Assembly (NCBI GenBank): GCA_029255105.1
Contig: JAQWWH010000041.1
Coordinates: 31,493-95,492 of the forward strand
Length of the DNA: 64,000 nucleotides
Source of the DNA: Flavimaricola sp.
GTDB taxonomy: Bacteria > Pseudomonadota > Alphaproteobacteria > Rhodobacterales > Rhodobacteraceae
Direction: 5' to 3'
Shown: one piece after another, positions 1 to 64,000 of the stretch
Position numbering within the stretch: the first letter of the stretch is position 1
Layout: the number at the start of each line of letters is the position of its first letter
Notes under the pieces: model-generated
Databases searched by the model: none
The model's input: only the letters and a program-made list of their open reading frames with translations
What the model was told of the DNA's origin: nothing
Translations under genes and position numbers: made by a program

Positions 1-554
<554 letters not shown>

Positions 555-570
555 GTTCAGCCCCTTTCGC

Positions 571-1929
571 TTACCAGCGGCGCTCAAAGCGGCGACGAAG
601 AAGAATGGCGATGATATTCATCGTCATCAGGAAGAGGAGCAGGATGATAATGCCCCCCCATGCGCGTTCATAATAGGCCGGATCGGCGCGCTTGGCCCAT
701 TCATAAATCTGGGCCGGCATGGCCGAGTTCGGCGACAAGAAGCCTTCGGCGATCCCGTCGGGGTAGTTTGAGGCGATAAAGCCCACCATCCCGATCAGCA
801 ACAAGGGCGCGGTTTCACCCAGAGCCTGTGCCAGACCAAGGATCGTTCCCGTCAGAATGCCCGGCATGGCCAGCGGCAGGACGTGATGGAAGATCGACTG
901 CATCTTGGAGGCCCCTACCCCCAGTGCCGCGTCCCGGATCGAGGGCGGCACGGACTTGAGGCTGGCGCGGGTCGAGATGATGATAGTGGGCAGGGTCATC
1001 AACGTCAGGACAAGGCCCCCCACCAACGGTGCGGACTGGGGCAGATGCGCCACCTGAATAAAGATCGCAAGGCCAAGGATACCGAAAACGATGGACGGCA
1101 CGGCGGCGAGGTTTGAGATGTTGACCTCGATAAAGTCGGTGAACCTGTTCTGCGGGGCAAATTCCTCAAGATAGATCGAGGTCGCGACGCCAATGGGCAG
1201 CGACAAGACCAGAACCACCAGCATCATGAAAAAGCTGCCAATCATCGACACACCGATACCGGCCTGTTCGGGTCGCGACTCAGAGGCATCTGATCCGGTG
1301 ATGAAGGCCCAGTTGAACCGGCGCTCTACCAGTCCGGCCTCTTGCAGGGCGTCGACCACGTCCAGATGCTCGGGCGACAGGTTGCGGTCGCGGGCCAGAC
1401 TTTCGCGGGTCACGCGGCCCTTGAGGTATCCGTCCACCCGGCTCGAGGCGAGGACCTCGAACGTGACGGTCTGCCCGACAAGGGATGTATCATCCAGCAC
1501 CGCCCGGCGGATCTGCGCGGCTGCACCCGAGGACAGCATCTGGTCAAGATCGCCCACGGCAATCTCGGTCGTGATGCCACGGGCGACAAGCGTCTGTTCC
1601 AATGCCGCGTCGATGATGCCGCCGTAGCCAAAGGTCGTGGTCTTGGCGATCACTTCCGCGTCGCCGGTGCCATCAGGATCCAGCTTTTGCGCATCAAGCG
1701 TCACGTCCATCATCACGAAGGTCTGGGTAAAGGCCCGCGTTCCATTCGATACGATGGCTGTCAAAAGGGCGATCAGGAAGAACATCCCAACGGCAAGGGC
1801 CGCAATGCCATAGGCCTGAAACCGGGCCTCAGCCGCGTTACGCTTTTTCGTCCGCTCATCCAGTTGCAACAAGGATGTCTTGGCGCGGCTGTGCCCGTCG
1901 GTGGACCTGTCTGCGCTTGCGTCGGTCAT
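571..1929 (-). CDS. pstA: Phosphate ABC transporter permease PstA
   Basis: 452 aa with a large N-terminal extension and permease core ([44 protein letters not shown]); pst operon context. Confidence 0.93.
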
Positions 1930-3398
1930 TCGTATTGCTCCCGGTACTTGCGGACGATCCAGAGGGCAAAGACGTTCAGGCCCAGTGTGATGACAAAGAG
2001 GGTCATGCCCAGTGAAAAGGCGACCAGCGCCTCGGGCGAGGAAAAATCGGCGTCCCCGGTCAGCTGACTGACGATCTTGGCGGTGACGGTCGTCATCGCC
2101 TCGAAGGGGTTCAGCGATAGGCGGGCTGCCGCCCCTGCCCCCAGAACCACGATCATCGTCTCCCCAATGGCGCGCGAGGCGGCCAGAAGGATGGCGCCGA
2201 CGATCCCCGGTAAAGCGGCAGGAAGAACCACCTGACGCACCGTTTCAGAGCGCGTTGCCCCAAGGCCAAGCGATCCGTCCCGCATCGACTGGGGCACCGC
2301 GTTGATGATGTCGTCTGACAGGGACGACACGAAGGGGATCAACATGATCCCCATGACAAGGCCCGCTGTCATGACTGCCGTGCCGCCGCCCATCCAGGTC
2401 ACACCCAGAATACCGCCTTCGCCAAACACGTTGACCAGAAGCGGCCCGACCGTCAGCAGGGCGAAAAGACCGTAGACGATGGTCGGGATACCGGCGAGCA
2501 CTTCAAGCAGTGGCTTGGCGATGGCCCGGACCTTGGGGGTGGCATATTCGGACAGGTAGATGGCGGCAAAAAGACCGATCGGCACCGCAACCGCCAAGGC
2601 GATGATCGAGATGTAGAACGTGCCCCACAGCAGCGGCAGGATCCCCAGCTCGGACCCGCCCCCAAAGGACGGGGACCATGTCAGGCCAAAGAAGAACTGG
2701 CTCGCCGGGTAAAGTCCAAAGAACTTTACCGTATTGAAGATCAGCGACAGGACGATGCCGACCGTCGTCAGGATGGCGATACAGGCCGCAGCAATCAGGA
2801 CGACCTTGATCCCGGCCTCAACCACGTTGCGGGCCCGGAAATCGCGGTTGGTCCGGGCCAGTGCAAAGACCGCCCCGACCAGAGCGACGCCAATGACGGC
2901 CACTACCATCAGAAAGCTGCCCGATGTGGAAAGGGTCCGGTACCGCTGAGCGGCAGCAAGGGTCTCGCGGCTGACATCGGACCCCAGGGCAACCCCAACC
3001 TGCGAAAGGCGTTCGCGCACATCGGTGAATTCCGTGCGGATATCGCGGGCGGCATCGTCGGTCATGACGCCTTGGCTGACTGCCAGATCAAGGCCATCGG
3101 CCACGCGTCGCACATCGCTTAGGACAAGGCCAAGGGTCCCGCTATCTCCCGCCTCGACCGAGGTGATCATCGGGGCGATCATCCGATTGATCGCCAGAGG
3201 CTGGGCAAACAGCCACAAGGCCAAAAGCAAAAGCGCGGGAACCGACGTCAGCATGGCGACGTGGCTTCCGTAATAGACCGGCAGGGAATGAAGATTGCGG
3301 ATGTTACCGTCTGCCGACTGCATGGCGCGGCCACGACCCACAACAAAGCCAACAGCAGCAAGGATCAGAACGATCAAGGCGATCCATAATGCGGACAT
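1926..3398 (-). CDS. pstC: Phosphate ABC transporter permease PstC
   Basis: 490 aa; AIYLSEYATPKVRAIAKPLLEVLAGIPTIVYGLFALLTVGP; 4-bp overlap with pstA. Confidence 0.93.
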   Translation of the reverse strand: MSALWIALIVLILAAVGFVVGRGRAMQSADGNIRNLHSLPVYYGSHVAMLTSVPALLLLALWLFAQPLAINRMIAPMITSVEAGDSGTLGLVLSDVRRVADGLDLAVSQGVMTDDAARDIRTEFTDVRERLSQVGVALGSDVSRETLAAAQRYRTLSTSGSFLMVVAVIGVALVGAVFALARTNRDFRARNVVEAGIKVVLIAAACIAILTTVGIVLSLIFNTVKFFGLYPASQFFFGLTWSPSFGGGSELGILPLLWGTFYISIIALAVAVPIGLFAAIYLSEYATPKVRAIAKPLLEVLAGIPTIVYGLFALLTVGPLLVNVFGEGGILGVTWMGGGTAVMTAGLVMGIMLIPFVSSLSDDIINAVPQSMRDGSLGLGATRSETVRQVVLPAALPGIVGAILLAASRAIGETMIVVLGAGAAARLSLNPFEAMTTVTAKIVSQLTGDADFSSPEALVAFSLGMTLFVITLGLNVFALWIVRKYREQYE

Positions 3399-3431
3399 GT
3401 CAGCTCCAGGTAGTCAAATCTTGGGGTTGGA

Positions 3432-3450
3432 GGGCGGCTGGACGCCGCCC
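3432..3450. promoter_or_regulatory. Hairpin in pstS-pstC intergenic region
   Basis: gggcggc-TGGAC-gccgccc, perfect 7-bp stem with 5-nt loop just downstream of the pstS stop; no clear T-run. Confidence 0.4.
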
Positions 3451-3462
3451 CCCGAAAGGCGA

Positions 3463-4497
3463 TTACATGTCGCCCATGGTCTCTTCTGCTGCGATCATGG
3501 CCTGAGTAGCGGCCAGCTCGGGGTCAGACACAAGGCCATACTGGGCCAGCGGGCCGGACGGGCCAGCCATGTCGTCGGACACGAAGAACTCAGCGTATTC
3601 CTTCAGGCCGGGGATGACGCCGATGTGAGCCTTCTTGATGTAGAAGTACAGCGGACGCGACACGGGGTACTCGGCCGATGCGATGGCTTCGACGGTGGGA
3701 ACAACGCCGTTCATGGTCGCAACCTGAAGGGTGTCGGTGTTGTTCTCGTAGAAGGCCAGACCAAAGATGCCGATGCCGTTCGGGTTCGAGCCGATGCGGG
3801 CCAGGGTCTCGGTGTAGTCGCCATCGATGTCGATCGAGATGCCGTCGGTGCGCACTGCAATGCAGGCGTCCTCAGCGTCGTCCTCGGACATGCCCGAAGC
3901 GATCATGCCTTCCAGGGCGCCAGTGGCTTCGCAGCCAGCTGCCAGAACCTGCTCTTCGAACACTTCGCGTGTGCCGTGGCGGGTGCCGGGGATGAAGGCC
4001 AGGATTTCCTGGTCGGGGAACGACGGGTTGACCTGGTTCCAGTTGGTGTTGGGGTTCTCGACCACGGCACCGTCAACGACGATCATCGGGGCCAGAGCCA
4101 GGAACCAGTCAGACGGGGTAAAGGCGAAAGACGCGCCATTGATGTCGGACGCGAAAACGATTCCATCGTAGCCGATGCGAACCTCGATGATGTCGGTCAC
4201 GCCGTTGGCAGCACAGGCTTCGATCTCACCGGCACGGATGCCGCGCGATGCGTTGGCGATGTCGATCTGGTTCTCGCCGACGCCCTCACAGAAGCGGGCC
4301 AGACCAGCAGAGGAACCGCCGGATTCGACAACGGGTGTCGGGAAGTCGAAGTTTTCGCCAAAGGCTTCTGCCACGATCGAGGCGTAGGGCAGGACGGTGG
4401 ACGAACCGGCGACCTGGACGTTGTCACGGGCCGCAGCCGAAGTTGCGAGCGCTGCAGAGATGGCCAGCGCAGAGGCGGCCAGTTTCACGAAGGACAT
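3463..4497 (-). CDS. pstS: Phosphate ABC transporter substrate-binding protein PstS
   Basis: 344 aa, signal peptide then DNVQVAGSSTVLPYASIVAEAFGE; PstS-like core. Confidence 0.93.
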   Translation of the reverse strand: MSFVKLAASALAISAALATSAAARDNVQVAGSSTVLPYASIVAEAFGENFDFPTPVVESGGSSAGLARFCEGVGENQIDIANASRGIRAGEIEACAANGVTDIIEVRIGYDGIVFASDINGASFAFTPSDWFLALAPMIVVDGAVVENPNTNWNQVNPSFPDQEILAFIPGTRHGTREVFEEQVLAAGCEATGALEGMIASGMSEDDAEDACIAVRTDGISIDIDGDYTETLARIGSNPNGIGIFGLAFYENNTDTLQVATMNGVVPTVEAIASAEYPVSRPLYFYIKKAHIGVIPGLKEYAEFFVSDDMAGPSGPLAQYGLVSDPELAATQAMIAAEETMGDM

Positions 4498-4582
4498 ATG
4501 ATGCTCCTGTAATTCCGTTTGTCAGACCGCACGCGAACCGGCGATCTCTGCCGACCTGCTAGGCCCCCTGCACCAACCTTTT

Positions 4583-4611
4583 GTGACATTTTTGTAAAAG
4601 TTATGTGACAG
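4583..4611 (-). promoter_or_regulatory. Putative Pho box (three half-sites at 11-bp spacing)
   Basis: Reverse strand reads CTGTCACATAA CTTTTACAAAA ATGTCAC; half-sites resemble CTGTCAT/C with 11-bp periodicity, upstream of pstS. Confidence 0.75.
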
Positions 4612-4658
4612 TCCACTTTAGCCCAAAGATCCGGCCCCAAAGTGACCCAAGGTAAGGT

Positions 4659-5759
4659 TTATTCCAGAGGCAGGATGACCATGAAACGACTACCTTTTCC
4701 CAGTTCGCTGTCGATGCGAAGACGCCCGCGATGCCGGTTCACGATATGCTTCACAATCGCAAGCCCTAGTCCCGTCCCCCCCATTTCGCGCGACCTGTGG
4801 TTGTCGACGCGGTAGAATCGCTCGGTCAGGCGGGGAATATGGTGGGGGGCGATTCCCTCTCCGTGGTCGGTGACAGAGATCCGGACGCCCTTGGACCTCA
4901 AGCTCGGCTCTTCTACCGGGCCGGACAGGGCGATCTCGACCTGCTTGTCGTTGCCACCATACTTGACCGCGTTCTCGATCAGGTTGGTGATGACCTGCTG
5001 CAACTGACGGCCATCGCCCGGGATCTCGGGAAAGGTTGCGGCCATGGCACCGGCCATGGCACCGGCCTGGGTTTCGGCCTGGGTTTCTGCAAGGGCTACT
5101 GGCCTCTCGACCACGAGGCGGACGCCGGCCTTTTCGGCCACGGGGGTAATTGCCGCCACGACCCGGTCCAATATGGCGGACAGGTCCACCATGTCGCGCG
5201 GGCGCATTCGCTCTTCCTGTTCCACCCGGCTTAGCCAGAGAAGGTCGTCGACCAGTCTTGCCATGCGACCGGCCTCTTTCTCCATGATGCCCAGGAACCG
5301 AGTCCGGGCCTCGGGGTCGTCGCGGGCCGCCCCTTTGAGGGTTTCGACAAAGCCCAAAAGGGCCGTCAGCGGGGTGCGCAATTCGTGGCTCACGTTAGCT
5401 ACGAAGTCGCGTCGGATCTGGCTCGATTCCTCGACCGCGGTCATGTCCTCAAAGCTGAGAACGACGCCGCGCCCCACCTGCATTGGCACAGCACCGACCG
5501 TAACCTGCCAGTATGTATCCCTGCGCCCTTCGGTTCCCAGATATCGGGTCTGCCTTACCGTCCCATCCCGCACCGTCTGTTCGATTGCATCGAGGATCGC
5601 TGGCTGACGAAATGCAGTAATGTAATGCATGCCCCGACCGTCGTTGCCGAACAGACGGATCGCGGCCTCATTGACCTCGGCCACACGTTCGTTCGGACCG
5701 ACAATGACAACCGGCATGGGAAGCACTGTTATAAGAGAAGAAAGCGTTTCAGGCAGCAT
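4659..5759 (-). CDS. phoR: Phosphate regulon sensor histidine kinase PhoR
   Basis: PAS domain, HisKA RRDFVANVSHELRTPLTALLGFVETLKGAA, HATPase GGTGLGLAIVKHIVNRHRGRLRI; next to pst. Confidence 0.9.
   Translation of the reverse strand: MLPETLSSLITVLPMPVVIVGPNERVAEVNEAAIRLFGNDGRGMHYITAFRQPAILDAIEQTVRDGTVRQTRYLGTEGRRDTYWQVTVGAVPMQVGRGVVLSFEDMTAVEESSQIRRDFVANVSHELRTPLTALLGFVETLKGAARDDPEARTRFLGIMEKEAGRMARLVDDLLWLSRVEQEERMRPRDMVDLSAILDRVVAAITPVAEKAGVRLVVERPVALAETQAETQAGAMAGAMAATFPEIPGDGRQLQQVITNLIENAVKYGGNDKQVEIALSGPVEEPSLRSKGVRISVTDHGEGIAPHHIPRLTERFYRVDNHRSREMGGTGLGLAIVKHIVNRHRGRLRIDSELGKGSRFMVILPLE
5041..5088. repeat. Two adjacent 12-bp tandem duplications inside phoR
   Basis: gccatggcaccg x2 (5041-5064) then gcctgggtttcg/gcctgggtttct (5065-5088); encodes AETQAETQAGAMAGAMA. 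Confidence 0.9.
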
Positions 5760-6041
5760 TTCGAAATTTGGTCCAATTCTGGAGCTTCATGCCGATTGGT
5801 CACGATTCGAGAACAATTGCAAAAGGTCTGGTTTTCACTACTTGACCCAACGTGCGGCGGGCTGTTGATGTTCCTAACATAGGTCAAAACCAGTCTGTCG
5901 TGGAATGTCATTGTTCTTCTGAGGTTTTATGTGACCGTCCCAACTGGATTGACATGTGCGATCTCGAGGGCGGCGGCGTTATAGATGGCAAAGACCATGA
6001 TGATTGTAGGCACACTGGAACACTGAAATTCGGCAGTTGCG

Positions 6042-6329
6042 ATGCTGCAAGTCGCAACGGGTCTGGTTTTCGTTGACTATTCAAACGTCAAGCAAAGCAT
6101 TTGGTCCGACCCGTCAATGGATCTGGTTCTCTCGGCACTTGTCTCATCCGACTTTGACGCCCTTGATGTAGCGCAGCAACTGACGGATGCCGGGTTCACC
6201 GGCAAATATCGCGCCGTCGCCAAAAGCCTGCCAAACCCAGCAGCCGTAAAAGCCGAAGTAAGCTGGATTGCCCCACAGCTGGATTTCGACATCTTCATCC
6301 TGGACCAGTTGTCCCCTGACGCATCATGA
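6042..6329 (+). CDS. Small hypothetical protein; start uncertain (6042 or internal Met)
   Basis: 95 aa; C-terminus FTGKYRAVAKSLPNPAAVKAEVSWIAPQLDFDIFIL resembles the end of a receiver-like domain. Confidence 0.5.
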   Translation: MLQVATGLVFVDYSNVKQSIWSDPSMDLVLSALVSSDFDALDVAQQLTDAGFTGKYRAVAKSLPNPAAVKAEVSWIAPQLDFDIFILDQLSPDAS

Positions 6330-7511
6330 GGCGGCGCGGGCGGCCCTGACCATCTCGGAGATCAGCAACTCCGGCTCTTCTATCCCCACGGACACCCGGA
6401 AAAAGCCCTGACTGATGCCAAGGTCAGCCTGCGCCTCGGCACTAAGCGCCCTGTGCGAGGATGAGGCGGGATGTGACAGGGTCGTGCCCACGTCCCCCAG
6501 CGTCGGGGCAAAGGCCACATCGGGCGCGGCCCGGGTCATGGCATTGGCCGCAGCCCTGCCCCCGGCCAGTTCAAAGCTCAGCATATTGCCGCCCTGCCCG
6601 CCAAACAGGCCTACCGCCCGGTTGTGGTCGGGGTGGTCGGGCCGGGTCGGATAGATCACCCGCGTCACCCCCGGCACCTCTGCCAGCGCATCGGCCAACA
6701 GTCGGGCCGTGGACTGCGACCGGTCAAAGCGCAGGTCAAAGGAATGCATCCCCCGTTCCGCCATCCAGCAGTCATAGGGGCTGGGCGTCATGCCCCAGGT
6801 GGCGTTCGCGGTGGCAATGGCCAGCCGCAGATCGGGATCGCGGGCGGCAACGTAGCCCAGAGTGGCATCCGAATGACCGGCCAAAAGCTTTGTCACAGAA
6901 TGAATAGTGATGTCGGCCCCGTGGGCAAACGGCTGATACAGACGCGGGGTGGTGAAGGTGTTGTCAACGACCAGCAGGATGCCGTGTTCCTTGGCCAGGG
7001 CGGCAATCCCCTCCATATCCGCCACGCGGATTGTGGGGTTCGAGATGACCTCGACCACGATCATCCGCGTATTAGGGCGGAGTGCGGCCCGCATGGCCCC
7101 TACATCGGTGGGATCAGCCACCGATGTATCGATGCCAAAGCGGGGCAGATCCTGCGTCATCAGGCGCAGAGTGCGGCCGTATAGCTGGTCGCCCCCCAGC
7201 ACATGATCCCCCGCCTTCAACACCCCGAGGAACGCGGCCCCGATGGCCGCCATGCCCGAGCCTGTCATGATACCGGGTGTGTCAAACAACTCCGGCGCCC
7301 CTTCCAGCATGTCGATCTTGGCAGCCACCACGTCGGCATTGGGGTGGCCTTCGCGGGCGTAGGTGTAGCCGGTTCCATCCGTATACTGCGCATCCAGCGC
7401 GTCTGGGTCGGGCGAGGCATATACGACAGACGGTTGCAGCGGCGTGACCACCGGGCGCGAGGTCGAGGTGGGCCAGCTCGTCCGGCGGACGAGGCTCTTG
7501 GGGATGTCCAT
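6324..7511 (-). CDS. Cys/Met metabolism PLP-dependent enzyme (cystathionine beta-lyase / trans-sulfuration family)
   Basis: 395 aa; YAREGHPNADVV, VVDNTFTTPRLYQPFAHGADITIHSVTKLLAGHSDATLG (PLP lysine motif). Confidence 0.88.
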   Translation of the reverse strand: MDIPKSLVRRTSWPTSTSRPVVTPLQPSVVYASPDPDALDAQYTDGTGYTYAREGHPNADVVAAKIDMLEGAPELFDTPGIMTGSGMAAIGAAFLGVLKAGDHVLGGDQLYGRTLRLMTQDLPRFGIDTSVADPTDVGAMRAALRPNTRMIVVEVISNPTIRVADMEGIAALAKEHGILLVVDNTFTTPRLYQPFAHGADITIHSVTKLLAGHSDATLGYVAARDPDLRLAIATANATWGMTPSPYDCWMAERGMHSFDLRFDRSQSTARLLADALAEVPGVTRVIYPTRPDHPDHNRAVGLFGGQGGNMLSFELAGGRAAANAMTRAAPDVAFAPTLGDVGTTLSHPASSSHRALSAEAQADLGISQGFFRVSVGIEEPELLISEMVRAARAAS

Positions 7512-7512
7512 G

Positions 7513-8031
7513 TCAGACCTCTTTCAACCCGTCGCGAAACCTGCGGGCGTTGCTTTGGTAGTTCAGGGCCGAGGCACGCAGCTCTTCGATGGCCTCTTCG
7601 TCCAGCATGCGGGTGACCTTGCCCGGCGCACCTATGACGAGCGAGCCGTCGGGGATCACCTTGCCTTCGGGGATCAGGGCCCCTGCCCCGATCAGGCAAT
7701 TGCGCCCGATGACCGCCCGGTTGAGGACCGTGGCCCCCATCCCGATCAGGCTGTTGTCGCCGATGGTGCAGCCATGCAGCATCGCCTTGTGCCCGATGGT
7801 GCAGCCCGCGCCGATGGTGATCGGACAGCCCGGATCGGTGTGCAGGACGCTGTTTTCCTGAATATTGGACCCTTCGCCCAGCACAATCGCCTCGTAGTCG
7901 CCCCGGATCACTGTTCCGAACCAGACCGACGAATGGGCCGACAGGGTGACCCGGCCGATGATGTGACAGCCGGGGGCGACCCAGGCGGTTTCGGCGATGC
8001 GGGGGCTGGTGCCGTCGATGGAATAGATCAT
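7513..8031 (-). CDS. Gamma carbonic anhydrase family protein
   Basis: 172 aa left-handed beta-helix hexapeptides: [66 protein letters not shown]. Confidence 0.9.
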
Positions 8032-8678
8032 GACTGCTCCTCAAACTCGGACTGCAACTTGCGGACGTGATCGGTCAGGCCGGGTTGCTGACTGCGCCGA
8101 AGACGCTCTGCCGTCACGATGCTTTTCAGCTTCGCCTCGGTCGCGTCCAGATCGTCGTTGACCAGAACGTAGTCGTAGCCGTCCCAATGGCTGATCTCGT
8201 CCCAGCTTTTGAGCATTCTTTTGGCAATCGTCTCGGGCCCGTCCTGGCCCCGGCTGACCAGCCGGCGGCGCAGTTCCGCGATTGAGGGCGGCAGGAAGAA
8301 GATCGACAGCACGTGTTTGCCAAGAGCCGAGTTCTTGATTTGCTGCGCCCCTTGCCAGTCCACATCAAACAAAACGTCCCGCCCGTCTTCGATGGCCGCC
8401 TCAACCGGTCCTCGAGGGGAGCCGTAGAAATTGCCGAACACATGCGCATGCTCAAGCATCTGGCCATCGGCGACCTGCGATTTGAAGGCGGCCTCTGTCA
8501 GAAAGTGGTAGTCGCTGCCATCCACCTCGCCCGGACGCGGGGCACGGGTTGTGGCCGAAACCGAAAACCGGATCGTGTCGTCCCAGTCGCGCAGGCGCCG
8601 GGTCAACGTCGTCTTGCCCGCCCCCGAAGGCGAGGACAGGATGATAAGTAGGCCGCGACGAGAGGATGGGGCTGACAT
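8028..8678 (-). CDS. gmk: Guanylate kinase
   Basis: 216 aa; [42 protein letters not shown]. Confidence 0.96.
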
Positions 8679-8681
8679 GGG

Positions 8682-9566
8682 CTATTCCACGTTCTGGATT
8701 TGCTCGCGCATCTGGTCGATGGCAGCCTTGAGGTCAAGGCCGATCCGGGTCAGCGGGGCCGAACCAGACTTGGAGCAGACGGTATTGGCCTCGCGGTTGA
8801 ATTCCTGGGTCAGGAAATCCAGCTTGCGGCCCTGAGGGCCATCCGTGGCCAAAAGAACCCTTGCCGCCGCGATATGGGCGCGCAGCCGGTCAAGCTCTTC
8901 GGTGATGTCGGATTTGACGGCCAAGAGGGCAAGTTCCTGTGCAATGCGGCCTTCCTCGACCTCTGTCACATCCGTCACGATCCGGCGCAGCGCGGCGGAA
9001 AGCGAGGCGCGCACCTCAGGGCGGCGGGCCTCTGCCGCGGCACTCGCCTCTTCGATCAGGCCTTCGATGCTGTCCAACTGGGCGGCGATGACCCCATGCA
9101 GTGCCGCCCCTTCCGAGGCGCGCATGGCGGCGAAATCGGCAAGCAATAGATCGAAATCCGCCAACAGCGCCTCTGGCAGGCCCTCGTCGCTGCCCTCGGC
9201 CGGGCTTTGACCCTGCACGATAACGCCGCGTTGGCCCAGCACATCCGCCGCAGTCGGCTGACCCAGAGTGACGCCCATGGCAAAGGCCCGTTCCTGCACC
9301 TGGTCCAATGCGCCCAGCACCCGGTCAAGCTGGTCCTGGTCCAGAACCAGTGCTGTCGCCGCCTCGTCCCGCGTCAGGCGAAGCCCGACGGTCACGTTGC
9401 CCCGCGTCAGCCGGGCCGACAATGCCGCCCGCAGACCCGCCTCGAGCCCCGGGATCCCTTCGGGAAGCCGCAGCCGAAGATCCAGACCGCGCCCGTTCAC
9501 ACCCCGCATTTCCCAGGCCCAAGCCTGTGTCGCGTGGCTGCCGGTACGGCTGGCAAAAGCTGTCAT
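8682..9566 (-). CDS. YicC family protein (start taken at MTAFASRTG)
   Basis: Conserved N-terminus MTAFAS...WEMRGVNGRGLDLRLRLPEG and C-terminus FLTQEFNREANTVCSKSGSAPLTRIGLDLKAAIDQMREQIQNVE. Confidence 0.94.
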   Translation of the reverse strand: MTAFASRTGSHATQAWAWEMRGVNGRGLDLRLRLPEGIPGLEAGLRAALSARLTRGNVTVGLRLTRDEAATALVLDQDQLDRVLGALDQVQERAFAMGVTLGQPTAADVLGQRGVIVQGQSPAEGSDEGLPEALLADFDLLLADFAAMRASEGAALHGVIAAQLDSIEGLIEEASAAAEARRPEVRASLSAALRRIVTDVTEVEEGRIAQELALLAVKSDITEELDRLRAHIAAARVLLATDGPQGRKLDFLTQEFNREANTVCSKSGSAPLTRIGLDLKAAIDQMREQIQNVE

Positions 9567-9768
9567 GGACTGAAGCAAGGCAAAGCTTTCTGAAAGGGGA
9601 GGACAGGAAAACGTATCCCCGCACAGGTAATGGCAAACCATGCCGAGGGGCAACCCTGCGTCGGTTAGCGGGACGGAACGTTAACCTTTTAGGCAATTTC
9701 AGGGCACCAGAATCGGGCCCGGAGCGTATACCTAAACAGGCGATTAACGGGCGGGGAGAGTTTTGCCG

Positions 9769-10419
9769 ATGTTTTTCAATGACAATGAAGCCAATCACGA
9801 CCTGCCTTTTGCGGAAGTTGTGCCCCTTTCTTCGCGGATCCAGCCCGATCAGGCTGTGACAATTCTGGGGCAACTGGAACAGTGTTGGCGGGGCCTTTGT
9901 CGGCCCGACGGTACGCCCTACCGGTCCGACATCACTGCCAGCGCCCTTGGGCCCGCCCTCCCCTACGCCTTTCTCGCCGAACGGGTCGCGGCAAGCACCC
10001 TGCGCCTGCGGGTCGCTGGGCGCGAGTTGGACCTGATCGCAGGAATGGAGGTGCGGGGCCTGCCGCTAAGTGCGCTGTTTTCAGTCCCCGCGCGCAAGAC
10101 CCTGACAGAGGCGACCCAGACCATGACGGAACGACCGGCACTTGTGGAATTGCTACTCAGCCTGCCGAGCGGTCTTTTGCGCCGCGCGCAAAGGGGGCGG
10201 ATGATGCTGTTGCCCCTGCGGGACGATGCTGGTGGCCTGACCCGTGTGATGGGCGCCATCGTGCTGGACGAAAAGGTCCATGGCCGAGCGCCGGTGCGGC
10301 TGGATATCCCCGAAGATCAGCCTGTCCGGGTGGAACCGGTTCCAATACGCGCGGTCGCCCCAGTAAAAAGGCCGGGCAACGGGCGCCCGGCCTTGCGGCT
10401 TGTCGTGTCGAACGACTAG
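9769..10419 (+). CDS. PAS domain-containing protein
   Basis: About 216 aa; PAS-like core ITASALGPALPYAFLAERVAASTLRLRVAGRELDLIAGMEVRGLPLSALFS. Confidence 0.75.
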   Translation: MFFNDNEANHDLPFAEVVPLSSRIQPDQAVTILGQLEQCWRGLCRPDGTPYRSDITASALGPALPYAFLAERVAASTLRLRVAGRELDLIAGMEVRGLPLSALFSVPARKTLTEATQTMTERPALVELLLSLPSGLLRRAQRGRMMLLPLRDDAGGLTRVMGAIVLDEKVHGRAPVRLDIPEDQPVRVEPVPIRAVAPVKRPGNGRPALRLVVSND

Positions 10420-10425
10420 ACGGCA

Positions 10426-11796
10426 CTAGACCGCTTCGGCGTTCTGCATCCGGGCGCGACGGTTCGTCAGCTCTTCCGCGACCAGGAACGCCAGCTCCAG
10501 CGACTGGCTGGCGTTCAGGCGGGGATCGCAGGCGGTGTGGTACCGGCTGGACAGATCCTCATCCGTGACAGCGCGGACGCCACCGGTACATTCGGTCACA
10601 TCAGCACCTGTCATCTCAAAGTGGACGCCACCGGGGATCGAACCTTCGTCGTTGTGCACGGCAAAGAACTCGCGCACTTCACGAAGGACGCTGTCAAAGG
10701 GGCGTGTCTTGTAGCCCGTGCTCGACTTGATCGTATTGCCGTGCATAGGGTCACAGGACCAGACAACCGACGCGCCCTCTTCCTTCACGGCCTTGATGAG
10801 GCGGGGCAGATGCTCTGCCACGTTGCCAGCGCCAAACCGGGCGATCAGGGTGAGGCGACCAGGTTCGTTGCGCGGGTTGAGGGCTGCCATCAGCGCCTTG
10901 AGGTGGCCGGTGGTCATGCTCGGTCCACACTTCAGGCCAATCGGGTTCTGCACGCCACGGGCAAATTCCACATGGGCCCCGTCAGGCTGCCGGGTGCGAT
11001 CCCCGATCCAGATCATATGGCCAGAGCCGGCCAGCCACTGGCCGGTAGTGGAATCGACGCGGGTCAGCGCCTCTTCATACTCAAGCAGCAGGGACTCGTG
11101 CGATGTGTAGAACTCAACCGTTTCCATGACGTGAGAGGCTTCTTCGCCGATGCCGGCAGCCTGCATGAAGTCGAGGGTGTCAGAGATGCGATTGGCCAAC
11201 TCGCGGTACTTTTCCGCCTCAGGGGTCGCGGTAAAGCCAAGGGTCCAGGCGTGGACCTTGTGAACGTCGGCATAGCCACCGGTCGAAAAGGCGCGCAGAA
11301 GGTTTAGGGTCGCGGCCGATTGCAGGTAGGCCTGCAACATCCGCTCGGGGTCGGGCACCCGGCTGTCGGCGGTAAAGTCAAAACCGTTGATGATGTCGCC
11401 ACGGTAGGATGGCAGTTCTGTCCCCGACACGGTTTCGGTATCGGCCGAGCGCGGCTTGGCGAACTGGCCAGCCATCCGGCCGACTTTTACGACAGGCACC
11501 TTGGCGGCGTAGGTCAGAACCATCGCCATCTGCAACATCACCTTGAAAGTGTCGCGGATCTGGTCTGCCTTGAACTCGGCAAAGCTTTCGGCACAGTCGC
11601 CGCCTTGCAGCAAGAACGCCTCGCCACGGGATACCTTGGCCAGCTGCGTCTTGAGGCGGCGGGCCTCGCCTGCAAAGACAAGCGGCGGATAGGAGGACAG
11701 GCGGTTTTCCACCGCAGTCAGCTTGTCCAGGTCCGTATACTCGGGCATCTGGATCCGGGGCTTTGCACGCCAGTCAGACTTATGCCACTCAGTCAT
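10426..11796 (-). CDS. Class II 3-deoxy-7-phosphoheptulonate (DAHP) synthase
   Basis: 456 aa; [49 protein letters not shown]. Confidence 0.95.
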
Positions 11797-12020
11797 TGTT
11801 TTGCTCCGTCTCGCTCAGGTCAGGCCCTGCATTCCATGCAGGCGCGAGCCCGTATAGACCCCCGCAGACCATAGGCCAATGCAAAAACGTGCTCAATTTC
11901 GGGGCATCGGCGGATCAATACGACTAAACCTGTCGCAAACGATGGCTCTTGTGGTCCCCTTGCAAACCTGTTGAGGATGATTGAAAGCGTCGCGCAGCCG
12001 ATTGGAACCGTGGGATTGGG

Positions 12021-13028
12021 ATGGAAACGCAACGGGTCAGAATTGACGTCAAGGACAAGGGCGCGGTCAAAACGCGGCGCTATGTTTTTGTTCTGCTGGA
12101 CAATTTCACCATGCTCTGTTTCGCCAGCGCCGTCGAAAGCCTGCGCATCGCCAACCGTATGGCAGGAAAAGAGCTGTATACTTGGGTTCTGGCTGGCGAA
12201 GGCGGCGAGATGGCGCGCTGTTCTGGCGGGACGGAATTCAAGCTTCAGATGGATCTGGCCGAACTCAACCGCGAAGACATCGTGATGGTCTGCGGCGGGA
12301 TCGACGTTCAAAGTGCGACAACCCGCAAGATGCTCAACTGGCTGCGCCGCGAGGCCCGGCGGGGGGTAACGATGGCGGGCCTGTGCACGGCGGGCTACAC
12401 TCTGGCCAAGGCCGGGCTTCTGGACGGCAAGAAGGCGACGATCCATTGGGAAAACCAGGACAGCTTTGCCGAGGAATTCGAAGAGGTGACACTGACCAAG
12501 TCTGTCTTTGTCGTTGACGGCAATCGAATTACAACGGCAGGCGGGACCGCCTCGATCGACCTGATGCTCAAACTGATCGCGGATGATCACGGCGAGGATC
12601 TGGCCAATGCGGTAGCCGATCAGCTTATCTATTCGTCGATCCGGACCGATCAGGACACCCAGCGCTTGTCGATCCCCACGCGGATCGGCGTGCGGCATCC
12701 AAAGCTGAGCCGGGTCATCCAGATGATGGAACAGGCGATCGAGGACCCGATCAGCCCCGCCATTCTGGCCCGCGAGGTCGGCATGTCCACCCGGCAGCTT
12801 GAACGGCTGTTCCGCCGCTACCTGAACCGAAGCCCAAAGCGGTATTATATGGAGTTGCGTCTGTCCAAGGCCCGCAACCTGTTGATGCAGACCGATATGA
12901 GCGTGATAAATGTTGCCCTTGCCTGCGGCTTTGCATCCCCCTCGCACTTCTCAAAATGCTACCGGGCGCATTACGATACCACCCCCTATCGCGAACGGGG
13001 CACCCATGCAGCGCGGCTGTCCATCTGA
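12021..13028 (+). CDS. GlxA family (AraC-type) transcriptional regulator
   Basis: 335 aa; DJ-1/PfpI-like N-terminus plus AraC HTH SPAILAREVGMSTRQLERLFRRYLNRSPKRYYMELRLSKARNLLMQT...ACGFASPSHFSKCYRAHY. Confidence 0.92.
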   Translation: METQRVRIDVKDKGAVKTRRYVFVLLDNFTMLCFASAVESLRIANRMAGKELYTWVLAGEGGEMARCSGGTEFKLQMDLAELNREDIVMVCGGIDVQSATTRKMLNWLRREARRGVTMAGLCTAGYTLAKAGLLDGKKATIHWENQDSFAEEFEEVTLTKSVFVVDGNRITTAGGTASIDLMLKLIADDHGEDLANAVADQLIYSSIRTDQDTQRLSIPTRIGVRHPKLSRVIQMMEQAIEDPISPAILAREVGMSTRQLERLFRRYLNRSPKRYYMELRLSKARNLLMQTDMSVINVALACGFASPSHFSKCYRAHYDTTPYRERGTHAARLSI

Positions 13029-13085
13029 TAGCAGCGGCCTCTTTACCTGAATTACGGGGCATCACGTATGGTAAAGTGATTTATG

Positions 13086-13117
13086 AGGGGCGCGTTGCGA
13101 CGCCTCTTTTCTTTTTG
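13086..13117 (+). terminator. Putative rho-independent terminator after glxA-like gene
   Basis: aggggcg-loop-cgcctct followed by tttctttttg. Confidence 0.6.
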
Positions 13118-13169
13118 CAGGCCAAAGTCTAGTTTTCGGACGGGATAAATATCCACCAGGGAGACTAAA

Positions 13170-14366
13170 ATGAAAAAAGTACTGTTGGCCTCTGCCGCCA
13201 CACTCGCACTGACGGGCGCTGCTTTTGCGGGCGGCCATGAGTCCGAAGTAAAGATTGGCGTCATTCTGGGCTTCACCGGCCCGCTTGAATCCATCACTCC
13301 CGCCATGGGCGCAGGTGCTGAACTTGCCATGGCAGAAGTGACCGCCTCGGGCGCCCTGATGGGCGGCATGGCCGTGACCCCGATCCGCGGCGATTCGACC
13401 TGCATCGACGCCGCCGCTGCCACCGCAGCAGCCGAACGTCTGATCACTACCGATGGCGTCGTCGCCATCATGGGGGCCGACTGTTCCGGCGTTACCGGCG
13501 CTATCCTGCAGAACGTTGCCCGTCCAAACGGCATCGTCATGATCTCGCCCTCTGCCACATCACCGGGTCTGTCGACCGCCGAGGATGACGGCCTGTTCTT
13601 CCGCACAGCACCATCTGACGCCCGTCAGGGTGTCGTGATGACCGAAGTGCTCATGGATCGCGGCATCAGCGAAGTGGCCCTGACCTACACCAACAACGAC
13701 TACGGCAAGGGTCTGGCCGATGCGTTCGCAGCAGCCTTTACCGAGGCTGGCGGCACCGTGACGATCAACGCAGCCCACGAAGACGGCAAGGCCGACTACT
13801 CTGCCGAAGTCGCAGCACTGGCCTCTGCCGGTGGTGAAGTTCTTGTCGTGGCCGGTTACACCGACCAGGGCGGCAAGGGGATCATCCAGGCATCGCTCGA
13901 TTCGGGTGCGTTTGACACCTTCGTCCTGCCCGACGGCATGGTTGGCCAGCAGCTGGTTGACGATATCGGTTCGGGCCTGAACGGGTCGTTCGGTCAGTAC
14001 CCCGGCACGGACAGCGCAGGCGCTGAGATGTTCCAGGCGCTTGCCGCTGAGGCAGGCTTTGACGGCACCTCTGCCTTTGCACCCGAAAGCTACGATGCTG
14101 CCGCCCTGCTGATGCTGGCAATGGCCAAGGCCGGATCGACCGTTTCGACCGATTTCGCCCCCTTCGTCATGGAGCTTGCCAATGCCCCAGGCGAGCAGAT
14201 CTTCCCCGGCGAGCTGGCCAAGGCGCTTGAGCTGATCGCAGCCGGCACCGACATCGACTACGTCGGCGCCACCGCAGTCGAGCTGATCGGACCCGGCGAA
14301 TCCGCCGGCAACTACCGCGAGATCGAGATCAACGACGGCGTGATCGAGACTGTTCGCTTCCGCTGA
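13170..14366 (+). CDS. Branched-chain amino acid type ABC transporter substrate-binding protein
   Basis: 398 aa; signal peptide MKKVLLASAATLALTGAAFA then VKIGVILGFTGPLESITPAMGAGAELAMAEV; first gene of Liv operon. Confidence 0.92.
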   Translation: MKKVLLASAATLALTGAAFAGGHESEVKIGVILGFTGPLESITPAMGAGAELAMAEVTASGALMGGMAVTPIRGDSTCIDAAAATAAAERLITTDGVVAIMGADCSGVTGAILQNVARPNGIVMISPSATSPGLSTAEDDGLFFRTAPSDARQGVVMTEVLMDRGISEVALTYTNNDYGKGLADAFAAAFTEAGGTVTINAAHEDGKADYSAEVAALASAGGEVLVVAGYTDQGGKGIIQASLDSGAFDTFVLPDGMVGQQLVDDIGSGLNGSFGQYPGTDSAGAEMFQALAAEAGFDGTSAFAPESYDAAALLMLAMAKAGSTVSTDFAPFVMELANAPGEQIFPGELAKALELIAAGTDIDYVGATAVELIGPGESAGNYREIEINDGVIETVRFR

Positions 14367-14482
14367 TCTGATCGTTAAACAGGGATGTGGCCCGGGATAT
14401 CCCCGGGCCACATCCTTCCATAAGGCGAGGCGACCGCGACCTCCGGGCACCGGGAACGTCTCTCCAGACAGGGAAGACTGAC

Positions 14483-15262
14483 ATGATCGTCGTGCAGGAC
14501 TTGCACAAGCATTTCGGCGGCTTTCGGGCTGTGGACGGTGCCAGCCTAGAGATTGGCAAAGGCACGATCACGGGCCTGATCGGACCGAATGGCGCGGGCA
14601 AGACCACGCTGTTCAACGTCATCGCAGGACGCTTGCCCCCCACATCGGGCCGGGTGACCATGGCGGGTGAAGATATCACCGGCCTCCCCCCCCACGAGCT
14701 GTTTCACAAGGGCCTGTTGCGGACCTTCCAGATTGCGCACGAATTCTCGTCGATGACGGTGCGGGAAAACCTGATGATGGTGCCCGGTGGCCAGGCCGGC
14801 GAAACCCTTTGGAACGCCTGGTTCGGCCGCGGCCGGATCGCCCAGGACGAGGCGGCCTTGCTGAAGAAAGCCGACGAGGTTCTGGATTTCCTGACCATCT
14901 CGCATCTCAAGGACGAACGGGCGGGCAACCTGTCCGGCGGCCAGAAAAAGCTTCTGGAACTGGGCCGTACCATGATGGTCGATGCCAAGATCGTCTTTCT
15001 TGACGAGGTCGGGGCGGGCGTGAACCGCACCCTGTTGAACGCCATCGGCGATGCGATTGTGCGCCTGAACAAGGAGCGCGGGTATACCTTCTGTGTCATC
15101 GAACACGACATGGATTTCATCGGCCGCCTTTGCGACCCGGTCATCGTCATGGCCGAGGGCAAGGTTCTCGCCGAAGGGTCGGCCGAGAGCATCATGCAGA
15201 ACGAAGCGGTGATCGAGGCCTACCTGGGCACCGGCCTGAAGAACAAGGCCAAAACGGGATGA
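14483..15262 (+). CDS. livG: Branched-chain amino acid ABC transporter ATP-binding protein (LivG type)
   Basis: MIVVQDLHKHFGGFRAVDGASLEIGKGTITGLIGPNGAGKTTLFNVIAG; LSGGQKKLLELGR. Confidence 0.92.
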   Translation: MIVVQDLHKHFGGFRAVDGASLEIGKGTITGLIGPNGAGKTTLFNVIAGRLPPTSGRVTMAGEDITGLPPHELFHKGLLRTFQIAHEFSSMTVRENLMMVPGGQAGETLWNAWFGRGRIAQDEAALLKKADEVLDFLTISHLKDERAGNLSGGQKKLLELGRTMMVDAKIVFLDEVGAGVNRTLLNAIGDAIVRLNKERGYTFCVIEHDMDFIGRLCDPVIVMAEGKVLAEGSAESIMQNEAVIEAYLGTGLKNKAKTG

Positions 15263-15381
15263 TCGTGGCCGTTTCAATCCTGGCATTGACCCTGCTGGCT
15301 TTGTCCCTGCTGGTTTTGACCCTGAAAGTGCCCGAAGGTAAGGATTTGAGTATTTTGAACGAAGCGAAGACACATGGCTGA
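15259..15381 (+). CDS. Candidate 40-aa single-pass membrane microprotein, coupled to livG and livF
   Basis: ATGA overlap with livG stop; MIVAVSILALTLLALSLLVLTLKVPEGKDLSILNEAKTHG*; stop overlaps livF start (15374). Visible as the tail of listed ORF 15130..15381. Confidence 0.6.
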   Translation: MIVAVSILALTLLALSLLVLTLKVPEGKDLSILNEAKTHG

Positions 15382-16087
15382 GCCTTTCCTGATCGGGTCG
15401 AACATGACCGGCGGCTACGGCAAGGGCGCCGATATCCTGCACGGTTGCACCATTGGCGTGGAGGCGGGCAAGATCGCCGTGATCGTCGGCCCCAACGGCG
15501 CGGGCAAGTCGACTGCCATGAAGGCGGTTTTCGGCATGCTGACCCTGCGGTCGGGCCATGTGAAGATCGACGGCGAGGATATCACGGCCCTGTCCCCTCA
15601 GGACCGGGTCGCCAAGGGCATGGGCTTTGTGCCTCAGACCTCCAACATCTTTACCTCGATGACGGTCGAAGAGAACCTGGAGATGGGGGCCTTTCTGCGC
15701 CGCGATGACATCCGCGGCACGATGGAGCAGGTCTATGACCTGTTCCCCATCCTGCGCGACAAGCGCCGCCAGGCGGCGGGCGAGCTGTCGGGAGGCCAGC
15801 GCCAGCAGGTGGCAGTCGGTCGGGCGCTGATGACCCAGCCCAAGGTCTTGATGCTGGACGAGCCCACCGCCGGGGTCAGCCCCATTGTCATGGACGAGTT
15901 GTTCGACCGCATCATCGAGGTTGCCCGCGCCGGCATCACCATCCTGATGGTCGAGCAGAACGCCCGTCAGGCGCTTGAGATTGCCGATGTCGGCTATGTC
16001 CTTGTGCAAGGGGCCAATGCTCATACCGGTAGCGGCGCCGACCTTCTGGCCAATCCTGAGGTGCGCCGCACCTTCCTGGGAGGATGA
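15374..16087 (+). CDS. livF: Branched-chain amino acid ABC transporter ATP-binding protein (LivF type)
   Basis: 237 aa; VIVGPNGAGKSTAMKAVFGML; LSGGQRQQVAVGRALMTQPKVLMLDEPTAGVSP. Confidence 0.92.
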   Translation: MAEPFLIGSNMTGGYGKGADILHGCTIGVEAGKIAVIVGPNGAGKSTAMKAVFGMLTLRSGHVKIDGEDITALSPQDRVAKGMGFVPQTSNIFTSMTVEENLEMGAFLRRDDIRGTMEQVYDLFPILRDKRRQAAGELSGGQRQQVAVGRALMTQPKVLMLDEPTAGVSPIVMDELFDRIIEVARAGITILMVEQNARQALEIADVGYVLVQGANAHTGSGADLLANPEVRRTFLGG

Positions 16088-16488
16088 GGATGCGCGTCCG
16101 TCGCCGGTGTGCCCTGTTGCCGCTGCTGGGTCTTGTTGCCCCGCTGCCGGCGCTGGCCGAAGGAGCGGTGCAAAGCCTTGCTTGTCTGAGCAACACCGTC
16201 TGCACGGCCTCGGGCGCCTGTGTACCGGACGGGACCGACTTCACCTTTACCATCACACCGGTCGCCCTTGAGGACAATGGCGTGGCGGTCAGCATGATCA
16301 GCTACGGCGATCAGAGTTTTGAGGTGCGCCAGAACGGCCCGCTTGCCCCTTTTGAGTGGAGCGAAAGCGACACCGATCGCCAGACCCTCCTGCCCTCGGG
16401 GCCGACCGATCTAGTCTGGCACCAGTTCACCTTTGGCGAGGGCGTCTCTGCCCGTATCCTGTTCCTGACTTGCGAGGCTCCTGGCTGA
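16084..16488 (+). CDS. Hypothetical secreted Cys-containing protein within Liv operon
   Basis: 134 aa, signal peptide RRRCALLPLLGLVAPLPALA; mature ACLSNTVCTASGACVPDG...LTCEAPG; ATGA overlap with livF and TGATG-type overlap with livH. Confidence 0.75.
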   Translation: MRMRVRRRCALLPLLGLVAPLPALAEGAVQSLACLSNTVCTASGACVPDGTDFTFTITPVALEDNGVAVSMISYGDQSFEVRQNGPLAPFEWSESDTDRQTLLPSGPTDLVWHQFTFGEGVSARILFLTCEAPG

Positions 16489-17498
16489 TGGACTTTCTCA
16501 ACGCCATAGTGGCTTTTGCCAATTTCGTCTTTGTCCCCGGCCTTGCCTACGGGGCCCAGCTTGCCCTCGGGGCGCTTGGGGTCACGCTGATCTATGGGAT
16601 CCTGCGGTTTTCCAACTTTGCCCATGGCGATACGATGGCCTTCGGAACGATGGCCACCATTTTGGTGACATGGCTGCTGCAATCCTGGGGTGTCAGCTTT
16701 GGGGTTCTGCCCACGGCCTTGCTGGCCCTGCCCTTTGGAGTGGCGGCAACTGCGCTTGTGGTGCTAGGGACTGACCGCGCCGTCTACAGGTTTTACCGCA
16801 AGCAGAAGGCCGCACCTGTCATCCTGGTCATCGTGTCGATGGGCGTGATGTTCGTCATGAACGGGATCGTGCGCTTTATCATCGGGGTCGAAGATATTGG
16901 CTTTGCCGATGGTGAGCGATTCCTGATCAGCGCCCGCACCTTCAAGGAGATGACGGGTCTGGACGAAGGCCTTGCCATCCGCACGACGACCGTCATTACC
17001 CTTGTCACAGCCGCGATTGCGGTGGCGCTATTGTTCTGGTTCCTAAACAAGACCCGGACGGGCAAGTCGATGCGCGCCTTTTCCGACAATGAGGACCTTG
17101 CTCTACTGTCGGGGATCAGCCCCGAGCGGGTGGTGGCGGTGACCTGGATCATCGTGGCGGCGCTGGCGACCACGGCAGGGGTGCTTTACGGACTGGATAA
17201 ATCGTTCAAGGCCTTCACCTACTTCCAGCTTTTGCTGCCGATTTTCGCGGCCGCCATCGTCGGCGGCCTTGGCAACCCATTGGGGGCCATCGCAGGCGGC
17301 TTTGTCATCGCGTTTTCAGAGGTGACGGTGACCTATGCCTGGAAAAAGGTACTGGGCTATGTGTTACCCGACAGCCTTGCCCCTGACAGCCTCGTCCAGC
17401 TGTTGTCCACGGACTACAAGTTTGCGGTAAGTTTTGCGTTGTTGATCCTCGTCCTGCTGTTCAAGCCGACGGGTCTATTCAAGGGACAATCGGTATGA
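16488..17498 (+). CDS. livH: Branched-chain amino acid ABC transporter permease (LivH type)
   Basis: MDFLNAIVAFANFVFVPGLAYGAQLALGALGVTLIYGILRFSNFAHGDTMAFG; start moved from 16356 to Met at 16488. Confidence 0.92.
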   Translation: MDFLNAIVAFANFVFVPGLAYGAQLALGALGVTLIYGILRFSNFAHGDTMAFGTMATILVTWLLQSWGVSFGVLPTALLALPFGVAATALVVLGTDRAVYRFYRKQKAAPVILVIVSMGVMFVMNGIVRFIIGVEDIGFADGERFLISARTFKEMTGLDEGLAIRTTTVITLVTAAIAVALLFWFLNKTRTGKSMRAFSDNEDLALLSGISPERVVAVTWIIVAALATTAGVLYGLDKSFKAFTYFQLLLPIFAAAIVGGLGNPLGAIAGGFVIAFSEVTVTYAWKKVLGYVLPDSLAPDSLVQLLSTDYKFAVSFALLILVLLFKPTGLFKGQSV

Positions 17499-18799
17499 GC
17501 CAGACAATGCGCAACGTGGTTCTGTTCGGGCTGATGGGACTTTTGATCGTTGGGACCGGGCTGATGCAGGGCTGGAACCTGGCGTTGACCATCGTGAACA
17601 TGGGGCTGATCTCTGGGGTGATGGCGCTTGGGGTCAATCTGCAATGGGGATTTGCCGGGCTGTTCAACATCGGGGTTATGGGATTCGTGGCGTTGGGGGG
17701 GCTGGCGACGGTTCTGGTATCAATGCCCGCCACGCCGGGCGCCTGGGGCGCGGGCGGCATTCGGATCATGCTGTCGCTGGTCCTGGGGGCCGCTACCATT
17801 GTGGCCGCGGTCCTGGTCCAGCAACGGATGGAAAAGGGACGGATGCGAGGGGTTGCCACGGTGGCGATCCTGATCATCGGGTTCTTCGTGTTTCGGGCCG
17901 CCTTTGACCCCGGGGTCGAAGGGGTTGAGGCGATCAACCCCGCCTCTTCCGGAAACCTCGGGGGACTTGGACTGCCGGTGCTGATCGCCTGGCCGGTCGG
18001 CGGGCTGCTTGCCGCAGGGGCGGCCTGGATCATCGGCAAGACGGCGCTTGGGCTGCGGTCGGACTATTTGGCGATCGCAACTCTGGGGATCGCCGAGATC
18101 ATCCTCGCGGTCATGAAGAACGAGGACTGGCTGGCGCGGGGGGTCAAGAACGTCATCGGCATCCCGCGGCCCGTGGCTTACGAGGTTGAGCTGCAACAGG
18201 ACCCCGGGTTTATCGAGCGGGCAGCGAGCTTCGGGCTCGATCCGGTCGGGGCCTCGACGCTCTACGTCAAACTCTCCTACGGCGTGCTCTTCGCGCTGGT
18301 CCTGATCCTGCTGCTTTGGCTGGCTCAGCGGGCGCTGAACTCGCCCTGGGGGCGGATGATGCGGGCGATCCGGGACAATGAAGTTGCGGCCGAGGCGATG
18401 GGCAAGGACGTCAAGGGACGGCACCTGCAGATCTTTATCCTCGGGTCGGCCATCTGCGGGATCGCGGGCGCCATGATGACGACGCTGGACGGGCAGCTCA
18501 CGCCCACCTCCTATCAGCCGCTGCGCTTCACCTTCCTCGTCTGGGTGATGGTGATCGTGGGCGGCTCGGGCAACAACTTTGGCGCGGTGCTGGGCGGCAT
18601 GCTGATCTGGTGGCTTTGGGTGATGGTGGAACCGATCGGCCTTTGGCTGATGCAGGTCATCACATCGGGCATGGCCGATGGAAGCTGGCTCAAGGATCAC
18701 CTGATCGATTCAGCGGCCCAAATGCGCCTTCTGACGATGGGGGTGATCCTGCTCTTGATGCTGCGGTTCAACCCGCGCGGGCTCATACCGGAACGCTAA
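17495..18799 (+). CDS. livM: Branched-chain amino acid ABC transporter permease (LivM type)
   Basis: 434 aa; VNLQWGFAGLFNIGVMGFVALGG; LGLRSDYLAIATLGIAEIIL; ATGA overlap with livH. Confidence 0.92.
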   Translation: MSQTMRNVVLFGLMGLLIVGTGLMQGWNLALTIVNMGLISGVMALGVNLQWGFAGLFNIGVMGFVALGGLATVLVSMPATPGAWGAGGIRIMLSLVLGAATIVAAVLVQQRMEKGRMRGVATVAILIIGFFVFRAAFDPGVEGVEAINPASSGNLGGLGLPVLIAWPVGGLLAAGAAWIIGKTALGLRSDYLAIATLGIAEIILAVMKNEDWLARGVKNVIGIPRPVAYEVELQQDPGFIERAASFGLDPVGASTLYVKLSYGVLFALVLILLLWLAQRALNSPWGRMMRAIRDNEVAAEAMGKDVKGRHLQIFILGSAICGIAGAMMTTLDGQLTPTSYQPLRFTFLVWVMVIVGGSGNNFGAVLGGMLIWWLWVMVEPIGLWLMQVITSGMADGSWLKDHLIDSAAQMRLLTMGVILLLMLRFNPRGLIPER

Positions 18800-18820
18800 G
18801 AGGCCGGGTCGCGCCCATGA

Positions 18821-18931
18821 CCGCCTCCGGCGGGGATATTTGGGATCCGAAGAAGACAGCACCTGTTTCCAGCTTCTTCGGATCGAAAATATCCCGGGGA
18901 GCGCCGCAGGCGCGGGGCAGAGCCCCTGGAT
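18821..18931. repeat. Long imperfect inverted repeat between convergent genes (REP-like and/or bidirectional terminator)
   Basis: Arms 18833-18855 gggatatttgggatccgaagaag and 18873-18895 cttcttcggatcgaaaatatccc: 23 bp with 2 mismatches, 17-nt loop; outer GC-rich arms cgcctccggcg / cgccgcaggcg. Confidence 0.85.
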
Positions 18932-18932
18932 C

Positions 18933-19808
18933 TTAGCTGTCGAGCTTGCGCAGACGCTTGAACAGGGACGAGGTGTCCCAGCGGTTGCCGCCCATTTTCT
19001 GAACCTCTTTATAGAACTGGTCCACAAGGGCGGTGACAGGCAGCGATGCCCCAGTCTCGTTTGCGGTATCGAGGCAGATGCCAAGGTCCTTACGCATCCA
19101 GTCAACGGCAAAGCCATGTTCGAAGTGATCGTCGAGCATGGTCTCGAACCGGTTGGCCATCTGCCAGCTTCCGGCAGCGCCGCCATTGATCACGTCGACC
19201 ACGGCCCGGCCATCAAGTCCGGCTTTTTCGGCGAAATGCAGCCCTTCGGACAGGCCCTGAACAAGACCGGCGATGCAGATCTGGTTGACCATCTTGGTCA
19301 GCTGCCCTGCACCGCTTTTGCCCAGGCGCCTGCACATCTTGGCATAGCCATCTATCACTGGCTCGGCCTTGTCGTAGGCCGCTTGGTCGCCGCCGCACAT
19401 CACGACGAGCTGGCCGTTCTCGGCGCCCGCCTGACCACCCGATACAGGCGCGTCGACAAAGCTGACCCCGATGTCCTGCGCTGCTGCGTAAAGCTCGCGC
19501 GTGACTTTGGCCGATACAGTGGTGTGATCGACAAAGGTGGTTCCCTTGGCCATGCCAGCGAATGCGCCGGTGTCGCCAAGGCAAATCGCCCGCAGGTCGT
19601 CGTCGTTGCCCACACAGGCCATAACGAAGTCGGCCCCCCGGGCCGCCTCGGCCGGTGTTGCGGCATGGGCGCCGCCGTGCTGGGCCACCCAGGCCTCGGC
19701 CTTAGAGGCGCTCCGGTTATAGACGGTCACCTCGTGGCCGGCCTTGGCCAGATGCCCCGCCATCGGATAGCCCATCACTCCCAGACCCAAAAATGCTACT
19801 TTCGCCAT
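18933..19808 (-). CDS. NAD(P)-dependent 3-hydroxyisobutyrate dehydrogenase-like / beta-hydroxyacid dehydrogenase
   Basis: MAKVAFLGLGVMGYPMAGHLAKAGHEVTVYNRS; FVDAPVSGGQAGAENGQLVVMCGG; LGKSGAGQLTKMVNQI. Confidence 0.9.
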   Translation of the reverse strand: MAKVAFLGLGVMGYPMAGHLAKAGHEVTVYNRSASKAEAWVAQHGGAHAATPAEAARGADFVMACVGNDDDLRAICLGDTGAFAGMAKGTTFVDHTTVSAKVTRELYAAAQDIGVSFVDAPVSGGQAGAENGQLVVMCGGDQAAYDKAEPVIDGYAKMCRRLGKSGAGQLTKMVNQICIAGLVQGLSEGLHFAEKAGLDGRAVVDVINGGAAGSWQMANRFETMLDDHFEHGFAVDWMRKDLGICLDTANETGASLPVTALVDQFYKEVQKMGGNRWDTSSLFKRLRKLDS

Positions 19809-19905
19809 CAGCTTGCCCCCTCGCGCTTTGCCGGTAAAACGGTTAGCGATACCTATCCGACTTCTGAGGCCCGTCAACCTCGGGTCGAGAGGTTTGAGGA
19901 AGTAC

Positions 19906-22380
19906 ATGGCCCGTCTGTTCAGATTTTTGCTTCGCCTTGCAACGGGCCTGATCCTTTTGGGGGTCCTGGTCCTTGGTCTTGGGTACTTTTTTGCCTCCCG
20001 CTCGCTTCCGGTCTACTCGGGCACCGTCGAGACGGCGGGGATCTCAGCCCCCTTGGAAATCGTGCGCGATACAGCCGGGGTGCCGCATGTCTTTGGCCAG
20101 ACCGACGAGGACATCTTTTTTGGCCTTGGCTACGCCCATGCCCAGGATCGCCTTTGGCAGATGACCATGCTCCGCCGTACCGCCCAGGGCCGCCTGTCCG
20201 AACTGTTTGGCGAACGCACCCTGCCCGTCGATATCCTGCTGCGCCGTCTGGACTTTTACAATCTGGCGAGCCGGTCTTTTGCCCGCCAGGACGCCCAGAC
20301 CCAGGCCGCCCTTGTCGCCTATTCCGCCGGGGTCAATGCCTGGCTGGCCGAGATCAACGAGGGCGCGCGCGGCCGTGGGGCGCCCGAAATGTGGCTGTTC
20401 AATCATGCCATCGCACCTTGGCAGCCAGCGGACAGTCTGGTGATCCTCAAGCTAATGGCCCTGCAGTTGTCCTCGCATTTGGAGGATGAGGTGATCCGTG
20501 CCCGCACGTCCCTCATGCTCAGCCCCGAACGGGTGATGGACATTCTGCCTGATGTTCCCGGGACCGGGATCGCCGCCCTGCCCGCCTATGCCGCACTGGT
20601 CCCGTCCGACGACCTGCCCCGCTATGCCGAAGGCAGCCGGGCGGAACTGGCCCCGTTTTCCCCTGTAACCCTGCGCGACCTTGCCGGTGCGTCGAACGCC
20701 TGGGCCGCCAGCCCGGCCCGGTCTGCCACGGGGTCGACCCTGCTGGCCAATGACCCCCACCTCGGCCTCACCGCGCCCTCGATCTGGTATCTGGCCCGGC
20801 TGGAGCTGTCGACGGGCGGCGTCATCGGTGGCACCATTCCCGGCGTCCCCCTGATCCTGACCGGCCGGAGCGAGACTTTGGGCTGGGGCCTGACCTCAAG
20901 CTACCTCGACGATCAGGACCTGTTTATCGAAGAGGTGAACCCACAAAACCCTGATGAATATCGCGGTCTGGACGGCTGGGTCCCGTTCGAGACCCGCGAC
21001 AGCATCATCAACATCAAGGACCGTCCCGGCCTGACCCTGCGCCTGCAGTGGTCCGAGAACGGCCCTGTCCTGTCCCCCGACATCTACGACCTTGGGACCA
21101 TACGCCCGCCCGGCCATGTCACGACCCTGAGTTGGACTGCCCTCACGGACGAAGACACGTCGATGACCGCCGGCCTTGCCCTGATGCAGTCGCGCAATAT
21201 CAACGAGGCGCTGGAGGCCGCGTCCCAATTCACCGCCCCCTCCCAGAACCTGACCCTTGCAGACCGCAACCGGATCGCCATGGTGACCATCGGCGCGATG
21301 CCCCGCCGCGATGCTGCCCATCAAAGCCAGGGCCGCCTGCCCACCCTGGGCTACCTGCCGCAGAACCGCTGGCGTGGCACTTTGCCCTTTTCGGCCAACC
21401 CGATCTTCGTGGACCCTCCGGGCGGCCTTTTGGGCAATACCAACAACAAGATCATCGACCGCCCTTTTCCGCTGCATGTGTCATTCGAATGGGGCGACAC
21501 CCAGCGGATCGAGCGGTGGCGCTTCTTGATGCAAAGCCGCGAGGTGCATACCCGCGAAAGCTTTATCGAGGCCCAGCTTGATACTGTAAGCAATGCCGCC
21601 CGGTCTTTGCTGCCTCTGATCGGGGCGGACCTCTGGTTTACCGGGGACGCCGCCCCCGAAGGCACCCCCGAGCGGCAGCGCCAAAGGGCGTTGGCCCTGC
21701 TGGCCGAATGGAACGGCGAGATGAACGAGCACCTGCCAGAGCCGCTGATCTATGCCGCCTGGCTTCGTGCTTTGCAGGACCGACTGATCCGCGACGAACT
21801 TGGTCCGCTGGCCAGAGAGTTTCCAAGGATGGACCCCTTGTTCATCGAGCGCGTGTTTCGCGATGTGGACGGGGCGGCGGTCTGGTGCGACGTGATCCAG
21901 TCCGCCCCGACTGAGACATGCACCGACATGGCCCGCATGGCCCTGGATGATGCCATTGTCTGGGTGACGGAAACCTATGGTCCCGCACTTGAATCCCTGC
22001 GCTGGGGCGATGCGCATGAGGCAACCCATGATCATCCCGTGCTGGGCGACGTGCCGGTGCTGAAGTGGTTCGTCAACATCCGTCAATCCACCAGCGGCGG
22101 AGACAATACCCTGCAGCGCGGCCGGTTGTCGGGTGTTGACCCCAACCCGTTCCAGAACGTGCATGCGGCGGCCTACCGGGGTGTCTATGACTTTGCCGAC
22201 CCGGACAGTTCGGTCTTTGTCACCTCTACCGGTCAGTCCGGGCACTTTCTGTCGCGCCATTATGACGATCTGGGCGATCTGTGGCGACGGGGGGAGTATG
22301 TCCCGATGTCCCTCGACCCTGCCTTGGCACGCGCGGGCGGGATCGGGACGTTGACGTTGGTTCCGGCCGACCAGAACTAA
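19906..22380 (+). CDS. Penicillin acylase family protein (Ntn hydrolase)
   Basis: About 824 aa; N-terminal TM/signal; GVPHVFGQTDEDIFFGLGYAHAQDRLWQM; GASNAWAASPARSATGSTLLANDPHLG with predicted nucleophile Ser. Confidence 0.92.
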   Translation: MARLFRFLLRLATGLILLGVLVLGLGYFFASRSLPVYSGTVETAGISAPLEIVRDTAGVPHVFGQTDEDIFFGLGYAHAQDRLWQMTMLRRTAQGRLSELFGERTLPVDILLRRLDFYNLASRSFARQDAQTQAALVAYSAGVNAWLAEINEGARGRGAPEMWLFNHAIAPWQPADSLVILKLMALQLSSHLEDEVIRARTSLMLSPERVMDILPDVPGTGIAALPAYAALVPSDDLPRYAEGSRAELAPFSPVTLRDLAGASNAWAASPARSATGSTLLANDPHLGLTAPSIWYLARLELSTGGVIGGTIPGVPLILTGRSETLGWGLTSSYLDDQDLFIEEVNPQNPDEYRGLDGWVPFETRDSIINIKDRPGLTLRLQWSENGPVLSPDIYDLGTIRPPGHVTTLSWTALTDEDTSMTAGLALMQSRNINEALEAASQFTAPSQNLTLADRNRIAMVTIGAMPRRDAAHQSQGRLPTLGYLPQNRWRGTLPFSANPIFVDPPGGLLGNTNNKIIDRPFPLHVSFEWGDTQRIERWRFLMQSREVHTRESFIEAQLDTVSNAARSLLPLIGADLWFTGDAAPEGTPERQRQRALALLAEWNGEMNEHLPEPLIYAAWLRALQDRLIRDELGPLAREFPRMDPLFIERVFRDVDGAAVWCDVIQSAPTETCTDMARMALDDAIVWVTETYGPALESLRWGDAHEATHDHPVLGDVPVLKWFVNIRQSTSGGDNTLQRGRLSGVDPNPFQNVHAAAYRGVYDFADPDSSVFVTSTGQSGHFLSRHYDDLGDLWRRGEYVPMSLDPALARAGGIGTLTLVPADQN

Positions 22381-22397
22381 CCTGTGGGCCGCTAAAC

Positions 22398-22799
22398 CTA
22401 AGTCAGCGCGCGGGTGATGGCGACACCGGCAACGGCGGTTGTGCCTGTCAACACGGTGCCCCAGGTAAGGTCGGTGAACAGCATCCGCCAGCTCCACCCC
22501 TGCAAGGTCGCCATGTTCGAGAATTCGTAGGTGCCATAGCCGATCGCCCCAAAGAAGGCGCCAAGCAGGAAGATCATCCCAAGAGAGGTTCCGTCCCGCA
22601 GACCGGGATAAGACACGAACCACAGAAGGCCGGCGACGTAGAACAGGTAGAAGATCAGCGCCGGACCGTACCGCGGCGTGTCCAGAAGGATCGCCCCGAT
22701 GTCGCGGTCAAAGACCGGTTTGACGATCAGGCGCAGCCCGATGATGTCGAGCCCAAGGAACACCACGACGGTCGAGACATAAAGAATAACGATTTGCAT
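22398..22799 (-). CDS. DUF2177 family membrane protein
   Basis: MQIVILYVSTVVVFLGLDIIGLRLIVKPVFDRDIGAILLDTPRYGPALIFYLFYVAGLLWF; GAFFGAIGYGTYEFSNMATLQGWSW. Confidence 0.85.
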   Translation of the reverse strand: MQIVILYVSTVVVFLGLDIIGLRLIVKPVFDRDIGAILLDTPRYGPALIFYLFYVAGLLWFVSYPGLRDGTSLGMIFLLGAFFGAIGYGTYEFSNMATLQGWSWRMLFTDLTWGTVLTGTTAVAGVAITRALT

Positions 22800-22902
22800 T
22801 TCCGCTCCTGAGGCTGGGGGCATTGATGCCCCCTCCCGTCAAATGGAGCGAATGCCACGAGAGGCAAGCACTTGCCACCGCGACCGGGACGAGGGCCGTT
22901 GC

Positions 22903-24270
22903 CTAAAGCTTGGCAAAACGGGCCTTTTGCCCTTCGGTCCAGCTGACAGTGAGGGTCGTGCCGTCTTCGCCCTGTTCCTCGCCCTCAACAACGCCCTGGC
23001 TGAAGAGCCAGGCCCGTTCGCGGCCTTGGGCAAAGCCAAGGGAAAGCGTTTCGGTGATCAGGGGCGGTTGCAGGGTCTGCGATACCGCATCGAGCAGATT
23101 GTCGAGCCCCTCGCCGGTGATGGCAGAAACGGCGAACAGCCCGTCGGTCCGGTCGGCCTGAACGACAAGGCCATCCTTTGCCTCCTCAGGAACTAGGTCA
23201 ATCTTGTTCCACACCTCAAGCAGCGGTGCCCCTTCGGCCACGCCAAGGCTGTGCAAAATGGTCATGACATCCTGCGACTGTTCGGCGCTTTGCGGGTGCG
23301 AGATGTCGCGGACGTGCAGGATCAGGTCAGCGTCCAGCACCTCTTCCAATGTCGCGCGGAAGGCGGCAACAAGCTCGGTCGGCAGGTCCGAGATAAAGCC
23401 CACCGTGTCGGACATGATAATCTCGGCCCCGCTGGGCAGGGTCACCCGGCGCATGGTGGGGTCAAGGGTCGCAAACAGCATGTCCTTGGCCATCACGTCG
23501 GCCCCGGTCAGACGATTGAACAGGGTCGATTTGCCCGCGTTGGTATAGCCGACAAGGGCAACAATCGGGAACGGGACCTTGGCGCGGGCTGCGCGGTGCA
23601 GGGTACGGGTCCGGGCGACCTTGTCCAACTGCCGCTTGAGGCGGACAAGTTGATCGTCAATGGCGCGACGGTCGGATTCAATCTGCGTTTCACCCGGGCC
23701 ACCCACAAAGCCCAGACCACCGCGTTGGCGTTCCAGGTGGGTCCAGGCGCGGACAAGACGGGTGCGCTGGTAGCTGAGGGCGGCCATCTCGACCTGCAGC
23801 ACACCTTCACGGGTGCGGGCGCGGTCGGAAAAGATCTCAAGGATCAGGCCGGTCCGGTCCAGCAGCTTGACGCCCCATTCCTTTTCAAGGTTGCGCTGTT
23901 GAACGGGGCCAACGTGGCCATCAATCAGAACAAGCTCGACCTCGGCCGCCTTCATACGCAGGCGCAATTCCTCGATCTTGCCAGAGCCGAACAGCATACC
24001 GGGATGGATGCGCGGCAGGCGGACAACCTCTGATCCGACAACCTCAAGGCCCGGCAAGGCGGCGGCCAAGGCGATCGCCTCGTCCAGCGCCGGTTCCGCG
24101 GCGCGGCGGTCGCGAACCGCCTTTACATCGGGATGAATGACCCAGGCACGAGTGATCGGTTCAGCCCGGTCAACCATGGCCTGTTGTCGACGAACCACAA
24201 ACAGGTCGTCGTCGTCCTCAGTGTCCGGGCTGGCGTCCTGTGGATCGTCCTGCCCCATTTGAGATACCAT
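22903..24270 (-). CDS. hflX: GTPase HflX
   Basis: 455 aa; GPGETQIESDRR, VALVGYTNAGKSTLFNRLTGADV, SDTVGFISDLP; next to hfq. Confidence 0.95.
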   Translation of the reverse strand: MVSQMGQDDPQDASPDTEDDDDLFVVRRQQAMVDRAEPITRAWVIHPDVKAVRDRRAAEPALDEAIALAAALPGLEVVGSEVVRLPRIHPGMLFGSGKIEELRLRMKAAEVELVLIDGHVGPVQQRNLEKEWGVKLLDRTGLILEIFSDRARTREGVLQVEMAALSYQRTRLVRAWTHLERQRGGLGFVGGPGETQIESDRRAIDDQLVRLKRQLDKVARTRTLHRAARAKVPFPIVALVGYTNAGKSTLFNRLTGADVMAKDMLFATLDPTMRRVTLPSGAEIIMSDTVGFISDLPTELVAAFRATLEEVLDADLILHVRDISHPQSAEQSQDVMTILHSLGVAEGAPLLEVWNKIDLVPEEAKDGLVVQADRTDGLFAVSAITGEGLDNLLDAVSQTLQPPLITETLSLGFAQGRERAWLFSQGVVEGEEQGEDGTTLTVSWTEGQKARFAKL

Positions 24271-24275
24271 TTGGC

Positions 24276-24509
24276 TTATTCTTCGCCGTCATAAAGGTTT
24301 ATGGGCTGGGCCGGCATTATCGTCGAAATCGCGCTTTTGTACACAAGCTGCGATTGCCCATCGCGGCGCAATAGCACGCAAAAGCTGTCGAACCAGGTGA
24401 TGACGCCCTGAAGCTTGACGCCATTAATCAAAAAGATCGTCACCGGAACCTTTGTCTTGCGGACGTGGTTAAGAAACGCGTCCTGCAGGTTCTGCTTATC
24501 GGCGGCCAT
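24276..24509 (-). CDS. hfq: RNA chaperone Hfq
   Basis: [66 protein letters not shown] (77 aa). Confidence 0.97.
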
Positions 24510-24624
24510 GGCAGTTGGTCCTTTGTTCTTGCGGCCGCGGATCGGCCTTCCTTCATTTTGTGCAAGTATGTCGCGCAAACAACAGACATTCCAGCCCAAA
24601 AAGAGTGGCGTCACAGGCGGTTGC

Positions 24625-26163
24625 TTAGGATCGCCAGAATTCTGGGTTCAATAAGGCGATGATAGCGAGGGTCTCCATACGGCCCAAAACCATGGCAAAG
24701 GCCAGAACGGCCTTCGCCATTTCCGGGATTCCAGCGTAAGAGATCGGATGTTCGGCGGCCACAGAGGCAAGCGGACCAGTCGTCGACAGGGCCGAAACCG
24801 CCAGAACCATCGCCGTTTCAAACTGCACGCCCGTCGAGGTAAGCATCAACATGACTGCCGCGATACTAAGCGCGAACAGCATAAAGAAAATCCAGCTGAT
24901 ATAGGCCCCTTGCCGCCGGATCAGACGGGCCTCTTGTCCCGATCCGCCAACGGAATTTGGATGAACCAACCTCTCAAGCTCACGTTCGCCGTGGCGGAAA
25001 AGGGCGTAGACCCGCAATAGCTTGACCCCGCCCGCCGTGGTAGCGACCCCGCCCCCGACCAGGGCCAGCCCGACAAGGATAAGGCCCGGCGTCTCAAGCC
25101 CCGACCAGTCGCGTGCATCAAGCCATTCGGCGGATTCGAACCCGGTCGTCGACAGGAATGACAAAACCGTAAAAATCGCCCCCCAAAGGGCTGCAAGCGC
25201 AGAGCGCAGGTCCGTCCCGGCGGCATCTTCGGCAGCCCCCACGAAATGGCGCAAGATCAAAAGGGTAGGCACAATGACCACCAGGGCAAAGGCCATCTGA
25301 ACCTCTGGATCCTTCCACAATTTGCGGTTGTCGTTGCTGAACAGACCGGCAGAAAAGGTCAGCCGGGATATGCCAAACGCCAAGAACACAAAGATCAGCA
25401 TTTCGCCAACCACGCCCGAGGCCCCGTAATGCGTGCCCCCGATGGGGGAGATGCCCGAGGTGGCCATGACGGACATGGCGTGGCAAATCGCAACAAACGG
25501 GATCTCGCCTGCCGCCAACAGTCCAAGCCACAACGCGGTGGTCAGGCCAACGTATACCGGGATCAGGGCGCGGCCGTAACGCACCAGCCGCTCGGACGTA
25601 TCGGCGCGGCGATTGATCTGTGTGTGGGTCTGGCGCGTGTCGGCGTCGCGCATGCTTGACCGGACCTCGAACCCGCCAATGTTCAACGGGGCCAGGATCG
25701 CCAGCGCGGCAATCCAGGTCAGCAGCCCGCCCAGCCAGCCCACCAAGGCCCGCCACAGATGCAACGACGGGGCGATGCGTTGGGGATTGTCGTAAAGCGT
25801 GGCCCCTGTGGTGGTAAAGCTCGACACCATTTCAAACCAGGAGTTCAGGAAAGAGGCGCTGCGCGACGCTTCGTGAAACGGCAGGGCAAAGACGACCGGC
25901 ATGAAGATGAAGGTTGCGACCAGGGTGCTAAGCTGCGTGCGCGCCAGGTTCGACGGCCTGCGCCCTTGTGTCGCCAGCCCGATCAGCAGCGTCACGACGC
26001 AACCGATGATCGTCCCGTAAAGAAAGATGCGTCCCGTGAAATAGTCCGACCGGCTCCAGGCGTGCAGCGCAGGAAGGACCATCGCGGCAGAACCGATGCC
26101 CATGATGATGACGAACAACGGGACAGACCCGAGCGTCGATGGGGGATCCTTGCGCGACTGCAT
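24625..26163 (-). CDS. trkH: TrkH family potassium uptake protein
   Basis: 512 aa multi-[43 protein letters not shown] selectivity-like loops. Confidence 0.92.
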
Positions 26164-27539
26164 CAGAAAAAGTCGATTGAGACCTGCAGGAGCCTTTCGA
26201 CCTCTGGCACGTCGGCGGCCATTGAGAAAATCGCAATCACGTCGCCTTCGTCGATCCGGGTCGCACCGGTCGGCTTAACAACGGTGCCCGACTTCATCAC
26301 CGCACCGACAAGGACACCTTCGGGAAAGCTGATGTCACCGATCCGCTTGCCCGCAATGGGCGAGGTTCCCAGCACCTGGGCCTCGATCACTTCGGCCTCG
26401 GCATCGCCGAGCGAATACACGCCGCGCACCCGCCCTTGCCGGATGTGGCGCAGGATAGACGAGACTGTTGTTGCACGAGGGTTGATGTAGGCGTCGATAT
26501 CCAGCGGCCCCATCAGGGGGATCAGCGTCGGGTCGTTGGTCAGGCAAATCGCCATCTTGGCCCCAAGCGCTTTGGCCCGCACGGCCGCCAGCAGGTTGGT
26601 CTTGTCATCATCGGTCACGGCCAGAACGGCATCGGCGTTGGTGATCCCCGCCTCTTCCAGGATCCCGGCGTCAAGCCCGTCGCCATGGAGCACGATGGTC
26701 CTGTCCAAGGCATCGGCAGCGCGTTCCGCGCAGGCCCTGTTGCGTTCGATAACCTTCACGCGCACCCGGTCCGTCCGGCTTTCAAGAGCGCGGGCCACAC
26801 CCAGACCGACATTACCGCCCCCGATGATGACGACGCGTTCCTGTTTGGTCTGGGTCTTGCCAAAGATCTCAAGGGTGCGTGCCATATCCACCGTATCGGC
26901 AAGAAGGTAGCAGTCGTCCTGGGCATAGATCTGGTCGCCTGCCGCGGGGGCGAACAGGCGCCCGTCGCGGCGAATACCCACCACGATGGCCCGCAGGGTT
27001 GAAAAGAGGTCCGTCAATTGCCGCAGGGGCGTGTTGATGACCGGGCAATCCTCGTCGATGGTGATGCCCAAAAGCTGGGCCTTGCCGTCGAAAAAGCTTT
27101 CGATGTCAAAGGTCGCAGGCGCTGACAGCCGCTGCAAGGCGGCCTCGGCCACCTCACGCTCGGGCGAGATGACGACGTCGATGGGCAGATGGTCCCGGCG
27201 GTAAAGGTCGGAATAAATCGCATCAAGGTAGCTTTTGGCCCGCAGGCGGGCGATCTTGCGCCGGATTGAAAACACCGAATGGGCCACCTGACAGGTGACC
27301 ATATTGACCTCGTCGCTATGGGTCGCGGCGATGATCATGTCGGCGTCCCGCGCCCCTGCCCGCTCCAGCACGTCCGGGTAGCTGGCAAAGCCGGCGATCC
27401 CCTGCACATCCAGCGTGTCGGCCGCGCGACGCACAAGGTCTGCGTTGCTGTCCACGACGGTAACGTCGTTCCGTTCGCCAGACAGATGGCGGGCAATCTG
27501 CCAGCCGACCTGGCCTGCGCCGCAGATGATGACCTTCAT
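26163..27539 (-). CDS. trkA: Trk system potassium transporter TrkA
   Basis: 458 aa; MKVIICGAGQVGWQIARHLSGERNDVTVVD, second Rossmann VVIIGGGNVGLGVARALE. Confidence 0.95.
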   Translation of the reverse strand: MKVIICGAGQVGWQIARHLSGERNDVTVVDSNADLVRRAADTLDVQGIAGFASYPDVLERAGARDADMIIAATHSDEVNMVTCQVAHSVFSIRRKIARLRAKSYLDAIYSDLYRRDHLPIDVVISPEREVAEAALQRLSAPATFDIESFFDGKAQLLGITIDEDCPVINTPLRQLTDLFSTLRAIVVGIRRDGRLFAPAAGDQIYAQDDCYLLADTVDMARTLEIFGKTQTKQERVVIIGGGNVGLGVARALESRTDRVRVKVIERNRACAERAADALDRTIVLHGDGLDAGILEEAGITNADAVLAVTDDDKTNLLAAVRAKALGAKMAICLTNDPTLIPLMGPLDIDAYINPRATTVSSILRHIRQGRVRGVYSLGDAEAEVIEAQVLGTSPIAGKRIGDISFPEGVLVGAVMKSGTVVKPTGATRIDEGDVIAIFSMAADVPEVERLLQVSIDFF

Positions 27540-27627
27540 GTCCGAACAATCCTGTCCTTGGGTGCGTCCAGTGCATGGCAGAGGGCCATGACACGGTCAA
27601 TGGATAGTGACGTAGCGGGAATATCGC

Positions 27628-29043
27628 CTAGAATTCCTCTTCGTTCGCGTCGGTTTCCAACTGGGCAATGCGGCCCCCCGACCGGGATGAGGTCACAACC
27701 CCTAGGCTCTTGAGTTTGCGGTGCAGTGCGGACCGTTCCATCCCCACAAAGGACGCCGTGCGGGAAATGTTGCCGCCGAACCGGTTGATCTGGGTCAGCA
27801 GGTACTCCCGTTCGAACAATTCGCGGGCTTCGCGCAAAGGTAAGGTGGCCAGTCCACCCGACAGGACAACCCGGCCTTCCTCGGCCCCGGTCTCTTCAAG
27901 GCTGGGCAGTTCTTTGGCGGTGATCGGCCCGTTGCTTTCTCCAAGGATAAGAACACGTTCCACCACGTTCTTAAGCTGCCGAACGTTGCCCGGCCAGACC
28001 ATCGTCTGCAAAAGCGCGCGGGCATCCTCGGCCAGTTTCCGGGCGGGCAATCCTTGGGTCTTGTTCAGCACGTCGATGAAGTGTTCTGCCAACAGCGGGA
28101 TGTCCTCTCGCCGTTCTTCAAGGCTGGGCACCGCAATGGGGACGACATTCAGACGGTGAAACAGCTCCTGACGAAGTTGGCCGTTCTGGATCGCCTCCGT
28201 CAGGTCCTTGTTCGAGCTTGAGATGACCCGCAAGTCCACCTGGACCTTTTCGCCGCCGCCGACCCGCTGAAAACTTTGATCGACAAGAACACGCAGGATC
28301 TTGGACTGGGTGCCCAAAGGCATCTCGGCCACTTCGTCAAAGTAGATGACACCGCCATTGGCCTGTTCCAAAAGGCCTTTTTCAACTCCGCCTTCGCGGC
28401 TTTCGCGGCCAAACAGGACCTCTTCCATCCGGTCCGGCTCGATCGAAGCCGAAGACACGGTGACAAAGGGGGCGCTGGCCCGGTTCGAGTTGGCATGGAT
28501 ATAGCGGGCCGCGATCTCCTTGCCCGACCCGGGCTGCCCAGTCAGCATGACCCGGCCATTGGACTTGGTCACCTTGTCCAACTGCGCGCGCAGGGCACGG
28601 AACACGGCGCTGTCACCCAACATCTCGGACGGCGGAGCATCCCCGCGCTTTAATTCGATGTTCTCGCGGCGCAGGCGCGAGGTTTCCATCGCCCTGCGAA
28701 TAACGACCATCAACTGGTCGATATTAAAGGGTTTTTCGATGAAGTCATAGGCCCCCTGCTTGATCGCCGCGACAGCGATTTCGATGTTGCCATGACCCGA
28801 AATGATGACGATCGGGATATCGGGGTGTTCCCGCTTGACGGTCTTGAGGATGTCGATCCCGTCCATCCGGCTGTCCTTGAGCCAGATGTCGAGGATCATC
28901 AAGGCCGGTGGCTGGGCCGCGATCTCGGCCATGCATTGATCCGATGTCCCGGCCAAACGGGTGGTAAACCCCTCGTCCTTCAGAATATCCGAGATCAATT
29001 CCCGGATGTCGCGTTCATCGTCGGTAATCAGGATGTCGCTCAT
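27628..29043 (-). CDS. ntrX: Nitrogen regulation response regulator NtrX (sigma-54-type AAA+)
   Basis: 471 aa; receiver MSDILITDDERDIRELISDILKDEGF, AAA+ domain, FIS-type C-terminus; next to ntrY. Confidence 0.93.
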   Translation of the reverse strand: MSDILITDDERDIRELISDILKDEGFTTRLAGTSDQCMAEIAAQPPALMILDIWLKDSRMDGIDILKTVKREHPDIPIVIISGHGNIEIAVAAIKQGAYDFIEKPFNIDQLMVVIRRAMETSRLRRENIELKRGDAPPSEMLGDSAVFRALRAQLDKVTKSNGRVMLTGQPGSGKEIAARYIHANSNRASAPFVTVSSASIEPDRMEEVLFGRESREGGVEKGLLEQANGGVIYFDEVAEMPLGTQSKILRVLVDQSFQRVGGGEKVQVDLRVISSSNKDLTEAIQNGQLRQELFHRLNVVPIAVPSLEERREDIPLLAEHFIDVLNKTQGLPARKLAEDARALLQTMVWPGNVRQLKNVVERVLILGESNGPITAKELPSLEETGAEEGRVVLSGGLATLPLREARELFEREYLLTQINRFGGNISRTASFVGMERSALHRKLKSLGVVTSSRSGGRIAQLETDANEEEF

Positions 29044-29061
29044 TTGGGCCCCTCTGGTTTC

Positions 29062-31338
29062 TTATTCTGCCGCCCGCGTGGATGCGGGCAGCATGGGTAG
29101 GTTGATGATCGCCATCGCACCGGCGTGCGATTGGCCTTCGAACACCTCGGCATCCGTCAGGGACAGGCTGCCGCCATGTTCTTCGATGATCTTCTTGACG
29201 ATGGGCAGGCCAAGGCCCGTGCCCTTGTCGCGGGTGGTTACGTAAGGCTCGAACAGGCGGGCCCTGTCTTCGGGAAGGCCAGGGCCGTTGTCCTGAATGG
29301 TCACACGCACATTGCCGTCGTGGCACGTCAGGTTCACCCGGATCTCTGGGGTGAAACCTTCCGGTTCTCCATCTTCTTGCATATTTTCAATTGCTTCTCC
29401 CGCGTTCTTGAGAAGGTTGGTCAGCGCCTGGTTGATCATCGTTTCGTCAATCTCGGCCATCACCGTCTCTTGGCCAAGGTCTGACACGAAGGTCACGTTG
29501 GGCTGGCCTGCCTCCTGAAGCGTGACCGCATCGCGCACCAGGGCCGTCAGGTCGCTTGCCCGACGCTGCGGTTCGGGCATGCGGGCGAACTTCGAAAACT
29601 CATCCACGATCCGGCGCAGATCGTTGGTCTGGCGCACGATGACATCGGTCATCTGCTCAAGACTGGCGGCATCCTCGCCCACCCGGTCACGGAACTTGCG
29701 CTTGATCCGCTCGGCCGACAACTGAATCGGAGTCAGCGGATTCTTGATCTCATGGGCGATGCGCCGTGCCACATCGCCCCATGCCGCCATCCGTTGGGCC
29801 GATACGAGGTCAGTGACGTCATCAAAGGCGACAACGTAGCCCTCAAGCGCGCCATCCTCGGACCGGCGCGGCGACATGCGCACAAGCAGGGCTTCCTGCT
29901 TGCCGCCCCGGTTCACCCCGATCTGGCTTTGCACTGTGTCGCGTCCTTCAAAGCGCAGTTGGTCGAAAAGCGCCGCAAACTCGGGGATTGCATCGGTAAG
30001 GGCCAGGGACTGCTGGTCATCGGTGATGCCCAGCACTCTCTTGGCCGAGCGATTGGCAAAGGTAATCTCGCCCTCGGGATCAAGGCCAACAACACCCGAT
30101 GTGACCGACGAAAGCACTGAATCGAAAAGCCGGCGGCGCCTTTCGATCTGTTGCGTATTCTCAAGCAAGGCATTTCGCTGCCCCTTGAGCTGGGTGGTCA
30201 TCTGGTTGAAGTAGTGGCCAAGCTGCGAAATCTCATCATCGCCGTCCTCTTCGATCACTTGCACATCAAGATCACCCGCACCGACCCGCTGCGAAGCGTT
30301 GACAAGCCGCCCGACAGGCTGGGCCAATCCATCGGCAAACCACAGGCCAAGCCAGATTGCGGCAAGGATCAGGATGACGGCAAAGCCAAGGTACAAAAGG
30401 CCAAATTCAAACAGTAACCGCCCCCGTTCACTTTCAAGCTGGACGTAAAGGGCAACCGTCGCCTGGGTGTCGTCCAACAGCGCCAGAATGCCTCCGTCCA
30501 CGGCGCGGGTAACGTAAAGATAGCGGTCCACAAACGCGGTCAGCGGGATCAGGGCGCGAAATTCGTTGTTCGGATAGTCCTCGATGATGACGATGCCGTC
30601 CTCGAGGGCCTTGTCAAAGTCACCGGGATCGGGCCGCTCGTAACCAAATTCATAGGATCGCGCCCCTCGGGCCCGGATCGCCCCGGAACCGTCCAGCACA
30701 AAGGCCTCGGTCAGTCCCCGTTCGATCTGCGGCTGCAGCACCCCCAGCGTCTGACGCAGGTCGCCGTCGGTCATGAAAAAGTTTCGCTGCCGTTCCGCAT
30801 CGAGATAAGAGGCCAGCTCTTGCCCGTCGCGGGTCAGATCGGTGCGGTGTTCCTCTTCATAGGCCTGCGCGGCCTGAAGCGAGCTGCCAAGGACATTGCG
30901 CACCCGCTCGGAAAACCAGCCTTCAAGGCCGACATTGATCGTCAGAACCGAAAAGACGGCCACAAGGACTGTCGGGATCAGCGCCAGCAGGACAAACACA
31001 CCGGTCAGCCGCAGGTGAAGCCGGGATCCGGCGGACTTTGCATTCCGCGCCGCCACCATGCTTGCGATCCGCCGCGACACGAGGGCCGCGACAACCAGCA
31101 CATAGACAAAGTCAGCCAGAAGCACGATCCGCAACGTTGGCTCGGACCCGCCCTGATCCAACGGCCCCAGCACGACATAAGTCAGGGCTGTCAGGATCGG
31201 GCCCAAGGCAACAAGGCCAAGAGTGGCGGCATTCTGAATGCGCCGCTGACGCCGCCAGCGGGAAAACTTTGTAAAACGTCTGCCGGTCAGGGACCGATGC
31301 ACTGTACTACCGCCTTGTTGATGGAGGATGGGTCCCAC
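29062..31338 (-). CDS. ntrY: Nitrogen regulation sensor histidine kinase NtrY
   Basis: 758 aa; N-terminal TMs, [37 protein letters not shown]. Confidence 0.93.
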   Translation of the reverse strand: MGPILHQQGGSTVHRSLTGRRFTKFSRWRRQRRIQNAATLGLVALGPILTALTYVVLGPLDQGGSEPTLRIVLLADFVYVLVVAALVSRRIASMVAARNAKSAGSRLHLRLTGVFVLLALIPTVLVAVFSVLTINVGLEGWFSERVRNVLGSSLQAAQAYEEEHRTDLTRDGQELASYLDAERQRNFFMTDGDLRQTLGVLQPQIERGLTEAFVLDGSGAIRARGARSYEFGYERPDPGDFDKALEDGIVIIEDYPNNEFRALIPLTAFVDRYLYVTRAVDGGILALLDDTQATVALYVQLESERGRLLFEFGLLYLGFAVILILAAIWLGLWFADGLAQPVGRLVNASQRVGAGDLDVQVIEEDGDDEISQLGHYFNQMTTQLKGQRNALLENTQQIERRRRLFDSVLSSVTSGVVGLDPEGEITFANRSAKRVLGITDDQQSLALTDAIPEFAALFDQLRFEGRDTVQSQIGVNRGGKQEALLVRMSPRRSEDGALEGYVVAFDDVTDLVSAQRMAAWGDVARRIAHEIKNPLTPIQLSAERIKRKFRDRVGEDAASLEQMTDVIVRQTNDLRRIVDEFSKFARMPEPQRRASDLTALVRDAVTLQEAGQPNVTFVSDLGQETVMAEIDETMINQALTNLLKNAGEAIENMQEDGEPEGFTPEIRVNLTCHDGNVRVTIQDNGPGLPEDRARLFEPYVTTRDKGTGLGLPIVKKIIEEHGGSLSLTDAEVFEGQSHAGAMAIINLPMLPASTRAAE

Positions 31339-31426
31339 TGTCGGGTTGCCGCCCTCACCGCCGCTGCGCCGCGTTCCGCACGTGACGCAGAATTTGCGTC
31401 CGGCCGGTCACGGTTCTGTTGCGGTT

Positions 31427-32800
31427 TTACATCAACTTTCGGCGCCGAGTCACGCGGATATCCAGATCTGTGATCTTCTTACGCAAGGTATTGCGGTTTA
31501 TGCCAAGTAAATCAGCACATTTAGCCTGATTTCCGCCGGTGGCATCGAGGGCAAGTTCGATCAAAGGCGTCTCAACCTCGCGCAGAATCCGTTGGTAAAG
31601 GCCCGGTGGCGGTAACGCTCCGCCATGCAGGTCAAAGTAGCGGCGCAGGTGTTTTGCCACCGATGTCGTCAGCTTTTCGCCTTCACCACCGCCGCGCAGC
31701 GGCTCCATCGCTGGCTGGTTGCCCAGAACGGCCTCGACCTCTGCCCGGCTGATTTCTTCTTCGGGGGCCGTGACGACAAGGCGGCGAACAGCGTTCTCCA
31801 ACTGACGCACGTTGCCCGGCCAGCTATAGGTGCGCACCAGATCAAGGGCCGCGGGGGCCAGGCGACGGATCGCGAAGCCATCCCGCTCTCCCCGGGCAAG
31901 GAAATGTTCGGCCAGCAAGGGGATGTCATCGACCCGCTCGCGCAGCGAGGGGACTGCGATGTTCACGCCCGACAGTCGATAGAACAGATCCTCACGAAAG
32001 CCGCCATTTTCCATCCGCCCCATCAGGTCAATCTGGCTTGTCGACATGATCCGGGGGGCGTTGTCGCCCAAAGCGTCAAGCATGCGCACGATGCGGGCCT
32101 GAGAGTCGTCGTCAAGATCACCGACTTCGTCGAACAGGATCGACCCACCCCGAGCGCGGCTAAGGACCATGGAGGGGCCATCGGCGCCCTTCAGGTCAGA
32201 GGCATCGACACTGACAAACGGCAGGCTGCGCCGGTCGGAAAAGTCGTGAATGGCGCGGGCGATCAGGGATTTGCCGGTCCCGCTTTCGCCCGTGATCAGA
32301 ACCGGGAGGGTGGTGTTCATCACCCGCGCGACAAGACGATAAAGCGCCTGCATCGCCGGGGTCCGCCCCACCAGCGGCAGATCGCCCGTCGAATCGTCCT
32401 CAACGGCTTCGCCCCTGCGAACCGGGGCACGACGCTTGACCTCAAGCGCGCGGGCGGCCCGCTTCATCAGGTCGGGTAGGTCGAACGGCTTGGGCAGGTA
32501 GTCATAAGCCTCGGCCTCGGCCGCCTGAATGGCAGTCATGATGGTGTTTTGCGCCGAAATCACAATGACAGGCAGGCCCGGCCGGGCCTTAGAGATAAGG
32601 GGCAATTGGTCCAGCCCGTTCCCGTCGGGCATGATCACGTCCGAAATGACAAGATCGCCTTTGCCCTCATCGACCCAACGCATCAGGGTAACGAGTGAGG
32701 ACGTGGCATGGACCTTGCACCCGGCACGCGTCAGTGCCTGCGTCAGGACGGTGCGGATGGTGCGGTCATCGTCAGCGACAAGTACAGTTCCGTCCATCAT
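31427..32800 (-). CDS. ntrC: Nitrogen regulation response regulator NtrC
   Basis: 457 aa; receiver, AAA+ [22 protein letters not shown]-terminal [30 protein letters not shown]. Confidence 0.93.
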
Positions 32801-33894
32801 GTTTCTCCGGCAGTTGGGGTATCATCATCTTCTGGCAATTCAGGCGGGGCGACGGGCAGCGAGATGCGGAACACGGTCCGCCCCGGCACGCTGTCGACCG
32901 ATATCCAGCCGCCTGCCTGTCCGATCAGCTTGGACACGAGGGCAAGGCCAAGGCCTGTCCCGTTTTCGCGACCCGACACAAAGGGTTCAAAAATGTCCGC
33001 CGCGATCTCGGGCGGCAGGCCCGGACCATCGTCGATCACCTCGATCTGAAGCGGCAACCGCGCGTGCGATCCATCCGGGCGGCGCACCCGCAAGGAGGCC
33101 TCGTAAAAGGTGTGCAGCCGGATCACGCCACCAGATGCCCCTGCTTCGGAAGCATTCTTGAGCAGGTTCAGCAAGACCTGCAGCAACTGATCCGAATCGG
33201 CGAGGGTCCGGGGCAGCGAGGGGTCGTAATCCTCAATGAACATCATATGCGCCCCGAACCCGACCGAAGCTGACTGGCGGGCACGGTCAAGGACATCGTG
33301 AATGTTCACCGGCTTAAGCGCGGGCGGGCTGAGGTTGCCGAACAGTTCGACCTGTTCCAGCAGTTTGACGATCCGGCGGCTTTCCTCGACGATCAGGTCG
33401 GTCAGCTCGCGGTCGCCATTGCTAAGGCCCATCGACAACAGCTGTGCTGCCCCGGTGATACCCGCCAGCGGGTTCTTGATTTCATGCGCCAGCATTTCCG
33501 CCATACCGATTACGGACTTGGCCGCCTTCGCCGACGAGGCGTTTTGCGTGATCCGGCTGGCGATTTCGCGCGGCGAGATCATCATGATCATCAACCCGTC
33601 CGAGCCTTGCAGAGGCGAGAACTGGATGTTGGACAGCATCGGCGCACGCTGGCTGCTGCCCACCTCCACGTCATTAACGAAAAGCGGCGATCCCTGTTCA
33701 CGGGCCCGGGAAAAAGCAAGGCGCAGGCCGTCGTCGATGCTCAGGCTGTCCCACAGAACCTTGGCCTCAAGGGACCGGGCCGACAGGTTCAGAAAGGACT
33801 CCGCCGCCGGGTTCGTCTCAAGGATGGTGTCGTCAGGCCCCAGCAAAAGCGCCGGAACCGGAAGAGAGGCCCAAAGATCGGTATCAATAATCAT
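32797..33894 (-). CDS. ntrB: Nitrogen regulation sensor histidine kinase NtrB
   Basis: 365 aa; [47 protein letters not shown]. Confidence 0.93.
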
Positions 33895-34970
33895 GCCGCT
33901 GCCCTGTCCGTATCAGTCAGGGCATCCGGCAACAGCGCCAGCACCTGTTCCGGTGTTGTGGCCGTCAGGACGGGCCGCCGCTGCGCATCGCAGGTTCCGG
34001 CGGTGTCCATGTACCAGCCCAGATGCTTGCGTGCGACGCGCAGCCCCAGATCGGCACCATAAAACGACAGCATCGCCTGATAATGCTCGGCCACCATATC
34101 GGCAAAGGCCTTGCCCTTGGGCACCTGAGGGGCCGGTGTGCCCCAAAGCGTGGCAGCAGTCAGGGCAAGCTGCCAGGGCCGCCCCTGCGCCCCGCGCCCC
34201 ATCATCACGCCGTCCGCGCCTGACTGGTCCAGCGCCATGCGGGCAGAGCTTGCGTCAACTATGTCGCCGTTGGCGATGACCGGGATCGACACCGCCGCCT
34301 TGATAGCCCGGATCGCAGCCCAGTCGGCCTTGCCCTTGTAAAACTGTTGCCGGGTGCGGCCGTGGATGGTGACCATCTGGATGCCCGCCGCCTCGGCCCG
34401 CCGGGCGACGTCGGCGGCATTGAGGCAATCGTGATCCCAACCCAGCCGGGTCTTAAGGGTTACCGGCACCTTGACCGCATTTACCACCGCCTCGATCAGC
34501 CGCAGCGCATGATCTGGGTCACGCAGCAGCGCCGAGCCGGAATAGCCGTTGGTCACCTTCTTGGCCGGACAGCCCATGTTGATGTCGATGATCCGGGCGC
34601 CATTCGCCTCGACCATGCGGGCGGCCTCTGCCATCCAATGGGCCTCTCGTCCGGCCAGCTGGACGGCTGTGTCGCCTTGATCCAGTCCCAGTTCGGCCCG
34701 CTCCCGCACGCCGGGTTTGCCCTGCATCATCTCTTGGCTCGCGACCATTTCAGACACGACCCACCCAGCCCCAAAGCGGCGCACAAGTTGGCGAAACGGC
34801 ATATCCGTGATACCAGCCAAAGGCGCAAGCGCGATTGGCGGCGCAATCGAATGCCCCGCGAGCGTGAGTGTGACTGTCTCTCCCAATGTCGGTACCGTTT
34901 GCCCATAAGTTGTGCGCTTGCAGATAATATAACCCGAACGGATAGCGACGACAACGAATGCAAGCCACAA
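33891..34970 (-). CDS. dusB: tRNA dihydrouridine synthase DusB / NifR3 (true start probably downstream of 34970, near [12 protein letters not shown])
   Basis: [46 protein letters not shown]; upstream of ntrB. Confidence 0.92.
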
Positions 34971-35085
34971 TTAGCAACAACCAAATGCATATGCCTGTTT
35001 TTTAGGCGCCACTATCGAGCAACTGAGGATTTGCACGCCCGCCCCACAGCCTCTAGGTATCTGGCAAGAACAGGATGAGGCGGTC

Positions 35086-36234
35086 ATGCAGATTGCAGCG
35101 GTGGTGGTTGCGGCCGGTCGGGGCGTGCGGGCGGGGGGTGATGTCCCCAAGCAATGGCGCCTTTTGGGGGACAGGGTCGTTCTGGCCCATACTTTGGACG
35201 CCCTTAGGGCGGTGGATCGGATCGGTCCCTTGTGCCTTGTGATCCATGCGGACGATCAGGACCGACTGACTGACCTTGATCTGACCGGTGTTACGGTGGT
35301 GACTGGGGGCGCGACACGCGACGCCTCTGTCCGGGCCGGACTTGAGGCGTTGGAGGGCGATGCCCCAGACCTTGTCCTGATCCACGATGCCGCCCGACCG
35401 GTGCTGCGTCCCGCGCTGGTGGACCGTGTCATTGCCGCCCTTGGGCAGCACGACGGCGCAGCCCCAGCGGTGCCTGTCACCGATGCCTTATGGCTTGGGA
35501 CCGGGGGGCTGGTGACCGGAACCAAGGACCGTACCGGCCTGTGGCGGGCACAGACCCCGCAGGGGTTTCGCTTTGCCCCGATCCTTGCCGCCCACCGCAG
35601 CCATTCGGGCAGTGCGGCCGACGACGTCGAGGTTGCCCGCGCGGCAGGCATGGACGTTGCCATCGTGCTGGGCGATGAAGAGAACATCAAGATCACCGGC
35701 CCCAACGACTTTGCCCGCGCCGTGCGGGCCCTGGGGCAAGACGCAGGACAACAGATGGATATCCGGACTGGCAATGGGTTTGACGTACACCGCTTTGGGC
35801 CGGGCGATCATGTCTGGCTTTGCGGGGTCAAGGTGCCCTTTGGGCGCGCCCTTCAGGGCCATTCGGACGCCGATGTCGGGATGCATGCTGTCACGGACGC
35901 GATCTACGGTGCTTTGGCGCGGGGCGATATAGGCCAACACTTCCCCCCCTCTGACCCCCAGTGGAAAGGGGCGGAAAGCCATATATTTCTGGCCCATGCC
36001 TGCGCCCTTGCCCGCGAGATGGGGTTCGCCATCACCCATGCCGATTGCACCTTGATCTGCGAAGAGCCCAAGATCGGCCCCCTTGCCCAGGCCATGCGGG
36101 CCAAGATGGCGCGGATCATGGAGATCGACATCGATAGGATGAGCGTGAAGGCAACGACCTCGGAACGCCTTGGCTTTACCGGGCGGCGCGAAGGGATCGC
36201 GGCCCTCGCCACAGCGACGCTGGTGAAATCATGA
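35086..36234 (+). CDS. ispDF: Bifunctional IspD/IspF (MEP cytidylyltransferase / MECDP synthase)
   Basis: 382 aa; Isp[27 protein letters not shown], Isp[30 protein letters not shown]. Confidence 0.96.
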
Positions 36235-36725
36235 TGCACCTTATCGCGACATTCGGCGGGATCGGGAACCTGCGCCCTGCCCCCGGCACATGGGGGTCGC
36301 TGGCCGCCCTACCCTGCGCCTGGGTGCTCATGGTGCTGGGCGGACCCTGGCTGTTGGTTGCCGCAACACTGGTGATATTGCCCCTTGGCTATTTCGCCGC
36401 GCTCGAGGAAATCCTGGCGACCCGCGACACCGACCCCTCCTGGGTGGTAATCGACGAAGTGGCAGGCCAATGGATAGCCCTCTGGCCGATCGCCTTAGGG
36501 GCGGCAATGATGAATGCCGCGCCAAGCGCCCTTTGGCCCGGTTGGGTCGCGGCTTTTGCCCTGTTCCGCTTGTTTGACATCACCAAGCCCGGCTGGGTCG
36601 GTCGGGCCGACCGGCGCGGCGATGCGCTGGGGTTGATGCTCGACGATGTGATTGCGGGTGTCTTTGCCGCCCTGGGCGTCATCGTTCTGGCCGGCCTCGC
36701 CCATGGGGCGATGAGGTTGCTATGA
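36231..36725 (+). CDS. pgpA: Phosphatidylglycerophosphatase A
   Basis: 164 aa; [52 protein letters not shown]. Confidence 0.93.
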
Positions 36726-37195
36726 CCCGCGCCGAAACCCTGCTGACGATGGCGCGGGAAAAGGGGCTTTGGCTTGCGACTGCGGAAAGCTGTACCGGCG
36801 GCCTTGTGGCGGCGGCCATCACCGATGTGCCGGGATCGTCAGCCATCTTTGACCGGGGCTTTGTCACCTATACCAACGCCGCCAAGGTCGAGATGCTGGG
36901 CGTGGCGGTCACCACGTTGGATCGTCATGGCGCGGTCAGCGAAGAGGTCGCCGCCGAAATGGCCGAAGGCGCCCGCACCCGGTCAGGGGCCCAGATCGCA
37001 GTGTCGATCACCGGCATCGCAGGCCCCGGCGGGTCAGAGCATAAGCCTGAGGGCCGGGTATGCTTTGGTCTGGCCACTGAACAAGGCGTCAGAACAGAAC
37101 TGCTGGACTTTGGCCCGCTCGGCCGGGATCAGGTGCGGATCGCGGCGCGGGACCATGCCCTTGATCTGCTGATCAAGGCGGTTGAGGCCGCCTGA
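36722..37195 (+). CDS. CinA family protein, stand-alone C-terminal domain (PncC-like)
   Basis: 157 aa; LATAESCTGGLVAAAITDVPGSSAIFDRGFVTYTNAAK; ITGIAGPGG. Confidence 0.92.
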   Translation: MTRAETLLTMAREKGLWLATAESCTGGLVAAAITDVPGSSAIFDRGFVTYTNAAKVEMLGVAVTTLDRHGAVSEEVAAEMAEGARTRSGAQIAVSITGIAGPGGSEHKPEGRVCFGLATEQGVRTELLDFGPLGRDQVRIAARDHALDLLIKAVEAA

Positions 37196-37209
37196 TTGCC
37201 AGCGAGGGT

Positions 37210-38493
37210 CTAGGCGGACCCGATCAACCCGACAAACTCGGTCAGATTGCCCGCGTTTATCCCGCCCTCCAGTGCATCCGCCAAGGGGGTCAGCGCCCGC
37301 GCCTTGGTCCTGATCTTGTCCGCCCGCACCTCTAGCGGCAGGGGGGCGTCCAGATCGTGAAACAGCACCTCGGTCTGACCGCCTTGCAAGGTCAGGGTGA
37401 CCCTTGCCTGCATCTCAGTCAGGTGGCTGTCGGCAGTCACATGAACCCGGTCGCGCAGGGCGACAAGGTCAGGCCGCGCGGCGGTGGCATCGACAAAACT
37501 GCTGATCGCCCCGGTGGGCACACCACTTAGTGCCATCGCGGCGGTCAAACGGTAACTGAACTTTGCCTCTAGCCCCGTTGCGGGTTCGGCAATGTTGCAG
37601 ACTGTCAGCCAACGGGGATGGGTCTGCACGTCGATCCGGACGACATTCGCCGGCGCGGCCGAACCACCGGCAAGGGCCTCAAGCATGGCGTGCAGGCCGT
37701 GGCAGCAGGCGTGAAACTTGTGACTGACGGTCGGAAAAAGCCAAGTGTCGCCCATATCGGCAAACCCCGAAAGGTCCGCCGCCCCGTGGTGGGTAGGACC
37801 AAAGCCCTGATCGCCCGAAAGACCCAGCGTCGAAGAGGTCATCCCGACCCGGGCCAAACGCGCCGCCTCGACCCCGGTTTCGGCGGCAAGGCCAGCGTTG
37901 TAGGGTTTGCCCATTGTCCCGAACTGTGACTTCAGCCCCGAGGCGCGGGTTGCGGCAAGGCCAAGGGCGTTGACCGTCTGATCCTGATCCAGCCCCATCA
38001 ACCGCGCGGCGGCAAGTGTCGCCCCAAAGGCACCGGCGGTGGCGGTCTGGTGAAACCCGGTCTGGTAATGACCCCGACCCAGCCAGACGCCGACCCGGAC
38101 GGACGCCTCTACCCCGACGAGGGCAGCGGCAAGGAATGCCGTCATATCCGCCCCTTCCGCCTCGGCCACGGCAAGGGCGGCGGGCAGGATGCCAACGGAT
38201 GGATGCCCGATATGGGCAAAATGGGTATCGTCGAAATCCAGCGCGTGCGAGGTCGTGCCATTGACGAGGGCCGCCCGGGGGGCGGGCACCTGTCCGCCGC
38301 CAAAGAGGGTTGCCTGAGCGCGGCCGCCATCCTCGATCGCCAGCCCATGGACAAGGCGGGCCACATCCTCGGACCGGCCCGCAAGGCCGCAGGCCGCCCA
38401 ATCCAGAACCGACAGGCGCATGACGGCCAAAGCGGTGGGATCGGCCACAGGGCCATGGGCGAACCGCGCCAGAAGAACCTCGGGTGGTGTCAT
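37210..38493 (-). CDS. MmgE/PrpD family protein
   Basis: 427 aa; LVNGTTSHALDFDDTHFAHIGHPSVGILPAALAVAE; LKSQFGTMGKPYNAG. Confidence 0.92.
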   Translation of the reverse strand: MTPPEVLLARFAHGPVADPTALAVMRLSVLDWAACGLAGRSEDVARLVHGLAIEDGGRAQATLFGGGQVPAPRAALVNGTTSHALDFDDTHFAHIGHPSVGILPAALAVAEAEGADMTAFLAAALVGVEASVRVGVWLGRGHYQTGFHQTATAGAFGATLAAARLMGLDQDQTVNALGLAATRASGLKSQFGTMGKPYNAGLAAETGVEAARLARVGMTSSTLGLSGDQGFGPTHHGAADLSGFADMGDTWLFPTVSHKFHACCHGLHAMLEALAGGSAAPANVVRIDVQTHPRWLTVCNIAEPATGLEAKFSYRLTAAMALSGVPTGAISSFVDATAARPDLVALRDRVHVTADSHLTEMQARVTLTLQGGQTEVLFHDLDAPLPLEVRADKIRTKARALTPLADALEGGINAGNLTEFVGLIGSA

Positions 38494-38511
38494 GGATGGG
38501 TCCTGTCTATC

Positions 38512-38961
38512 CTAGCCTGCGCCGTGCAGAGCCTGAGCGCGACGCTCAAACGCCCTGACAACCCGTTGCATCGCCTCGTTAAAGAACATGCCCGCCGCCC
38601 CTTGCAGCAGGCGGTTGCGAAATTCGAAATCTACGAAAAAGCTGACTTGGCATCCGCCCTCAACATCTGCGAACTGCCAGCGGCTTTGCAGATAGCGGAA
38701 AGGGCCGTCGATGTATTCCGTGTCGATCTGGCGCTTGGCGGGCCAAAGGGTGACTTTGCTCCCGAACTTTTCGCGGAACACTTTGAACGAGATCACAAGA
38801 TCAGCCAGCATGATCGTGTGATCGCCCTTGTCCTCGGTCGAGCGGATCCGGGCCGCGGCGGTCCAAGGCAGGAACTGGGGGTAAGAGGCCACATCGGCCA
38901 CCAGCGCATACATCTGGTCGGCGGTATAGGGCAGGACGCGGGTCTCGGAATGGGTGGGCAT
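38512..38961 (-). CDS. Type II toxin-antitoxin RatA / coenzyme Q-binding COQ10 family protein
   Basis: MPTHSETRVLPYTADQMYALVADVASYPQFLPWTAAARI; START-like fold. Confidence 0.9.
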   Translation of the reverse strand: MPTHSETRVLPYTADQMYALVADVASYPQFLPWTAAARIRSTEDKGDHTIMLADLVISFKVFREKFGSKVTLWPAKRQIDTEYIDGPFRYLQSRWQFADVEGGCQVSFFVDFEFRNRLLQGAAGMFFNEAMQRVVRAFERRAQALHGAG

Positions 38962-39146
38962 CGGTATTGGTCCGTGAAAACTGGTCCCCCTCCATGTCAG
39001 ACCTTTCCCTCCTTTATCAAGGGCGTCGTGGTGCCGCATGGGGCAGGCCCATTCCTTTGGCCGTGGTTTTTCGGCCTGTCTGACGGGGCACTCTGGACCC
39101 CGCTGCACAGAGACGGCATGGTGCGCCCAAGGGGAGACCGCATTCC

Positions 39147-39689
39147 ATGACCCAGCGTGCCTATGTCATCGACCAGATGATTTCCGCCAAATCCATCGCC
39201 GCCCGTATCGAGAGCCTCGCCCGCGAAATCGCGGTAGAATTCCAAGGCACCGACAAGCTTGTCGTCGTCGGCCTTTTGCGTGGATCATTCGTGTTTATTG
39301 CCGATCTGGTGCGCGAACTGGACCTGCCGGTCGAGGTCGATTTCCTTGAGGTGTCGTCTTATGGCGATGCCATGGAATCAAGCCGCGAGGTCCGGGTCCT
39401 CAAGGATCTGCGTGGCAAGATTGAGGGACGCGATGTTCTGGTGGTCGAGGATATCGTCGACACCGGCCATACGCTGGCCCATGTGTCCAAGTTCCTCAAG
39501 AATCGTTCCCCTGCCCGGCTGCGCACGATCGCGCTTCTGGACAAGCCGTCGCGGCGCGAGGTGGATTTTGCCGCCGACTGGATCGGATTTTCCATCCCGG
39601 ATGAATTCGTCGTGGGCTACGGGATCGACTATGCGCAGCGCAACCGCAACCTGCCGTTTATCGGTAAGGTGCGGTTCACCGAAGGCTAG
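39147..39689 (+). CDS. hpt: Hypoxanthine phosphoribosyltransferase
   Basis: 180 aa; [38 protein letters not shown]. Confidence 0.94.
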
Positions 39690-39693
39690 GGGC

Positions 39694-39876
39694 GTGAACT
39701 ATCTGACCTGGCTCTTGCGGGCCAAGCGCTGGGCGGCGCGGCCGCCCTCCACCCAAAGGGTGTTGATGGTGGTTGGCATCATCGTCGTTTGCCTGGTCCT
39801 CTTTGCGATCGAGCGGACGGTGGGCTGGCCAGATAGCCTGACGGCGGACCGGGTGCGGGTCCCCAGGGTCTATTGA
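39694..39876 (+). CDS. Small membrane protein (60 aa, GTG start)
   Basis: VNYLTWLLRAKRWAARPPSTQRVLMVVGIIVVCLVLFAIERTVGWPDSLTADRVRVPRVY; tail of listed ORF 39259..39876; one TM helix. Confidence 0.65.
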   Translation: MNYLTWLLRAKRWAARPPSTQRVLMVVGIIVVCLVLFAIERTVGWPDSLTADRVRVPRVY

Positions 39877-40742
39877 TCTAACCCTTTCAACCAGGGACCG
39901 ACCCCGATCAACACCTCGGCCAGCCGTGCCCGCAGCTTTTCCAGTCGCGGCACCGGGGCCAGTTCGACATGGCTTGCCACCCAGATCGGAACGGTCATGC
40001 GCGGCATCGCATCGGCGAGCCGAATAAGTCGCGCGTCCCTGTCGCCAAGGCAACAAGGCAAAATCCCGATCCCCGCCCCTTCAGCCGCAAGTTCGCGCAG
40101 CACCGGAAAGCTGTCAGCAGCCCCACGGATGCTGGTGGCGTCGATTTCATCCGCCATCCATGCGGCCGCCCGCGATCGGGCAATTGCACCGCTTAGCCCC
40201 AGCCAGGTTTCCGGCTGCGGGGCACCGGCGCGGACATAGGCCGCAAACCCCAGTTCCCCTGCAGGGACCCCGGTCAGATCATCCGGCAATTCAAACGCCG
40301 GTCGCACGGTGATGTCCGCCCGCAGACGGGCAAGATCGAGGTGATGATTGGCCGAGGTCAACTCCACCTCGAATTGGGGTTTGAAGCCTTCGGCAACCAA
40401 AGCCAACAAGGGCGGCAGGACCACCTGGCAGAACGTATCGGTTGAGGTGATGCAAATCCGTTCGACAGGCTGAAGGGCATTGCCCCGCACCAGTCGCTGG
40501 ACCTGCTCCATAGCCAGTCCCGCCGTTCGGGCCGCCTCGATGACCCGCAGCTTGTCAGGGCGCACAACGTAACCGCGCATATCCCTGTCAAAGATCGAAG
40601 CCCCGTGCTGATCCTCAAAGGCCGCGATACGGCGCAGGACGGTGGCGTGATTGACGCCGAGCCTGCGGGATGCAGCACTGACAGACCCTTCTTCCGCAAC
40701 TGCCAGAACAAACCGAAGATCGTCCCAATTCGTCCTGTGCAT
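39870..40742 (-). CDS. LysR family transcriptional regulator
   Basis: 290 aa; WDDLRFVLAVAEEGSVSAASRRLGVNHATVLRRIAAFEDQHGASIFDRDMRGY. Confidence 0.92.
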   Translation of the reverse strand: MHRTNWDDLRFVLAVAEEGSVSAASRRLGVNHATVLRRIAAFEDQHGASIFDRDMRGYVVRPDKLRVIEAARTAGLAMEQVQRLVRGNALQPVERICITSTDTFCQVVLPPLLALVAEGFKPQFEVELTSANHHLDLARLRADITVRPAFELPDDLTGVPAGELGFAAYVRAGAPQPETWLGLSGAIARSRAAAWMADEIDATSIRGAADSFPVLRELAAEGAGIGILPCCLGDRDARLIRLADAMPRMTVPIWVASHVELAPVPRLEKLRARLAEVLIGVGPWLKGLDQ

Positions 40743-40838
40743 GAATCAATAGCCCTCTCGCAGAATTGGTGGGTGGAAATCGTCCCCAATCCCCCTAACG
40801 TTACCTAAATAGCCCCGTATAGAGTTGGAGAATATGGA

Positions 40839-41306
40839 ATGATGTCTATCACAAAAGCTTTTGTCCTCAGCCTCTCAGGTCTCGCCTTCGCGACCCTTGC
40901 ACATGCCCAGTCTGCCGACCATTCCGGGGCAATCAAGGCCCGTCAGGCCCATATGACCCTCTATGGCACCAATCTGGGTGTGCTGGGGGCGATGGCCCAG
41001 GGCAACATGCCCTATGACGCCGAAGCGGCAACTGCGGCCGCCGAAAGCCTTGTGGCACTGGCCGGCATCGATGAGCGGTTCTACTGGCCCGAAGGCTCTG
41101 CCAGCGGCATGGCCGAAGGCACCCGCGCGATGGAGGCCATCTGGGCCGATCCCGAAGGCTTTAGCGCTGCACAAGAGGCGCTGCTGGTTGCCGCAACCGC
41201 TATGGCGGCCACGGCTGGTACCGGTGTCGAAGGCATCCAGGCCGGCATGCAGGCCATGGGCGGCGCCTGTGGCGCCTGCCACCAGAACTACCGCGTCCGT
41301 CAGTAA
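40839..41306 (+). CDS. Class II type cytochrome c (c'/c556-like)
   Basis: 155 aa, signal peptide, C-terminal heme motif CGACHQNYRVRQ. Confidence 0.88.
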   Translation: MMSITKAFVLSLSGLAFATLAHAQSADHSGAIKARQAHMTLYGTNLGVLGAMAQGNMPYDAEAATAAAESLVALAGIDERFYWPEGSASGMAEGTRAMEAIWADPEGFSAAQEALLVAATAMAATAGTGVEGIQAGMQAMGGACGACHQNYRVRQ

Positions 41307-41318
41307 CGACGAGCTTTC

Positions 41319-41344
41319 GGCAAAGGGGGCATGCCCCCTTTGCC
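41319..41344. repeat. 26-bp perfect palindrome between the two cytochrome genes
   Basis: GGCAAAGGGGGCATGCCCCCTTTGCC, zero-spacer palindrome. Confidence 0.95.
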
Positions 41345-41363
41345 CCTTTCCTGGAACGGTGTG

Positions 41364-42257
41364 ATGGTCTTGCGTCTGGCGATCGTTGTTGTGCTGGCTT
41401 TGGCCGGGGGGGGATGGTTCCTGACCCGGCCCGTTCCCTTGCCCGCCGATGCGCTGGATGGGTTGATCGGTGACGCCGCCAATGGGGCGGTGATCTTTGC
41501 CGCCTCGGGCTGCGCCTCATGTCACACCGCGGCAGGGGCCGAAACCGAAGGACTGCCCGTCCTTGCGGGAGGCCGGTCCTTCGCGTCCGACTACGGCACC
41601 TTCATGGCCCCCAATATTTCTAGCGATCCGGAGGCAGGCATCGGGGGCTGGACCGATCTGGAACTGGCCAGCGCCATCCAACGTGGTGTGTCGCCGGAGG
41701 GTGCGCATTACTACCCCGCCTTTCCCTACACAGCCTATGCCAAGGCTGCGCCGCAAGATATCGTCGACCTGATCGCCTATCTGCGGACTTTGCCTGCCGA
41801 TGCGTCCCCCTCCCTGCCCCACGATCTGGACCTGCCGTTCCGTTTTCGGGCCAGCCTTGGGGGGTGGAAGCTGCTCTTTGCATCGACCGACTGGGTTGTG
41901 CCTGACCCCGTCTCGCCCGAGGTTGAGCGGGGCCGCTACTTGGTCGAGGCGCTGGGCCATTGCGCCGAATGCCACACGCCTCGCAATGCGCTGGGCGGCC
42001 TGCAGCGGGACCTTTGGATGGCGGGCGCACCCGCGGCATCGGGTCCCGGACGGGTTCCGAACATCACGACAGGCGGATTGTCATGGTCTGTTGAGGAAGT
42101 GGCCGAATACCTCAAAAGCGGTTTCACGCCCGAGTTTGATACAGCGGGCGGCGAAATGGTCGAGGTCATCAAGAACACCCGCCAGCTAAGCGATGCGGAC
42201 CGGCTGGCCATCGCAAGCTATCTGGCAGCCTTGCCGCCACTTGGCCCCGACAGCTAG
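41364..42257 (+). CDS. Diheme c-type cytochrome (start taken at MVLRLAIVVV rather than 41331)
   Basis: CASCHTAAG and CAECHTPRN heme motifs; N-terminal hydrophobic anchor. Confidence 0.88.
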   Translation: MVLRLAIVVVLALAGGGWFLTRPVPLPADALDGLIGDAANGAVIFAASGCASCHTAAGAETEGLPVLAGGRSFASDYGTFMAPNISSDPEAGIGGWTDLELASAIQRGVSPEGAHYYPAFPYTAYAKAAPQDIVDLIAYLRTLPADASPSLPHDLDLPFRFRASLGGWKLLFASTDWVVPDPVSPEVERGRYLVEALGHCAECHTPRNALGGLQRDLWMAGAPAASGPGRVPNITTGGLSWSVEEVAEYLKSGFTPEFDTAGGEMVEVIKNTRQLSDADRLAIASYLAALPPLGPDS

Positions 42258-42328
42258 GAGAGGACCTGTCGTCTTGACAGGTCGACTTGCCTGGCCAACG
42301 TCTTGCCTTGCCTGTCGTTCCCGCCTTC

Positions 42329-43282
42329 TCAGGCGCGGCCCAGCTTGGCCATCCGGGCATCGCGAAGGCGGGCGAAATCGTCGCCCGCGTGATAGCTTGA
42401 TCGGGTCAGCGGGGTGGCCGACACCATCAAAAAGCCCTTGCCATATGCAGCCTTTTCGTAGCCCGCAAATTCTTCGGGCGTCACGAAACGATCGACGCGG
42501 TGATGCTTTGGCGTTGGCTGAAGGTACTGGCCGATGGTCAGGAAATCGATATCCGCCGCGCGCATATCGTCCATCACCTGCGTCACTGACTGACGGTCCT
42601 CGCCCAAGCCCACCATGATACCGGATTTGGTGAACATCGTCGGATCAAGCTCTTTCACCCGTTGCAGCAAGCGCAAGGAATGGAAGTAGCGGGCCCCGGG
42701 ACGAACCTCGGGGTAAAGGCCGGGCACGGTTTCGAGGTTATGGTTGAACACATCCGGACGGGCGGCCACGACCACCTCAAGCACGGCGGGATCACAGCGC
42801 AGGAAATCGGGGGTCAGGATCTCAATCGTGGTGCCAGGAGCCTGCTTGCGGATGGCGCGGATGGTCTGTGCAAAATGCTCTGCCCCGCCGTCCTCTACGT
42901 CGTCACGATCCACAGAGGTGATGACGACATGGTTCAGACCCAGTTTCTTGACCGCATCGGCGACGCGGCCCGGCTCAAACACGTCAAGCGCCTCTGGTGG
43001 CTTGCCCGTTGCGATGTTGCAGAATGAGCAGGCGCGGGTACAGACCTCGCCCATGATCATCATGGTGGCGTGGCCCTGCGACCAGCATTCGCCGACGTTG
43101 GGACAGCCCGCTTCCTCGCAGACGGTCGTCAGGCGGTGTTCGCGCATGATGTCGCGGGTTTGCTTATACCCGGCCGAGGTCGGCGCCTTGACTCTGATCC
43201 AATCCGGCTTTTTGGGCTGGGCATTGTCGGGGCGGTGCGCCTTTTCGGGGTGACGCTGCTCTGGTATCTTTATGTCGCGCAT
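42329..43282 (-). CDS. lipA: Lipoyl synthase (start taken at [20 protein letters not shown])
   Basis: Radical [44 protein letters not shown]. Confidence 0.96.
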
Positions 43283-43521
43283 TTGGTTTCCCATTGGCTG
43301 TTGCCAGACAGATAGCGCCTGAGGCGTCCCGGCACAACACGAGGCGTGTGCATCCCGGCCTTGCAACAGATGCAGAGAGGTTTGCCGGAAGGGTCCATAA
43401 ATTGCCGCAAAGCCGACCCATTCGCGCCTGACATCACGCATACGTTAACCAAGTAGTTGCGAAATGCCGCGCGGCCCATGTCGGGCCGGGTCGGCTTGTT
43501 CATCAGTGTGCGGGTAGGCTT

Positions 43522-44964
43522 ATGTTTGATCGTGTGTGGACACGTGCGTCCCGTCGTTATGGGACCTTTCATCGCCGTGACGACGGCTCGATGGTTATTT
43601 TTACCATATTCATTCTGGCGATGATCCTCATGGTTATGGGGATGGCCGTCGATATGATGCGGTTTGAAAACTATCGGGTCCGTCTTCAGGCGGCGGTGGA
43701 TCAGGCCGCCCTTTCGGCCTCGGCGCTTGCGGTCTGTGACGGGGCCGACGACCCACGCGCGGCGGCGTTGGATGTCCTGCGGTCCCGCGGTTTTGGGGAC
43801 GAAGTCATCTCGGTCAATGTCGATCGCGTTCCGGGTAGTTGCGCTGTCGATGTCCATGCCGAGATATCGGTGAACACCATCTATATGCAGATGCTAAGCA
43901 TTGATCAGCTGTCCACCTACGTCACCGCCTCTGCGGTTGAGCAGGCGGAGCGGGTGGAAATTTCATTGGTCCTTGACCTTTCGAACTCAATGGGCGGGCC
44001 AAAGTTGGCAGAACTGCGCCAAGCCACAATAGACTTTGCCGATATCGTGCTGGCTGCGTCTGGCACCGACGGCACCTCTATCAACATCATTCCCTATGGC
44101 GGCTCGGTAAATCCAGGGCGCGAGATGTTCAATTATCTGGGGGGCGTCCGATACCACCGCCCGCTGATGGAAGAGCGTATTCCGCTGTCACTTTTTAGCT
44201 ACAGATATGACCCGGCGACCTATTATACCGAACCCCAAGCCTATCGCTGGCCGTCGCTCAGCCATTGCATGGTGATCCCACTGGACGAAATGGTCACCGC
44301 AGCTCTGCCGTCGAGCGGACTGCCCCAGGGCCCGTTCTTTTCGGCCTTTAATGTGCCGGCCGAAGGCGATTTTGGCTGGTGCCCCTATGACGAAACCAAC
44401 GAAATCCTCTATGCCAGCCAGTCGCTGTCAGAGATCACGGATTATGTAAACGGCCTGCGCCTCAATGGCGGGACTGGCACTGATGTGGGCATGAAGTGGG
44501 GCTATGCCCTCACGCACCCGTCGTCGCAGCCGGCATTTGCCGCCCTTTCGGCGCAGGGTGTGGTGCCATCCGAGTTTCGCGACCGCCCGCTCTACTACTC
44601 ACTCCCCGATGTGGCCAAATACATAGTCCTGATGACCGACGGCCGAATCACACCCCAGTTCGAACCGGTCGCCACATACGATCCTGAAAACCTTGTCACG
44701 GGAATGCTGGACCGCTGGGACGACCGCCGCACGGTCTATGATTCGGACAGGGCGTCCAGCAATCTCGACAGCCTGTGCACCGGCGCAAAAAGCCACGGCG
44801 TGGTGGTCTTTGGCGTGGCCTTCCTGACCGACCCCGAGACGAACGCCCAAATCCAGAGCTGCGCCAGCAGCCCGTCGCATTTCTATTCCGTCAATGACAA
44901 TAATCTGACCACCGCCTTTCATGGGATCGCGGCCCAGATCAGCCAGCTCCGCTTGACCAATTGA
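43522..44964 (+). CDS. TadG-like pilus-assembly protein with vWA domain
   Basis: 480 aa; N-terminal RDDGSMVIFTIFILAMILMVMGMAVDMMRFENYRVRLQAAVDQAALSAS; VEISLVLDLSNSMGG (MIDAS-like); no other tad genes in window. Confidence 0.85.
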   Translation: MFDRVWTRASRRYGTFHRRDDGSMVIFTIFILAMILMVMGMAVDMMRFENYRVRLQAAVDQAALSASALAVCDGADDPRAAALDVLRSRGFGDEVISVNVDRVPGSCAVDVHAEISVNTIYMQMLSIDQLSTYVTASAVEQAERVEISLVLDLSNSMGGPKLAELRQATIDFADIVLAASGTDGTSINIIPYGGSVNPGREMFNYLGGVRYHRPLMEERIPLSLFSYRYDPATYYTEPQAYRWPSLSHCMVIPLDEMVTAALPSSGLPQGPFFSAFNVPAEGDFGWCPYDETNEILYASQSLSEITDYVNGLRLNGGTGTDVGMKWGYALTHPSSQPAFAALSAQGVVPSEFRDRPLYYSLPDVAKYIVLMTDGRITPQFEPVATYDPENLVTGMLDRWDDRRTVYDSDRASSNLDSLCTGAKSHGVVVFGVAFLTDPETNAQIQSCASSPSHFYSVNDNNLTTAFHGIAAQISQLRLTN

Positions 44965-45006
44965 TGCACCATATCAGGGCGCGATAGACCAACCGCGCTT
45001 CGGCAA

Positions 45007-45597
45007 ATGTTTTTCGATTGCCCCGCCCGGCCTCCCCGCGCATGGTTCGATCCAATCAGCCGCGAGGATCGAGCATCCGGAATGAAAGACAAGCGAGACG
45101 TTTCTGCCACCGAACCCGAATGGCATCGCGAGGTGCCAAAGGTGTTCTGGGACCCGTCCCGCAGATTGCTGCGGGCCTTGCGCCGCTATGACTACTGGCG
45201 GGCGCGCTCGGGCCCCTGGGCCATGCTCGCCCGCCGCCGCTGGGTTGTGTCGCACAGGGTCTGGAGCGTGGTCACCCAGGCCGAGATCCATCTGGGCACC
45301 TCTATTGGTGGGGGCCTGCATATGCCCCACCCCAATGGCGTCGTCATTCACCCCAAGGCTACCATCGGCCCCAATTGCACCCTGATGTCCCAGGTGACCA
45401 TCGGGATGGATCGCAAAGGTGCCGTTCCCCGCATCGGTGGCCATGTGGACATCGGGGCGGGCGCGCGCATTCTGGGCGGCGTGACCATCGGGGATCACGC
45501 CCAGATCGGTGCCAATGCGGTTGTGACGCGGGATGTCCCCACCGGCATGATCGCCGTCGGCATCCCGGCCCGCAACCGTGCTCCGGGGACCGGTTAG
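45007..45597 (+). CDS. Serine O-acetyltransferase (CysE)-like hexapeptide acyltransferase; start may be 45082
   Basis: 196 aa; EIHLGTSIGGGLHMPHPNGVVIHPKATIGPNCTLMSQVTIGMDRKGAVPRIGGHVDIGAGARILGGVTIGDHAQIGANAVVTRDVP. Confidence 0.85.
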   Translation: MFFDCPARPPRAWFDPISREDRASGMKDKRDVSATEPEWHREVPKVFWDPSRRLLRALRRYDYWRARSGPWAMLARRRWVVSHRVWSVVTQAEIHLGTSIGGGLHMPHPNGVVIHPKATIGPNCTLMSQVTIGMDRKGAVPRIGGHVDIGAGARILGGVTIGDHAQIGANAVVTRDVPTGMIAVGIPARNRAPGTG

Positions 45598-46715
45598 CCG
45601 ATCATCGGGCCAAAACGTCCCTGCGTCCGGGCATAGTGGCGGATCAGCCGTTGCAGCGCGATGCGTAGCACGATCTTGCCGGATCGGGCCGACCAGCCCA
45701 TATGCCGCTCAAGAACCTCCATCCCTTCAAGGTAGCAACAGGCCCGGAGCGCGACATCGCCAAGGCCCGGCCCCAACTCTGCCAGAGCCTGCGCCACCCG
45801 GTCGTGGGCCGCGCGGGACGCTTTTGGAAGATCCGGGCCCTGAGGCGGAATGCCTCCGACATAGTCCAGCCAATTTGGTCCGCCCCCTGCCCCGCCCATC
45901 TGCGCAATCTCAAAATCCTCGCGCAGTTGTTCGCCCGCCGCCAGGTGGTCGCGCCGCAGGAAGGGTTTGCCATCCCTGTCGCGCCGCCGGGCCAGTCCGA
46001 TCAGCGGGCTTTCGACAAAGCCGTTTCGCATCTGCGACAGGTGGGCGTCGTCAGTATCCACCGCCAACCAGGTGCGCGGGCTTGTGGCATCACGCTTTAG
46101 CCCTTCCATATCGGACAGCGACAGGGCCCGGTTCTCATCCGCAGCCATCAAGTCCTTGAGCGCGACCCGGCCCTGACTGGTGATGTGATAGCGGGCAATC
46201 CGGGCGTCTGGATCGCTACAGGCAATCCATTCTTTCAGGGCCATGACCTGCGCGATGTCGCGGGTCACAACGGCGGTGCGCAGGGTTTCGCCGTCACCAA
46301 TTTCGCGGACGACAACACCCATTTCCATGTCGCTGGCCACGGCAAGAACGGCACCGGGTTCGGCCAGCCGTCGCAGGACCCGCAGCCCTTCGTCCGACAC
46401 CTTTGCCATGTCCGGCAAGCCGTTGAAGGGGACAGCCCCATTGGTGCGCTTATCCATCGGCGACCTCCCGTCACTGGCGGTGGCATTGGGCAGAACGGCT
46501 GACAGGGTCTTGAGCGCCCCGTCAACCAGCGGGTCGTCTCGACGCTGCTCAAGCCGCCTGATCTGGCGCAGGACTGTCGAGGCATGGACCTCGGACCCGC
46601 GGGCCAGCGCCCGGATCGGAAGGCCGGTTTCGGTATGGGCGATGTAAAGGCGCGCGCGTTCGGGCACCCATTCCGGGAGGTCCGCCAAAGCGGCGGCGGT
46701 TCCGTCAGATGTCAT
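45594..46715 (-). CDS. DUF6456 / helix-turn-helix regulator, candidate GafA-type gene transfer agent activator
   Basis: 373 aa; N-terminal HTH-like GLPIRALARGSEVHASTVLRQIRRLEQRRDDPLVDGAL; C-terminal LDYVGGIPPQGPDLPKASRAAHDRVAQALAELGPGLGDVALRACCYLEGMEVLERHMGWSARSGKIVLRIALQRLIRHY. Confidence 0.75.
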   Translation of the reverse strand: MTSDGTAAALADLPEWVPERARLYIAHTETGLPIRALARGSEVHASTVLRQIRRLEQRRDDPLVDGALKTLSAVLPNATASDGRSPMDKRTNGAVPFNGLPDMAKVSDEGLRVLRRLAEPGAVLAVASDMEMGVVVREIGDGETLRTAVVTRDIAQVMALKEWIACSDPDARIARYHITSQGRVALKDLMAADENRALSLSDMEGLKRDATSPRTWLAVDTDDAHLSQMRNGFVESPLIGLARRRDRDGKPFLRRDHLAAGEQLREDFEIAQMGGAGGGPNWLDYVGGIPPQGPDLPKASRAAHDRVAQALAELGPGLGDVALRACCYLEGMEVLERHMGWSARSGKIVLRIALQRLIRHYARTQGRFGPMIG

Positions 46716-46807
46716 TCGTCATTTTCCCATTTGCTCGACCCGTCTCCGGCAAGGCGGCAGGTCAGGTTTCCTCGTTGGCTACAGCCCGCAACCTAAGAGG
46801 GCATTCC

Positions 46808-46822
46808 TTACCCAAATCTTAA
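46808..46822. promoter_or_regulatory. Putative CtrA-type box TTAC-N7-TTAA
   Basis: TTAC CCAAATC TTAA, about 95 bp upstream of the DUF6456 gene start. Confidence 0.6.
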
Positions 46823-46832
46823 CAATGAAGGG

Positions 46833-46841
46833 TGTGGATAA
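46833..46841 (-). promoter_or_regulatory. Putative DnaA box (perfect TTATCCACA on minus strand)
   Basis: tgtggataa on plus strand; paired with ctatccaca at 46888-46896. Confidence 0.55.
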
Positions 46842-46871
46842 GCATTGTTTCCAAAATGCAAACAATGCTTA
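46839..46871. repeat. 12-bp perfect inverted repeat, 9-nt spacer
   Basis: taagcattgttt-CCAAAATGC-aaacaatgctta. Confidence 0.9.
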
Positions 46872-46887
46872 AGGGACCGTGCTTGAC

Positions 46888-46896
46888 CTATCCACA
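46888..46896 (+). promoter_or_regulatory. Near-consensus DnaA box (CTATCCACA)
   Basis: One mismatch to TTATCCACA; opposite orientation to 46833-46841. Confidence 0.45.
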
Positions 46897-46967
46897 GGGC
46901 GCAACGGCGACAAAGATGAGTGACACTCGGACCTGTAAAACGCAGTTGACACAAGGAGCCAATCATC

Positions 46968-47381
46968 ATGCACGACCTAGCCGGATTGATCGCAGCCCTG
47001 CACCGACCCCGCCTTTTGGTGCAGGCGGCGCGTTTTGGGGTTGATAACTACAGACGCACCCATCGCCTGCCCCGCCTTTTGGGCACAGCTGTGCTACCCG
47101 GAACCGGCCCTGCGATCCTTGCCCTGATAGAGATGGAGCGTGAGCTGAACGACCAACGCCGCCAGCCCGGCGCGCCTTATAGCCCGGCCGTCCATGTAGA
47201 TGTGCTGATCGCCCTGCTCGGTGAGGCCCGGGCCTTGCGGGCCCAGATCGATGTCACAGATGGCGAGGCTACAGGAATGCGTCCGGAACCGAGGCCTTCT
47301 TTTCCGCCACATAGGCGTCAAGAGCCTGTGCAATCGCCGGATCCAGTTCAGGCTGGCGATAGGTCTCGAGCATGCGCTTGA
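46968..47381 (+). CDS. DUF6477 family protein
   Basis: MHDLAGLIAALHRPRLLVQAARFGVDNYRRTHRLPRLLGTAVLPGTGPAILALIEMERELNDQR; divergent from DUF6456 gene; 3' end overlaps mttB-like gene. Confidence 0.75.
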   Translation: MHDLAGLIAALHRPRLLVQAARFGVDNYRRTHRLPRLLGTAVLPGTGPAILALIEMERELNDQRRQPGAPYSPAVHVDVLIALLGEARALRAQIDVTDGEATGMRPEPRPSFPPHRRQEPVQSPDPVQAGDRSRACA

Positions 47382-48819
47382 CCCGGGCTGCAGCCAGCAC
47401 TTGCGTGTCGCGCGCCCCTTCTTCGTCCCAGGTTTCAAAGGGCTTGTAGTCGAACAGGTCCGATCGCCAGAAAGCCTGCTTGAAATTGGCCTGGGTATGG
47501 GCGCAGCCCAGGTAGTGGCCGCCCGGGCCGACCTCGCGAATGGCGTCCATGGCTTGTCCGTTCTCGGACATGTCGACACCCCGCGCCAGATGATGCAGGG
47601 TGCCCAACTGGTCGGCATCCATCACGAATTTCTCAAAACTGGCGACAAGCCCGCCTTCAAGCCAACCGCAGGCATGCAGCATGAAGTTGACGCCCGACAG
47701 CAGGCCGACATTCAGGCTGTTTGCCGTCTCGTAGGCGGCCTGGGCATCGGGAAGCTTGGACCCGCAGAATGACCCCGAAGAGCGGAACGGCAGGCCAAGC
47801 CGGCGGGCCAGCTGACCCGCGCCATAGGTGATCTGCGCAGCTTCGGGTGTGCCAAAAGTGGGGGCGCCCGAATTCATATCGATCGAAGTGACGAAGGCCC
47901 CGAAAATGACCGGCGCACCGGCGCGCACCAGCTGGCTGTAGGCCACACCAGCGAGAACCTCGGCAAGCACCTGGGTCAGGGTACCGGCCACGGACACCGG
48001 TGCCATCGCCCCGCCAACGATGAAGGGCGAGATGATGGCCGCCTGCATATTGCGGGCATAGACCTCAAGCGCGCCCATCATGATCCCGTCAAAAGTCAGG
48101 GGAGAGTTGATGTTGATCAGCGAGGTCATGACGGTATTGTCGCGGACGAAATCCTCACCAAAGAGAATGCCGCACATATCAACCGAATCCTGTGCCCGGC
48201 TCGGCTCGGTCACCGATCCCATGAAGGGCTTGTCCGACAAGGTCATATGGGCATGCAACATGTCCAGATGACGCTTGTTCACAGGCACATCCGTCGGTTC
48301 GCACACCGTTCCACCAGAATGGTGCAGCCACTTGGACATATACCCCAGCTTTACGAAATTACGGAAGTCCTCGATCGTGGCATAGCGGCGACCACCCTCG
48401 AGCGTGCGGACGAAGGGAGGGCCATAGACCGGAGCCAGCACAAGGTTGCGCCCGCCGATCTCGACGGACCGTTCGGGGTTGCGGGCGTGCTGGATAAAGC
48501 TTGAAGGCGCTGTCTTGCACAGGGTCCGGGCCAACCCGCGGGGAATGCGGACCCGCTCGCCCTGAACGTCCGCGCCGGCCTGCCGCCAAAGCTCGAGCGC
48601 GCCGGGATTGTCGACAAAGTTCACGCCGATCTCTTCAAGCACGATCTCTGCATTCTCTTCGATGATCAAAAGCGCTTCTTCGGTCAGAACTTCGAAGTTC
48701 GGAATATTGCGCTCGATATAGCGGGCCGTCTCGACGCTGACGGCCGTCCGCTCGGCGCGGCGCGCCGCGCCGCCTCCACCACGAGCCCGCCGTTCGGATT
48801 TCACGACACCATCAGACAT
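47269..48819 (-). CDS. Trimethylamine methyltransferase (MttB) superfamily protein, apparently non-pyrrolysine
   Basis: Start taken at MSDGVVKSERRARGGGG; about 516 aa continuous ORF; NFEVLTEEALLIIEENAEIVLEEIGVNFVDNPGALELWRQAGADVQGERVRIPRGL. Confidence 0.88.
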   Translation of the reverse strand: MSDGVVKSERRARGGGGAARRAERTAVSVETARYIERNIPNFEVLTEEALLIIEENAEIVLEEIGVNFVDNPGALELWRQAGADVQGERVRIPRGLARTLCKTAPSSFIQHARNPERSVEIGGRNLVLAPVYGPPFVRTLEGGRRYATIEDFRNFVKLGYMSKWLHHSGGTVCEPTDVPVNKRHLDMLHAHMTLSDKPFMGSVTEPSRAQDSVDMCGILFGEDFVRDNTVMTSLININSPLTFDGIMMGALEVYARNMQAAIISPFIVGGAMAPVSVAGTLTQVLAEVLAGVAYSQLVRAGAPVIFGAFVTSIDMNSGAPTFGTPEAAQITYGAGQLARRLGLPFRSSGSFCGSKLPDAQAAYETANSLNVGLLSGVNFMLHACGWLEGGLVASFEKFVMDADQLGTLHHLARGVDMSENGQAMDAIREVGPGGHYLGCAHTQANFKQAFWRSDLFDYKPFETWDEEGARDTQVLAAARVKRMLETYRQPELDPAIAQALDAYVAEKKASVPDAFL

Positions 48820-48954
48820 CCTAATTCCTTCCAAGCAGACATGGCCCATGCAGGCATGGCCAAAGCGAATGTTGAGGCGTGATACCCCTCTGGCCCCGAC
48901 GACGGTGCAGGGTTTGCGTCCTTTCCGGTGCGAAAGCGACATGCGCGGTGCCAC

Positions 48955-48976
48955 AAAATTCTTGGCCAAGAATTTT
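48955..48976. repeat. 22-bp perfect palindrome A
   Basis: AAAATTCTTGGCCAAGAATTTT, upstream of both mttB-like gene and guaA. Confidence 0.95.
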
Positions 48977-49023
48977 TGACTATCGCGACCATAAATAGGG
49001 CCACCGGATGGAAAAAACGCGCC

Positions 49024-49045
49024 AAAAATCCTTGCAAGGATTTTT
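49024..49045. repeat. 22-bp perfect palindrome B
   Basis: AAAAATCCTTGCAAGGATTTTT, 50 bp upstream of guaA; centre 69 bp from palindrome A. Confidence 0.95.
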
Positions 49046-49094
49046 CGACCGCCCCGCATCTTGCGCGGCGTGGCCTGCGGCCTTATCGGAAGGC

Positions 49095-50651
49095 ATGACA
49101 CAGCATGATCGCCTCCTAATCATCGACTTTGGCTCTCAGGTCACTCAGCTTATCGCGCGCCGCCTGCGCGAGTTGAATGTATACTGCGAGATTCATCCCT
49201 TTCAGAATGTGACCCCCGACTTCCTTGCGGACTTCGCCCCCAAAGCGGTGATCCTGTCGGGCGGACCGGCCAGCGTGATCGACGCAGGCTCCCCCCGCCC
49301 GCCCGAGGCGGTGTTCGACCTGGGCGTTCCGGTTCTGGGCATCTGCTATGGCCAGCAGGTGATGATGGAGATGCTGGGCGGCAAGGTCGAACGCGGCGAC
49401 GGCACCGCCGAATTTGGACGCGCCTATGTGACGCCGGCCGCTGAACGCCTTGACCTGCTCAATGGCTGGTTTGCCGAAAACCGCGAACAGGTCTGGATGA
49501 GCCATGGCGATCACGTCAGCCGGATTGCCCCGGGTTTCCGCGTCTTCGGCACCTCGCCAAACGCCCCTTTTGCCATCACCGCCGACACGGACAGGCATTT
49601 CTACGCCGTTCAGTTCCACCCGGAGGTGCATCACACCCCCAATGGCAAGATGCTCTACGAGAATTTTGTAAAGGCCGCAGGCTTTACCGGCGACTGGACC
49701 ATGGGCGCCTACCGCGAAGAGGCAATCCGTCTGATCCGCGAACAGGTCGGCGACAAGAAGGTCATCTGCGCCCTGTCCGGCGGTGTCGACAGCTCGGTCG
49801 CGGCGGTTCTGTTGCACGAGGCCATCGGCGACCAGCTGACCTGTGTCTTTGTCGATCACGGTCTTCTGCGTCTGGGCGAGGCCGAGCAGGTCGTGGGCAT
49901 GTTCCGCGAACACTACAACCTGCCTCTGATCCACGCCGATGAGACAGAGCTGTTCCTGTCGGCCCTCGACGGCGTCAGCGACCCCGAGACCAAGCGCAAG
50001 ATAATCGGCGGCCTGTTCATTGATGTGTTCCAGAAATACGCCAATGACATCGAAGGGGCAGAATTCCTGGCCCAAGGGACCCTGTACCCTGACGTCATCG
50101 AAAGCGTCTCGTTCAGCGGTGGCCCCAGCGTTACGATCAAAAGCCATCACAACGTCGGTGGCCTGCCCGAAAAGATGGGCCTGAAACTGGTGGAGCCGCT
50201 GCGCGAGCTGTTCAAGGACGAGGTTCGCGCCCTTGGTCATGAGTTGGGTCTGCCCGCCTCCTTCATCGGGCGTCATCCCTTCCCCGGTCCCGGTCTTGCC
50301 ATTCGCTGCCCCGGTGAGATCACCCGTGAAAAGCTTGAGATCCTGCGCAAGGCGGATGCGGTCTTTATCGACCAGATCCGCCGCCACGGCCTTTATGATG
50401 AGATCTGGCAGGCGTTTGTCGCCATCCTTCCGGTTCGCACGGTTGGCGTTATGGGTGATGGCCGCACCTATGATTTCGCCTGCGCCCTGCGTGCGGTCAC
50501 AAGTGTGGACGGGATGACTGCGGATTATTATCCCTTTACCCACGATTTCCTTGGTGAAACCGCGACGCGCATCATCAATGAGGTCAAGGGCATCAACCGG
50601 GTCACTTACGACATCACCTCCAAACCGCCCGGAACCATCGAGTGGGAGTGA
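49095..50651 (+). CDS. guaA: GMP synthase (glutamine-hydrolyzing)
   Basis: [65 protein letters not shown]. Confidence 0.97.
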
Positions 50652-50730
50652 CGGGTAAGCCCCAGGGCACGGACCTGTTCTGACAGACATTGGGCGCCCC
50701 CGGTACCGGCCCGGCGCCGGAGCGACGAGT

Positions 50731-51633
50731 ATGGCAGATCCTCAGACGACCCCCTTTGTGCCCAAGGACGGAACCGTTCTTCAGGCGGGGCTGTGGATGA
50801 TCGGGGCTATAACCTCGTTCACCGCCATGGCGATTGCAGGCCGTGCGGTCAGCTTTGACCTCGATACCTTTGAAATCATGCTATACCGCAGCATGACGGG
50901 CATCTGCATCGTGGTCATTGTGGGGATCGCCACAGGCGCACTGTCGCAGGTCCGGCTGCACCGGCCCGGCCTTCATCTTGCCCGCAATCTTGCCCACTTC
51001 ACCGGACAGAACCTCTGGTTCTACGCCATCACCGTAGCCCCTCTGGCCCAGGTCTTTGCGCTTGAGTTCACGACACCGCTTTGGGTCATCGTCCTGTCGC
51101 CGCTTTTGCTGGGCGAAAGGCTGACCCGGATCGGGGTCGTCGCCACACTTATCGGCTTTGTCGGGATCCTGATCGTGGCCCGTCCCAGTGCCGCCTCTCT
51201 CAATGTGGGCGTCCTGACGGCCGCCATGAGTGCGGTCTGTTTCGCCCTCACCGCCATCGCCACCCGCAAGCTGACGCGCACCGAAACCACCATGAGCATC
51301 CTGCTGTTCCTGACCGTGTTTCAAGGCGTCTTCGGTCTGATCTGCGCGGGATTTGACGGGGACATCACCCTGCCAACGGCCACAACCGCCCCTTGGGTGG
51401 TGCTGATCGGCTGCGCCGGGCTATTGGCGCATTACTGCCTGACCACCGCATTGTCGCTGGCCCCGGCCAGCGTGGTCATGCCCATCGACTTTGCCCGCCT
51501 GCCGGTCATCGCCGTCGTCGGCGCGCTGGTCTATGCGGAACCGCTTGATCCGCTTGTGTTTCTGGGGGCTGCGCTGATTTTCGGCGGCAACTGGCTGAAC
51601 ATCAGAAGTGGTCAGCCAGCCCGCAAGTCCTGA
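50731..51633 (+). CDS. DMT superfamily (EamA) transporter
   Basis: 300 aa, about 10 TM; NLAHFTGQNLWFYAITVAPLAQVFALEFTTPLWVIVLSPLLLGERL. Confidence 0.9.
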   Translation: MADPQTTPFVPKDGTVLQAGLWMIGAITSFTAMAIAGRAVSFDLDTFEIMLYRSMTGICIVVIVGIATGALSQVRLHRPGLHLARNLAHFTGQNLWFYAITVAPLAQVFALEFTTPLWVIVLSPLLLGERLTRIGVVATLIGFVGILIVARPSAASLNVGVLTAAMSAVCFALTAIATRKLTRTETTMSILLFLTVFQGVFGLICAGFDGDITLPTATTAPWVVLIGCAGLLAHYCLTTALSLAPASVVMPIDFARLPVIAVVGALVYAEPLDPLVFLGAALIFGGNWLNIRSGQPARKS

Positions 51634-51660
51634 TCAGCCCCTAGATTACACCGATGCCCA

Positions 51661-51680
51661 AAAGTTACGCATGTAACTTT
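51661..51680. promoter_or_regulatory. Operator-like inverted repeat upstream of FadL-type porin gene
   Basis: AAAGTTAC-GCAT-GTAACTTT (8-4-8), about 90 bp upstream of 51771. Confidence 0.6.
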
Positions 51681-51770
51681 GATACATGGAACGCGACGTC
51701 AGTATTTGACCGATGAACCATCTCAATTAAGGGTGCTGCGACAGTAACGTTCATGTGACGGGGAGAGAAC

Positions 51771-52916
51771 ATGAAGATTGCAGGCGTAACGGGCACGATC
51801 CTTTTGTTAACGACTACGACGGCCGGCGCCGTGGGTCTGGATCGCTCGAACCAGGACATCACCGCCATTTTTGAGACCGGTAATTATGTCGAGCTGAGCT
51901 ACGGCATGATCATGCCCAGCCTTTCAGGCGCTGATCTGGCAGGCTTTGGTGGAGCCGCCTACGACAGCGTCGGCGAGGACTTTGGCCAGATCGGCGGCAG
52001 CATTAAGTATCAGATCAACCCGCGCATGTCGGTGGCTGTGATCTTTGACCAGCCCTTTGGCGTGGACGTCCTGTACCCTGGTAGCCCTGCAACCACCATG
52101 CTGGGCGGGACCGAGGCCCGCCTGGACAGCGCGGCCATCACAGCGATCGGGCGCTATGCGCTCAACGACAACTTCAGCATTCATGCCGGTGTTCGCGGCC
52201 AGCAACTGAGTGGCGACATCACTCTGTCCGGCCAGGGCTATGGCGGCCTGAACGGCTACAATGTCGAACTGCAAAACAGCACGGGCTATGGCTATGTTGT
52301 CGGCGCCGCATTCGAGCGTCCAGACATCGCACTGCGCCTGGCCGTAACCTATCAGAGCGCGATCACCCATGACTTCAACTCGGTCGAGACCCTCGGCGGT
52401 GTGGCCCTTTCCGCCCTGCCCCCAGCCGCAACAGGCGGTCTGGACGGGATTGGCGTGACCACGGTCGAGGCGCCGCAGGCCGTCAACATCGATTTTCAGA
52501 CGGGCATCATGGCCGACACCTTGCTGTTCGGCCAGATCCGCTATGCCCAATATGCCGATACAATCGTGTCGCCCGAGTTCTTTGCCCTGGCCACCTCTGG
52601 CGGCAGCCTGACCGACATCGACAGCGGGACCAGCTACAGCCTTGGCATCGGCCGACGGTTCACGGACGCCTTCTCGGGCTCGATCTCGGTCGGCTATGAG
52701 GCCGAAGGCGATCCGCTTGTGTCGCCCTTGTCACCAACGAACGGCAACACCTCGGTCAGCGTCGGTGGTCAGTATTCCTTTGACAACGTCGTCCTGTCGG
52801 GTGGCCTTCGCTATACCGTTTTTGGCAATGCCCAGCCCGAGACTGCCGTGGCTGTTGCGGACTTTACCGACAACAGCGCTCTGTCCGCCGGGTTCAGCAT
52901 CGGCTTCCGGTTCTGA
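51771..52916 (+). CDS. FadL/OmpP1/TodX-type outer membrane transport protein
   Basis: 381 aa, signal peptide, beta-barrel-like; RMSVAVIFDQPFGVDVLYPG; C-terminal SAGFSIGFRF. Confidence 0.83.
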   Translation: MKIAGVTGTILLLTTTTAGAVGLDRSNQDITAIFETGNYVELSYGMIMPSLSGADLAGFGGAAYDSVGEDFGQIGGSIKYQINPRMSVAVIFDQPFGVDVLYPGSPATTMLGGTEARLDSAAITAIGRYALNDNFSIHAGVRGQQLSGDITLSGQGYGGLNGYNVELQNSTGYGYVVGAAFERPDIALRLAVTYQSAITHDFNSVETLGGVALSALPPAATGGLDGIGVTTVEAPQAVNIDFQTGIMADTLLFGQIRYAQYADTIVSPEFFALATSGGSLTDIDSGTSYSLGIGRRFTDAFSGSISVGYEAEGDPLVSPLSPTNGNTSVSVGGQYSFDNVVLSGGLRYTVFGNAQPETAVAVADFTDNSALSAGFSIGFRF

Positions 52917-52955
52917 CCTAATACCTGGTCCGTCATTGGACCGCGAATGACACCG

Positions 52956-52985
52956 AGGGCCCTGCAAACCGCAGGGCCCTTTTTC
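52956..52985 (+). terminator. Rho-independent terminator
   Basis: agggccctgc-AAACC-gcagggccct followed by TTTTC; 10-bp perfect stem. Confidence 0.9.
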
Positions 52986-53043
52986 GTGATGGACAAGCAG
53001 GTTCCGGATTGCGGACTGGGACCCTGGCGGTCTAGCTGGCCGC

Positions 53044-54012
53044 ATGAAAGCGCCATCCCAAACACAGGTCACCATGACATCCCGCAGCTGGGCGGCCTTG
53101 TGCCTTCTGGCCTGTCTTTGGGGGTTCTCATTTCTGGGAATGCGGGTTGCCCTGAATGAGGTTGGCCCCTTTGCCGTTGTCGCCCATCGGACCATCTGGG
53201 CGATGATCCTGCTTTGGCTCTATCTGCTGGCAAGGGGCATCCCGATGCCGCGGGGGCGGCGGATCTGGGTGGCCTTTGCGGTCATGGGACTGTTCAACAA
53301 CATGATCCCCTTCAGCCTGATCGCCTGGGGACAGCAATCGATCGAGACGGGGCTGGCGTCGATCCTGAACGCCTCTACCGCGGTTTGGGGGGTTCTGCTG
53401 GCGGCGATGATCCAGCCCGACGAACGGCTGACCCCACGGCGGGCCATCGGGGTGGCCATCGGGTTTGTGGGCGTTGCAACCGCCATCGGGCTAAGCAACC
53501 TGCGGGCGCTTGATCTGCGCTCGGTCAGTCAGCTTGCGATTCTCGGGGCGGCGGTCAGCTACGGCATCGCCGGTGTCTGGGCGCGCAGGCGGCTGCAAGG
53601 ACTGCGGCCCGAGGTTGCGGCAACGGGGATGTTGACCTGCTCGGCCCTTGTCATGCTGCCGGTGGCCAGCTTTGTCGAAGGGCCGATCCGGTTTGACCTG
53701 TCCCTGAACACCTGGGCCGCGCTGGCCTATGTGTCGATCGTCGCCACCGGGCTGGCGTATCTGTTGTACTACCGGGTCCTGTCGGCGGCGGGCAGCGGCA
53801 ATGCCATGCTGACGACGCTTCTGGTCGCCCCCGTCGCCATCGTTGCCGGTGCGGTGATCCTGGGCGAGGCCCTGCCCGCCCGCGCCTTTGCCGGGTTCGG
53901 GCTGATTGCCCTGGGGCTCGTGGTGCTGGACGGGCGACTGACGGGGCGACTGACGGGACGACTGCTCGGGCAACCCAAGAAATCTCTGGCGCCCCCCGCC
54001 CCGCCCGGCTAG
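53044..54012 (+). CDS. DMT superfamily (EamA) transporter
   Basis: 322 aa; WAALCLLACLWGFSFLGMRVALNEVGPFAVVAHRTIWAMILLW; second EamA domain. Confidence 0.9.
   Translation: MKAPSQTQVTMTSRSWAALCLLACLWGFSFLGMRVALNEVGPFAVVAHRTIWAMILLWLYLLARGIPMPRGRRIWVAFAVMGLFNNMIPFSLIAWGQQSIETGLASILNASTAVWGVLLAAMIQPDERLTPRRAIGVAIGFVGVATAIGLSNLRALDLRSVSQLAILGAAVSYGIAGVWARRRLQGLRPEVAATGMLTCSALVMLPVASFVEGPIRFDLSLNTWAALAYVSIVATGLAYLLYYRVLSAAGSGNAMLTTLLVAPVAIVAGAVILGEALPARAFAGFGLIALGLVVLDGRLTGRLTGRLLGQPKKSLAPPAPPG
53935..53970. repeat. 12-bp tandem repeat (3 copies, third degenerate) in EamA gene C-terminus
   Basis: cgactgacgggg / cgactgacggga / cgactgctcggg; encodes GRLTGRLTGRLLG. Confidence 0.85.
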
Positions 54013-54022
54013 CAAAGGACCC

Positions 54023-54892
54023 ATGATTTATCCAAACGCAAAATCCTGGCTCGAAGCCCCGCAAAAGCGGGTGCTTGTCTTTGCCATGTCGGGTCTGGGC
54101 AAAACCCACATCAGCCACATCCTGCGGGGCAGCGGCGACTGGTTCCACTACTCGGTCGATTACCGCATCGGCACCCGCTACATGGGCGAGCTGATCGCCG
54201 ACAACGCCAAGCGCGAAGCCATGAAGGTGCCGTTTCTGCGTGATCTGCTGTTGTCGGATTCGATCTACATCGGATCGAACATCACCTTTGACAACCTTAA
54301 CCCAGTGTCCACCTACCTGGGCAAACCCGGTGATCCGTCCAAGGGTGGCCTGCCCTTTGCCGAGTACACCCGGCGCCAGGCCGAGTTTGCGGCAGCCGAA
54401 AGGGCGTCCCTACTGGATACCGGTCATTTCATCGACCGCGCGCAGGTGCTTTACGGCTACCCGCATTTCATCTGCGATACCGGTGGGTCGATCTGCGAAT
54501 GGGTCGATCCCGACGACCCCGAAGATCCGATCATGTCGGCATTGGCCGAACGCACGCTGATCGTCTGGATCGAAGGCAGCGAGGCCCACACAGAAGAGCT
54601 TGTCCGCCGCTTTGACAAAGCGCCCAAACCCATGGCCTATCAGCCCGAATTCCTGGCCAAGGCCTGGGCTGATTATCTCGCCGAAACCGCATTGAACGAG
54701 GCCGAGGTCGACCCCGACACCTTTATCCGATGGACCTACGCAAGAGCGCTGGCGCACCGGCAGCCGCGCTATGCGGCCATGGCCAAACGCTGGGGCCTGA
54801 CCCTTCCGGCCCATGATCTGGCACAGGTGACCTCCGAGGCGGGATTCGTGAGCCTCATTGCCAGCGCCTTGGACACCCGAAGCGACAGTTAG
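54023..54892 (+). CDS. Conserved hypothetical P-loop ATPase-like protein
   Basis: 289 aa; Walker A-like RVLVFAMSGLGKTHISHILR. Confidence 0.7.
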   Translation: MIYPNAKSWLEAPQKRVLVFAMSGLGKTHISHILRGSGDWFHYSVDYRIGTRYMGELIADNAKREAMKVPFLRDLLLSDSIYIGSNITFDNLNPVSTYLGKPGDPSKGGLPFAEYTRRQAEFAAAERASLLDTGHFIDRAQVLYGYPHFICDTGGSICEWVDPDDPEDPIMSALAERTLIVWIEGSEAHTEELVRRFDKAPKPMAYQPEFLAKAWADYLAETALNEAEVDPDTFIRWTYARALAHRQPRYAAMAKRWGLTLPAHDLAQVTSEAGFVSLIASALDTRSDS

Positions 54893-55006
54893 GGAGCAGC
54901 GCTTCAGCCCCCCTTACATTTCGGTGTCAAACCTCCATTTCCTGGGCTACAAACCACCTCCCTACGAAACGCCACCATAGTCCAGAACAGCCCAAAAGGC
55001 CCCCCG

Positions 55007-55930
55007 ATGCCCATCAAACTGCCTGCCAATCTGCCCGCCTATGACATCCTGACCCGTGAGGGCGTGATGGTCATGGACGAGGATCATGCATCGCGGCAGG
55101 ATATCCGGCCCCTGCGGATCGGGCTGCTGAACCTGATGCCGAAAAAGATCCAGACCGAGACCCAGTTCACCCGGCTGATCGGGGCCACCCCCCTTCAGAT
55201 CGAGCTAAGCCTGATCCGGATGACCGAGCATCAAACCAAGAACACCGCCGCCGAACATATGGAAGAGTTCTACCGTCCCTTCGCTGAGGTCGAAGCCTCG
55301 GGTGAAAAGTTTGACGGCCTCATCATCACCGGCGCACCGATCGAACATCTGCCCTACGAAGAGGTCAGCTATTGGGACGAGATTACGCGGGTCTTTGACT
55401 GGACCCAGACCCATGTGCATTCGACATTCGGGGTCTGCTGGGGCGGTATGGCGATGATGTATCATTTCCACGGGCTGGCCAAACATATGCTGCCCGCAAA
55501 GGCCTTTGGCTGCTATCGCCACGTCAATCTTGGGCAGGGTGTGCCCCTTTTGCGGGGCTTTTCCGATGACTTCGTCATCCCCGTCAGCCGCTGGACCGAG
55601 ATGCGGCAAGACGAGATCGACGCGGTTCCGGGTCTTGTCACCCTTTTGGCCTCGGCTGACAGCGGGCCTTGCCTGGTGCAGGACGATGCGCACCGGGCGC
55701 TCTATATCTTTAACCACTTCGAATACGACAGCGGCACTTTGAAAGAAGAGTATGACCGCGATGTCGCCAACGGAACCACGATCAACATCCCGATGAACTA
55801 CTATCCCGATGACGATCCCAGCCGGTTGCCCGCCAATCGCTGGAGAAGTCACGCACATCTCCTATATGGCAACTGGATAAACGAGATTTACCAGACAACG
55901 CCCTATGAGATGACCCAAATTGGCTCTTAA
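55007..55930 (+). CDS. metA: Homoserine O-acyltransferase MetA
   Basis: 307 aa; [87 protein letters not shown]. Confidence 0.95.
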
Positions 55931-56912
55931 AATCGTCCTCGCCACCGCCCTTGTCGCCCTTGCCGGATACGCCGCTCTCGTCAGCTACAGGGCCACGATC
56001 CGCGAGGCCGCGTCAGAGGCCGCCTACCCGCCCGAAGGTCAGTTCGTCACCGTCGATGGCCGCAAGGTGCATGCGGTGGTGGCGGGCAGCGGGCCTGACC
56101 TTGTGCTGATCCACGGGGCCAGCGGCAACACCCGCGATTTCACGTTTTCCTTTCTGGACGGTCTCACAGACCGCTACCGCGTCATCGTCTTTGACCGTCC
56201 GGGCATGGGCTATACCGACCGGGCCGCCGACCGGTATGACAGCGCCTTTACCTCGCGCGCCGAAAGCCCGGCGGAACAGGCCGCCCTGTTGCAGGCTGCT
56301 GCCGCTCAGCTTGGCGCAGATCGCCCCATTGTGTTGGGCCATTCCTACGGCGCAGCCGTAGCCATGGCCTGGGCGCTGAACCATCCCGACACTATCGCAG
56401 CCCTGGTCGATGTGTCCGGGGCGACGATGCCTTGGCCGGGCGCGCTGGGTCTGCTGTACCAGATCAACGGGTCAGCCCTTGGTGGCTTACTTGTCCCGCC
56501 GCAGATCATCGCCTTTGTCCCTGAAAAGGCGATCGAATCCGTTGTGGGCAGCATCTTTGACCCGAACCCCGCCCCGCAAGGCTATGCCCACGCCGTCGGG
56601 GCCACGCTGTCAATCCGGCGCGACAGCCTACGGGCCAATTCGCGGCAGGTGAACGGGTTGCGCCCCTTTGTGGTTGAGATGTCGACCCGCTACGCGGATC
56701 TTTCCCTACCGGTCGAGATTGTGCACGGCGACCTCGACACCATCGTGCCGATGGCAATCCATTCCCAACCGCTTAGCCAGCTGATCCCCGGGGCCAACCT
56801 CACCATTCTGGAAGGCGTTGGTCATATGCCACACCATGTGGCCCCCGAGGCTGTCGAGGCGGCCATTGACCGGGCCGCCGAGCGGGCGAACGACCGGGCC
56901 GGATTGCGCTAG
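55920..56912 (+). CDS. Alpha/beta fold hydrolase
   Basis: 330 aa; [55 protein letters not shown]. Confidence 0.9.
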
Positions 56913-56958
56913 CCCGCCTGCACCTCCATATTGGGGGGAACAAGACGGAGACGAGCAG

Positions 56959-57843
56959 ATGTCCCTTCCCTTCGATGGCGCGATCAGCGCCTTCTACAAC
57001 GACCCCGCCAATGCGCACCTCAAGGAGATCCTTGAAGACGCCGGCAAGCACGACGTGCCCAACCCGCGCTTTCCCTATCCCGAGGCGTGGGACAAGGACG
57101 ACTACGAAGACGCGATGGACGATCTGCAGATCGAACTGGTCAAGATGCAGGCCTGGGTCAAAGCGACCGGTGCCCGCGTCGTTCTGGTGTTTGAAGGTCG
57201 TGATGCCGCCGGAAAAGGTGGCACGATCAAGCGGTTGCGCGAAAATCTTAATCCACGGGGTGCGCGTGTCATCGCCCTGCCCAAACCGACCGAAGTCGAG
57301 GCGAGCCAATGGTATTTCCAGCGCTACATCTCGCACCTGCCCGCCGCCGGTGAGATCACGATCTTTGACCGCAGCTGGTACAACCGGGGCGTGGTCGAAC
57401 ACGTCTTTGACTTTTGCACCCCTGAACAGCGCGAACATTGGTTTAGCCAGGTCGGCCCCTTTGAGCGAATGTTGGTGGATGAGGGGATCGTACTTAAGAA
57501 ATTCTGGCTCAACATCGGGCAAGCCACCCAGCTTGAACGGTTCCTGGAGCGTGAGAAAGACCCGCTGAAGCAATGGAAACTTAGCTGGATCGACGTTGAA
57601 GGCCTCAAGAAATGGGCCGCGTACAACAGCGCCATTGCCGAAACGCTGGACCGCACTGACAGCCCTCAGGCGCCCTGGACCGTTGTGCGGGGCGACGACA
57701 AGCGGCGTGCCCGCGCCAGCGTCCTGCGCGAAGTGCTGAATGCGCTGCCCTATGACAACAAGTCCGACAAGGCGATCGGCAAGCGTGACGACAAGATCCT
57801 CGGCACGCCGGATACCTGGCCCGACCTTTGGGGGACCCCCTGA
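56959..57843 (+). CDS. ppk2: Polyphosphate kinase 2
   Basis: ARVVLVFEGRDAAGKGGTIKRLRENLNPRGARVIALPKPTEVEASQWYFQRYISHLPAAGEITIFDRSWYNR. Confidence 0.94.
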   Translation: MSLPFDGAISAFYNDPANAHLKEILEDAGKHDVPNPRFPYPEAWDKDDYEDAMDDLQIELVKMQAWVKATGARVVLVFEGRDAAGKGGTIKRLRENLNPRGARVIALPKPTEVEASQWYFQRYISHLPAAGEITIFDRSWYNRGVVEHVFDFCTPEQREHWFSQVGPFERMLVDEGIVLKKFWLNIGQATQLERFLEREKDPLKQWKLSWIDVEGLKKWAAYNSAIAETLDRTDSPQAPWTVVRGDDKRRARASVLREVLNALPYDNKSDKAIGKRDDKILGTPDTWPDLWGTP

Positions 57844-57846
57844 CCC

Positions 57847-58464
57847 TTGACCAAACGCGGTTATCATCACGGCAATCTGCGCCAGGCCCTTGTTGAGGCC
57901 TGTCTGTCCCTGATCGAAGAAAAGGGGCCGACCGGCTTTACGCTGTCCGAAGCGGCCCGCGAGGCTGGCGTGACGCCTGCCGCCGTCTACCGCCATTTCG
58001 AAGGGCGCGGGGATCTGATCGCCGAGGCGGCGTTGCAGGGCTATGCCATCTTTGCCGAGCTGATGGACCACGCCTACAACAAGGGCAGACCCTCGGCCCT
58101 TGCGGCGTTTGAGGCAACGGGCCGGGCCTATCTCGCCTTTGCCCGTAAGTATCCCGGCCATTACGTTGCGATGTTCGAAAGCGGCATTTCGATTCAGCGC
58201 ACGCCCGAGCTCAACGCCGCCGCGACCCGCGCCATGGGCGTGCTGGAACAGGCCGCAGAAGAGCTGAGCCAGCACATCCCCGCCGACAAACGCCCCCCGC
58301 CCCAGATGTTTTCCGCCCATATCTGGGCAATGAGCCACGGTGTGGTCGAGCTATTCGCCCGCGGCTCACCCGGGACCAAAAGCCCGTTCCCACCGGAGGA
58401 TCTGCTGGAAACAGGGATCGGCGTCTACCTGCGCGGCCTTGGCCTGATCGCGCCGGACAAATAG
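57847..58464 (+). CDS. TetR/AcrR family transcriptional regulator (TTG start)
   Basis: YHHGNLRQALVEACLSLIEEKGPTGFTLSEAAREAGVTPAAVYRHFEGRGDLIAEAAL. Confidence 0.9.
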   Translation: MTKRGYHHGNLRQALVEACLSLIEEKGPTGFTLSEAAREAGVTPAAVYRHFEGRGDLIAEAALQGYAIFAELMDHAYNKGRPSALAAFEATGRAYLAFARKYPGHYVAMFESGISIQRTPELNAAATRAMGVLEQAAEELSQHIPADKRPPPQMFSAHIWAMSHGVVELFARGSPGTKSPFPPEDLLETGIGVYLRGLGLIAPDK

Positions 58465-58468
58465 CGCC

Positions 58469-59224
58469 TCAGGGTTTCAGCCAGCTTTGCGCCTCTGCCG
58501 CCTTGGCCCTTAGCCAGATTGCGTCAAACCCCGCGATAACCCGGTAGCCATTGGCAAAGTGCTGCTTTGCCTGCTCTTCCGACAGGGCGACCTGTCCCAG
58601 AGGGATACCCTTGGCCTGCGCTGCCGCCCGCACCCTTGCCACGGCGGCCATGAAGTCGGGGTTGTCGAACTGACCGGGACACCCCATTGCCGTGCTCAGG
58701 TCGAACTGGGCAGGGATGATGATGTCGATCCCTTCGATCTCGCAGATCTCTTCGATGTTCTCGACAGCCTCGACAGTTTCGATCAACAGCATGCAGACAA
58801 GGTGCGCCTCAATCTTGGTACGGTAGTCCTGCACCGTGGTCTGCCAGCGGGACTGGGCGATGAACGGCCCAAAGCCACGGGTGCCGTTGGGGGGATAGCG
58901 CAGGGTCGCCACGGCCTTGCGCACATCAGCGGGGGTCCGCACCATGGGAAAGCATATGCCCTCCGCCCCCAGATCAAGCGCGCGTTTGACGTTGGCGTCC
59001 GTCGCCTCGACCACCCTGACAAGGGGCGCGCAATCGGTGCCTGCGGTGGCAGCGATCATGGCATGCAGGCTGGCCTGATCGACGGCCCCGTGTTCCTGAT
59101 CGATGATAACGGCGTCGGCCCCTTCGGCGGCGATGGCCTGGGTCACAATGGCTGAGGGGATCGTGCAGATATGGCAGGTCAGACGGCGATCCGTCTCCTG
59201 CAGCTTGGCCTTGAATGACGGCAT
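58469..59224 (-). CDS. HpcH/HpaI aldolase/citrate lyase family protein
   Basis: MPSFKAKLQETDRRLTCHICTIPSAIVTQAIAAEGADAVIIDQEHGAVDQASLHAMI. Confidence 0.9.
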   Translation of the reverse strand: MPSFKAKLQETDRRLTCHICTIPSAIVTQAIAAEGADAVIIDQEHGAVDQASLHAMIAATAGTDCAPLVRVVEATDANVKRALDLGAEGICFPMVRTPADVRKAVATLRYPPNGTRGFGPFIAQSRWQTTVQDYRTKIEAHLVCMLLIETVEAVENIEEICEIEGIDIIIPAQFDLSTAMGCPGQFDNPDFMAAVARVRAAAQAKGIPLGQVALSEEQAKQHFANGYRVIAGFDAIWLRAKAAEAQSWLKP

Positions 59225-59377
59225 GGAGTGGGTCCTTGTGCTGGTTGCACTCAGGCTAGCATAGCCGCTGACCGAACCCACAAAAAAGGGCAAACCCGAA
59301 GGATCACGGCTCTGAACGGCGACCATGCGACGGGCAAAACGTGTTGGTCACAGTCGTGTCGGCCAAGGCTGCAGCCG

Positions 59378-59392
59378 TTAACCAAAAATTAA
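59378..59392. promoter_or_regulatory. Putative CtrA box TTAA-N7-TTAA
   Basis: TTAA CCAAAAA TTAA (followed by C) in the divergent intergenic region upstream of the glycan operon. Confidence 0.65.
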
Positions 59393-59645
59393 CATCTGAT
59401 GGAAAGACTGCGTGGCAGGCGGCACCTAACCTTGCTGACGATTTCATTTGCTCTGAGGACATTCAGTTATGAAGTACTGAAATTTCTCTAGCCCGGCAAA
59501 TGACCCAGAGCCAGCATAAGCCTATCGCTCTCGCAACGTATAGGCTCCAAAAGCAGCATCAATTAAATATTCCTACCCCTTACAGAGCCAAGCAAAGTGC
59601 AACACATTATCCAATTCAACCCAACGGAGAAAGAAATCCATTCTT

Positions 59646-60404
59646 ATGAGCACTAGCCTAAAGGCAAAAGTAATAAGCCTTGCAAGCGCAGTCGAAAGGC
59701 GTTCCGCCGTTTTCGAATGTCTATCGCAAAGAACCGATTTGGACTGGACGTTTTTCAACGCTTTGGGGCCACATGATGACCCTCCGCTCGGGTCATGTGA
59801 GAAAGATCAGATTTCGAGGTTTGGCCGCCCTTTGACAGTCTCTGAAATCGGATGCTTCAAGAGCCACTATCAAATCCTGCTTGATCATTCACTCCAAGAC
59901 AAAGACGCATGGCTCCTTGTTCTAGAAGATGACATTTGGATCGATCCAAGCTTTGACATCCAAGAAGTCCTGGATTTTTGCAACAAGAACAAGATCGATT
60001 ATTGTCGGCTTTTCGCAAAGTCCTACAAGGCGGCAAGGGTCATCGGCTGGATTTCAGGTTTCAGGCAGATCATTCGCTTCAAAACGGACCCCTATGGAGC
60101 ACAGGCCTACCTCATCAATATTTCCGGAGCAAAGACAATTGTTAGCGGATTGACGAAGATCGTTTTTCCTATTGATGACGAATTGGGCAGGTTCTGGCGG
60201 CATGACCTTCCCCCCTTTTCAGTGTTCCCTTTTCCAGTCGTCGAGAGAAATGCTGTGTCGCAGATTGAGGCCCATCGAAACCAAAGCAACACGACACGAA
60301 TATACTGGAGGATTGACCTGTTATCTTTCAGGATCGCTGAGAAAATTCGCAAGACGATCTACAATCTCCGCCTCGACTTTGGACAAGGTCTGGGGCCCCA
60401 ATGA
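59646..60404 (+). CDS. Glycosyltransferase family 25 (LPS/LOS-type)
   Basis: 252 aa; KVISLASAVERRSAVFECL; VSEIGCFKSHYQILLDH; WLLVLEDDIWIDPSF; lower GC. Confidence 0.87.
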   Translation: MSTSLKAKVISLASAVERRSAVFECLSQRTDLDWTFFNALGPHDDPPLGSCEKDQISRFGRPLTVSEIGCFKSHYQILLDHSLQDKDAWLLVLEDDIWIDPSFDIQEVLDFCNKNKIDYCRLFAKSYKAARVIGWISGFRQIIRFKTDPYGAQAYLINISGAKTIVSGLTKIVFPIDDELGRFWRHDLPPFSVFPFPVVERNAVSQIEAHRNQSNTTRIYWRIDLLSFRIAEKIRKTIYNLRLDFGQGLGPQ

Positions 60405-61273
60405 TCGCTGTTGTCGTCGCCTCGCTCGGTCGTCCCGACAACGTGGCGATGCTGTTGGATCGGCTAGCTTTACAGACGCAACTGCCTTCCCAGGTGGTGT
60501 TGTCCCTGGAATCGGATGCCGACGCGCCCCCCGAGGCCGATTATCCATTCATTGTGGACCGCATCTTTGGCACACGAGGCACATCCGTCCAACGCAACCG
60601 TGGCCTCGACCTGCTCTCGCCCGACGCCGATATCGTGGTCTTCTACGACGACGATTTCGTCCCGTCGCGCTTTGCCCTCGAAGGGATCGACCGGTTCTTT
60701 ACCGCGCATCCGGATATCTCGGGGGCATCGGGTCTCGTCCTGAAGGATGGGATCAAAGGTCCCGGCATATCGCCGGCCGAAGCCGTCCACATCATGGACA
60801 ATGCGGACGCGATGGGCAATTCTGACAGTACCCGAATACTGAAGGCCGTCGATGGGCTCTATGGCTGCAACATGGCCTTTCAGGTTGATCGTATTGCGGG
60901 CCTGCGCTTCGACGAGAGCCTGCCCCTATATGGCTGGTTCGAGGATCTCGATTTCGGGGGGCAGGTCAAAAGTCCGATCGTGCAAACGGATGCCTTTGTC
61001 GGCGTGCATTGCGGTGAAAAACGAGGACGGGAGAAGAACGGGCGGCGACTGGGCTACAGTCAGATTGCCAATCCTGTCTACCTCGCCCGCAAAGGAACCA
61101 TGAAACGGCGCTATGCGCTCCGCGCTATCCTGGGTCGGGTGGCGATGAACCACATGCGGTTGTTTCGACCTGAACCGTGGATCGACAGGCCCGGTCGTGC
61201 GGTCGGCAATTGGATAGCCGTGTTTGATCTAGTGATCGGACGATGCCAACCAAACCGCATTCTCGACCTATGA
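60401..61273 (+). CDS. Glycosyltransferase family 2
   Basis: 290 aa; VVVASLGRPDNVAMLLDRLALQT; ADIVVFYDDDFVPSRFALEGIDRFF. Confidence 0.88.
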   Translation: MIAVVVASLGRPDNVAMLLDRLALQTQLPSQVVLSLESDADAPPEADYPFIVDRIFGTRGTSVQRNRGLDLLSPDADIVVFYDDDFVPSRFALEGIDRFFTAHPDISGASGLVLKDGIKGPGISPAEAVHIMDNADAMGNSDSTRILKAVDGLYGCNMAFQVDRIAGLRFDESLPLYGWFEDLDFGGQVKSPIVQTDAFVGVHCGEKRGREKNGRRLGYSQIANPVYLARKGTMKRRYALRAILGRVAMNHMRLFRPEPWIDRPGRAVGNWIAVFDLVIGRCQPNRILDL

Positions 61274-62511
61274 CGAGCACAGCCCAAAGTAAAATATTGA
61301 ACCGCAAAAACGACATTCTTCTTGTCGGCGCAACCTATAGCGAAAATACGGGTGACGGAGTGATCGCGGACTGCCTTGAATGGGCTGTTCACCAAACCTC
61401 ACCAGGTTTGACGATCAAACACCTAGACTTGGCCGGCCGCACAAAGGTTGGTGTAAAATCTGTCTACGGCCGCGAGTTGATCCTAAGGTTGGTGGATCGC
61501 CTTCCATCTTCCATCGGACAATGGGTTGTCTCGGTCGGCCTGCGACGGCTCTTAAGAAGACTTCGGCCCGATTGGATTCGGTGGGTCGGCGAAGCAGACG
61601 CTGTTATCATATCGGGTGGCCAACTCTTCTCAGACGCCAATCTGAACTTTCCACTAAAGATCGGTCAACTAGCGGATGTCTGCCGTAATTCGGGCATACC
61701 TCTGTCGGTTGCCTCGGCGGGTGTTTCTCAAGACTGGTCACAAAAGGGGAAAAAGCTGTTCACCGAACTGGCTGACTGCGACCTACGTTTTTTGGGCTTT
61801 AGGGATCAAACTTCAATTAACAACTGGATGCAGCAGTTTGGAAGTCGCGGGCCAGGACCCGTATTGGTGCGCGATCCCGGCCTACTGGCAAAGGAATGCT
61901 ATGGCATTCCCGCCTCGACCGAGGAGAAGCCGCCCATCGGAATTGGGATCGCCTCAGCCATGATCCTCGCTCATCATTCGGATGAGGTTATCGCCGGTGC
62001 AGGCCGCCATTCGTCACAGGCAGCATTGTTCGATTTCTTCAGGTCTTCGACGCTAGCCTTGAACGCCCAAGGCCATGGCGTCTGCCTGTTTTGCAACGGC
62101 GCCACTGAAGACGCGGCCTTTCTGAAAGAACTGTCGCTGGACCCCGCCATTGCCAAAGCTGAAAGCATCGGCAAGGTCGAGATCGCGCCCATTCCCCGAA
62201 CCGGGAGGGAGTTGGCTCAGATTGTTGCAGGCTGCGGCCTGATCATGGCCCACCGTCTCCACGCCTGTGTGCTGGGCTATTCCTTCGGTCGTCCTGTCGT
62301 AGGTTTGAGTTGGGACACAAAGTTGCGGTCCTTTTTCGCATCGGTGGATCTGTCTGAGCATGTGATCACCCAAGCCGTGGTTCTTGAACACGACGTCGTG
62401 GCGGCGGTAGAAGCGGCCCTGTGCAAAGGGGTCGATGTAGAAGCGCGTGACAAGATCATCGCTGAGTGCCGTGCCGGCATCGCCTCTGTTCTTGAGGCCA
62501 CACTCGCATGA
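61270..62511 (+). CDS. Polysaccharide pyruvyl transferase family protein
   Basis: NDILLVGATYSENTGDGVIADCLEWAV; DAVIISGGQLFSDANLNFPLKIGQLADVCRNSGIPLSVASAGVS; GLIMAHRLHACVLGYSFGRPVVGLSWDTKLRSFF. Confidence 0.87.
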   Translation: MTSTAQSKILNRKNDILLVGATYSENTGDGVIADCLEWAVHQTSPGLTIKHLDLAGRTKVGVKSVYGRELILRLVDRLPSSIGQWVVSVGLRRLLRRLRPDWIRWVGEADAVIISGGQLFSDANLNFPLKIGQLADVCRNSGIPLSVASAGVSQDWSQKGKKLFTELADCDLRFLGFRDQTSINNWMQQFGSRGPGPVLVRDPGLLAKECYGIPASTEEKPPIGIGIASAMILAHHSDEVIAGAGRHSSQAALFDFFRSSTLALNAQGHGVCLFCNGATEDAAFLKELSLDPAIAKAESIGKVEIAPIPRTGRELAQIVAGCGLIMAHRLHACVLGYSFGRPVVGLSWDTKLRSFFASVDLSEHVITQAVVLEHDVVAAVEAALCKGVDVEARDKIIAECRAGIASVLEATLA

Positions 62512-63773
62512 TGGACGTCCCAGCGACCTTTAATGGACGGGTGATCATGGTCCACGACTCCTGCGTCGCGCGCGGTGGAGCGACTGCGATGGCCTTGCTG
62601 GCCACGCGTTTGCTGAGAGAGCGTGACGTGTCAGTGGTTTTTGTCACAGGCGACACGGGAGAGAATGAATACCTACGATCGCATGGCGTCGAAGTGGTCA
62701 GCTTTGGTGGGACGCCACTTTTGCAGGGCAGTCGTATTGCGACAGCGCGCAACGGCTTATGGAACTCTAGGGCTAGGGCCTTCCTGGCCCATTGGATTGC
62801 CCAGAATGGTCGGCCGGATGACGTATGGCACCTGCATAACTGGTCACAGATCTGGTCACCGTCGATATTTTCGGCTTTGGCCCCGGTCATGCGGCGCTTG
62901 GTGGTCCACGCCCATGACTATTTCAACGCCTGCCCAAACGGCACCTTTTATGATTATCAGCTCGAAGAGGTCTGCCGACGCGTTCCGCTTTCGGCGTCAT
63001 GCCTCACCACGAATTGTGATAGACGAAGTGCGTTGCAAAAGGTGTGGCGCTCGGGGCGACAGGCTCTGCTCGGGCGGACCTTTACCACTGCCGATGCACC
63101 GCCGCTTCTGCTGATCCACCCAGGAATGGCACCGGCGTTTCTTCGCTCCGGATTTTGCGCGGATCGGATGCCTGTGCTTCGTAACCCCAGTACGCCATTC
63201 ACCGACAAACGCATTGCCGCCGAACACAACAAGACGCTCGTATACATCGGGCGCCTGGACCAGGAGAAAGGCGCAGTTCAATTGGCCCGGGCGGCAGCAA
63301 TGGCAAAGGTCCCCTTGAAGGTGATCGGGAGCGGGCCGGAAGAGGCCGCTATCGCATTGGCCAACCCGGAAGCACAGCTGACCGGCTGGCAGAACCACAC
63401 CCAGATCCGCGAGCATGTCGCAGGGGCACGGGCACTGATCATGCCGTCGCTCTACCCCGAACCCTTTGGCCTCGTCGCCGTTGAGGCGATGGGGTCAGGG
63501 CTTCCAGTAGTAGCGTCCCATACCGCCTTACTGGCGCCGGAAATCGTGGCAAGCGGCTCTGGTTGGTCGGTAGATGTCAGGGATGTCGATGGTTTATCCA
63601 ACATACTGCGCACCGTAGCCGACGCCCCTGCCAGAGATATCGCCGAAAAGAGCCTGAATGCATTCTCGTCCTCCAGATTACTCGCATCGACTCCTGAGGC
63701 ATGGTGCGACGAACTGTTGGGCATATATCGGCGCGCTCAGGGCAACAGGCGGGCGGACGGGCGATCCGAGTGA
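62508..63773 (+). CDS. Glycosyltransferase (GT4/group 1)
   Basis: 421 aa; LVVHAHDYFNACPNGTFYDYQ; LVYIGRLDQEKGAVQLARAAAMAKVPLKVIGSGPEE; LIMPSLYPEPFGLVAVEAMGSGLPVVAS. Confidence 0.9.
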   Translation: MMDVPATFNGRVIMVHDSCVARGGATAMALLATRLLRERDVSVVFVTGDTGENEYLRSHGVEVVSFGGTPLLQGSRIATARNGLWNSRARAFLAHWIAQNGRPDDVWHLHNWSQIWSPSIFSALAPVMRRLVVHAHDYFNACPNGTFYDYQLEEVCRRVPLSASCLTTNCDRRSALQKVWRSGRQALLGRTFTTADAPPLLLIHPGMAPAFLRSGFCADRMPVLRNPSTPFTDKRIAAEHNKTLVYIGRLDQEKGAVQLARAAAMAKVPLKVIGSGPEEAAIALANPEAQLTGWQNHTQIREHVAGARALIMPSLYPEPFGLVAVEAMGSGLPVVASHTALLAPEIVASGSGWSVDVRDVDGLSNILRTVADAPARDIAEKSLNAFSSSRLLASTPEAWCDELLGIYRRAQGNRRADGRSE

Positions 63774-63929
63774 ACGGAACGCGTCTAAAGTTCCAGTTTC
63801 CGGGACGCTTGCTCCGAGGATTGCTGGCAAGGGGCCCCGCACGCCGTTTGGCATGCATGATGCGGCCGCCACAGAGCCCCTAATTTCAAGATAGCGCACG
63901 GCTGGAAACGTCTCAGTGTGTAAAACGTA

Positions 63930-63955
63930 AAAAGCGCAGCCTGAGCTGCGCTTTT
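63930..63955 (+). terminator. Terminator hairpin after glycan operon
   Basis: aaaagcgcagc-CTGA-gctgcgctttt; 11-bp perfect stem, 4-nt loop, A/T-tailed on both sides (possibly bidirectional). Confidence 0.88.
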
Positions 63956-64000
63956 CAATGCTTTAGCTAAACGAGCTGTAAATACCAGCTTAACGCTTGG

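Follow-up and report, generated by a model that had tools for sequence, protein, structure and literature searches.

The divergent 252-bp region between two genes of the window (the whole 64,000-nucleotide stretch of Flavimaricola sp. DNA that was analysed) is, as far as its sequence tells, a control region that gafA shares with its partner, the rcc01866/DUF6477 homolog, and would as such decide whether a cell makes gene transfer agents (GTAs). The explanation that best accounts for our observations as a whole, and which we consider fairly probable, is a conserved gafA/rcc01866 switch that would be driven by CtrA, reinforced by GafA, and supplied with an input from DnaA. It has long been asked why GTAs are made by only a small number of cells, mainly in stationary phase; the inputs to GTA production known so far are CtrA, quorum sensing, and the stringent response. 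The recurrence of DnaA boxes at the master activator suggests that chromosome replication feeds into it directly, a hypothesis open to testing.

GafA relatives were sought in 121 genomes and 50 loci were taken, the window's own among them; the divergent arrangement of gafA and the DUF6477 gene is held in 49 of these 50. In R. capsulatus, GafA is a direct activator of the gene transfer agent, and CtrA and GtaR bind the gafA promoter (PMC6363796, PMC9638019); rcc01866 is required there for GTA maturation and lysis (PMC9638019). The window's genome contains a GTA cluster, located on a different contig from gafA. In the single congener examined (G001, locus L087), the GTA terminase large subunit gene has a shortened match and contains two internal stop codons, which suggest that the GTA of this congener may be decaying. 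Phage relatives of GafA, sought for comparison, amounted to a single distant partial match.

Table 1. Features of the gafA/DUF6477 control region and its flanking genes (positions in the window).
Feature	Position	Strand	Basis or remark
gafA homolog of 373 aa with a C-terminal DUF6456 domain; GafA directly activates RcGTA-type GTAs	45594..46715	-	Pfam PF20057 E=4e-50; relatives family-wide; PMC6363796
Divergent control region	46716..46967	.	252 bp, 50.8% GC
Conserved CAACCT(A)AG.GG(TTG) element, gafA side of CtrA box, partly degenerate in window	46789..46802	.	alignment; fixed offset in 58/71 independent regions
CtrA box TTAC-N7-TTAA, TTACCCAAATCTTAA, gafA promoter	46808-46822	.	read directly and alignment; counterpart CtrA-bound in R. 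capsulatus (PMC6363796)
Perfect DnaA box TGTGGATAA (TTATCCACA on minus strand)	46833-46841	-	between CtrA box and inverted repeat
Inverted repeat TAAGCATTGTTT (46839-46850), N9, AAACAATGCTTA (46860-46871)	46839..46871	.	perfect 12-bp arms
Conserved core of repeat, ATTGTTT and AAACAAT, beginning 21 bp past CtrA box	46844-46850 and 46860-46866		alignment
CCGTGCTT, degenerate version of conserved CCGNNCGG palindrome	46877..46884	.	alignment
DnaA box CTATCCACA, one mismatch	46888-46896	+	common to congener L055; same place in L047
GCGCAACGGCGA, degenerate version of conserved GCGCAACACCCG..GGTTGTG element ahead of DUF6477 start	46899..46910	.	intact in congener L055
rcc01866/DUF6477 homolog, divergent partner of gafA	46968..47381	+	Pfam PF20083 E=6e-32; synteny in 49/50 relatives

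An earlier note on this DNA had described an AT-rich patch with a CtrA-type box, two inverted DnaA boxes, and a 12-bp inverted repeat, and this is borne out, every motif lying at the coordinates given. The core at 46800-46880 has a GC content of 40.7%, versus 50.8% for 46716-46967 and ~61% for the whole window. Direct reading confirms the CtrA-type box and the perfect minus-strand DnaA box, which overlaps the left arm of the inverted repeat by 3 bp as had been claimed; the second DnaA box is likewise present, with the refinement that it carries one mismatch. The inverted repeat is perfect over both 12-bp arms in the window, but in the congener (L055) the outer 4 bp of the arms are unpaired and pairing extends over ~8 bp per arm, so only this inner part appears to be conserved.

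A CtrA box scoring at least 7 (of 8.5) is present in 45 of 49 gafA control regions, and in a second set of 76 regions a CtrA box was located in 71; the window's box corresponds to the known gafA site (Fogg 2019, PMC6363796). It lies 93 bp from the gafA start, a distance matched by other relatives at 88-107 bp. When 45 regions are aligned with the CtrA box as anchor, the order from the gafA side is CAACCTNNGGTTG, GTTAC-N7-GTTAA, ~22 bp, ATTGTTTC-N-AA-N4-TAAACA, the CCGNNCGG palindrome, and CGCAACACCCGCTTAGGTTGTG. The conserved set, held at near-constant spacing, comprises CAACCT..GGTTG, the CtrA box, the repeat ATTGTTTC..TAAACA at a fixed 22±1 bp from the CtrA box across the family, the CCGNNCGG palindrome, and GCAACACCCG..GGTTGTG. 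Matrices built on the 45 regions were then tested on 71 regions that a separate scan had supplied, and the four non-CtrA elements were recovered no more than 6 bp from their expected distance to the CtrA box in 58, 58, 59, and 66 of the 71 (chance, ~4). This recovery at the expected distances in independent regions indicates that the inverted repeat is a real and old element. With at most one mismatch, ATTGTTT-N9-AAACAAT occurs at two places in the window's genome and its reversed control at none; the bare repeat pattern with one mismatch also matches many unrelated places. The window's copies of the CCGNNCGG and GCAACACCC elements are degenerate.

The GafA C-terminal domain most likely binds at the repeat, the palindrome, or both, which would give positive autoregulation. 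In R. capsulatus, this domain binds fragment 3 of three 50-bp fragments from the 150 bp upstream of gafA (PMC9638019); if fragment 3 is taken as the outermost, it corresponds to the repeat and palindrome in most relatives. The palindrome part, CCGNNCGG, is enriched in the GTA main promoters (z ~7), where it sits between the apparent -35 and -10, and the repeat is matched there loosely and weakly. We regard the palindrome as the better candidate GafA site and the GafA C-terminal domain as one candidate reader of the repeat. As a motif of the whole GTA regulon the repeat is doubtful, given its weak matches in GTA promoters and the presence of the bare pattern in unrelated places. It is possible, if doubtful, that the repeat is an IHF site or is bound by some unrelated regulator, for instance a RogA-like repressor, and is no part of the GafA site. 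IHF and RogA act at the Caulobacter gafYZ promoter (PMC11150451), and the symmetry of the repeat suggests a dimeric protein; however, the IHF consensus is not enriched in 125 gafA control regions (exact matches, 2 versus 1.9 after shuffling; one mismatch, 43 versus 33.6) and has no match in the window, and IHF was rejected as the repeat's reader.

Upstream of the gene for the terminase small subunit, the GTA main promoters (L061-L090) have a common core like TTGACTTTGCGAACGGTCTAAGGTA, in which a CGNNCG palindrome between -35 and -10 is often preceded by CAACCT; after the core comes a conserved leader that contains a hairpin-like GC stretch and TTTTTC. A distinct palindrome, ATTGTTTCC-N5-GGAAACAAT, recurs in the window's genome (G000:C65:7830-7852) and at various places in many relatives, and is probably the operator of an unrelated regulator.

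The gafA region has repeatedly acquired DnaA boxes, most of which lie between the gafA start and the CtrA box. The first set of regions has an exact box in 9 of 49 and a box with at most one mismatch in 22 of 49 (31 boxes; reversed motif 0; mean of shuffles 2.2), and the second has boxes with at most one mismatch in 23 of 76 (36 boxes; reversed motif 1). Both sets together hold 67 such boxes in 45 of 125 gafA control regions, versus a mean of 6.1 and a maximum of 11 in shuffles and a single match of the reversed motif. In the second set, 32 of the 36 boxes are on the side of the CtrA box that faces gafA, and 32 share one orientation. Paired boxes, often direct repeats, are spaced at 12 bp (22 pairs), 11 bp (3 pairs), or 23-24 bp (6 pairs). 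Genome-wide, the exact box is not more frequent than its reversed control; a DnaA box followed by a CtrA box 8-38 bp on occurs 27 times in 397 genomes, with 24 of the 27 at gafA and none for the reversed control. A literature search, with subscription papers and supplements outside its reach, found no report of DnaA boxes at gafA. The CtrA box was already known as a gafA site; what is new here is the DnaA boxes. A quick tree of 106 GafA proteins requires at least 18 changes in box presence, suggesting that boxes are gained and lost repeatedly, with fast turnover.

Within the window's genome, exact TTATCCACA occurs 10 times in 3.99 Mb, so that ~0.0006 would be expected in 252 bp and the perfect box at 46833 lies beyond chance expectation; shuffles give ~0.05 boxes with at most one mismatch per such region, versus the 2 seen. 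The two boxes are inverted to each other and 55 bp apart, and the tandem same-direction 12-bp arrangement of relatives (not strictly required for DnaA control) is absent. The only congener examined (L055) lacks the perfect box and contains the CTATCCACA box; at the place of the latter, ahead of a GCAACAC element, L047 also has CTATCCACA and L039 has TTATCCACA. The gafA regions of the nearest named relatives (L158-L169, Yoonia/Loktanella-like) contain no DnaA box. The unshared perfect box and the boxless near relatives make the family-level claim stronger than the claim for this genome; together with the 64% of gafA regions that have no box, such relatives also suggest that DnaA input is inessential to the switch. 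As one of two readings, the earlier note had proposed that DnaA and CtrA control the promoters of gafA and of the DUF6477 gene. Comparison of orthologous intergenic regions supports this at the level of the family, where the CtrA box is conserved and DnaA boxes are enriched, but the window's own boxes lie outside the usual leader position.

These observations bear on two other accounts of the patch. It is quite possible that the region is merely the known CtrA-controlled gafA promoter, with both window boxes chance matches or relics and DnaA uninvolved here. The congener without the perfect box, the boxless L158-L169, and the unusual box position fit this account; the very low expectation for an exact box, the recurrence of CTATCCACA in the congener and in place in L047, and the strong family-wide enrichment with 12-bp tandem spacing argue against it. 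The earlier note had also considered an origin of replication or origin-like element of the Caulobacter Cori type, and this we judge extremely unlikely. Although a CtrA box, DnaA boxes, and AT-rich DNA do occur together here, in nine relatives whose chromosomes are near-complete, gafA and dnaA are separated by 36-54% of the chromosome (from listed coordinates), a published survey places gafA near ter (PMC8116508), and GC skew within the 64-kb window has no switch at the patch. In addition, there are two boxes only and no dense cluster, and two promoters suffice to explain the region. The origin reading was rejected on the basis of gafA's position roughly opposite dnaA, the survey, and the absence of a skew switch in the window. 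A DnaA-box cluster sought as a positive control was found in none of the 20-kb stretches around dnaA, so this search did not locate the family's origin.

A second conserved place for DnaA boxes lies upstream of uvrC, where TTNTCCGCA-N3-TTATCCACA-N(5-6)-GTGGA is present in many Rhodobacteraceae (L256, L257, L259, L260, L268-L271, L273-L276, L278, L279, and others). Among the 30 loci retrieved with the tandem pattern, 16 are this place, with boxes at the 12-bp tandem spacing. The window's genome has an exact box upstream of uvrC (L005, G000:C47, around 70771); this genome also has exact boxes a short way ahead of smc and of a gene for a pilus-type secretin (L006, G000:C73, 46829; L008, G000:C90, 7089).

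Which protein would read the boxes at gafA? Because the N-terminal domain of GafA resembles DnaA domain IV (PMC6363796, PMC9638019), the boxes could be autoregulatory sites for GafA itself, but several observations make this improbable. At the position of the box-reading DHTT motif of the family's DnaA, GafA reads (C)HAST, and a search of 30 GTA promoters, the specific targets of the GafA N-terminal domain in R. capsulatus, gave 0 DnaA boxes. In R. capsulatus, this domain shows only non-specific binding to gafA promoter fragments and is dispensable for autoregulation (PMC9638019). The replaced residues, the boxless GTA promoters, and the tandem boxes at uvrC suggest that DnaA is a likelier reader than GafA; on the first two of these grounds, GafA was set aside as the box reader.

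We propose a mechanism in which CtrA would drive gafA from its box, as has been shown by others in R. capsulatus, and GafA would reinforce its own expression. DnaA would bind its boxes and couple gafA to replication. Where boxes exist, DnaA would most likely occlude or block gafA transcription while it is abundant, the direction of this effect being the least certain step; the block would act from the leader or, in the window, from inside the core promoter. There, the perfect box lies between the CtrA box and the repeat, a position from which DnaA, once bound, would be in competition with CtrA, RNA polymerase, or GafA. In Caulobacter, DnaA declines on entry into stationary phase (PMC4489657); a fall of DnaA at this stage, when GTAs are made, would release gafA. 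The broadest form of this proposal, in which DnaA directly regulates the GTA switch across the Rhodobacteraceae, with tandem leader boxes repressing gafA and stationary-phase loss of DnaA licensing GTAs, is tentative and, taken whole, rather unlikely. If true, the packaging of DNA and the lysis of the cell would depend directly on replication being absent.

The closest known system is the R. capsulatus gafA (rcc01865) promoter, which, like the window, has divergent gafA and rcc01866 with a CtrA site upstream of gafA (PMC6363796, PMC9638019), and in which the GafA C-terminal domain is expected to bind toward the outer end of the 150 bp ahead of gafA (PMC9638019). It differs in that the CtrA box is 93 bp from the gafA start in the window versus the 65-71 bp usually reported, and in that the available parts of these sources (PMC6363796, PMC9638019) describe for it neither DnaA boxes nor the repeat nor the further fixed elements seen here. 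The gafYZ and gtaT promoters of Caulobacter crescentus also involve GafA-type activators, and the GafZ-bound palindrome between their -35 and -10 resembles the CGNNCG palindrome of the GTA promoters described here; in contrast, control there includes IHF and RogA and the activator is split, and the text of this report mentions DnaA in a reference title only (PMC11150451). Like Caulobacter Cori and the DnaA/CtrA cell-cycle promoters, the patch mixes CtrA and DnaA sites; unlike Cori, it is no origin, lies roughly opposite dnaA, and appears to control a domesticated phage-like system.
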